From assembly GCA_031274255.1 (NCBI GenBank), contig JAISQK010000244.1:1-38175 (forward strand): a DNA stretch of 38,175 nucleotides, read 5' to 3'. Both the position numbers and the translations under genes were made by a program. Position 1 is the stretch's first letter, and the number at the start of each line of letters is the position of its first letter. The notes beneath the pieces were generated by a model. The model ran no database searches. It was given only the letters and a program-made list of their open reading frames with translations, and was not told where the DNA came from. This document shows positions 1 to 38,175 of the stretch, in pieces. The stretch comes from Planctomycetaceae bacterium. Lineage in GTDB: Bacteria; Planctomycetota; Planctomycetia; Pirellulales; Thermoguttaceae.

Positions 1-709
1 TTCGGAAAAAGCCACCGTGTTACTGGTTCCGTCAACAAAGGATGCCATTGACGGATTCGCGCCGATGTAATAGAGTCCATCCGACTTGTTCGTTCCAATG
101 TCGTAATAGTTGCCCGTCCCCGTTCCTGAGTTGACGACGTAATTACTGCCGTATCCGCTCCAGCCGCTTTTGTGCGTAAAAAGACGCTCTCCCGGTTCGC
201 TGGGACACATGAAAATCGAAAGCGGTGTCAATGCCAATTTACTCGTGTTGTCAAAATGAATCTGTTCTGCCTCGGTTCCTCCGTCACCAAAATAACCGCT
301 TAACGTACCCCAGAGCGGCATGCTGAAATTGAGTTGTCCGAAGACTGCCGTCTGTTCGATAAATGGCAAAAGACGGGCTTGAACGGAATAACCATCCGTA
401 GTGGGCGAGGCGGAGTAATTGATTTCCGTCCCAAGCGGAGGAAATTGCCGGTAAGTGTCGTGGTAATTGTGCAGAGCCAATGACCATTGCTTGATGTTAT
501 TGGAACACTGCATCCGCCTTGCGGCTTCACGCGCCGCCTGAACCGCAGGCAAAAGAAGAGCAATCAGAACACCAATGATTGCAATAACGACAAGAAGTTC
601 AACCAAGGTAAAAGCCGTCTTAAAACAGTATAGCCCCCCCCCCTATTTTAACATGCTTCCTACTCGCGGAGAAATCTTTTTCATTCTTCATTACGATACT
701 TTTTCTCAT
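1..709 (-). CDS. DUF1559 prepilin-like protein, partial, frameshifted at a G tract
   Basis: This is the N-terminal part of a DUF1559 protein, a planctomycete family with a type IV prepilin-like leader thought to be exported. The reading frame from about 633 down to base 1 is open and gives the [14 protein letters not shown] helix, then [17 protein letters not shown] and a long extracellular domain. It continues past the left edge, so the H-x9-DG end is not visible. That frame has no start codon of its own. The best start is ATG at 709, about 7 bases behind AAAGG, and its frame is the only one open up to the 10-G tract at 634-643. With ten Gs it then runs into TAA 13 bases later. Nine or twelve Gs would join the two frames. 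The family assignment is secure; the off state is what the printed sequence shows, and sequencing error cannot be excluded. Confidence 0.85.
634..643 (-). repeat. 10-G homopolymer in DUF1559 leader (candidate phase-variation tract)
   Basis: Ten consecutive C on the plus strand read as ten G on the coding strand, 22 codons after the ATG at 709 and 7 codons before the FTLVEL helix. The codon before is ATA, and the downstream frame begins with CTA TAC TGT. The start frame matches the body only when the tract length is a multiple of three. Long G runs of this kind are well-known slippage sites in contingency genes of other bacteria; that role here is inferred. Confidence 0.85.
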
Positions 710-900
710 TTTTAAACCTTTCAGCTTTATTGTTTCAAATCTTTTTCCACACAATGTTTTGTCAATACAATGCTACGGGGAAACTTTCCACTGTACATGT
801 TGTATCTCCACAACATTGGGTTGGATTTTATTCGTCAAACTCGATACGTCAAGAGGGGGGCAATAAAAATCCAACCACTTTGTTTTTTGCCGAAAAAGGG

Positions 901-906
901 TATAAT
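901..906 (+). promoter_or_regulatory. Candidate -10 box for def
   Basis: A perfect TATAAT lies 44 bases before the GTG start of the deformylase gene. The upstream -35 is poor: TTGTTT at 880-885 gives a spacing of only 15. The box is convincing by position and sequence, the -35 is not. Confidence 0.45.
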
Positions 907-950
907 AACATGATATTTTATTTGTGTTTCCATTTTGAGCCGGTGATTTT

Positions 951-1541
951 GTGCAGATTTTGAAATACCCTCACCCGATTCTTCGCCATAAGTGCAAACC
1001 AATAAAGAAGATAGACCAGGAACTTCGCGACGTTATCGCCGAAATGATTGAGACGATGTACGCCGGAGACGGGGTCGGGCTTGCGGCCAATCAGGTGGGG
1101 TTGCCGCTTCAGATTTTTGTGCTGAATACAAGCGGCGACAAAAACAAGCCGGAAGAAGAGTACGTTTTTATCAATCCGGTGATTACGAAAAAATTCGGCG
1201 GTTTTACGGAATCCGAGGAAGGTTGCCTCAGTTTTCCTGAGATTCATGCCGTCGTGGAGCGTCCCGCGGAAGTCGTCCTTCAAGGAGCCGCTTTGGACGG
1301 CTCGCTGCAACAGTTCCGCTGGAAAGGACTTGCCGCACGTGCCGTTCAGCATGAGTTTGATCACCTCCAGGGGAAAGCGTTCATCGACCGGTTGTTGCCG
1401 GTGCGGCGGCTGGAAATTCGGGGCGATCTTGAAGCTCTGGAACGGGAGTTCGAAACCAACCGGCAGTTGGGAGTGATACCGTCCGACCATCAAATCGCCG
1501 TCACCCTTGCCGAGTGGGAACAAAAGTGGTGTACGCCGTAG
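951..1541 (+). CDS. def: Peptide deformylase
   Basis: Removes the formyl group from the N-terminal methionine of new proteins, using a bound metal in the cytoplasm. All three family motifs are present: GVGLAANQ at residues 41-48, EGCLSFP around residue 90 with the metal ligand Cys92, and QHEFDH with His134, Glu135 and His138. The length of 196 residues is close to normal, with a short C-terminal extension. The start used is GTG at 951, because the family normally begins with a segment like MQILKYPHPILR; the ribosome-binding site is weak. An fxsA-like gene follows on the same strand after 113 bases. Methionyl-tRNA formyltransferase, a frequent neighbour of def, is not in the window. Confidence 0.95.
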   Translation: MQILKYPHPILRHKCKPIKKIDQELRDVIAEMIETMYAGDGVGLAANQVGLPLQIFVLNTSGDKNKPEEEYVFINPVITKKFGGFTESEEGCLSFPEIHAVVERPAEVVLQGAALDGSLQQFRWKGLAARAVQHEFDHLQGKAFIDRLLPVRRLEIRGDLEALEREFETNRQLGVIPSDHQIAVTLAEWEQKWCTP

Positions 1542-1654
1542 CGATAGGAACAGTAATGTTGTTCCGCTCATTCCGCCGGTCAAGTGAACGAATTAAGAAA
1601 ATGGAACCGCCTGTCGGATGCCATACATAAACCTGAACCTGAGAAAGTCTGACC

Positions 1655-2137
1655 TTGATATCTGTGTTTTACCGTTTCCTCCTCATCCTGCTTGTATTGA
1701 TTCCGACCCTGGATTTGTGGAGTCTCAAACTTCTGGGGGACGGTTATGTTGTGTTGGGGTTGACCATCGGTATCGCGGTCGGCGGCGGAACGGCCGCATG
1801 GTTTCAGTGGCGGAAACTTTGGAAACGGTATCAGGAACAATTTTCGCCCGCTGCCATGCCGCCGGACATGACGCTTCATGCGGTACTGATTTTCGCCGCG
1901 GCAATCATGACGGTCACACCGGGTTTTTTTTCCGGCATGATCGCGGTTTTTCTGCTTCTCCCGCCGGTTCGTGTCTTGATTGTCTTCCTGATTTTTCAGC
2001 AGCATCTGCTGTTTCAAGCCGCCAGATTTCAGAAAAAGTACCGCCAACAGTGGGCACAGAATCACCCGTCCGCGTCACCTGCCGATTCCGCCGCCGGCCG
2101 GGAAGACGATATTGATGTCGACTTTCATAAAAAATGA
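1655..2137 (+). CDS. fxsA: FxsA-like membrane protein
   Basis: A 160-residue protein of the FxsA family, small inner-membrane proteins whose E. coli member affects F-plasmid exclusion of phage T7 when overproduced; the normal role is unclear. The sequence shows a first hydrophobic helix (FLLILLVLIPTLDLW), a second (YVVLGLTIGIAVGGG), a linker, and the family signature TPGFFSGMIAVFLLLPPVR around residues 88-106, followed by a polar basic tail ending in an acidic stretch. The start is TTG at 1655, seven bases behind GAGAAAG; an in-frame GTG at 1664 is possible. A run of eight T lies inside the gene at 1924-1931. The stop lies two bases from the stop of nfo on the other strand. Confidence 0.75.
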   Translation: MISVFYRFLLILLVLIPTLDLWSLKLLGDGYVVLGLTIGIAVGGGTAAWFQWRKLWKRYQEQFSPAAMPPDMTLHAVLIFAAAIMTVTPGFFSGMIAVFLLLPPVRVLIVFLIFQQHLLFQAARFQKKYRQQWAQNHPSASPADSAAGREDDIDVDFHKK

Positions 2138-2139
2138 TG

Positions 2140-3018
2140 TCATGACGGCAATTCGCCGAGGAGTCCGCGGAGCGTCTGCAGGTTGATGATGTCCCAATCC
2201 GTAGCGACTCCATCCATTTCCCCGGTTCCTTTGGGTGTTTCCAGATACATCGGCACTTTCGCAAACCGTTGGTCGTTAAGAATGTGCCGGAACGGTTCAA
2301 CCCCGAGTGTTCCGTGACCGAGATGAGCGTGACGGTCAACACGGGACCCCTGCCCCTTGACGCTGTCGTTGAGGTGAAACGCCCTCAGATGTTTGAGGCC
2401 GATCACGTCATCAAAGGCTTTCATCGTGGCGGCGTATTCGGATTTTTCACGAAGCGGGTAACCGGCGGCAAAAACATGACACGTGTCAAAACAAACGCCG
2501 AGCCGTTCGGCAAAGTGACACCGATCCATGATTTCGCGGAGATGCTCGAATTTCGCACCGAGATTGGTTCCCTGTCCGGCGGTGGTTTCAAGCAAAACCA
2601 TGACCTCATTGGTTTCGTTGTGACGGAAAACCTCGTCGAGTGCGTCCGCAATCCGTTTAAGCCCTTCCTCTTCCGTGCTTTCCGTGTAGGAACCCGGATG
2701 CATGACAAGCATTGGAACGGCAAGTGCGGCGGCACGCTGCACTTCGTCGCGGAATGCGTTGACGGACTTTTGATAAAGTTCCTCTTTCGGCGACGCAAGA
2801 TTGATCAGATAAGAATCGTGAATCAGCGGATGCGTTACGTTCAGTTCCTTGAGTTTCGCCTGAAAAACGGCTGCGGCTTCCGGTTCAAGGGGCTTGGCCG
2901 TCCACTGATTGCTGTTCTTGGAAAACATCTGTACACAGTCGAATCCGAGCCGATGCGCGTCTTCCACGGCATGATGAAGTCCGCCGGCAATGGATTGATG
3001 AGAACCGAGAATCGGCAT
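2140..3018 (-). CDS. nfo: Endonuclease IV (AP endonuclease)
   Basis: Cuts the DNA backbone 5' to abasic sites in base excision repair and uses three zinc ions. The 292-residue product carries all nine metal ligands in the family order: His67, His107, Glu144, Asp178, His181, His215, Asp228, His230 and Glu260, each one position before its counterpart in the E. coli enzyme. The motifs LLETTAGQG, CFDTCHVFAAGY and RVDRHAHLGHG are clear. It lies 17 bases behind the lutA-like gene and is probably the last gene of a prmC > mutase > lutA > nfo transcript. The gene is complete and looks ordinary. Confidence 0.96.
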   Translation of the reverse strand: MPILGSHQSIAGGLHHAVEDAHRLGFDCVQMFSKNSNQWTAKPLEPEAAAVFQAKLKELNVTHPLIHDSYLINLASPKEELYQKSVNAFRDEVQRAAALAVPMLVMHPGSYTESTEEEGLKRIADALDEVFRHNETNEVMVLLETTAGQGTNLGAKFEHLREIMDRCHFAERLGVCFDTCHVFAAGYPLREKSEYAATMKAFDDVIGLKHLRAFHLNDSVKGQGSRVDRHAHLGHGTLGVEPFRHILNDQRFAKVPMYLETPKGTGEMDGVATDWDIINLQTLRGLLGELPS

Positions 3019-3035
3019 GGAGAATCCTTCCTTAC

Positions 3036-3812
3036 TTAACGTTGAACGAGCAGTTCGGTCAGGTGCATGACAGGGAGGCTTCGGAACGCCGGATCGTGAC
3101 GCATGATTCCATCAAAGTGCATGGCACAACTGATGTCGGTGGTGACGATGACATCGGCACCGCTTTTCTGCATGCTTTCAACCTTCTTCCGCCCCATCGC
3201 CAGCGAGGTGCCCGCCATCTTCACACTGAATGTTCCGCCGAAGCCGCAGCACTCTTCCATGTTGGAAAGCTCGACATATTCAAGCCCCCGGATACTTTGG
3301 AGCAGTCGCATTGGTGCATCAACCATTCCAAGTTCGCGCCGGGAGTGACAGCCGATGTGCATCGTCACTTTTTTCGGAAACACCGCACCGGTACTCGTCA
3401 CACCGAGAATGTTGACGAGAAATTCCGAAACATCGAAAACGCGCTTTCCAAGTTCCGCCGCTTCAGAGCCGGGAGCCGCTTCCTCGAAGAAAACACGGCA
3501 CATCGCCGCACAGCTTCCCGACGGCGTTACGATCCAACGATATCCATGAAAGGCACGTCCGAACTGTTCCATCACTTTTCGGGCATCCTCCCAATAACCG
3601 GAATTGAACGCCGGTTGACCGCAGCATGTCTGTTCCTTCGGAAAAACCAACGGAATATTTCGCTCTTCAAGCAGTTGAACCGTTGCGCGGCCGATGGAAG
3701 GATAAAACTGATCGACATAGCAAGGGATGAACAGAGCCACCTCTTCGCCGGACGTATAGGCGGGATAATCCCATTTGCGGAACGCTTTTTGGAGTGCTTC
3801 GGATAATGACAT
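3036..3812 (-). CDS. lutA: LutA/YkgE-like (Fe-S)-binding oxidoreductase subunit
   Basis: A 258-residue protein with two cysteine-rich (CCG) domains, the family of LutA, which works with LutB and LutC in L-lactate oxidation, and of the glycolate oxidase iron-sulfur subunit. The first domain has CYVDQFYPS (Cys31), TCCGQPAFNSG (Cys63, Cys64) and PSGSCAAMC (Cys101, Cys105). The second has HIGCHSRRELG and EECCGFGG. LutB and LutC partners are absent here, so lactate use is not shown by context; the symbol is by family only. The start ATG at 3812 is two bases from the stop of the upstream phosphohexomutase gene, so translation is probably coupled. The N-terminus has about 20 residues before the VALFIPCYVD strand where family members usually begin. 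Confidence 0.85.
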   Translation of the reverse strand: MSLSEALQKAFRKWDYPAYTSGEEVALFIPCYVDQFYPSIGRATVQLLEERNIPLVFPKEQTCCGQPAFNSGYWEDARKVMEQFGRAFHGYRWIVTPSGSCAAMCRVFFEEAAPGSEAAELGKRVFDVSEFLVNILGVTSTGAVFPKKVTMHIGCHSRRELGMVDAPMRLLQSIRGLEYVELSNMEECCGFGGTFSVKMAGTSLAMGRKKVESMQKSGADVIVTTDISCAMHFDGIMRHDPAFRSLPVMHLTELLVQR

Positions 3813-3814
3813 TG

Positions 3815-5410
3815 CTAATGGACTTTCATTGGATGTTGTGGATTGCAGGAAAAGGATTCGCCGCTTCCGCTTCGCCAGGAATCCATCACCGCGAGGGTCT
3901 CATGCAAAAGCCGCCGGGCGTGAACCGCATTCTCCGTTTCAATGTAACATCGGAACTCCGGCGAATTACCGGAAACCCGCAGATGGATGATGTGATTCGC
4001 ATCAAATGTCATCCGCACTCCATCGGTGAAATCAATACCGGTCAGTTCTCCGAATTGCCCGAAAAGTACGCTTGCCGCCGGATAGTTGCCGTTTTCCTCT
4101 GTCTGAAGTTGCTGAAGTTTTGCCCTTGCGACGGATACGGGGTAATCACTGAGCCGGCCGTTTTGCGTCACTCGCGGAGGAAACAGAGTGTGGAACGCGG
4201 AAAACGGCTTATTCAACCGCCGCGATGTCAGCAACAGTGCCAAATGAACGATGGCCGGGTCCCGTGTGGGAAGCGGAGCAAGTCCTGTTTTTTTCGCGGG
4301 AGTTCGGAAACCGAGCATCCTGAAATTTTCCGTCAGCGGAACAGGCGTCCAAGTCAAAAAACCGCCGTTGGCTTCATAACCGGCAATCACTTTTCCGCCT
4401 TCCAGAGCGGCTTGCTCCATTCCGGCAATCACATACGGCGAACCGACTTTGGTGCGGAGAATTTTCGGGAAACGGTTGATTCTTTCAAGAACGGTATTTG
4501 AGGTCACCGGCGTCACCACGGTGTCGGCATTGAGAAACAGTGATGTCACAATTCCTGAAAGATCGCCGGGAATCAGATCACCGTTTTCGTCGAAAATCAG
4601 CGGACGGTCTCCGTCGCCGTCGGCGGAAAAAATCACGTCGAAACGCCCGGCGCGACCCCATTGTTTGACGAACTCCAGAAATTCCGTCGAGAGCGACTCG
4701 GTGTCCACGGCGACAAACTTTTCCACCCGGCCGAATCGGGCGACCTCCGCACCGAGCGACTCGTACAAATCACCGAGAATGTCGCCGGAAACGGACGAAT
4801 GCATCAAAAAACCAATCCTGTAACCGGCAAGGCAATTTTCCGGGAATGTTTCGAGGTAACGCATGTAATAGGTTTGAGCCGCCGCCCCATGGTCCGTCTC
4901 ACATGTTCTGGGGTAAAATTCCCTCCGCAGATTGCCGTTTTCGTCAAATAAATCCTCTGAAATTTCGATTTTCCGGCAGCAGAGAGCTTCTTCATCTTTT
5001 TTGAGAATTTCACCGTCCGGCAGGAAAAACTTCATGCCGTTACGATTTTCCGCAATGTGGCTTCCCGTGACCATGACGGCCGGAATCCGCTGTTCCATTG
5101 CGTAAAGTGCCAGTGCCGGTGTCGGAAACCGTCCGCAATCGACCGGAATGTAACCATGATCCTGAGCCGCGCGCACAATCACACGGATAATCCGCGATGT
5201 CGTAGGACGAAAGTCCCCGGAAACGGCCACCTGACGTTCCTTCGCCGCGTCCGAATCCCCATCCGCCGAGACGCGAAGTTCCTTGATATACTGAAGAAAT
5301 GCCGTGACATAACTGTAACACAACCGGTCCGTAAGGCTGTCCGAAAGTCCGCGGATTCCGCTGGTTCCAAATGAAACCCCGCTCTGTTTCATTAATTCAC
5401 CGATAATCAT
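3815..5410 (-). CDS. Phosphohexomutase (phosphoglucomutase/phosphomannomutase family)
   Basis: Alpha-D-phosphohexomutase, interconverting hexose 1- and 6-phosphates. From the chosen start the protein has 531 residues, longer than the usual 450-odd. Motifs in order: FGTSGIRG near the N-terminus, the phosphoserine loop TGSH at 115-118 in place of the commoner TASHNP, the magnesium loop DGDGDR at 264-269, and the sugar-binding loop GYEANGG at 344-350. The last domain is less typical. Substrate (glucose, mannose or glucosamine phosphate) cannot be read from these motifs. The start is uncertain: the frame is open to 5464, but a promoter at 5470-5498 would start transcription near 5463, so ATG at 5410, 5419 or 5392 is more likely. 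A two-base gap to lutA suggests coupling. Confidence 0.88.
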   Translation of the reverse strand: MIIGELMKQSGVSFGTSGIRGLSDSLTDRLCYSYVTAFLQYIKELRVSADGDSDAAKERQVAVSGDFRPTTSRIIRVIVRAAQDHGYIPVDCGRFPTPALALYAMEQRIPAVMVTGSHIAENRNGMKFFLPDGEILKKDEEALCCRKIEISEDLFDENGNLRREFYPRTCETDHGAAAQTYYMRYLETFPENCLAGYRIGFLMHSSVSGDILGDLYESLGAEVARFGRVEKFVAVDTESLSTEFLEFVKQWGRAGRFDVIFSADGDGDRPLIFDENGDLIPGDLSGIVTSLFLNADTVVTPVTSNTVLERINRFPKILRTKVGSPYVIAGMEQAALEGGKVIAGYEANGGFLTWTPVPLTENFRMLGFRTPAKKTGLAPLPTRDPAIVHLALLLTSRRLNKPFSAFHTLFPPRVTQNGRLSDYPVSVARAKLQQLQTEENGNYPAASVLFGQFGELTGIDFTDGVRMTFDANHIIHLRVSGNSPEFRCYIETENAVHARRLLHETLAVMDSWRSGSGESFSCNPQHPMKVH

Positions 5411-5469
5411 GTTTACCATAGGACACGCATAGAGAAAAAGGGTCAATGGGTTTTTCAACATCACATTTG

Positions 5470-5498
5470 ATTATACCGGATATTGACGGCAAAATCAA
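5470..5498 (-). promoter_or_regulatory. Sigma70-type promoter for the mutase-lutA-nfo cluster
   Basis: On the minus strand TTGATT (5498-5493) and TATAAT (5475-5470) are separated by exactly 17 bases. The -35 box overlaps the last codons of prmC, so the downstream genes could be transcribed separately from prmC. Predicted transcription start near 5463. Confidence 0.65.
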
Positions 5499-6388
5499 CT
5501 TTTTCCGGCACTCACGATCCGCTCCAAACCGGAAAAATCAGACAATATCCGAATATCTGACCAAATTTGAGGGGATTTTTTGAAAAATTCAGCGATATTC
5601 CGCGAAATCATCGGACTAAGTTCGACCAGAATCGAACCGTTCTGATCAAGTCTTGAAGCCGCTTGCTCGATGAGCCGCAAAATCACCTCCATGCCGTCAT
5701 TTCCGGCAACAAGAGCTGTTTTCGGTTCAAAATTCTTAACATCCGGCGGGAGCTTGGTATATTCCCCCTCACTCACATACGGCGGATTGCTCACAATCAA
5801 GTCAAACTGCGGAGACGGCGTAAAACTTTCCAGTAAGTCGCCCGCGATAAACGTCATTCTTTCGTCAACCGCATGCTTTTTTGCATTCAGCCGTGCCACA
5901 TGGAGGGCTTTTTCACTGATGTCAATCGCTGTGATGCGGCACTTCAAGGCGTGTTTCGCAATCGCCACCGCCACCGCACCGCTTCCGGTTCCGACATCGC
6001 AAACATGAAGTTCCTCTGTTTTCCGGGACTTCGCGAGTAAATCCAGCGACTCCACGACAAGATGTTCCGTTTCCGGTCGCGGAATCAAAACATCCGGCGT
6101 TACGATAAACGGAAGCGAGTAAAATTCCTTCGTGCCGACGAGATACGCCACCGGTTCCCCATTCGCACGCCGTTTGACAAAATCGCGGAATTCGGCTTTC
6201 CGGGTGTCATTCGGAACGTACCCGAACTGTGTGTAAAGCTCAATCCGCTTCCACTTAAGGACATGCGCCAAAAGGATTTCCGCATCAAGACGCGGCGAAT
6301 CCGAACGGTTTTTCTTCAGATAATCCGTCGTCCATTCCAAGAGACGCTTCACATTCCAGATTTCTTCCGGCTGCGGCATAGTTTCCAT
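5495..6388 (-). CDS. prmC: Release factor glutamine methyltransferase
   Basis: Methylates the glutamine of the GGQ motif in peptide release factors RF1 and RF2, using S-adenosylmethionine. The product has the N-terminal helical domain (RLDAEILLAHVLKW), the linker IPRPETE, the SAM-binding loop VGTGSGAVAVAIA at about 132-144 and the catalytic NPPY at 201-204 (numbering from ATG 6388, 297 residues). The frame is open to 6424, but those first codons overlap a possible promoter (TTGACG followed by TGCTAT), so METMPQPEEIW at 6388 or MPQPEEIW at 6379 is preferred. Neither start has a clear ribosome-binding site. The prfA gene that often precedes prmC is not adjacent. Confidence 0.93.
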   Translation of the reverse strand: METMPQPEEIWNVKRLLEWTTDYLKKNRSDSPRLDAEILLAHVLKWKRIELYTQFGYVPNDTRKAEFRDFVKRRANGEPVAYLVGTKEFYSLPFIVTPDVLIPRPETEHLVVESLDLLAKSRKTEELHVCDVGTGSGAVAVAIAKHALKCRITAIDISEKALHVARLNAKKHAVDERMTFIAGDLLESFTPSPQFDLIVSNPPYVSEGEYTKLPPDVKNFEPKTALVAGNDGMEVILRLIEQAASRLDQNGSILVELSPMISRNIAEFFKKSPQIWSDIRILSDFSGLERIVSAGKS

Positions 6389-6572
6389 GGACGTATAGCA
6401 TAAATCCGTTGAGCCTTCCGTCAATGGGTTGTTTGATAAAATCCCTGCAAAACGACCAATGGAGGCTGCCGAGTCTTATCGGCAAATTTCCGCTTCCTTC
6501 CGTTGAAAGAATTACCGTATTTATGGCAGGGCGGGAAGAGAGTTCCGGCGTCAAAACCGGCTATTCTCTTTA

Positions 6573-6591
6573 CCGGCAAGCCGGATATAAT
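6573..6591 (+). promoter_or_regulatory. Candidate -10 box with adjoining palindrome, upstream of the oxidoreductase
   Basis: TATAAT at 6586-6591 sits 53 bases before the oxidoreductase start. Directly before it is the palindrome CCGGC-aa-GCCGG (6573-6584), and two further CCGGC copies occur in the preceding 30 bases. No good -35 box is present, which would fit an activated promoter or one with an operator in the spacer; this is inference. The rest of 6425-6644 holds no gene that can be supported. Confidence 0.4.
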
Positions 6592-6644
6592 ACAAAGCTG
6601 TCGCCAAATTGTGTTCCTTATTGATGACAACCCCTTGATTTTTC

Positions 6645-8057
6645 ATGACAAAAATCTTAAAAAAACCTGCTGTTTTTTTCGACACATTCCAAAGAAAACC
6701 GGATGATAATAAACAGACAACGCATTACTGTCCCGGCTGCGGTCACGGAATCCTCTCCAAAATCATTGCCGAGGCCATTGACGAACTGAACATTCAGGAC
6801 TCGACGATTTTGGTCGGACCTGTCGGCTGCGGAGTTTTCGTGTACTACTACTTTAATGTGGCAGCGGTTTCTTCCGCACACGGACGAGCTTCCGCCGTGG
6901 CAACCGGTGTGTCGCGTGCCAACCCGAACGGTGTCACAATCGCCTATCAAGGTGACGGCGACCTGGCTGCGATAGGAACAAGTAACGCCATTCATGCCGC
7001 CAATCGCGGAGAAAACATGATTGTTTTCTTCGTCAACAACAATGTTTACGGCATGACCGGCGGTCAACTCGCTCCGACATCGATTGTCGGACAAAAAACA
7101 ACAACATCTCCTTACGGCCGTTCGCTTCGGAATGACGGTCCGCCGCTGCGGATGTCGGAAATCATTGCCACACTGGAGGCTCCGGTCCTTGTGGCGAGAA
7201 TGGCCGTCAACTCACCGAAAAATGTACGAAACGCGAGAAAACTCATTCGACGCGGTCTCGAAGCCCAGGTCAATAAAAAGGGGTACGTTTTTCTGGAGGT
7301 TTTATCGCAGTGTCCGACGAATTGGCGGAAAACTCCTGTTGACGCTTGTAAGTGGATCGACGAAGAGGTGACTCCGATTTTTCCGATCGGAGTGTTCAAA
7401 GACACGATTGATCAGGCAGAGCCGCAACCGCGAGACCTGAGCCGTCCTGACTTTTCAGAAGTCATTGAGTCGCTTGGACTTAAAGCGGAAGAGCCGTGTC
7501 CGGCGGAAGATCGTCCGCTTCCCTATCCGGTTGTCCGGTTGAAGAGTGCCGGTTTCGGCGGTCAGGGAGTTCTTTCGCTCGGAACGATTCTGGCTTCCGC
7601 CGTGATGAAAAAAGGTCTGGAAGTCACATGGCTGCCGTCCTACGGCCCGGAAATGCGGGGCGGTGTGGCGAATTGTTCCGTCGTCATCAGTAAAGAGCCG
7701 ATCAGTTCACCGATTGTGGATCAGCCGAACATTCTCATCGCCATGAACAAACCGTCCATGCAGCGGTTTGCCCCGCTCGTGCCGAAGGACGGACTCATTC
7801 TTTACAACAGTTCGATGATCGACACCATTCCGGCATCGCTCGCCGCTCCGGTCATTCCGGTTCCGGCGGCGGACATCGCCCAAAAAGCGGGAAACGTCAA
7901 AGCGGCCAACGTGGTGATTCTTGGAGTTCTGCTTGCCAAAACCGGGTTGTTGTCGTTTGAGGAAATGTCCGTTTCACTACAGGAGACGTTCACCAACCCC
8001 AAACTTTGCGAAATCAATCAACGGGCATTGCAACTCGGTTTTGACGCAGCAAACTGA
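6645..8057 (+). CDS. 2-oxoacid:ferredoxin oxidoreductase, fused beta (TPP) and gamma subunits
   Basis: Part of an enzyme that oxidatively decarboxylates a 2-oxoacid (2-oxoglutarate, branched-chain oxoacid or pyruvate) to acyl-CoA and reduces ferredoxin. The 470-residue protein joins two subunits. Residues 25-220 are the thiamine-pyrophosphate beta subunit, with CPGCGHG at 29-35, the GDGD loop at 103-106 and NNNVYGMTGGQ at 131-141. After a linker rich in Pro and Glu, residues 298-468 are the gamma subunit with GFGGQGV and SYGPEMRGG. The alpha subunit and the 4Fe-4S delta subunit needed for activity are not in the window, which is unusual because these genes normally lie together. Substrate cannot be assigned. 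The start ATG at 6645 has no clear Shine-Dalgarno sequence but agrees with the position of CPGCG. Confidence 0.9.
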   Translation: MTKILKKPAVFFDTFQRKPDDNKQTTHYCPGCGHGILSKIIAEAIDELNIQDSTILVGPVGCGVFVYYYFNVAAVSSAHGRASAVATGVSRANPNGVTIAYQGDGDLAAIGTSNAIHAANRGENMIVFFVNNNVYGMTGGQLAPTSIVGQKTTTSPYGRSLRNDGPPLRMSEIIATLEAPVLVARMAVNSPKNVRNARKLIRRGLEAQVNKKGYVFLEVLSQCPTNWRKTPVDACKWIDEEVTPIFPIGVFKDTIDQAEPQPRDLSRPDFSEVIESLGLKAEEPCPAEDRPLPYPVVRLKSAGFGGQGVLSLGTILASAVMKKGLEVTWLPSYGPEMRGGVANCSVVISKEPISSPIVDQPNILIAMNKPSMQRFAPLVPKDGLILYNSSMIDTIPASLAAPVIPVPAADIAQKAGNVKAANVVILGVLLAKTGLLSFEEMSVSLQETFTNPKLCEINQRALQLGFDAAN

Positions 8058-8082
8058 ATATTGACGCATTCCATTTCCATTT

Positions 8083-8823
8083 TCAGACGCCTTTGAGGAA
8101 ATGCTCATTGGCGGTGGGGTCGCTGTGACGCACGGAAGCATTGTCATGCGCATTGGCCACTTCCGTCAAAATGACGCCTTCCGCACCGGCGAACTGCCAG
8201 TGTTTGGACTCCACACGGGTCAGCGGCACGAACACACCGGGGTCGGCGACAGTGCAATGTTCCACGGTGACCTTGCCCCCCATGTGACATTTCGGCACAA
8301 CCACTTCCGCCGGAAGATTCGGCTCCCCTTCACCGATGATATAGCTTCGCCCGTAGCGGATGAGCCAGCCTTCGTCTTTTTGGGGACATTTCGGATTTTC
8401 CGTCTTGAGGTGCCAGTGTTCCGGCAGCATCTGATGCGGCAAAAGGAACAGGTCCTGCATCATGTAACTGTACTCTCCGGCCACATGATTGACAAAACCG
8501 ACACATGCCAGGCCGACCGAAGTGAACTCGCCGATCCCGTAATCGGAAACCCAGAGTTTCTCGCGGAGTCCCGGGAAAACGGGATAACGGTGAAAACGGC
8601 ACAGACGGATGATCGCGTCACGAGCCTTTTCTTCGTCGAATTTGCCGTCGGTATAGAAGTCGGCGTTGTTGAACTTCGGAACTTCCCGCGGCGGGCGTTC
8701 CTGACCGTTTCCCTGACGTGGACGCTGGCGTTCCTGGGCACCGACGGCAGGGAGAATGGCGGATGTCAAACCGGCTGCGGCAAGACCGAGCACGGCACGT
8801 CTTGAAATGAAATTCTCACTCAT
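8083..8823 (-). CDS. Tat-exported cupin, D-lyxose ketol-isomerase-like
   Basis: The 246-residue protein starts with [12 protein letters not shown] followed by a hydrophobic stretch and an ALPAVGA-type cleavage region, a twin-arginine export signal, and then a Pro/Arg/Gln-rich linker. The mature part resembles the cupin D-lyxose isomerase family: [10 protein letters not shown] with candidate metal ligands His136 and His138, Glu151 in the following strand, [14 protein letters not shown], and SKHWQFAG with His208, then ILTEVAN. Isomerases of this family are normally cytoplasmic, so a periplasmic version is odd, and sugar-isomerase activity is inferred only. The start ATG at 8823 is preferred over ATG 8829 because the GAAAGA element is better spaced. 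A near-consensus promoter lies 55-83 bases upstream. It converges with the oxidoreductase gene. Confidence 0.75.
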
Positions 8824-8877
8824 AGTCATTCTTTCTGTACTTTTTTGTTGATTTGGAAATTTGAAACAATAAAGCTG

Positions 8878-8906
8878 ATTATATCCCATTTTATTCCTCG
8901 TGTCAA
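8878..8906 (-). promoter_or_regulatory. Consensus sigma70 promoter of the Tat cupin gene
   Basis: Both boxes are perfect on the minus strand: TTGACA at 8906-8901, a 17-base spacer, and TATAAT at 8883-8878. Transcription should start near 8871, giving a leader of roughly 48 bases that contains the complement of a 20-base sequence also found at 721-740. Confidence 0.85.
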
Positions 8907-9066
8907 ATCCCACACAAAAAGAGACGAAAGTGTTTTCATGATTTGTCAGAGACAATACTCACTGCCGTCCCGATATCCCAGGCATCCGCCGCAATGGAAA
9001 AGAGGTCCTATTACGGGGGGAACAAGAAATTTTTTGAAAAACTTTCCTCAAAAGCAACAATCCCTC

Positions 9067-9095
9067 TTGATTTTTTCGATTGTCGCAATTAGAAT
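9067..9095 (+). promoter_or_regulatory. Promoter of the second DUF1559 gene
   Basis: TTGATT (9067-9072), a 17-base spacer and TAGAAT (9090-9095) precede the AGGAG ribosome-binding site at 9140-9144 and the ATG at 9152. The predicted start of transcription near 9102 leaves a 50-base leader. It supports 9152, not an earlier codon, as the beginning of the gene. Apart from this promoter and the divergent cupin promoter, the gap 8824-9151 shows no gene. Confidence 0.65.
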
Positions 9096-9151
9096 ACAAT
9101 CATTGGTGTTAAATTTCGTTAAACATTTTTCCAGCAATGAGGAGAAAAATC

Positions 9152-10446
9152 ATGCAAAACTTGACTTTGTATTCAAAATGTCAAACTGGGGGGGGGGGGT
9201 AGTCTGTACTGTTTCCCGTGTTGCAGAGGCAAATGCTGTCAATACGAAACACACGGCAAACGCTGCCGAAGACTCTTTTGTCCGATTGACTGCCCGATTC
9301 GGTTTTACCCTTGTCGAACTTCTTGTGGTGATTGCAATCATTGGTATTTTGATTGCTCTCTTATTACCCGCGGTTCAGGCGGCCCGCGAAGCCGCAAGGC
9401 GGATGCAGTGTACGAACAATCTCAAACAGATGGGGCTTGCCGTTCACAACTTTCACGATACCCATCGTGTTTTGCCGCCGTCGTGCATTAGTGCCGGGCG
9501 TGCTTCCCTGTTTGTACTCCTGTTTCCGTTTACGGAACAAACAGCCCTTTACGATCTGGCACTCACGACCGATGACCGCTGGGGATGCGGTTTACAATAT
9601 CTTGACGGCGGTGTCGGGGCAAACCGTATGTTTATCACAATGCAAAACGGGGCTTCACCCGAATGGAGTTCCGCAGCGATCACAGGGACAACATTGCCTG
9701 CGTGGTGGAGGGCTGTATTGGCAAGTGAAAGTGATAAGAAAAGTTTTTTGTCCGTTCCGTACATGAAATGTCCGACACGGCGTTCAAGTTCCGCCGAACC
9801 GGAAGGTTCCAGTCCGATTTCCGGTCCGACATCCGACTATGCGATTGTGACTGCGACAGGAACCGGTACAGGTTGGGCTCCCGGCAGTTCAAATGTAAAT
9901 GGTCTCGGTTTGCTTGTGACTCCGTGGAGTGACATTCGTCCGGATGTCGGGTCAACCGGTTCCTTCTGTCACGGTCCGTTCCGTGCCGCACAAGTCACTC
10001 CTGACAGGACTTCTTCCGATTACGGGTCTCTCAAATTCGGTATCAAATCCTGGATGGGACGAAACAGCATGGCATCGTGGTCTGATGGTTCGTCCAACCA
10101 ACTCATCATTGGTGAGAAACATATTCCTCTCTCCGCACTCAACGGTTGTCCGTCTTCGAAAGGACATTTTGACTGTTCCTATATTGCAACGGCAACCAAT
10201 ACCGCCAACACAATATTCCGAAGTTTTGATTACAACACCGGAAACAATTATATCCCTATTGCCATCCCTTCTAATGAAGTCCCAAGTGTTACAGGCAGCG
10301 GAGCGTTTGGAAGCTGGCATCCCGGAGTTTGTCATTTTGTGTTGGGCGATGGTTCCGTCAGGGCGATCAGCGTCACGACACCTGCGGAAACGATCTTGTC
10401 GCCGCTTGCCAAAGTCGATGACGGTCGAGCGGTGTCGTTGCCGTAA
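9152..10446 (+). CDS. DUF1559 prepilin-like protein, out of frame at a 12-G tract
   Basis: A complete DUF1559 gene. The body reads [33 protein letters not shown], a large extracellular domain, and near the C-terminus [13 protein letters not shown], the H-x9-DG motif of planctomycete prepilin-processing-associated proteins. A G|F site before the hydrophobic helix fits prepilin peptidase. The ATG at 9152 has a strong AGGAG site seven bases upstream, but with twelve Gs at 9188-9199 its frame hits TAG at 9200. Ten or thirteen Gs would give the full protein with an unusually long leader of about 50 residues. A second ATG at 9178 is in frame with the body at twelve Gs but has no ribosome-binding site, so weak expression is possible. 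A lipoprotein gene follows at 10564. Confidence 0.88.
9188..9199 (+). repeat. 12-G homopolymer in DUF1559 leader (candidate phase-variation tract)
   Basis: Twelve consecutive G lie 12 codons after the ATG at 9152. From that start the codons run ACT, four GGG, then TAG. One frame earlier, from ATG 9178, the tract reads TGG, three GGG and GTA and stays open for the whole gene. The sequence after the tract, TAGTCTGTACTGTTT, shares TACTGTTT with the sequence after the G tract of the first DUF1559 gene, which points to a common origin. Confidence 0.88.
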
Positions 10447-10563
10447 CGTTTGGTTTTGTCACCGTTCACGGATCTTTTTCACGGGAAGAAATACGGAAGG
10501 CAACTTCCGGGCTTTTCGTGAACGGTGATGTTTTGTTTTTCAATCTTATTTTACAAGAAGAGT

Positions 10564-10989
10564 ATGATGCGTAAGATTTTGTTTTTTGCTTTGGTTTTAT
10601 GTTGGTGCCTCGGGTGCGGCAACAAGGTCGGACTCAAGGGGAAGGTGACGTTTTCAGATAACGGGGAGCTGTTGCCGTTCGGAGAAGTTGGTTTTTCCAC
10701 GCCGACCTATTTCGCCCGCGCTACGATACAGCCGGATGGTTCGTATGTCGTGAGTTCGGAAGGGACCGCCGACGGACTTCCGCCGGGCGAGTACAATGTC
10801 ACGATCACGGCGTTCTTTGAAGATAAAAATCCGAATCCGAAGAGGGGACCGAACGGAATGCCTGTTGACAACAGCAGACATCTGATTGATCCCAAGTATT
10901 CCAGTCAGGCGACGTCCGGTCTTAAGGCTGCGGTTGATTCGTCAACGCGGGTTTTGGATTTCAAAGTGGATCGGGCGAAGGGATTTTGA
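10564..10989 (+). CDS. Small lipoprotein with a carboxypeptidase-regulatory/transthyretin-like fold
   Basis: A 141-residue protein. The N-terminus MMRKILFFALVLCWCLGCG is a lipoprotein signal with Cys18 as the likely lipidated residue; Cys at position -3 makes the lipobox slightly atypical. The mature part, GLKGKVTFSDNGELLPFGEV, later ATIQPDGSYVVSS and DGLPPGEYNVTI, is the pattern of the small planctomycete lipoproteins that typically sit behind DUF1559 genes, with a beta-sandwich fold like carboxypeptidase regulatory domains. The frame is open from 10525, but the AAGAAGAG just before ATG 10564 and the signal peptide favour the later start. It is probably cotranscribed with the DUF1559 gene 118 bases upstream. 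The function is unknown. Confidence 0.8.
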   Translation: MMRKILFFALVLCWCLGCGNKVGLKGKVTFSDNGELLPFGEVGFSTPTYFARATIQPDGSYVVSSEGTADGLPPGEYNVTITAFFEDKNPNPKRGPNGMPVDNSRHLIDPKYSSQATSGLKAAVDSSTRVLDFKVDRAKGF

Positions 10990-10995
10990 TTAGGA

Positions 10996-11315
10996 CGGGA
11001 TGCCAACGCACGGGCGTTGCATCCCGATTTGCTCCCAGCCTCTTCAAGGCGGTCGCTTTCATATAGAAAATCTTGCCAACTTGATGCCGAAGGTATACTG
11101 GATGCAACGTCACGTTGCCCGCTCCGAGAGCCACGGACCCGCTCCTGTTAGTCGCTGGGAAGCGTGCCGCTTCACCGCACATCGCAAGCGGTTGGAAAGA
11201 TTATCCACTGGAAGCCGAATGGAACGCAGTGACCATGAGGCAAGTGCGGTGCAGCAGCATGCTGCCGCCCGTGTGTTGACCGTCGCGGCTCGCGACCGGT
11301 GCAGCGTGCTGTTCG
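10996..11315 (+). repeat. Intergenic GC-rich palindromic repeat region, copy A
   Basis: This gene-free stretch starts six bases after the lipoprotein stop. It holds a hairpin at 10996-11026 (8-bp and 5-bp stems, one bulge, ACGG loop), GCAACGT-c-ACGTTGC at 11104-11118, GCTCCGAGAGCCACGG at 11120-11135, the palindrome GCAGCATGCTGC near 11254, and GTCGCG-gct-CGCGAC near 11283-11297. The same pieces recur near 37767-37980, partly inverted. Open frames across it are compositional accidents. The first hairpin could also act as a transcript end for the lipoprotein, but no T run follows. Confidence 0.7.
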
Positions 11316-11337
11316 CTTGAAAGATTAAAAAGAAAAA

Positions 11338-11361
11338 CGGTCCGGATGTGACACCGGACCG
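11338..11361 (-). terminator. Rho-independent terminator of the porin gene
   Basis: A perfect 8-bp stem CGGTCCGG / CCGGACCG with an 8-base loop. On the minus strand it is followed by TTTTTCTTTTTAATC, and it lies about 45 bases beyond the porin stop. Confidence 0.88.
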
Positions 11362-11407
11362 CTGTGATTAAAAGGAGGCTTGTTTGCAGGTTTCCCGCAT
11401 TTCAGAA

Positions 11408-12886
11408 TCAGAATGTAATGAGTGTGCTTAAACCGGCAGTGAACTGCCGTTTGGATTGCCCGTCATCAAAAACAGCCAACCCTGACCAGTCCCCCAACCC
11501 TGACCAGTCCCAACGTGTTTCCGGACGGATATTCAGCCAGGGACACGGTTTCCAGTTCAGACCAAGTGTGACTTCGGAATAATCGTCGCCGCCCAACACA
11601 CGGGGATCACCAACGACGATTCTGGAATTGTTGTAGTCACGGAACCATTCCGCCCGAACCCCCATTTCCAATGTTTCCGTCAGTTGATAAAAGACATATT
11701 GATTGAGTGAATACCAGTGACCTTTAAAACTGCCGGACTGATAGTCTCTCGTTTCCCCGTCATAACCCAGGTCATGCTGGAAGACGTATTTCAGACGGTC
11801 CGTCAACTGTCGTGAAAGAACAAGACTGTAGTGGGTCCGTACGGCGTCGGATTGCGAAACGGGAGCGGCATTTGTTGTTCCAAGCGACTCATTCCCCGTT
11901 CCGACAACGAAGGAAATGTTGGTACGTTCGTCACAGCTTTTCCATCGGAACCCGGCCAGGTAGGTGAGCTTGTCGTTGGGGTCTTCAAATTTGTCCCAAC
12001 CTCGCGTGACACCGAAAACGGCAGCCAAACGGCTATTCAGATTCTGAGTCAGCAGAACACCGGTATAAGTGATCGGTTCGCCGTACATCATCGAATAGGA
12101 GTGGGAATAAAAGAAATTCTGCGGAGACATCACCGATTCATAACCCATCGGCGAGTAAAAATGTCCGGCTTTGACATTGAGTCCGTAAGCGACGGGAGCG
12201 TTCATCTCCAAATAAAACTGCGGCATGGCGAGACCGTAATCCGCCTTGTCATTCGTCGCGGGAATCCGGGACCCTTTGTTGGAGTTCCATTTGTTGTTCG
12301 CCCAGACCGGATCATTCGCATAATAAGCACCGTAGGTTGTATGGGTTTCCAAGCCGAGAGCACTGGCGTAAAGATAATCCGTTCCATACAGAACATCAAT
12401 CTTTCCCCCCAAATCAAAGTTACACCCGGATGTCTTCACGGAACGTCCCACGCTGAGGTAAAGCTGATTCAACATGTATTCATTGTTCATGTCGTTGAAT
12501 TTCAGCGTGCCGTTATCCGCCGTGTCGGAACCGAATCCGTTTCTCGTATAACTCTGATCCAGCCATCCGCAGAGGAACCATGGTCCGCAATGTTTCATAT
12601 CATACGGCAGCAGTCCGCAATCGCCGAAACAGCTCTGCTGCTGACACGGGGGGTATCCAAGCGGAATTTCACCATTGGACGGGCCGTACGGCGACATAAA
12701 CGGCTGGGAACAAGGTGCCGCCATCGGATCGTCATAAACGGCGGATGTCTGGACATACTGCCCCTGAATCGGGCCTCCGCCGCCGGGAACATTATTATAC
12801 TGCGGATAAAACTGGGCCTGGACAGGAACAGTCATCCACAGTCCGAACAATGTTCCTAAAATAAATACCTTCAAACTGCTTCTCAT
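11408..12886 (-). CDS. Outer-membrane beta-barrel porin (BBP2/OmpL-like)
   Basis: A 492-residue protein with a Sec signal peptide (MRSSLKVFILGTLFGLWMTVPVQAQ) and a Pro/Gln/Gly/Cys-rich N-terminal segment, then the planctomycete 'putative beta-barrel porin-2' pattern: GPWFLCGWLDQSYTRN, NQLYLSVGR, FDLGGKIDVLYGTDYLY, QFYLEMNAP, NVKAGHFYSPMGYE, and alternating amphipathic strands ending in FTAGLSTLITF, with a terminal Phe as in many outer-membrane proteins. Such proteins are expected to form pores in the outer membrane; the substrate is unknown. The start has AGGAG about seven bases ahead. An exact 18-base duplication near the C-terminus repeats the residues DWSGLG/DWSGLA. The gene has its own terminator and stands alone. 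Confidence 0.85.
   Translation of the reverse strand: MRSSLKVFILGTLFGLWMTVPVQAQFYPQYNNVPGGGGPIQGQYVQTSAVYDDPMAAPCSQPFMSPYGPSNGEIPLGYPPCQQQSCFGDCGLLPYDMKHCGPWFLCGWLDQSYTRNGFGSDTADNGTLKFNDMNNEYMLNQLYLSVGRSVKTSGCNFDLGGKIDVLYGTDYLYASALGLETHTTYGAYYANDPVWANNKWNSNKGSRIPATNDKADYGLAMPQFYLEMNAPVAYGLNVKAGHFYSPMGYESVMSPQNFFYSHSYSMMYGEPITYTGVLLTQNLNSRLAAVFGVTRGWDKFEDPNDKLTYLAGFRWKSCDERTNISFVVGTGNESLGTTNAAPVSQSDAVRTHYSLVLSRQLTDRLKYVFQHDLGYDGETRDYQSGSFKGHWYSLNQYVFYQLTETLEMGVRAEWFRDYNNSRIVVGDPRVLGGDDYSEVTLGLNWKPCPWLNIRPETRWDWSGLGDWSGLAVFDDGQSKRQFTAGLSTLITF
11476..11511. repeat. Exact 18-bp tandem duplication inside the porin gene
   Basis: The 18-base unit beginning CCAACCCTGACCAG occurs twice without a mismatch. 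It adds six residues in frame next to the second-last barrel strand, giving two successive D-W-S-G-L units. Because it keeps the frame, copy number could vary without breaking the gene. Confidence 0.9.
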
Positions 12887-13654
12887 TTTACACTCCTGAC
12901 ACGCAACAGGGTTGGCGCGTCTTTTTTAACCACTTTGATTCAAACAAGCTCCATAAATCAATGCGAAAATCAAACATAAAATTCAATCAAAGCACTGCGT
13001 TTGACCTCTCCGCCATGGTTTCTGCAAAAAATCCACGGCATTCTTACGGCTTAAAGTCATATTACGTGCATGCGGCTTAATTGCGCAACTCATAATATCA
13101 CGTAAAAACTATCGGCCTCCTACTTTAGAAACAGTTACTTTTTTAGAAAACATCGTTAAACTTTACGTACATTTCCTGTTTTACTGTTTCTGTTTCTATT
13201 TACCTTTACTGTTGCAAAACTTACGAAAAAAATGCAGTCGCAAACCTCTTTTATTTTGTTTTGGTATTATTTTTGCATCACTCACCCAAGCCTGTTTTTC
13301 GTCTTCATGCCATTTTTTCGAAAACTTGAGAAAATTCAGGAACTTTTCACAAAAATTTTCAACCTATGAATATCTTATCGTCATAATTATTATTACTGCT
13401 AAAGCTATAATAAATAAAATACGCTTTAAAATCACTAAATTTTATCATATTACATCACTTTATTTTTCCTAATTTTTCACAATTCTTTTATTTTATACAA
13501 ACAACCTTGTTGAACCTTTTTTAATTTTGATTACTATCGTAACTATGTCCCCTTGTTAAACCTTTTCACTAAACTAAACAAAACCTACTTACTGAACTTT
13601 TTGAAGTATTCTGTTCTGACGACCCTGTGCTTTTTTCCGGAAGGTCACTAACCC
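12887..13654. other. AT-rich intergenic region upstream of the giant LEPR-XLL gene
   Basis: A 768-base stretch, strongly AT-rich and T-rich on the plus strand compared with its neighbours. The porin start and its AGGAG site lie at its left end. No coding frame is convincing: the 86-codon frame at 13212-13472 has AT-driven composition and no ribosome-binding site. Near the right end the 16-base sequence CCTTGTTGAACCTTTT at 13505-13520 recurs at 13551-13566 with one change. It probably contains the regulatory region of the giant gene, but no clear sigma70 promoter was found. Confidence 0.5.
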
Positions 13655-16600
13655 ATGAGTATGATGAAAAAACTGTTAAATTTGAGTCCGTCACGTCGTT
13701 CCGGTCAATCGACCGTTTTAAAAACTCAACGCCGTCCGCGTTTGGAGCCGTTGGAAGACCGTCATCTTCTCGCGGTGGCATCCCCTTTGGATTCCTATTG
13801 GGGAACGCTTGAGACAACGAACGGAACAACGGAAATGGCTTTGACGGTCGCGACAGAAACCAATCAAAGTGCGATCGTCAGCATTCGAGTCGATTCCATT
13901 TTGCCCGGTACCAACAATTCCCATTTCGATCCGTCGAAACTCCGTATTTACGATTCCAATGGCGTTGAGGTTTCCGCCTCAAAAGTCTATTACAATAATG
14001 GGGACTTCCAGGGACAAACCTCAAGTCTCATTGTCCTTGAGTTGGCTCCGGGGGAATACAAGGTTTCTCTCGGCGGCGACCGGGGAAGTATCGGTCAGTT
14101 CGCTTGCCACGTTTTTCTGCCGGGCGATTCGGAAGGAACCGGAACGGTTTCCACGATGTCAACCTATGCCGCCAATGCCGCGTCCGACCTCACGAACGGT
14201 CGAATGAATGTTCCGACCGCCTCCTATTACAAGAAACTGGGGGTTGACGTTTCCACACTGAACATCGCCCCCTTTGATATTGACGGCAATGGAAACATCA
14301 GTGCGACGGAACTCAAGGCCGTCGGTCTCAATCAAAACGCGGGTCATGTCACCGCCGCACTGCGGGCCTGGAACCGGTCACCGGAAGTCCCGTCGAATCT
14401 GGTCTTTGGTCCAATCAGCGAAAACAGCGGGGAATTCACACAAACGATCACCGGAGTTTCCGACCCGGAAGGGGACGAATTTGAATTTCTCCCCGGTCTT
14501 ACCCTGACTTCACTCACTTTGAACGGTGAACCGCTTTCCATTCCTTCCAATATTCCGATGTCCCTGTCGCCGGAAGGAGTATTCACGATCATTCCCGACG
14601 GACTTTTCAGCATCATCCCGCAGAATCAGACCGCCGATCTTGTGATTGAATACAGGGTTCAGGACGCCGGTTCCGGAACTTACACGACAGGTCGGATTAC
14701 CCTTCGGATTACCGGAGTAAACGATCCGCCGCAAACTCAGGATGTGGAAGCGGCGGCGGTCGGTCAAACGCCGGTCAAGATTGACCTTGCCGGAAAGATC
14801 ACCGACCCGGACTATGGCGAAACGGAAACATTGACGGTGGCAAAAATCAACGGTCAGGACATCAGCAAGGGTTCGTCCGTCACGCTTGCCAGCGGTGCGG
14901 AAGTCCGGCTGGATGCCGACGGCAATCTCTATTATGATCCGAAAGATACGTTTGTGTCTCTTCCCGAGGGGGAATCGGCAGGGGATCAGTTCACCTATCA
15001 GGTGGCGGATGTCAACGGGGAATTGTCCGAAGCCTCTTTTGTCACGGTGGAAATTACCGGTGAAAATGACGCTCCGGTCGTGACAGACGATTACACCGCT
15101 TCCCTGGGGGAAAAAGAGGACAAGACCATCGGTTTTGACGATTTCCTTGCACTGGCGGAGGACATGGATGCAAATGATACGCTTTCCATAACCGCGGCGG
15201 ATGAGGTTTCGGATCAAGGTGCCGCAATCACGTACAACAGTTCGGAACAGACGGTTGTTTATCATCCCGGGTCGTTGTTTTATTTTCTCCAGGAGGGACA
15301 AACGGCGGAGGATTTCTTCTATGTCACCGTTTCCGACAATCACGGCGGCACGGTCCGGCTCAAGGTTGTTCTCACCATCAACGGGGAAAATGATCCTTTC
15401 ACTGCAACGGACCAGAACAAACGGGTCACCAGTTCTTCGGCGGGGGAAATTCTGTCCGCCGGTACGGTGGACATCACCTGTCCTGATGCGGGAGTTCCGT
15501 TTGAGTACGAAATTTTAGATGTCACCGGCGGACCGGCCGGGTGGGAAACGCCGGAATTTTTCATTGATTCCGCGGGACAGATTACGGTCAAGAAAGACAG
15601 CATTCCGGAAAAAACCAATCCCGGTGAGGAATTTCTCATTACGCTGAAAATCACGGACACTCGTGACGGTGTCGAGAAAGAGGAGACCGTCACTATTATC
15701 GTTTCGGTGATTGAGTATCCGGCGCCGGTGTTTGATCCGGCCTCACCGGTCACTCTTGGCGAAAAAGACACGGAGGAAAAGCGGCTCGCACTGTCGGCGC
15801 ACGACGACGGTTCCGAAGGAAACGATGTGGAATTTGTTCCGGAATCACTCACGTTGAAGTCTTCCGATCCGGCACTGGCGGGACTCGACTACACTTGTAC
15901 GCTTACAGAGGATGGTCAGGTCGTCTTCAAAATCAACACGCCGTTTGCCGGTGTCGCAGCCGGTCAAAACGCCACGCTCACGTTTGAGTTTGTTGTCCGT
16001 GAGTCGGGGCATGGCGTGGAAACCATCGGTACCTTTGACGTGGTCATCAGCGGTGTGAATGATGCTCCGCTCATTTCCGGCGGTCAAAGCGTCACGACCG
16101 GCAAAACAGGGACGGCGGGAATTAACCCCCAAGTCAATGCGGTTGACTCCGACGCCGGAGAAACCGGAACGCTCGCCATCGGCAAAATCAATGGTCAGGA
16201 TGTTTCGGTTGGAAGCACGATTCAACTGGCAAGCGGTGCCGTCGTGACGGTGAACTCCGACGGAACGCTTCAATACAATCCCAACGGCCGTTTCAACCAC
16301 CTCAATGACGGGGAACAGGCATCGGACTCGTTCACCTATCAGGTGAAAGATGTCAACGGAACATTCTCCAATGAAGTGACGGCCAATGTCACCATCAACG
16401 GGGCTAATCTCGCTCATACGGTGCCGAATCAGACGATGAATGTCACGTCAACCGGTGAAGACGGAGATGTGATCGCCGGCACGGTTCAGGTGAATGACCT
16501 GGACGGTCCGAAAGGAAATTATGTTTATTCGATTGTGTCCGTGGACGGTACCGACCCGGGATTCACGATTGATTCGACCGGAAAAATTCATGTCAACCGC

Positions 16601-19600
16601 GAAAACCTTCCGGATACCGGCACTTACACGATTGTCGTGAATGTTGCGGATGACGATTTCAATACTATCACCGGCACCATCACCGTGAATGTTGCGGAAA
16701 AACAACCTCCGGTGTGCGCAGATTACACGGTGCAGTCTCCGGTTCCGGAAAACGCGGCGGAAACAGAAATGGCGTCGGTTGATCTGAATCTCCTTGTGAC
16801 GAAAACCGATCCTGACGATACGCTGAAATTTCTTCCCGCGGTGTCGTTGGATTCCGCCCTGCTGAACGGTTCACTGGATGTCCGTGACCGGATTTCCGCG
16901 GCGGACCTTGCGAGAATGTGTACCGTGACCGAGGCTGGAACACTTTCGTTCAATCCTAACGCGGGCGGTGCGGACATGCTCTCCTTCCTTCCGGCGGGAA
17001 GCACGCTCACGATCGTTTTTGTTTACACGGTGGAGGATATCGGAACGGGACTCACCAGTTCCGGAAAAATCACTTTCACGGTCACAGGAGCCAATGACGC
17101 ACCGGTTGCCGCAAATGATGATTTCACCGGCACGGGGATTTTAGCGAACGCAGCGTCAAGTTCTCCGCTTGATGTCCTCGCGAACGACACCGACGCCGAC
17201 CTCAACTCGGCGCTCGGCATTGTGAGAGTTAACGGAACAGAGATCTCCGCGTCGTCTTCCGTTTCCATTGAAGTGGACAATGGGACCGTAACGGTTTCCC
17301 TGACCCCCGACGGCAAGCTGGTGTTCAATCCGAACGGTGCCTTCAATTATTTGAAAGAAGGTGAAACCGCGGATTTTAGGTTCTCCTACACCATTTCCGA
17401 CGGTAACGGCGGAACCAGCAGTACGACTGTTACGGTCAAAATCACCGGCGTCAACACGGCTCCGACGGTTCCGAATACCCCATTGAGTGCGACCACCGAA
17501 CGCGATGCGTCCCGATCCATAAACCTGCTTGAAGGTGCCCACGATGCAAACGGTGACAGCCTTGCCATTGCGCAAATCGACGGTCAGGATGTCGCTCCCG
17601 GTCAGACGATCAATTTTGCGGAAGGGGATTCCATCACGGTCAATGCCAACGGCACGGTCACTTACAATCCGGGAACACGTTTTGCCCATCTCGGAAAAAA
17701 TGACAGCGGGACACGTTCCTTCACTTTCCGGCTGACAGACGGTCGCTCGAACGGCCTTTCCAACTTACGGACGGTCAATGTCACCGTGACAGGAAAGAAT
17801 GACGCACCGGTCGTTGCGAACAGTATCCCGAATTTTGCTGAGCGCGGTGAGGAGACAAAGACCGTCACAATTGATTTGAATGACTATTTTAGCGACCCGA
17901 ACGGTGATCCGCTGACTTATCAGGTGGTCAAGGGAAGTGACCCGGCAAACATGATCACCTGTCAGCTTCAGGCGGACGGTCATACCCTCGTCATTACGTT
18001 CGCCGACTCCGATACTTACCATGCGGAGCAAAACCGAACCCCGGTTATCATTACCGTGACGGCAACAGATTCCGACTCCGCATCTGTTTCGCAGGAATTT
18101 ACCGCTGTGGCCATGCCGGAGCAAACCGTTAATGTGGAGGCGGTCATTGTGAAGGAATCGGAAGCGGCGGATTGGGAGCAAACGACCGTCTCGGAACAGG
18201 TTGACAGAATGGTGGTCGGCGAATATTACTACATTGAACTCTGGGCCACCGATCTGGCCAACACAATTGATTCCAACGGGTATATCAAGCCTCCGGCAGG
18301 GTTCACGGAATTTTCCAAAGGTTTAGCGGCCTTGCAGTTGGAACTCCATCTGGACGGTACGCTTGTAAGCATTGTCAGTACCAGTATTCAAGGGTATACC
18401 ATTTATGTTGAGTTTGCCCCTACGGTGGCCAGTGCGATGCTTGTTCCGAGTCCCACAGGTGCCGGAACATCTGATCTGTGTATTGACACGATTGGTGGAG
18501 CAATCAATATAACTACTTCACCTTGGTTGATTCCGCGGCTTGGTGTGGATGGAGAGTCTTGGCTCTTTGCCCGAATTAAAATTCAGGCGACCGGTACCGG
18601 TACCCTTCATGCGGAAACACCGATTGTTTCCGCCGGTCGTAACTCTGATGTGAGTAATGAAACATTGCCCATTCCCAGTTCCCAAGTGAAGACGCTGTGG
18701 ACGGATGTCGCGATTGTCAGTTCCGATAACCCTCTTCGCGGAACCGCTTCGCCGGAACTTCTCACCGAAGGAGGCGTTTATACCCGTATGGTCACCACTC
18801 CCACCGAAGTCAACGCTTACGGTGCGGTCAGTCAACTTCCTGAAAATGTCGATTGGATTCACGAATGGCAGGAACATTACGCGGAAATCTGGGTCAAAGC
18901 TTCCGATGTCAAGCTTTTCATGAGTGCTTTGACCAATCTGACCTACAACTCCGACTATTTTACTGCAGTGGAAGTGACCCCCGGAAATGTTTTCAAGAGT
19001 TCCTTCCAGCCGCTCATTGACGATGCCGGCGGTCTGGTTACGGGAATCGGCGGTACGGCTTCCGGTGTTGTTCCGACGGAGGGGTACATCCTTCTCGGAC
19101 GTGTGAAATTTGAATCACTCGGCAATGACAATGTGACGTTCCAGGAATCGTTCACTCCGCACGATCTCGGTATTTCTTTGGAGAATGCCATAGTAAACAC
19201 GGCGGATGGACAACACATTTCCATTACCGGAAACTCGCCGGCCACGGAACTTTGGAGTGTCCCGTATGATATTGATGACAACGGAACGATCAATCTCGCC
19301 GATTACCTCACTTTTGTCACCACTTTCATCAACGCAAATACGGAAAATCCGTTCGTCAATGCCTTGTTCGATTATGACCGGAACGGTGCGGTGGAAGTGA
19401 TCGACTATCAGTACATGGTCACGGCATTTATCAATAATTATTCCCGTGACAATTATGCCAACCTTCCGTTTTCGAGTAGCTATACCCAGCGGTACATCGG
19501 TAAGATTCTTGATGCCGAAAATTCGGCTACGATCAACACCATCATTGACGCCGCCAACAAAGCATGGCAAAACGCACTCGGTCTCGATAAGCCGCTCGAC

Positions 19601-20398
19601 ATTCAAATCCTTGTGAAAGACCTCGGTCCCGGTGTCCTTTTGGGCGAAGCTCAGATCGTTGCACTTGATGCCGCAGGCCGTCCCAGCCGGGGAATCATCA
19701 CACTGGACGACGATGCCGGCGGAATCGGCTGGTATTCGCAGCTTGCCGAACCGGTCACAACAGGCCGTTACGACCTCTATACCGTCATTCTGCATGAAAT
19801 GGGGCACGTTTACGGGTTCACCTCCAATTACGAGGCGTTCAGTGCGGTGGTCGGTCAGTTCGGTTCGTTGATTGACGCCGCCGGGGTTCATGCGACGGAT
19901 AACAGCGACCTGATGTCGGAAGTTTTGGAAACCGGTCTCCGCAAATATATTTCGTCACTCGACCAAGAAGCGATTTCCGCGGCATACCGGGCTGCGGAAG
20001 CGGATCCTGCGCTGCGTGATTTCATCGCGGCTCCGTCGCATTTGACACAAGCCGAAGAAACAGGTACTCCGACCGCCGAAATTCCGGCGGGAATCGCGGC
20101 GGTTGGAACGGTGACATTTGTTCAGGCGGCTCCGATCGTCCTGACGGCACGGAACGCGGAATTCATTGATCGGGACACGGCGTCAAAACTTCACGCGATG
20201 GGACTTTCCGTGACACTGCCGATTGAAGAATCGTCGCGGGCGGACAAACGGATTCAGAAAGATGTTGTTTTTGAAACCGATTGGTTTGCCGATGAAAAAT
20301 CCGAAGACAGTTTGTCGCAGAACCATTCCGCAAGACGCCGGGATTCGAAAGAGTTGATTTTTGCGGAACTCCACGCGGATTGGACGCTCATGGATTGA
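13655..20398 (+). CDS. Giant LEPR-XLL surface protein: cadherin-like repeats, dockerin, metzincin-like domain
   Basis: A 2247-residue extracellular protein. LEPR-XLL motif RLEPLEDRHLLAV at 29-41; an EF-hand-like DIDGNGNISATEL near 206-218; about ten cadherin/tandem-95-type modules from 250 to 1490, with boundaries such as ITGVNDPP, ITGENDAP, ISGVNDAP, VTGANDAP and VTGKNDAP; two cohesin-like beta domains at about 1490-1865; a dockerin-like pair (DIDDNGTINLADYL, then DYDRNGAVEVIDYQ) at about 1870-1925; and a C-terminal domain with HEMGHVYGF at 2047-2055 and a later DLMSE that resembles a Met-turn. The metzincin third ligand expected three residues after Gly2054 is Ser2057, so protease activity is uncertain. 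The ATG at 13655 follows GGAAGG at a loose spacing. Probable role: calcium-binding adhesin or surface scaffold. Its neighbour downstream shares the LEPR-XLL and dockerin ends. Confidence 0.9.
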   Translation: MSMMKKLLNLSPSRRSGQSTVLKTQRRPRLEPLEDRHLLAVASPLDSYWGTLETTNGTTEMALTVATETNQSAIVSIRVDSILPGTNNSHFDPSKLRIYDSNGVEVSASKVYYNNGDFQGQTSSLIVLELAPGEYKVSLGGDRGSIGQFACHVFLPGDSEGTGTVSTMSTYAANAASDLTNGRMNVPTASYYKKLGVDVSTLNIAPFDIDGNGNISATELKAVGLNQNAGHVTAALRAWNRSPEVPSNLVFGPISENSGEFTQTITGVSDPEGDEFEFLPGLTLTSLTLNGEPLSIPSNIPMSLSPEGVFTIIPDGLFSIIPQNQTADLVIEYRVQDAGSGTYTTGRITLRITGVNDPPQTQDVEAAAVGQTPVKIDLAGKITDPDYGETETLTVAKINGQDISKGSSVTLASGAEVRLDADGNLYYDPKDTFVSLPEGESAGDQFTYQVADVNGELSEASFVTVEITGENDAPVVTDDYTASLGEKEDKTIGFDDFLALAEDMDANDTLSITAADEVSDQGAAITYNSSEQTVVYHPGSLFYFLQEGQTAEDFFYVTVSDNHGGTVRLKVVLTINGENDPFTATDQNKRVTSSSAGEILSAGTVDITCPDAGVPFEYEILDVTGGPAGWETPEFFIDSAGQITVKKDSIPEKTNPGEEFLITLKITDTRDGVEKEETVTIIVSVIEYPAPVFDPASPVTLGEKDTEEKRLALSAHDDGSEGNDVEFVPESLTLKSSDPALAGLDYTCTLTEDGQVVFKINTPFAGVAAGQNATLTFEFVVRESGHGVETIGTFDVVISGVNDAPLISGGQSVTTGKTGTAGINPQVNAVDSDAGETGTLAIGKINGQDVSVGSTIQLASGAVVTVNSDGTLQYNPNGRFNHLNDGEQASDSFTYQVKDVNGTFSNEVTANVTINGANLAHTVPNQTMNVTSTGEDGDVIAGTVQVNDLDGPKGNYVYSIVSVDGTDPGFTIDSTGKIHVNRENLPDTGTYTIVVNVADDDFNTITGTITVNVAEKQPPVCADYTVQSPVPENAAETEMASVDLNLLVTKTDPDDTLKFLPAVSLDSALLNGSLDVRDRISAADLARMCTVTEAGTLSFNPNAGGADMLSFLPAGSTLTIVFVYTVEDIGTGLTSSGKITFTVTGANDAPVAANDDFTGTGILANAASSSPLDVLANDTDADLNSALGIVRVNGTEISASSSVSIEVDNGTVTVSLTPDGKLVFNPNGAFNYLKEGETADFRFSYTISDGNGGTSSTTVTVKITGVNTAPTVPNTPLSATTERDASRSINLLEGAHDANGDSLAIAQIDGQDVAPGQTINFAEGDSITVNANGTVTYNPGTRFAHLGKNDSGTRSFTFRLTDGRSNGLSNLRTVNVTVTGKNDAPVVANSIPNFAERGEETKTVTIDLNDYFSDPNGDPLTYQVVKGSDPANMITCQLQADGHTLVITFADSDTYHAEQNRTPVIITVTATDSDSASVSQEFTAVAMPEQTVNVEAVIVKESEAADWEQTTVSEQVDRMVVGEYYYIELWATDLANTIDSNGYIKPPAGFTEFSKGLAALQLELHLDGTLVSIVSTSIQGYTIYVEFAPTVASAMLVPSPTGAGTSDLCIDTIGGAINITTSPWLIPRLGVDGESWLFARIKIQATGTGTLHAETPIVSAGRNSDVSNETLPIPSSQVKTLWTDVAIVSSDNPLRGTASPELLTEGGVYTRMVTTPTEVNAYGAVSQLPENVDWIHEWQEHYAEIWVKASDVKLFMSALTNLTYNSDYFTAVEVTPGNVFKSSFQPLIDDAGGLVTGIGGTASGVVPTEGYILLGRVKFESLGNDNVTFQESFTPHDLGISLENAIVNTADGQHISITGNSPATELWSVPYDIDDNGTINLADYLTFVTTFINANTENPFVNALFDYDRNGAVEVIDYQYMVTAFINNYSRDNYANLPFSSSYTQRYIGKILDAENSATINTIIDAANKAWQNALGLDKPLDIQILVKDLGPGVLLGEAQIVALDAAGRPSRGIITLDDDAGGIGWYSQLAEPVTTGRYDLYTVILHEMGHVYGFTSNYEAFSAVVGQFGSLIDAAGVHATDNSDLMSEVLETGLRKYISSLDQEAISAAYRAAEADPALRDFIAAPSHLTQAEETGTPTAEIPAGIAAVGTVTFVQAAPIVLTARNAEFIDRDTASKLHAMGLSVTLPIEESSRADKRIQKDVVFETDWFADEKSEDSLSQNHSARRRDSKELIFAELHADWTLMD

Positions 20399-20430
20399 CA
20401 ATCCGAAAAACCTTTGTAGATTGTGTTTTA

Positions 20431-20464
20431 CTCCCGTTTTTTTTCCTGAGGAATGGAACGGGAG
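20431..20464 (+). terminator. Hairpin between the two giant genes
   Basis: CTCCCGTT and AACGGGAG form an 8-bp outer stem, with TTCC/GGAA as an inner stem around a TGA loop. No T run follows, so it may attenuate or stabilise rather than terminate. It lies 33 bases after the first giant gene and 80 before the second. Confidence 0.4.
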
Positions 20465-20543
20465 ATTGAGAGTATGTTTTTCCACCACCCTCACATTCCT
20501 TCCATTTTTCTCTTCTCCATTGTTGTTTGCGTAAAGGGTTTTT

Positions 20544-23500
20544 ATGTTTCATCAATTCCTCTCCCGACTCCTGTTTGGTACGGAAAACACTGTTTCCGGG
20601 AAATACCCTGTTTCTCAAAAACACAAAACGTTGCGTCTTGAGTCCCTGGAGGACCGGCATCTTTTGAGTGTTTCCTTTGATCCCGGGGCGGAGTACACGT
20701 ATGCCGGAACGTCCGGTACGGCCATCGCTCCGGTACTCGGAGTGAACCGCGGAGTTTATATCGCCGATTTCACGAATGATCAGAATGCGGACATTCTTGC
20801 GGTCAATGTCGGTAAAACCACAGTTTATACCAATCAAAACGGCAATTTTTCCGGACTGGGAACGGATACGTATCTTGATGAGTTGTCGCAATCACATGCC
20901 ACGGCTGTTGGAAAACTCAATACGGACGGCTATGCGGATCTGGTCAACATGATGTGTAACCAGAGATGGAACGGCACGAATTGGGAACCGACGGTTACCG
21001 TCACCACATGGAACGGCAGCGGACTTGCCAACTCTTCGGCCTCTTCCGCTGTGTGGTCGACGCAGGAATACAACGTGGCACAGCTTTTCGGTTTGGGAGA
21101 CGCCACATTCACATTACAGGTTTCCGACCTCCAAATCCTTGATGCCAACGGCGACGGGAATAACGATCTGGTCGGTGTCATTCAGTATCAAACCGGGACT
21201 TCATCAAGCAGTTCGCAGCGTGTCGTCCTCGTTCTTACCGGACTGGGAAACGGTTCTTTCTCCTCAACGCCGTATCTTGTCAGCGGTTTGTCCGCCTCGG
21301 CATCCGGTGAAGTTCAGAAATGTGCTGATCTTGCCGGGACATCCGCCATGGAAGTGGTCACACTTTCTTCCGACGGCCGGTCCATTGACATTTACGGAGT
21401 CACCGCAAACGGAACCGGTGCCTCCAAACTTGCCACCTACACGTATGGTTCACCAATCTCCCGCATTTTTACCGGTGATGTGAACGGTGACGGAAAATCG
21501 GAACTTCTGATTTATTCAACATCCGGCGGCAAATCGTATCTTGAAGCGGTACGGGTTACTCAAAGCGGTTCCAGCTGCACGTTCACCCCGCTCGGCGACA
21601 AAACGGAGGTGACCACAAGTGTGACTTATCTGGCAACCGGTGATTTGAATAAAGACGGCAAGCCGGACATCCTCATTTCCGACGGTGTGACTTATCAGGT
21701 GCTGATTCAGGGAAATGACAGTAGCTTCACCGCGCAAAACAAAATCGTGACGCTTGCGGATTACGTCACTTCGGTCACGGGCGACTTTGACGGCGACGGA
21801 ATCAACGATGTTCTTGCGGTCGGAAAGAATATTGCCACACTGATTCCCGGCGGTGCGGCGAAAACACCGTCCGTTGTGATCAACTTCAGCGAACAGGGAA
21901 TCGCACCGCGGGATTTTGCGTTCGGCGATTTCAATCATGACGGAAGCATTGACATCGCGGTACTCGGCGGCAATCTTGGAGAGGAAATTGTCCTCTTTAA
22001 CGGCACACCGTCCGGAACAAGCAAATTCGTCAAAAGCAGTACGGTACTTTCTGTGACATTCGGGCAGAAACTTCTCGCCGGAAATTTCGACAATACCCAT
22101 GAGGGAGACGACCTTGCCGTGATTTACGGAACGGAAAATACCAATTCCTCGATTTCCACTTTCGTGTCCACCGCTTCCGGTTTGTCGGCAAGTCCGGTTT
22201 CTTCGACGCTGAATTTCGGGTATCTTGATGATTTCACTGCGGGAAAATTCAGCAGTACCACTGTGGATGACATTGCCGCTATCAGAAAGAGCAGTTCGGA
22301 AGTTTGTGTGTTGAAAAATAACGGCAGCGGAAGATTCACTCTCGCGACACATGTGGTTGTCGGTTCCACTGCCGCACCTTTGCCGCTTGATCTTGCCATT
22401 GGCGATGTTGACAAAGATGGAAGAAACGACATTGTTGTCCTGCTTGCCGGTGAAAAAAGTTTACAGGTTCTCAAACAGAATCAACAGGGAAGACTCGAAC
22501 TGCAAACACCGAAACTCATCTCCAACAATCTCCGCAGCGATCATTGCAAGACCCTTCAGCTCGCGGACTTTGACGGAGACGGTTCGCTTGACGCGTTCGT
22601 GGGAGTCATTGATGGAACCTCCCGCGGCAGTTTTTTGGTGATACAAAATGATTCCGCCGGAAATTTCAATTCCATTTCGTCTATGGAAGTGCCGGCGGCG
22701 TTCGGCAGCACGATGTATGGACGGCTCGGACTTTCCATCGGTTACATGGACGACAATGATTCGCCGGATGTGATTCTTGTCGGAGACAACACGGTCATGA
22801 CCTTCAAAAACAAAGCTCTCTTCAAAAGTGAGTCCGGTGAAATTCAGCTTGTTTTCCGCGATTACAGTTCCGCAAAATCCACATCCCAGGTTGGCAATCT
22901 TGCAACACTCGGCAATCAGAGAACTTATCTGGATGAGTGGTCTTGCTTCCAGGTGGAGGTTTGGGCCAACACGAAATCCGTATCAGAGGGAATTTCGGAA
23001 TTTTCCTGTGTGATCCGGTTTGATGCCGCCGTGTTTGAAGTCGATAATGTCAGCGGATCGTGGGTTTTTGAAGGAGGCAGCGGATTCACTAATGTGACTT
23101 GCGTTGTTGCCAACGGCACGGTGACGCTTACTGGAAGACTGGCAAATGGTGCCGCGGTTCAGGGAGCCGGCACAAATACGCTTCTCGGACGGATTGCGTT
23201 CATCCCTGCGGAAAACGGTACCGGGGTTCCCATCAACATTGATGGACAGTATCTTACTCCGCATGAAAACGGTTTTTCGGTGACCGCAGGCTCATCAACA
23301 TGGCTGAAAACCAGTGCCGGTTCGACCGCTTCGCCGAAAACGGTTGCGAATGACACACCGCTTTTCGCTGTTCCTTACGATCTTAATGATGATAATGTCG
23401 TGAATTTAGTGGATTATCTCTATTTCATCACGGTTTTCATTAACCCGGTGGATCAGAATTTGTTTTTTGTTACAGATTTTGATCACAACAACCGTGTTGA

Positions 23501-23906
23501 AGTGTTTGACTGGACCTATATGGTCACGAACTTCATTCAACAAAGTCGCCGCCAAGTTTGCCGGGAAACGAAGTCATCAGTTCCTTATCCCGCGAATTTT
23601 CCGGCGGATTGGCTGCCGCCTCAAGCACAAGCCGCCGCGTTGCCAACCAGTCTTGCAAATGCGGACAGTGGAGCCTGGAACAGTAAAGCAAATACGGACA
23701 GTAGTGCCGCGGACAGTGGTACTTGGGACAATAATAAAGTGGACAATGCCTCGGAGGAAACATTTACCGATGCCCGTGACGCTCAGGAACAGGCTTTGAT
23801 GGCCTATTTAGACGCTCCCTCACAGCGCAGTGAGAAATCGTTCTTTGAGGAACTGCTCGAAGAACAAAACGATGTGGACTCTCTGCTGAAAGAGGGAGCA
23901 TTGTAA
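20544..23906 (+). CDS. Large LEPR-XLL surface protein: FG-GAP/VCBS repeats, cohesin-like domain, dockerin
   Basis: A 1120-residue protein with the motif RLESLEDRHLLSV at about 31-43. Residues 60-745 hold at least nine calcium-binding FG-GAP/VCBS-type blades, each with a loop of the form D-x-[DN]-x-D-G, for example DANGDGNNDLVG, GDVNGDGKSELL, GDLNKDGKPDIL, GDFDGDGINDVL and ADFDGDGSLDAF, as in integrin-like beta-propellers. Residues 775-935 form a cohesin-like domain, and about 945-1000 a dockerin-like pair (DLNDDNVVNLVDYL, DFDHNNRVEVFDWT). The tail is low-complexity with a 16-residue repeat and an acidic end. ATG 20544 follows AAAGGG at five bases. It probably forms a unit with the giant gene upstream. 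Function (adhesin, polysaccharide or protein binding) is inferred from the domains. Confidence 0.9.
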   Translation: MFHQFLSRLLFGTENTVSGKYPVSQKHKTLRLESLEDRHLLSVSFDPGAEYTYAGTSGTAIAPVLGVNRGVYIADFTNDQNADILAVNVGKTTVYTNQNGNFSGLGTDTYLDELSQSHATAVGKLNTDGYADLVNMMCNQRWNGTNWEPTVTVTTWNGSGLANSSASSAVWSTQEYNVAQLFGLGDATFTLQVSDLQILDANGDGNNDLVGVIQYQTGTSSSSSQRVVLVLTGLGNGSFSSTPYLVSGLSASASGEVQKCADLAGTSAMEVVTLSSDGRSIDIYGVTANGTGASKLATYTYGSPISRIFTGDVNGDGKSELLIYSTSGGKSYLEAVRVTQSGSSCTFTPLGDKTEVTTSVTYLATGDLNKDGKPDILISDGVTYQVLIQGNDSSFTAQNKIVTLADYVTSVTGDFDGDGINDVLAVGKNIATLIPGGAAKTPSVVINFSEQGIAPRDFAFGDFNHDGSIDIAVLGGNLGEEIVLFNGTPSGTSKFVKSSTVLSVTFGQKLLAGNFDNTHEGDDLAVIYGTENTNSSISTFVSTASGLSASPVSSTLNFGYLDDFTAGKFSSTTVDDIAAIRKSSSEVCVLKNNGSGRFTLATHVVVGSTAAPLPLDLAIGDVDKDGRNDIVVLLAGEKSLQVLKQNQQGRLELQTPKLISNNLRSDHCKTLQLADFDGDGSLDAFVGVIDGTSRGSFLVIQNDSAGNFNSISSMEVPAAFGSTMYGRLGLSIGYMDDNDSPDVILVGDNTVMTFKNKALFKSESGEIQLVFRDYSSAKSTSQVGNLATLGNQRTYLDEWSCFQVEVWANTKSVSEGISEFSCVIRFDAAVFEVDNVSGSWVFEGGSGFTNVTCVVANGTVTLTGRLANGAAVQGAGTNTLLGRIAFIPAENGTGVPINIDGQYLTPHENGFSVTAGSSTWLKTSAGSTASPKTVANDTPLFAVPYDLNDDNVVNLVDYLYFITVFINPVDQNLFFVTDFDHNNRVEVFDWTYMVTNFIQQSRRQVCRETKSSVPYPANFPADWLPPQAQAAALPTSLANADSGAWNSKANTDSSAADSGTWDNNKVDNASEETFTDARDAQEQALMAYLDAPSQRSEKSFFEELLEEQNDVDSLLKEGAL
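23661..23756 (+). repeat. 48-bp imperfect tandem repeat in the tail of the second LEPR-XLL protein
   Basis: GCGGACAGTGG recurs at 23661 and 23709. The two units encode ADSGAWNSKANTDSSA and ADSGTWDNNKVDNAS. The segment is rich in Ser, Asn, Asp and Ala and lies after the dockerin, like a flexible linker. Confidence 0.75.
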
Positions 23907-23921
23907 CACCGGCGTAAAAAT

Positions 23922-23947
23922 ACCTCTCTGCTCTCTTGCGGAGAGGT
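23922..23947 (-). terminator. Terminator hairpin between convergent genes (purH side)
   Basis: ACCTCTCTGC pairs with GCGGAGAGGT (ten pairs, one wobble) around a six-base loop. On the minus strand it is followed by ATTTTTAC, so it fits best as the end of the purH transcript, 69 bases past its stop; it may also stop read-through from the plus strand. Confidence 0.6.
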
Positions 23948-24015
23948 TATTGCGTCGTTTACCGTCGTCCCTGCCTGTGACAGACTAACGGTCAACGAGG
24001 CGATACCAAACGGCT

Positions 24016-25593
24016 TTAATGTTTGAAGTGGCGGCGGCCTGTGAAGATCATCGCAATACCGGATTTGTTACACGCGTCAATGACCACGGCATCATTTTTC
24101 GAACCCCCCGGCTGAATCACCGCCGTGACGCCGTATTGGGAAATCGCTTCGATGGAGTCCGGGAACGGGAAAAATGCGTCTGACCCCATCACCGAACCGC
24201 TGATTCGTCCGCCTGCTTTTTTGATGGCGATTTCCACCGAATCCACGCGGCTCATCTGACCGGCACCGGCTCCGAGCAGCATGCCATCCTTGCAAAGCGT
24301 GATTGCGTTTGACTTGACATGCCGGACAATTTCCCATGCAAACCGCAAATCTTCCATTTGTGCCGCTTCCGGTTTTTTCTCCGTGACGATCTGCCATTGG
24401 TCTTCCGGGTCTTGTTCGATGTCGGCTTCCTGAAGGAGCATTCCTCCTTCGACCATCCGCATCCCCCAACGCGACGGCTTACTATCGAGTTTCCCTGCCT
24501 GGAGAAGCCGGACATTGGCGTGCCACTTCGGCTTTGTTTTGAGGATTTCCAAAGCTTTCGGGCAAAATTCCGGTGCGACAACCGCTTCGACAAAAAGACC
24601 TGGTGTTGCGAGATATTCCGCCGACGCTTCATCCACCGTCCGGTTGAAGCCGAGAATGGAACCAAACGCACTGAGCGGATCGCCCTCCATCGCTTTTTTC
24701 AAGGCGTCACTGATTTCTTCGGAAACGGCCGCGCCGCACGGATTATTGTGTTTAAGTACCGCCACCGCCGGCTTTTCGATTCCTCTGACTATATTCAGTG
24801 CCGAATCCAAATCAAGGAGATTGTTGTAGGAAAGCTCTTTGCCGTTGAGCTGTCTCGCTTTCACGACATTGGCACAAACCGGCTTTTTTTCGACATAAAG
24901 AGCCGCCTGTTGATGAGGATTTTCGCCGTAACGCAAAACCGCTTCACGGTGATAGGACACGGTGAGATTTTCCGGGAACACGCCGTCTTCCATGCGTTCG
25001 GTGAAAAATTTTGAGATCGCGGTATCGTAAGCACCGGTATGTGTGAAGGCGTCTTTTGCCAAAGAGCGCCGCAACTGAAGTGATGTCATTCCGTTTGTCT
25101 GAATCTGTTCCAGCACAACGGAATACTGATCAGGATTTGTCACGATCGTCACAAACTTATGATTTTTCGCCGCCGCACGCACCATCGTCGGACCGCCGAT
25201 GTCGATCTGGGAAATCGCCTCTTCCTCGGTGACATTTTCCTTTGCAACCGTCGCTTCAAACGGATAAAGATTCACGATGACCAGTTCAAACGACTGAATC
25301 CCGTGTTCCACCATTGCTTTCATGTCGTTGTTGTTGTCGTGACGGCAAAGGATACCGCCGTGAACTTTTGGGTGAAGCGTCTTCAGCCGGCCATCCATCA
25401 TTTCAGGAAAACCGGTGTAATCCGAGATGTCGCGAACAGGGATTTTCTCGTTTTCCAGATGCTTCCGTGTTCCGCCGGTACTGAAAATCTCGACGCCTGC
25501 GTCCGCAAGTCCACGGGCGAAGTCGGTGAGGCCGATTTTGTCACTGACACTGATCAAGGCACGACGAATACGGGGAGATTCCGACAATTCCAT
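24016..25593 (-). CDS. purH: Bifunctional AICAR formyltransferase / IMP cyclohydrolase
   Basis: Catalyses the last two steps of IMP synthesis: formyl transfer from 10-formyltetrahydrofolate to AICAR, then ring closure. The 525 residues have the normal length and order. The N-terminal cyclohydrolase part has RALISVSDKIGL, FSTGGT and DGRLKTLHPKVHGG. The C-terminal transformylase part has the catalytic LKHNNPCGAA, NAITLCKDGMLLGAGAGQMSR and SDAFFPFPD, and ends with IFTGRRHFKH. ATG 25593 has AAAGG five bases ahead. It is transcribed alone, with its own promoter and terminator. Nothing unusual was seen. Confidence 0.97.
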   Translation of the reverse strand: MELSESPRIRRALISVSDKIGLTDFARGLADAGVEIFSTGGTRKHLENEKIPVRDISDYTGFPEMMDGRLKTLHPKVHGGILCRHDNNNDMKAMVEHGIQSFELVIVNLYPFEATVAKENVTEEEAISQIDIGGPTMVRAAAKNHKFVTIVTNPDQYSVVLEQIQTNGMTSLQLRRSLAKDAFTHTGAYDTAISKFFTERMEDGVFPENLTVSYHREAVLRYGENPHQQAALYVEKKPVCANVVKARQLNGKELSYNNLLDLDSALNIVRGIEKPAVAVLKHNNPCGAAVSEEISDALKKAMEGDPLSAFGSILGFNRTVDEASAEYLATPGLFVEAVVAPEFCPKALEILKTKPKWHANVRLLQAGKLDSKPSRWGMRMVEGGMLLQEADIEQDPEDQWQIVTEKKPEAAQMEDLRFAWEIVRHVKSNAITLCKDGMLLGAGAGQMSRVDSVEIAIKKAGGRISGSVMGSDAFFPFPDSIEAISQYGVTAVIQPGGSKNDAVVIDACNKSGIAMIFTGRRHFKH

Positions 25594-25672
25594 TTTTACC
25601 TTTCCATACCGTTGGCGGCATACTCTATTACTGTACTGTTTTTACCGTTAGCGACCATAAGCTGAAGTCCTC

Positions 25673-25700
25673 ATTTTACGAAAATCCGGCATTATGACAA
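25673..25700 (-). promoter_or_regulatory. Candidate promoter of purH
   Basis: On the minus strand TTGTCA (25700-25695), a 16-base spacer, and TAAAAT (25678-25673). It lies 80 bases before the purH start. No purine-repressor-like palindrome or riboswitch was recognised in the leader. Confidence 0.45.
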
Positions 25701-25753
25701 GATGGAGGGATTGCACGTCCGATGAGCGACCGCAGTGGCACAGCCTATCTCTT

Positions 25754-26851
25754 TTATCTGTCTATACTATTGTCACGGAGTCGTTGGGCGGCGGTTTCCG
25801 GGGAAATCGGATTGATGTGGAGACCGGTTCCCCATTCAAACCCCGCCGCTTTCGCCAAACTCGGCAAAAGTGTGATATAAAAATGGCAACATGCGGATAG
25901 ATCTTCACTGTTTTGCGTATTTTTATCAGTACAATATTCCTGTACCGCAAACGGCCCTGATTTGAGAATCATGTTATAGGCGAGCGGACCGTTATTCCAA
26001 AAGACAGCCTTCTCCAGTGTTCGGACACATTTCCGAACGAAAAAGGCGAGAGCGTCTGTCAGATTTTCCGACATCAGTTCAAAGTGAGAACAGTGCCGTT
26101 TCGGAAAAATACTGATTTCCATCGGGAAACGGCTCACAAAAGGACACAACATCAGAAAGTGTTCCGTTTCGCTCACCACCCGTTTCGCTTCGGCGAGTTC
26201 ATCGTCGATGAGGCCGCACCAATAACATCTTTTATGACTTTCATAATACCTCACCTCGCGGCGGAGTTCCTGCCGAATCGGCGGCGGAACAAACGGCATC
26301 GCCATAAGTTGGCTATGTGTATGGAATAACGACGCACCGGCAGACGCACCGACATTTTTGAAAATCAGTGCGTGCTTCCAGATTCCCGCCTCACGATGTG
26401 CCAAAAGACGTCTCCGGTAAATACGGAACATGTTGAGAATTTCATGATCGTCAAACTCCGCAATACTGAGAAGATGCCGCGGTGTCTCAATGAGAACCTC
26501 ATGACTGCCATAGCCGGGAAACGATTGATTGTGCGAAAAGAGTAATTTTTCCGAATGAACGAGCAGATCGTTTTCCCATTCTCCCCATTTTTTCTGTGTT
26601 GTGATTGCGGGAAATCGATTCGGCACCACACGAGTCATCCAAGCGGAATCATTTTTTGTACCGTCTTCAGAACGGATTGCGTCAATTTCATCAGGAGTGT
26701 CGGCCTCATTTCCGGGGCAAAAAGGACAACGTGTCTTGTGTCCCTTTCCTTCCGTCCCATACGGCACGTCAAACTGGTTCGGACGGTTGGCTCTCTCTTC
26801 AGCAATCACCACCCAACGGCCGCTCAACGGATCCTGACGATATTCCGACAT
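25754..26851 (-). CDS. galT: Galactose-1-phosphate uridylyltransferase
   Basis: Exchanges UMP between UDP-glucose and galactose 1-phosphate in the Leloir pathway. The 365-residue protein has the N-terminal zinc site CPFCPGNE (Cys42, Cys45), VVPNRFPA, GSHEVLIETPRH, and the catalytic histidine-triad loop with His177, His179 and Gln181 (FHTHSQLMAMP). The second half has MEISIFPKRH and ends normally with GTGLHINPISPE. No galK or galE lies nearby; it stands behind trmB with a nine-base gap, so it is probably expressed with trmB and fabZ. ATG 26851 has GAGAGG just upstream. A related nucleotidyltransferase specificity cannot be fully excluded. Confidence 0.88.
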   Translation of the reverse strand: MSEYRQDPLSGRWVVIAEERANRPNQFDVPYGTEGKGHKTRCPFCPGNEADTPDEIDAIRSEDGTKNDSAWMTRVVPNRFPAITTQKKWGEWENDLLVHSEKLLFSHNQSFPGYGSHEVLIETPRHLLSIAEFDDHEILNMFRIYRRRLLAHREAGIWKHALIFKNVGASAGASLFHTHSQLMAMPFVPPPIRQELRREVRYYESHKRCYWCGLIDDELAEAKRVVSETEHFLMLCPFVSRFPMEISIFPKRHCSHFELMSENLTDALAFFVRKCVRTLEKAVFWNNGPLAYNMILKSGPFAVQEYCTDKNTQNSEDLSACCHFYITLLPSLAKAAGFEWGTGLHINPISPETAAQRLRDNSIDR

Positions 26852-26860
26852 GACAACCTC

Positions 26861-27523
26861 TCATTTTTTGACAAACAAGGATCGGAAAACCGGTTCACCA
26901 TTCAAACATGTTCGCCGCTCAAAGTGTGTTCGATAATCAAAATCATGTTCCGGCTCACTGACAGGCACATCAAACGGCCCTTCCAATTCAGAAACCGCGG
27001 TGATAACCTCCAGACCTTTTCTGAAATACGGCTCGACATCTGTCCAGAAATGAAATTTGCCGCCGGAAATCAATTTTTGGTGAATCAGCTTCACTACTGA
27101 CGGACACACTATCCGCCGTTTGCTGTGTTTATTTTTCCACCACGGATCAGGAAAATAGATATGGACCGCCGCAAGAAATGCGTCCGGAATACTGTTTTGT
27201 AACACTAACACGGCATCACCGCAAACAACGGCGGCATTTGGTGTTATGTCATGCGCAAGATACAGGGCAATCAGACGGGCATACTTTTTGGAGATTTCAA
27301 TACCAAGGAAATTGCGTTCAGGAAAGGATTTTGCCGCATTTTTCAAAAAAAGCCCCTTTCCAGAGCCGATTTCCAATTCGATCGGCTTTTTTTCAGGAAA
27401 AATGTTCGCAACATTCCACGCCTCAACAGTCGGATCAGGAAGATCAGGCGGTAAAAAATGCCAAAGGGAAAGGTCAACCGTCTCTTCCTTTTGAATATGC
27501 GAACGTTTTCTCATCTGCTGCAA
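26861..27523 (-). CDS. trmB: tRNA (guanine-N7-)-methyltransferase
   Basis: Methylates G46 in the variable loop of tRNA using S-adenosylmethionine. The 220-residue protein shows the SAM loop LEIGSGKGLFL, FLGIEISKKYA, the family signature IYFPDPWWKNKHSKRR, FHFWTDVEPY and a C-terminal SEPEHDFDYRTHFERR. The start is either TTG at 27523 or ATG at 27514 (MRKRSHIQ); neither has a strong ribosome-binding site. It sits between fabZ and galT on the same strand with gaps of 30 and 9 bases. Confidence 0.94.
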   Translation of the reverse strand: MQQMRKRSHIQKEETVDLSLWHFLPPDLPDPTVEAWNVANIFPEKKPIELEIGSGKGLFLKNAAKSFPERNFLGIEISKKYARLIALYLAHDITPNAAVVCGDAVLVLQNSIPDAFLAAVHIYFPDPWWKNKHSKRRIVCPSVVKLIHQKLISGGKFHFWTDVEPYFRKGLEVITAVSELEGPFDVPVSEPEHDFDYRTHFERRTCLNGEPVFRSLFVKK

Positions 27524-27553
27524 TACTAAAATTTTCCGTATTAAAGAATTCTA

Positions 27554-28045
27554 CTACGGAATGTCAAGCGGAACTCCCTTGACAATTCCCTCGCAGACGA
27601 TATCTCCGTCAACAATTCCCATAAATTGTGCCGTCAAAAGAATTTTACGGCATTTAATCATTTTAACCTGCATGACAAGCCGTTTTTCCGGAAGCACTAT
27701 TCCGCGAAAACGGACATTATCGAGTCCGGCAAAACCCATGGTGATATTATTTCCCATGAGATTGTATTTTGAGGAAAAATAACTGGAGACCTGCGCCGCC
27801 ACTTCACACATGATAACTCCAGGCATGAGCGGATATTGCGGCATATGCCCGCGAACCCAAAACTCATTCGGGGTGAGTTCCTTGTAACCGATGCAGGCGT
27901 AATCCTCAATATTTTCGTATACAATCGCCGTCAACTGCTCTATTTCAAACCGCTGCTTATTGTAACGCCGTATCTCGTCAATATCCGCGACCGGTTTGTC
28001 AAGATCATAACACGAAGGATCGACGATATAAGCCTTTTTTACCAC
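27554..28045 (-). CDS. fabZ: FabZ-like 3-hydroxyacyl-ACP dehydratase
   Basis: A hot-dog-fold protein of 163 residues resembling the dehydratase of fatty acid elongation, which converts 3-hydroxyacyl-ACP to enoyl-ACP. His67 in GHMPQYPLMPGV and Glu81 in CEVAAQ are 14 residues apart, as in the catalytic pair of FabZ. An N-terminal extension of about 30 residues (IVDPSCYDLDKPVADIDEIRRYN) is longer than usual. The start is GTG at 28045, six bases behind GGGAG; a nearby ATG is out of frame. It heads a row fabZ > trmB > galT, away from other fatty acid genes, so a role in another acyl pathway is possible. Confidence 0.82.
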   Translation of the reverse strand: MVKKAYIVDPSCYDLDKPVADIDEIRRYNKQRFEIEQLTAIVYENIEDYACIGYKELTPNEFWVRGHMPQYPLMPGVIMCEVAAQVSSYFSSKYNLMGNNITMGFAGLDNVRFRGIVLPEKRLVMQVKMIKCRKILLTAQFMGIVDGDIVCEGIVKGVPLDIP

Positions 28046-28112
28046 GTCGGTCTCCCATTTTGATGAAGTTCATTTCTACGGAGTTTCATCGGATTAAACA
28101 ACACAAGTTCAA

Positions 28113-28211
28113 TTAAGTACGAACTTTATGCCGCTTGGCTTTCCGTGATTTTGAACAGGCGGGACGTTTTCCATGGTTGGCTTTTTTGATTTTGTGCTGT
28201 GGTTTTGACAT
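28113..28211 (-). CDS. Small basic protein, 32 residues, unknown function
   Basis: A short frame from ATG 28211 to TAA 28113, beginning MSKPQHKIKKANHGKRP and ending in a run of Lys, Arg and His. Roughly half of the residues are basic and there is no hydrophobic segment, which suggests binding to RNA or DNA, perhaps the ribosome. The composition and well-ordered Lys/Arg pattern look selected rather than random. The upstream sequence AAGAAAAGAAAAAAGT is a weak ribosome-binding site. It lies 67 bases before fabZ on the same strand. I do not recognise a named family with certainty. Confidence 0.6.
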   Translation of the reverse strand: MSKPQHKIKKANHGKRPACSKSRKAKRHKVRT

Positions 28212-28267
28212 ACTTTTTTCTTTTCTTATTTTGAATTGACCGCGATTCCTCTACCGGAAACATATTT

Positions 28268-28486
28268 TTATTTTAACTCAAATACGAGAAAGTCATACCC
28301 CCCGTCACGAATTTCTTCCCGCGATGAAAAATATCGGTGCAACGTTTTGAGTATGGAAAGAGTTGTTTTTCCTTCCGTGGCATGGATTTTTGACATGACA
28401 ACTCGCACGAATGATATTTCAGACAGAAGAGTTGATTCCCCGACCGAATCAGGTTGAATCATAACTGGTTGACGTAACCTTTTCAT
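28268..28486 (-). CDS. Possible 72-residue protein, doubtful
   Basis: An open frame beginning MKRLRQPVMIQPDS and ending DGGYDFLVFELK, with mixed, protein-like composition. No ribosome-binding site is visible before ATG 28486, and the start overlaps a candidate tyrS promoter on the other strand; inner methionines at residues 9 and 31 are alternatives. It would lie 56 bases before the small basic gene on the same strand. Not recognised; it may be a chance frame. Confidence 0.3.
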   Translation of the reverse strand: MKRLRQPVMIQPDSVGESTLLSEISFVRVVMSKIHATEGKTTLSILKTLHRYFSSREEIRDGGYDFLVFELK

Positions 28487-28496
28487 TTGTTACACT
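28469..28496 (+). promoter_or_regulatory. Candidate promoter of tyrS
   Basis: TTGACG (28469-28474), a 16-base spacer and TACACT (28491-28496) precede the tyrS start by about 70 bases. No T-box-like leader is apparent. Confidence 0.45.
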
Positions 28497-28564
28497 TTAG
28501 GGAATTTGACGGAGATTCCGTCCGCAGTAACTTTCAGATTGATTTTAAAAGGGACAACTGTTTT

Positions 28565-29839
28565 ATGTTTGATATTATCCGTGAACTTGAGAACCGGGGA
28601 CTGGTCCATCAAATGACCGACGGGAATCTCGGAGCAAAACTGATGGAAAAGCCGCGCGTCGTTTATGCCGGATTTGACCCGACAGCGGAAAGTCTGCATG
28701 TCGGACACTTGGTTCAGCTCATGGGACTGCGGCGTTTTCAGCGGGCAGGCCACCGTCCGATCGCCATGATCGGAGGAGCGACCGGAATGATCGGCGACCC
28801 AAGCGGCAAAAATGAAGAGCGGAATCTGCTGAGTCTTGAGGTAATAGAGAAAAATGTCGAGGGAATCAAAAAACAAATGGAACGCTTCCTCAGCTTTGAC
28901 GGTCAGGAGGGAGCATTGCTTCTGAATAACTATGATTGGCTTAGCCGGTTTGGTTATCTGGAATTTCTGCGGGATGTGGGAAAGCTTTTCACCGTCAACA
29001 CCATGATGGCGAAGGAGTCGGTGAAACTCCGCCTCGCTCAGGCGGACACCGGTTTGAGTTATACGGAATTCAGTTATCAGATTCTCCAGTCTTATGATTT
29101 TTACCATCTTAACAAGGAACATCAGTGCGAAATTCAAATCGGAGGCAGCGACCAGTGGGGAAACATCACTTCCGGCGTCGATTTGGTGCGGCGGCTCAGC
29201 GGAAATCAGGTTTACGGTCTGACAAGTCCGCTGCTGACGAAAAGTGACGGAAAAAAAATGGGAAAAACGGAGTCCGGGGCATTGTGGCTCGACGCGGACC
29301 GGACAAGTCCTTACCATTTTTATCAGTACTGGATTAATCTGGATGACGCGGATGTTCAGAAGACACTGGGGTATTTCACCGATTTGACGAGTGAGGAAAT
29401 CACCGCCGTCATGGAGGAACACGTCAAACAGCCGGAAAAACGAACCGCTCAGCGGACGCTCGCCGACGAATTCACCCGGCTTGTTCATGGCGGAGAGGGA
29501 CTTGATGCGGCCCGCCGCGCTACGGAAATCTTTTTCGGCGGAGAAATCCGCGGTCTCAATGACAAACAGCTTGTCTCCATTTTTGCGGATGTCCCGAATT
29601 GTGAGTTTCCCGCCGTCCGACTCGCCGAAGGCTTGCCGCTCCCGGAAGTGTTCATGGAATCCGGTCTGGCCAAGTCAAAAGGGGAAGCTCGCCGCACCAT
29701 CACCCAGGGGGGAGCCTACATCAATAACCGAAAAGTCACGGAGACGGATTACCGGCTGACGGCCTCCGATCTTGCGAGTGAAACCGTCATCCTTCTCCGC
29801 AGCGGCAAAAAGAATTACGCTCTTCTCCGGTTTGTGTGA
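28565..29839 (+). CDS. tyrS: Tyrosyl-tRNA synthetase
   Basis: Charges tRNA-Tyr with tyrosine in the cytoplasm. From ATG 28565 (MFDIIRELENRGLVHQ) the product has 424 residues, the normal length. The class I signatures are HVGH at 45-48 and KMGKT at 231-235, a known variant of KMSKS in tyrosyl enzymes. GGATGMIGDPSGK, YTEFSYQILQSYDF and the tyrosine-pocket motif GGSDQWGNI are present, and residues from about 355 to the end form an S4 RNA-binding domain (SKGEARRTITQGGAYINN). The frame is open upstream to 28487, but those codons overlap the promoter, so the later start is used. Confidence 0.96.
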   Translation: MFDIIRELENRGLVHQMTDGNLGAKLMEKPRVVYAGFDPTAESLHVGHLVQLMGLRRFQRAGHRPIAMIGGATGMIGDPSGKNEERNLLSLEVIEKNVEGIKKQMERFLSFDGQEGALLLNNYDWLSRFGYLEFLRDVGKLFTVNTMMAKESVKLRLAQADTGLSYTEFSYQILQSYDFYHLNKEHQCEIQIGGSDQWGNITSGVDLVRRLSGNQVYGLTSPLLTKSDGKKMGKTESGALWLDADRTSPYHFYQYWINLDDADVQKTLGYFTDLTSEEITAVMEEHVKQPEKRTAQRTLADEFTRLVHGGEGLDAARRATEIFFGGEIRGLNDKQLVSIFADVPNCEFPAVRLAEGLPLPEVFMESGLAKSKGEARRTITQGGAYINNRKVTETDYRLTASDLASETVILLRSGKKNYALLRFV

Positions 29840-29869
29840 CACGACGTCAATCACCGTAACCCAAAAGAA

Positions 29870-29898
29870 AGCCCAACCGTTACAAAAACGGCCGGGCT
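29870..29898 (-). terminator. Terminator between tyrS and the third DUF1559 gene
   Basis: AGCCC-aa-CCGTT pairs with AACGG-cc-GGGCT around a five-base loop, with one symmetric internal loop. On the minus strand it runs into TTTCTTTT, 31 bases beyond the DUF1559 stop; it lies 30 bases past tyrS and may serve both genes. Confidence 0.7.
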
Positions 29899-29928
29899 GA
29901 AACGGCTCAAACAATCCAACAAAATACG

Positions 29929-30918
29929 TTACAGGCTGGACGAATCAAGAATAGAGGTTTTGTAATCATCATACATAGCAGATTTTGCATCCTGCGGACA
30001 CATAATCTTTTTAATAACCTCATCACTGACCGAATCGGAAACCGAACGGGTGCTTCCATCGGCAAACGCCATCACAACAATACCGCTATGCTGAGCGGAC
30101 GGACGCGCAAAACGATAATTAACGCTGTTTATAGATGTTGCAGATTCGTCTTTTGCAATGTTGATTCCAAATGGAACATCATCCTTCGTCGAAGGGTTAG
30201 TTTTATTCATCTCAAAAGGTTGATCTGCACCATCAGTACCAGTTCTCGGCCAACAAAAGCCAACCCAATTTTCATTAATCGTGGAAACTGCGCCTGAATT
30301 TCCAATGACATTACCTGTATTAACCCAACCCAATGTTTGCAAATTCTCCGAAAACAAAACCGTGTGGGATTTTCCGTCTTTGTTAAATGTGTCACTCGTG
30401 ACTTTTTTAGTACCATTTACTTTATCCACGAAAACACCATTCGCAGAACCATTAGGATCAGCTCCCGGATTACCCGGGTAAGTGCCGCCGAACAAGTCCG
30501 GCACACCGCAGTTTGCGACATAAGATGTCACTCCTTTTTCCCTTTCCAAAGCGGAACTGGGACAAATCAGGAACGGAAGCGGTTTGACATCGTCTGCAAC
30601 AACAGTCCCTTCACGAAATCTCTCGTAAAGAGCCACTTGCTCGAGATTATTGAGAATCGGCACCACCCAAGAGACATAAACATCACTCCCATTACTGGTA
30701 CCAATCTTCTGATTCCAGCCGGGATATTCATCACGGGTAGTCGTGATTGTGGCAATTGCTATAGCCAACTGCCTTTGCGAGTTCGTACACGTCGTCACAC
30801 GTGCGGCTTCACGTGCCTGTTGAACCGCGGGGAGCAATAGCGAAGCGAGCATTCCAATGATCGTGATGACCACCAGAAGCTCAATCAGTGTAAAACCGAG
30901 AAACTTTATCTTTCTCAT
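29929..30918 (-). CDS. DUF1559 prepilin-like protein (intact, no G tract)
   Basis: A 329-residue protein with a compact prepilin-like leader: [23 protein letters not shown], a G|F cleavage site and [13 protein letters not shown]. The extracellular domain has [39 protein letters not shown], and the C-terminal [12 protein letters not shown], an H-x9-DG motif. ATG 30918 has a strong AAGGAG at seven bases, so the longer open frame upstream is not needed. Unlike the genes at 1-709 and 9152-10446, the start and body are in one frame and no homopolymer intervenes. It is more divergent from the other two than they are from each other. It stands alone, without a lipoprotein gene behind it. Confidence 0.9.
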
Positions 30919-31222
30919 CGTAAATCTCCTTGATAATTGAGATGAAACCATTTGCCCAATCGGCCGGCCCGCCTTTTCGGACATCGGAGCGGCGTACTGC
31001 CCGTCCGCCAAAACTCGGCATTCCCGTTGGTGCCGCGGCGGACGATTTCCAGACGTCAACGTCTCCAATTCTTATTTTCCTTAATATTCCCAAATTTGTC
31101 CAGTCTTTTTTCGGAAAAATCGCTCATTTTGAGGAAAAAATCCAAAATATCTTCAAAAAATATCAAACAACAATCATTTCAAACGTCTTGATGCCATTCG
31201 ATGGAATCATCGGGAAAATTTT
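30919..31222. other. Intergenic region between rpoD and the third DUF1559 gene
   Basis: About 300 bases. It contains the AAGGAG site of the DUF1559 gene and an AT-rich part at 31080-31190. No gene, strong promoter or strong terminator could be supported. Confidence 0.4.
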
Positions 31223-32968
31223 TCAAACCAGATCGACATTGGTCGGCACCGTCACAATGGAACTCGAAGTGATCCCTGATGTCGAGTTTCCGGCGGTGGC
31301 GTCGAGAAAACCGCAGAGCTTGCGCGAACGAATCGGATGCTGAAGCTTACGGACGGCTTTGGCCTCAATCTGCCGGACACGTTCCCGCGTCACGGAGAAG
31401 ATCTTGCCGACCTCTTCCAATGTGTAAATGTAACCGTCCGCCAGCCCGTAACGGAGCTTGATGATTTCCCGTTCCCGAAAACTGAGTGCCTGAAGCACAT
31501 CATGCAACCGAATCTTGAGGGAGTCAAGATTGAGTTCGTAAAGCGGGTCTTCCTCCCGGTAGTCTTCGAGAAAATCACCAAAGTAACTCTCTTCATGGTC
31601 GCTGATCGGCTGGTCAAGTGACAACGGCTGACGGCTCATGCGGATGGTGTTGACAATTTCCTCCGGCGAAAGACCGGTGTGATTCACGGTGTCTTCAATG
31701 TTGGGAGTCCCTCTTTTTTTCTGGAGCAGCTCTTTGGAAACCGTCCGGATGCGTCCCATTGTTTCGAGTAAATGAATCGGCACGCGGATCGTGTGACTTT
31801 GGTCGGCAATGGCGCGCGTGATGGCCTGACGAATCCACCAGGTGGCGTAAGTCGAAAACTTGTAGCCGCGGTCATGCTCGAATTTGTCAACCGCCCGCAT
31901 CAGACCGGCGTTTCCTTCCTGAATCAGATCGAGGAAACTCAGACCGCGATTCCTGTAACGTTTGGCAATCGAAACGACGAGCCGTAAATTTCCGGCGGAA
32001 AACACCCGCTTGGCCGACTCATAGTCCTTGCGGAGCTGCTGCGTTTTTTCGATCCGCTTCCGGAGAGTCGTCGGCGTTTCACCGGTCAGTCTCATCAGAT
32101 GGTGCAGTTCGTGACGTAACACCGCCGGATTCCGCTCGGGATACATGTTCGTTGAGACGGTGTCCGCTGAGATTGTGCCGCCCGCTGATTCTGCACCCGT
32201 TGACGTGACAAACGTCTCCAGATCGGCGATCCGCTGGAGAAGGTACGAAAAACGCTGACCGATTTTAGTGAGTTTTTCAAAATACGGCTGAACCCGCTGT
32301 GTCCGAAGTTCCAGTTCCGAAATCAGACGCACGGCACGGTAACGGCGTCTTTTCAATTCTTTCCAAAGTTTTTTCCGCTGTTCGTTCGGCGTTTTTTTAT
32401 TGAGAATTCGGGCAAAATCCTTTCGGTTCCGGCGGAGTATCTTTCTGAGCGTCTCAAGATGCAGCGGAAGAATGGACGTGATCCGGTGCTTCGCTTTGGC
32501 GTTGGTGACAGAGACATCCACGGTACGGTCGAGGCGGAGCTTCCCCTGACGGACTTTTTCCAGAATTTTGATGGAAACCTGAATGATGAAGTCGATCGAC
32601 AACACCTGACGCCGGTAAAGATGCCGGGCTTTTTCAATGGCACACGCGGCTTTAAGCTCCTCTTTCTGACTCAAAAGGGGAATCTCTCCCATCTGGACAA
32701 GGTAGATTCGGATCGGGTCTTCGATTTGATCATCCGCACCGGAATCTTTGTAATCACCGGACTCCGAGTCTTCCTCCTCCTGATCTTCATCGGTTTCCTC
32801 GTCAGGATCATCAAAGTCATCAGAGTCGAAATCGTCGTCCAATTCCTCGGAAAACATTTCTTCAACGTCATCATAGGGACGGTCAAACTCGTCGTCCGGG
32901 TCGGAATCATCGAACATTTTTTTGGAAATCAATGATGATTTTTCAAACTCGTCGTAATGGATTTTCAT
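31223..32968 (-). CDS. rpoD: Primary RNA polymerase sigma factor
   Basis: A sigma70-family factor of 581 residues. Residues 19-85 are extremely acidic (runs of Asp and Glu) where region 1.1 usually lies. Region 1.2 is at about 84-117 ([21 protein letters not shown]), a long non-conserved helical insert at 118-320, region 2 at 321-395 ([40 protein letters not shown]), region 3 at 396-480, and region 4 with a helix-turn-helix at about 513-540 ([21 protein letters not shown]). The near-consensus promoters found in this window fit such a factor. A 40-residue tail follows region 4.2. The start at 32968 is behind a GGAG at loose spacing. Upstream lies a 450-base gap. Confidence 0.92.
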
Positions 32969-33418
32969 AAAGACACAACTCCGGCAAACAACATGGTGAA
33001 AAGATCATAAGGTGCGGTCACAGATTTTGAACAACGGGTGATACCAAGCACACTCAATGCCAAAAACATTTAAATTTGTATTTGCATCTTGAAAAGGTCA
33101 ATTTTCCTGAAAAACGGGCTTTGCGAAGACCGGCAGTCAAAAACAAGTTGCTTTACGGCAACATGGTTATTGTTTTTTGGAACAATTACAGGAGATCCAA
33201 AACCGCTCTGATTTATCTCGTTGAAAAATTCGACATATTTTTACAGGATTGTCAAAACAATCAAACTCTGTGCATTTTATCTATTTCTTTTTAATGTTCA
33301 AGCAGCCGATGAAAATCATTAAAAAAATTTTTGAAACAGTATAAATATGATGCTGTTAGTGATAAATGCGTTACCTTTCTTTAGTTAATGATACGCTTGA
33401 TGTCAAAAAAAGTTTCCC
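32969..33418. other. Intergenic region upstream of rpoD
   Basis: A 450-base AT-rich stretch between rpoD and folK. On the minus strand TTGACA (33407-33402) with TAAAGA 17 bases on is a weak promoter candidate for rpoD. The 72-codon frame at 33076-33294 on the plus strand has no recognisable features. Nothing else is supported. Confidence 0.4.
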
Positions 33419-33928
33419 TTAGAAAGAGTTTTTTTGCTTTTTGGAGTTTTTTGACTTGATTTTGGAATGGAGGAGATTAGTCAGCAGACTTTGGATTGCT
33501 GTTTGAAAGACAGGATGAATCATTTCCGATGCAATTTCCGCCGCAGGTTTCAGTACGAAGAGCCGTTCATGAAGATACGGATGCGGCAGTGAAAGTGTAT
33601 CATTTTGCATCACTTTCTGACCATACAACAGAAGGTCAAGGTCAATCGTCCGCGGTCCGTGAGGAACCGTTCTGACCCTTCCGAGCCGGACTTCAATCTC
33701 AAGCATGATTCCGAGAAGCTCCATTGGTTCAATATTTGTTTCGATTAACCCGGCCGCGTTGAGATATTCCGGTTGTCCCGGCGGTCCGCCGACCGGCTCC
33801 GTCCGATAAAAGGAACTCAGCCGAATGAGCCGGATTCCCTCATGTGTTCCCAACAGCGACCAGGCCGCCGTCAGATTTTTTTCACGGTCACCGAGATTGG
33901 CTCCCAAACCAAGTAAAACGCGGAACAT
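33419..33928 (-). CDS. folK: 2-amino-4-hydroxy-6-hydroxymethyldihydropteridine pyrophosphokinase
   Basis: Transfers pyrophosphate from ATP to the pterin precursor of folate. The 169-residue protein has LGLGANLGDRE near the N-terminus, SSFYRTEPVGGPPGQPEYLNAA, and the signature HGPRTIDLDLLLYG that carries the magnesium-binding aspartates, then LPHPYLHERLFVLKPAAEI. The C-terminus ends in a Lys/Ser/Asn-rich tail of about 16 residues. There is no clear ribosome-binding site in front of ATG 33928. Other folate genes are not adjacent. The frame is complete. Confidence 0.95.
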   Translation of the reverse strand: MFRVLLGLGANLGDREKNLTAAWSLLGTHEGIRLIRLSSFYRTEPVGGPPGQPEYLNAAGLIETNIEPMELLGIMLEIEVRLGRVRTVPHGPRTIDLDLLLYGQKVMQNDTLSLPHPYLHERLFVLKPAAEIASEMIHPVFQTAIQSLLTNLLHSKIKSKNSKKQKNSF

Positions 33929-34065
33929 ATAAAATATAATGAGTTATGATGGTAATATTTTATCACCGGGATTGGCAAAACGGATCGTCTCTCCGAAAAT
34001 ATCATGATTTCTCATTTTACCATTTTTCTAGAAAATTTCACGCCCTGTTCTTTTTTGAGGGATTA

Positions 34066-34074
34066 TGGTACAAT
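34066..34074 (+). promoter_or_regulatory. Extended -10 promoter of the tlpA-proA cluster
   Basis: TGG followed by TACAAT at 34069-34074, an extended -10 arrangement, about 85 bases before the thioredoxin-like gene. No good -35 is seen. Confidence 0.45.
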
Positions 34075-34158
34075 AGAGAGTTATCTGTGTGCGTTTTGAT
34101 TTTATGGATTCGGGACACCGTTCCGATTCTTCAAACCGAAAAAAGGAAACCGCCTGAT

Positions 34159-35334
34159 ATGAAAAAATCCACCATTGCGTTACTCCTTATTGCCGCGCTG
34201 CTTGGAATCAGCACTTATCTCATTGCCCAACAAACAGCGGCGTCGAAAGCCAAACTGTCTGATATAGCGGAGGAAAGTGTTTTTACGATTCCGGACGGCA
34301 CTATGGACGAGTTGAAAACTCACTTTGCCAAAATCAACAGTCACCGCCCGAACATCACGTCGGAGGTTGAGCTTGCCGCTTTCAGGGCGAGATGGTCGGC
34401 GGCAATGATTGAGCTGGCCGAAAAAATGCTGGCACAAAACCCGAAAGACGACGACCTTGTTCTGGCACGCCGTATTAAATTCACCGGACTCATGGGAAAC
34501 GGCATGCTTGATGCCGAAAAAGGACTCCCGGCTCTTGAAACTTATGCGGCGGAATTGGAAAAAGAAGCGGGAAATGACCCTTCCGCGAAAGATTTGGCGG
34601 CGGAAACCCGGCTCGGTCTCTTGCAAGTGAAAGTCCATCAAATCCAGGGACAACCGGACGCCGCCGAGAAAATTCTTGCACTGTCTCTTGAAGCCAAACC
34701 TTACATTGAGCAAAATTTGACCGCAAGAGCCGCCTTTTTTGTTAATGAGGTCCTGTTTGATGCCGCTCAGAATGTTGATAAGCCGCCATTCCCCGTTTTG
34801 CAGAAGCTGATTGACGAGTTCAAGCCGGTTTTGAGCAAATCGGATGATCCGCGATTCAAACAGGCCCTCGAAAGAATGGAAGGGGACTTTCGGCAATTGA
34901 CCCTTGTGGGGAAAGAGATGGAACTTGAAGCCGTGCTGCTCAACGGCGAAAAAATCAACATCCAAGACCTCAAAGGGAAAGTGGTTCTGGTCGATTTTTG
35001 GGCGACATGGTGCGGCCCTTGCCTCGGTGAAATCCCCAACATGAAGAAGCAATATGAAAAATATCACGATCAGGGATTTGAGATTATCGCCTACAGTGTT
35101 GACCGTGATTTGAACGCACTCAAAAAGTTTGAAGAAAGCGACCCGCATCCCTGGCCGGTGGTTTCGCTGGTGATGTCGCAGGAGAAAAACCTGACGAATT
35201 ATGCCGACTTCTACGGTGTGCGGGGGATTCCGACCATGATTCTCGTCGGCAAAGACGGCAAGGTGATCAGCACGGAAGCCCGCGGGACAACACTGAACAG
35301 GGAACTGGAAAAACTTTTCCCCAAAAAGAAATAA
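34159..35334 (+). CDS. TlpA-like thioredoxin-fold protein with N-terminal helical domain
   Basis: A 391-residue envelope protein. MKKSTIALLLIAALLGISTYLIAQ is a signal peptide or membrane anchor. Residues 35-240 are helical and TPR-like. The C-terminal 140 residues are a TlpA/ResA-type thioredoxin domain with VVLVDFWATWCGPCLGEIP, the redox pair Cys285 and Cys288, and the cis-proline loop RGIPTMILVG. Such proteins reduce disulfides of exported proteins, for example in cytochrome maturation; the partner here is unknown. The frame is open from 33946, but AAGGA at 34143 and the signal peptide favour ATG 34159. It is first in a row of four genes with very short gaps. Confidence 0.87.
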   Translation: MKKSTIALLLIAALLGISTYLIAQQTAASKAKLSDIAEESVFTIPDGTMDELKTHFAKINSHRPNITSEVELAAFRARWSAAMIELAEKMLAQNPKDDDLVLARRIKFTGLMGNGMLDAEKGLPALETYAAELEKEAGNDPSAKDLAAETRLGLLQVKVHQIQGQPDAAEKILALSLEAKPYIEQNLTARAAFFVNEVLFDAAQNVDKPPFPVLQKLIDEFKPVLSKSDDPRFKQALERMEGDFRQLTLVGKEMELEAVLLNGEKINIQDLKGKVVLVDFWATWCGPCLGEIPNMKKQYEKYHDQGFEIIAYSVDRDLNALKKFEESDPHPWPVVSLVMSQEKNLTNYADFYGVRGIPTMILVGKDGKVISTEARGTTLNRELEKLFPKKK

Positions 35335-35339
35335 CCCTT

Positions 35340-36062
35340 GTGATTTTTCCGATGCCGTCCAATGAACCGATGTTGATTTTCATTTCAGGTTTGGGTGCCG
35401 ACGAGCGTTCGTTTGCCGGTCAAATGGCAGTGTTTGAAAATGCCGTTCCGCTGAATTGGATTCCGATGCGCTCACGGGAATCGCTCGAAGAGTATGCCGT
35501 CCGGCTTGCGGATTCACTGGACCCCAAACCGGAATCCTGCTGTGTTGTCGGGTTTTCGATGGGCGGAATGCTGGCTCCGTATGCGGCCAAACGTTTGAAC
35601 GCGAAAGCCTGTATTTTACTGGCGTCGGCGCGTTCGCCGTTGGAATTTCCGAACCGATACCGGCTTGGCGGCTGGCTTGCTCAACATGCCAACGGACTTG
35701 TGCGGCTGTTTTTCGGAATCGGCAAAACCGCGATTCGGCTGGTCCGTCCGTTTCTGAAAAGATTTTGTACCGATTCGCGTTATTCCGCGATTCTTCAGCT
35801 TTGTGATTGTCCGGCTTGGCGGTTTGCTCAGGCGTTACGGATGCTTACGGCTTGGGGCTACAGCCGTCCGGCTCCGTTTCCGGTCTATGATTTTCCGATC
35901 TACCACTTGCATGGAGACAAAGACCCTGTTTTGCCGCTTGTGCCGGAAAGTGCGGATGAAGTGATTCCTCACTGCGGACATCTTGTGCCGATGTCGCATC
36001 CGGAGGACACCAACCGTTTCATCAGGGAAAAACTCAACCTTAACCTTATCACCACCGGATAA
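35340..36062 (+). CDS. Alpha/beta hydrolase
   Basis: A 240-residue alpha/beta-hydrolase fold protein. It shows an early strand LIFISGLGADERSF with an oxyanion-type turn, the nucleophile elbow GFSMGG with Ser at the centre, a helical lid region (about residues 105-165), the acid strand YHLHGDKDPVLP with Asp, and the histidine in HCGHLVPMSHPE. The substrate is unknown. The start is GTG at 35340, five bases after the tlpA stop, or ATG at 35352. It lacks a signal peptide, so it is probably cytoplasmic. Translation is probably coupled to the gene before. Confidence 0.82.
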   Translation: MIFPMPSNEPMLIFISGLGADERSFAGQMAVFENAVPLNWIPMRSRESLEEYAVRLADSLDPKPESCCVVGFSMGGMLAPYAAKRLNAKACILLASARSPLEFPNRYRLGGWLAQHANGLVRLFFGIGKTAIRLVRPFLKRFCTDSRYSAILQLCDCPAWRFAQALRMLTAWGYSRPAPFPVYDFPIYHLHGDKDPVLPLVPESADEVIPHCGHLVPMSHPEDTNRFIREKLNLNLITTG

Positions 36063-36071
36063 TCAAAAGGC

Positions 36072-36485
36072 ATGTGGATTTTATACGCACTGTTATCGGC
36101 TCTGTTTACGGCCTTGACGTCGATTCTGGCAAAGATCGGCCTTGAAAACATCCATTCCAATCTGGCGACCGCCATCCGTACAACGGTTATTTTGGTTCTT
36201 TCCTGGGGGATTGTCTTTCTGACGGGTAAACAATATGATATGGCGAATGCCGGATATAAAAATTGGCTCTTTTTGATTCTTTCCGGTATCGCGACAGGGG
36301 TGTCCTGGCTGTGTTATTACAAAGCACTGCAAATCGGGGAAGCGTCAAAAGTGATTCCTCTTGATAAATTCAGCGTGGTGATCGGCATGTTACTCGCTTT
36401 TCTTGTGCTGAAAGAAACAATGAGTCTCAAATCCCTCCTCGGCGGAGCGTTCATCACCATTGGAATGTTTGTCTTAATCCTTTAA
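36072..36485 (+). CDS. EamA-type small membrane transporter protein
   Basis: A 137-residue protein with four or five membrane helices, matching a single EamA (drug/metabolite transporter) domain: ALLSALFTALTSILAKIGL, the stretch ATAIRTTVILVLSWG, FLILSGIATGVSWLCYYKAL, and PLDKFSVVIGMLLAFLVLKE with a conserved terminal helix. Full transporters of the superfamily have two such domains; one-domain members act as dimers. The substrate is unknown. It lies nine bases after the hydrolase gene and 20 before proA. Confidence 0.85.
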   Translation: MWILYALLSALFTALTSILAKIGLENIHSNLATAIRTTVILVLSWGIVFLTGKQYDMANAGYKNWLFLILSGIATGVSWLCYYKALQIGEASKVIPLDKFSVVIGMLLAFLVLKETMSLKSLLGGAFITIGMFVLIL

Positions 36486-36505
36486 CTTCATTGAGCAGGT
36501 CATTC

Positions 36506-37762
36506 ATGTCACTTTTGGAATACTGTCAGACGGTTGCGAAAAATGCCCGTGCCGCTTCTTCTCAGATGTCCGTTGTTTCAGGCGGTCGGAAAAACGACTG
36601 GCTGCGGTGTTCGGCTCAGCTTTTGCGAAGCCGGACGGACCGAATCCTCGAAGGCAACCGTCAAGACCTCGCGAAAGCTCCGGAATTCGGACTCACCGAT
36701 GCCGCCGTTGACCGTCTCCGCCTGACACCGTCCCGAATCGAAAGCATGGCTCACGCGATGGAGGAAATCGCCCTGTTTCCCGACCCTGTCGGTCAGGTGA
36801 TGGAGTCGAGGATTCGTCCGAACGGTCTTGATGTTCAAAAAATCCGCGTGCCGCTCGGGGTGGTCTTTTTCATTTTCGAGTCGCGGCCGAATGTCACGTC
36901 CGACGCGGCGGCGATTTGCGTCAAGAGCAGTAATGCGGTGATTTTACGCGGCGGTAAGGAAGCGATTCATTCCAACGGTGTGATTGCCGGACTTCTCACC
37001 GAAGCGGCGAAAATGTCAGGGCTTCCTGAAAACGTCATTCAACTGGTCACGACCGCCGACCGCGCCGCCGTCGGACATTTCCTCGCCATGCCGGAATCCA
37101 TTGACGTGGCCATTCCGCGCGGCGGGGAAAGTCTGATCCGCCGTGTTTCCGACGAGGCGAAAATGCCGGTCATCAAGCATTTCACCGGCAATTGTCACGT
37201 TTACATCGACAAAGACGCCGACCCCGACATGGCGGAACGTGTGCTGGTCAACGCAAAATGTCAGCGGATGGGCGTTTGTAACGCGGCGGAATCGCTCGTG
37301 GTTCACCGTGAGGTCAGTGCGTCGCTTCTTCCGAGACTCTGCAAGGCACTGACCGTCCGCGGCATTGAAATTCGCGGTGATATCAGGACCTGTTCGCTTG
37401 TACCGGAAGCCGTCCGTGCGTCGGAAGAGGATTACTTTCAGGAGTTCATCGGGCCGGTCATTTCGGTCTGCGTGGCGGATTCCCTCAACGACGCCATTGA
37501 GCACATTAACAGATACAGCTCGAAACACACCGAAGCGATTCTCACAACAAACATTGCCGCCGCGCGGGAATTTGCCGCGAGAATCGATTCTTCCGCGGTG
37601 ATGGTGAACGCCAGCACCCGGTTCAACGACGGCGGGGAATTCGGACTCGGCGCGGAAATCGGAATCAGCACGGACAAGTTTCACGCCCGCGGCCCGTGCG
37701 GGGTCAACGAGCTGACGAGTTACAAATACGTTGTTTACGGCTCCGGTCAAATTCGGGAATGA
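36506..37762 (+). CDS. proA: Gamma-glutamyl phosphate reductase
   Basis: Second enzyme of proline synthesis, reducing gamma-glutamyl phosphate to glutamate semialdehyde with NADPH. The 418-residue product has the aldehyde-dehydrogenase-fold signatures RVPLGVVFFIFESRPNVTSDAA, NAVILRGGKEA, VAIPRGGESLI, the catalytic cysteine at about 258 in CQRMGVCNAAES, and the terminal VNASTRFNDGGEFGLGAEIGIST. The frame is open from 36491, but GAGCAGG leads to ATG 36506. proB, its usual partner, is not in the window. The reading frame is complete. Confidence 0.96.
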   Translation: MSLLEYCQTVAKNARAASSQMSVVSGGRKNDWLRCSAQLLRSRTDRILEGNRQDLAKAPEFGLTDAAVDRLRLTPSRIESMAHAMEEIALFPDPVGQVMESRIRPNGLDVQKIRVPLGVVFFIFESRPNVTSDAAAICVKSSNAVILRGGKEAIHSNGVIAGLLTEAAKMSGLPENVIQLVTTADRAAVGHFLAMPESIDVAIPRGGESLIRRVSDEAKMPVIKHFTGNCHVYIDKDADPDMAERVLVNAKCQRMGVCNAAESLVVHREVSASLLPRLCKALTVRGIEIRGDIRTCSLVPEAVRASEEDYFQEFIGPVISVCVADSLNDAIEHINRYSSKHTEAILTTNIAAAREFAARIDSSAVMVNASTRFNDGGEFGLGAEIGISTDKFHARGPCGVNELTSYKYVVYGSGQIRE

Positions 37763-37766
37763 GTTG

Positions 37767-37980
37767 CCCCGGGCAGCGTGCGGACGCTGTACCCCGGATG
37801 GGACTGCCGTTCCGAGAGCCACGAACCCGTTCGCGTTGCTCACTGGTATCCTTCAGCATTTTTGTTTTGTGTTCCAATTGATTTGTTGGAAAAATTTTCT
37901 AACTACTTTCCTTTTGTTCCGGCAGCGTGGCACGGTCGCGAGCCGCGACGCCAACGTAGCACGTTGGATCGCAGCCCTAC
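37767..37980 (+). repeat. Intergenic GC-rich palindromic repeat region, copy B
   Basis: Starts five bases after the proA stop. A hairpin CCGGG-CAGCGT-gcgg-ACGCTG-ta-CCCGG lies at 37769-37797. GTTCCGAGAGCCACGAACCC at 37809-37828 matches copy A (11120 onward) with few changes. GTCGCG-agc-CGCGAC at 37935-37949 is the inverse of the copy A element near 11283, and CCAACGT-agc-ACGTTGG is at 37951-37967. An AT-rich stretch of about 75 bases at 37845-37920 separates the two halves. No gene is supported here. Confidence 0.7.
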
Positions 37981-38016
37981 AATTCTCTTTTGTTCCGGTA
38001 CAATTGCCTTTTGCAT

Positions 38017-38175
38017 GAGCATGGCGATTTCGAAACAACGCGTTTTCGCCGCTTTCCTTGCCGGAGTTTGCCGCGAAATCTCCGAAGGCGGTCGAGTGTT
38101 TGTTGAAGGATCGCGGGACGCTTTTGACGTTTGATGATTTTCCGGCGGAACATTGGGCGAGCCTGAAAACGACGA
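38017..38175 (+). pseudogene. IS256-family transposase remnant, frameshifted, cut by window end
   Basis: From about 38073 the frame reads AAKSPKAVECLLKDRGTLLTF (given here only in part: KAVECLLKDR) followed by DDFPAEHWASLKTT, the well-known C-terminal core of IS256/mutator-type transposases (a family segment like AVECLLKDREALLTFYDFPAEHW). Just upstream, another frame reads SMAISKQRVFAAFLA, which fits the preceding family segment, so a frameshift lies near 38065-38072. No N-terminal part with the first two catalytic aspartates is found upstream. It may continue beyond the window, but the visible part cannot make a working enzyme. Confidence 0.65.

Follow-up and report, generated by a model that had tools for sequence, protein, structure and literature searches.

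The window, the whole 38,175-nucleotide stretch of uncultured planctomycete DNA that was analysed, encodes a 2247 aa LEPR-XLL-type surface protein (13655..20398, from the ORF list; + strand, as are all features described here) with a metzincin-like domain at its C-terminal end. A preliminary description of the sequence noted an HEMGHVYG motif, a Met-turn-like DLM, and Ser2057 three residues after the motif's Gly, where the third zinc ligand would be expected; it suggested that Asn2058 or Glu2060 binds zinc instead, or that the domain is a pseudoprotease used for binding. The question raised by this locus is whether the third ligand has been lost or has moved. All of the residues named proved to be where they were described. 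HEMGHVYG spans residues 2047-2054 (19793..19816) and provides His2047, Glu2048, His2051 and Gly2054, matching the HExxHxxG signature of the metzincin clan. The His or Asp that the clan has at Gly+3 is replaced by Ser2057 (19823-19825), and the Asp-Leu-Met at residues 2085-2087 (19907..19915) includes Met2087, the Met-turn methionine as judged by sequence.

The tested domain (residues 1936-2132; 19460..20050, from the alignment, AF2 and structural matches) contains only four His residues: 2047, 2051, 2079 and 2129. His2079 (codon CAT, 19889..19891) is at Gly+25 and 8 residues ahead of Met2087, and is our proposed third zinc ligand. The segment between Gly2054 and His2079 (19817..19888) has 24 residues versus 2 in the canonical layout, corresponding to a 22-residue insertion, within which a helix is predicted at 19832-19870 (residues 125-137 of the AF2 model, assigned by DSSP). 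Since a third His is found 22 residues further on, past a small extra helix, the idea of a broken enzyme is probably wrong.

We aligned 16 domains, i.e. that of the window and those of 15 homologues. H2047, E2048, H2051, G2054, H2079 and M2087 are invariant in 16/16, and His2079 takes the place of the third His of an insertion-bearing metzincin, contrary to the claim that this ligand is missing. Ten domains have a distance of 8 from this His to the Met, five have a distance of 11, and a single one has 9. In contrast, the columns of Ser2057, Asn2058 and Glu2060 drift across the 16 domains. Asn2058 and Glu2060 are close to Gly2054, and hence to the canonical position, but the former column reads N2 S5 A3 Q2 G1 T1 H1 gap1 and the latter E4 D4 S4 A2 T1 gap1; it is extremely unlikely that either residue is the third ligand. 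Asp2085 is equally invariant (16/16), so that His2079 is not picked out by its conservation alone. Asp2085, two residues ahead of the Met, could in principle be the third ligand in an Asp-zincin-like arrangement, with His2079 conserved for another reason, and some distant planctomycete relatives do have Asp at Gly+3 (L023, L024, L027, L029 and L035). However, Asp2085 sits within the Met-turn, and an Asp is found at the same place in L103 (HSEENDDWM) and L031 (HDDPYDVM), relatives whose third His is canonical (His-to-Met distances of 8 and 7, respectively). We consider zinc binding by Asp2085 improbable, and favour His2079.

We then looked at a wider set, using a profile search of all fetched loci with no motif filter (E <= 1e-12). 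This identified 76 frames, every one of which has HE..H..[GA]. Among the 49 distinct profile matches, neither HExxH nor the later His is lost in a single case: a His precedes the Met-turn in 49/49, with a Gly-to-His spacing of 4 to 50. This His was counted by script in 46 sequences and by eye in three (L016, L063 and L036), and the Met-turn Met of L110, L052 and L054 was placed by eye. The 49 sequences are not independent, most being from three families, and nine genomes of one genus contribute approximately three each. Loss of catalytic or metal-binding residues is what would mark a pseudoprotease, and we detected no such loss. A domain that has truly lost its third ligand, and only binds, would be consistent with the Ser at the canonical Gly+3 position, but a decaying zinc site is expected to drift somewhere, and this one has not; we regard that reading as quite unlikely, although slightly less so than a zinc-binding Asp2085. 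A tethered pseudo-enzyme that retains its metal site is compatible with the same conservation. The Met-turn Met is replaced by Leu in 2/49 distinct matches (L061 and L036); these would be exceptions to the absolute conservation of the Met stated in one account (PMC1266349).

In the sequences that we read, the third His lies 1 to 47 residues beyond its canonical position, such that a fixed HExxHxxGxxH pattern misses this group of Planctomycetes metzincins. One homologue, L020, does not have the insertion; its His is at Gly+4 rather than the canonical Gly+3, and its His-to-Met distance is 8. In a phylogenetic tree, L020 is nested among insertion-bearing domains as the sister of L011 (support 99/88), making it a natural comparison for the role of the inserted helix.

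The metzincin-like character of the domain, proposed in the preliminary description, was borne out by family profiles and the predicted fold as well as by the Met-turn. The AF2 model of the domain (pLDDT 88.9, pTM 0.87) matches MMP catalytic domains in searches with VIA and Foldseek. Among the best 50 MMP matches from VIA, Z is 11.2-12.1 with an rmsd of 2.4-3.5, and the matches extend from model residue 11 to 176-180, flanking the insertion on both sides; the predicted model thus has a metzincin fold. Pfam Matrixin (M10, PF00413) matches 16/16 aligned domains at E <= 0.1 (best 2.2e-7). For the window domain the score is 18.6 bits (E 0.0019), under the 24-bit cut-off. Together, the 16/16 Pfam matches and the predicted fold indicate that the likeness is more than chance. 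The best-matching NCBIfam model is NF038122 (metallo_LGF), which also matches 16/16 aligned domains at E <= 0.1 (best 2e-12), and the window at 33.5 bits (4.4e-8; cut-off 80). For the window, no curated metalloprotease family in Pfam or NCBIfam scored above its cut-off, and a single-sequence search of solved structures returned nothing meaningful. NF038122 proteins also have a long insertion before the His in 5/7 places that score over the cut-off: in those five, Ser-His-aromatic (Trp/Phe) is found 80-94 residues after the Gly, and in the three of them where Met-Asp/Asn-Pro was found by script the His is 10-16 residues ahead of the Met. Our pattern search found no HExxH in the remaining 2/7 above-cut-off places.

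Among known systems, the domain resembles matrixins (Peptidase_M10, MMPs and karilysin) in its predicted fold, its Met-turn and its top structural matches, and differs from them in having the 22-residue insertion ahead of the third His. PRC is the cysteine-switch motif of MMPs, and this string is absent from the whole 2247-aa protein. Leishmanolysin (M8, GP63) provides a solved precedent for an insertion between the Gly and the third His: it is reported to have 62 inserted residues there (PMC4580569, PMC11957388, PMC9321319), and it is still classed among the metzincins. Pfam M8 matches only 1/16 aligned domains at E <= 0.1 (0.028) and leaves the window domain unmatched, and the window domain has no cysteines. 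The invariance of His2079, the wider retention of a His ahead of the Met-turn, the MMP-like model and the leishmanolysin precedent make an active zinc endopeptidase the most likely identity of the domain. We conclude that it is very probably an intact metzincin-type enzyme with a matrixin-like fold. Zinc would be held by His2047, His2051 and His2079, with Glu2048 as the putative general base and Met2087 forming the Met-turn; the one-helix insertion would lie between the conserved Gly and the third His, like the longer insertion of leishmanolysin, and the inserted helix may shape the substrate cleft. This reading removes a probable false pseudoprotease.

The protease would be the C-terminal business end of a protein that is presumably located at the cell surface. 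The N-terminal signature (RRPRLEPLEDRHLLAV region; 13724..13777), which we take to be LEPR-XLL from a direct reading of the motif, also matches Pfam Planc_extracel at residues 24-41 (17.6 bits, under the 25.5 cut-off). An array of cadherin-like, VCBS-like and bacterial Ig repeats follows (14426..18200, limits approximate), with matches to Big_9 (1.6e-53), Cadherin_4 (2.9e-47) and Cadherin_5 (4.9e-26) in Pfam, and to tand_rpt_95 and VCBS_repeat in NCBIfam. Beyond the metzincin domain there is a C-terminal tail of 115 aa (20051..20395), for which Pfam gave no match at E values of up to 5. In three genomes of the same genus, the 2247-aa protein has long matches to open frames (2069-2106 aa); over the final 310 residues, which include the metzincin domain, identity is 42-47% (311-329 columns).

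Between the repeats and the protease, the predicted protein carries a cohesin-like module (18776..19255) and a dockerin-like module with two calcium-loop repeats (19265..19414, residues 1871-1920), such that the protease would be borne behind both. The AF2 model of the cohesin-like module (pLDDT 75.4, with model residues 1-63 unreliable) has a cohesin fold as judged by Foldseek: cohesin 2jh2 ranks second (E 2.4e-6), and cohesins predominate among the 46 matches that reach E <= 0.001 (TMt up to 0.67). Pfam Cohesin matches at 17.1 bits, under its 24.1 cut-off, and matches 3/16 aligned stretches at E <= 0.1. The dockerin-like module, correctly placed upstream of the metzincin domain in the preliminary description, matches Dockerin_1 at 19.0 bits, below the 22.9 cut-off; 10/16 aligned stretches match Dockerin_1 at E <= 0.1. 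Its calcium loops are duplicated, and their Asp/Gly positions do not vary among the 16 sequences. Solved dockerins (2y3n_B, 2.5e-6) are found with our A2 profile, interspersed with other EF-hand proteins. The architecture is indeed unusual, as first suggested, but it is not unique: the order cohesin-like, dockerin, metzincin recurs in the aligned relatives (one of the 16 is cut short), and a related assembly has been proposed before. PMC6461901 describes a proposed surface complex of freshwater Planctomycetes, the 'planctosome', that combines cohesin and dockerin with an M12B Reprolysin_4-like metzincin-type peptidase. In that model, a separate adaptor protein is the proposed docking site of the peptidases, whereas in the window a single chain carries cohesin, dockerin and protease. 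Our literature search, whose coverage largely excluded subscription journals, found no published account of the window's metzincin domain.

A second cohesin-dockerin cassette (22863-23549) is encoded by the gene immediately downstream (20544..23906), whose product is likewise of the LEPR-XLL type and has FG-GAP repeats. At E <= 0.001, these two adjacent genes are the only ones in the genome of the window (87% complete) in which the A2 profile finds the cassette, suggesting a two-protein docking pair. Pfam Dockerin_1 has no match in this genome at E <= 0.01; since it is blind where A2 finds two cassettes, further dockerins of greater divergence may have escaped detection. We tentatively suggest, as a possibility that is on balance doubtful, that the two genes encode a private docking system, in which both proteins, each with a single cohesin-like module and a single dockerin module, cross-dock into a surface assembly whose enzyme is the metzincin with its cleft-shaping inserted helix. 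A role for cohesin and dockerin outside cellulosomes could be tested directly here with only two proteins. Other genomes count against a general gene pair: the next same-strand frame is not LEPR-XLL-like at L092, L093, L096, L099, L100 and L101, and the second cassette is on another contig in G003, G055, G032, G051, G036 and G016 (a contig end accounts, or may account, for this in G003 and G016). Strong matches were found in 15 other genomes; the 13 related genomes searched, all of these but G075 and G091, each have at least one cassette-profile protein besides the metzincin protein, some matches being partial. A frame matching the downstream gene adjoins the metzincin gene in three genomes of the same genus, one of these frames being cut by a contig end.

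The metzincin protein is encoded by an open reading frame at 13655-20398 (+ strand, 2247 aa), in a genome of 3.76 Mb, 377 contigs and an estimated 87% completeness. The preliminary description correctly positioned HEMGHVYG (2047-2054), Ser2057 and DLM (2085-2087), and reasoned that the third zinc ligand was lost, since the residue three past the Gly is Ser2057. This correctly applied the standard definition, in which the third ligand stands three residues past the Gly (PMC3427221); however, an accepted exception fits the domain better. In leishmanolysin, a 62-residue insertion separates the Gly from the third His (PMC4580569, PMC11957388 and PMC9321319).

We searched 99 genomes, that of the window among them, at the protein level: 41 had matches at E <= 0.01, and 16 of these hold 17 strong places (E of 5e-25 or lower). 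We aligned 16 of these 17 domains, including that of the window; the seventeenth (G036:C330), fetched afterwards, agrees with them. H2047, E2048, H2051, G2054, H2079, D2085 and M2087 are invariant, whereas seven different residues occur at the position of Ser2057, seven at that of Asn2058 and five at that of Glu2060, not counting the gap. His2079 lies at Gly+25, with the Met 8 residues downstream; the His-to-Met distance is 8 in 10 of the 16 domains, 9 in one and 11 in five. The sole further His beyond HExxH and His2079, His2129, falls in the low-confidence end of the structural model.

For a wider count, we ran a profile search of 392 genomes across the phylum, scoring eight candidates per genome, and found matches at E <= 1e-12 in 18 genomes. 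Re-searching all fetched loci without a motif filter gave 76 frames at E <= 1e-12, none of which lacked HE..H..[GA]. These represent 49 distinct sequences, window included, which are non-independent because nine genomes of a single genus contribute many of them. All 49 carry a His ahead of the Met-turn (46 scripted; L016, L063 and L036 read by eye), and in three others the position of the Met was set by eye. The spacing from Gly to His varies between 4 and 50 residues, and two spacings dominate: 21-25, paired with a His-to-Met distance of 8, and 36-37, paired with one of 11. In L061 and L036, Leu replaces the Met-turn Met. A pseudoprotease that has lost its third ligand, the reading that Ser2057 had invited, is therefore unlikely. 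Judging from conservation and predicted fold, the domain is most likely an intact metzincin whose third ligand, probably His2079, has been displaced.

The AlphaFold2 model, built with the 16-sequence alignment as input (pLDDT 88.9, pTM 0.87), bears out the metzincin-like fold proposed for the C-terminus. The active-site helix spans model residues 106-118, an extra helix inside the insertion 125-137, and a further helix 166-181. Foldseek returned 43 matches at E <= 0.001, all matrix metalloproteinases and karilysin, with query TM-scores of ~0.5. VIA-align, which re-examined the list that Foldseek had produced, gave Z of 11.2-12.1 among the 50 matches listed, aligning 125-131 residues. Coverage runs from model residue 11 to 176-180, so that in the model a single fold spans both flanks of the insertion.

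One homologue, L020, from another genus of the family, reads HELGHLYGYEIHSANANDVM, without the insertion; the His is at Gly+4 and the Met 8 residues later, as in the window. In a maximum-likelihood tree of 60 sequences, built with the insertion columns kept in and unsure in its deep order owing to long branches, L020 is sister to the insertion-bearing L011 (support 99/88). Because L020 nests within the insertion-bearing group, its lineage probably lost the insertion, although an assembly error may instead account for the absence.

Among NCBIfam models, NF038122 (metallo_LGF) ranks top and matches all 16 aligned domains at E <= 0.1, but the window domain scores 33.5 bits, the cut-off being 80. 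Seven places in 60 genomes exceed that cut-off; five have Ser-His-Trp/Phe 80-94 residues past the Gly, and for the remaining two (L072 and L087) a pattern search found no HExxH in a long frame. Five distant planctomycete relatives (L023, L024, L027, L029 and L035) have Asp at Gly+3, an Asp-zincin-like layout. Directly downstream of the homologue L103 (G048) is a second metzincin of canonical HExxHxxGxxH layout (HEWGHLAGEEHSEENDDWM); thus, two active-site layouts adjoin.

The 300 residues upstream of the domain are alignable in all 16 sequences, L012 being reduced to 116 residues. Foldseek groups the window's cohesin-like part with solved cohesins, and the profile of the cohesin-dockerin stretch matches solved dockerins, interspersed with calmodulin-type EF-hand proteins. 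Pfam lends less support: with an E-value limit of 0.1, Cohesin, Dockerin_1 and EF-hand_7 match 3, 10 and 15 of the 16 stretches, and in the window all three are under the Pfam cut-off. Ten homologues (L002, L003, L004, L092, L093, L094, L097, L099, L102 and L103) have a LEPR-XLL-like N-terminus, counting those that start inside the fetched DNA; the rest are cut before the start. The C-terminal tail (20051-20395) aligns in three same-genus relatives and has no Pfam match.

The downstream gene (20544-23906) encodes a second LEPR-XLL-type protein, which has FG-GAP repeats together with a cohesin-dockerin cassette, 33% identical to that of the metzincin protein over 218 columns. In three same-genus genomes, the metzincin gene is likewise followed by a matching frame, which in one of them is cut short by the end of the contig. 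The cassette profile finds exactly two places in the window's genome, these two genes, and at least one matching protein besides the metzincin protein in all 13 genomes searched (of 15 others with strong matches). This further protein shares a contig with the metzincin protein in seven (G001, G002, G020, G028, G040, G048 and G053), whereas six have it on other contigs. This suggests that the metzincin protein and its neighbour may cross-dock via their cassettes. A "planctosome" of peptidases linked by cohesin/dockerin has been proposed for planctomycetes (PMC6461901). Between the two genes lies a promoter-like TTGACA-16-TAGATT (20395-20422; 10 of 12 positions); it occurs once, whereas shuffled versions of the region gave a mean of 0.2 (sd 0.4).
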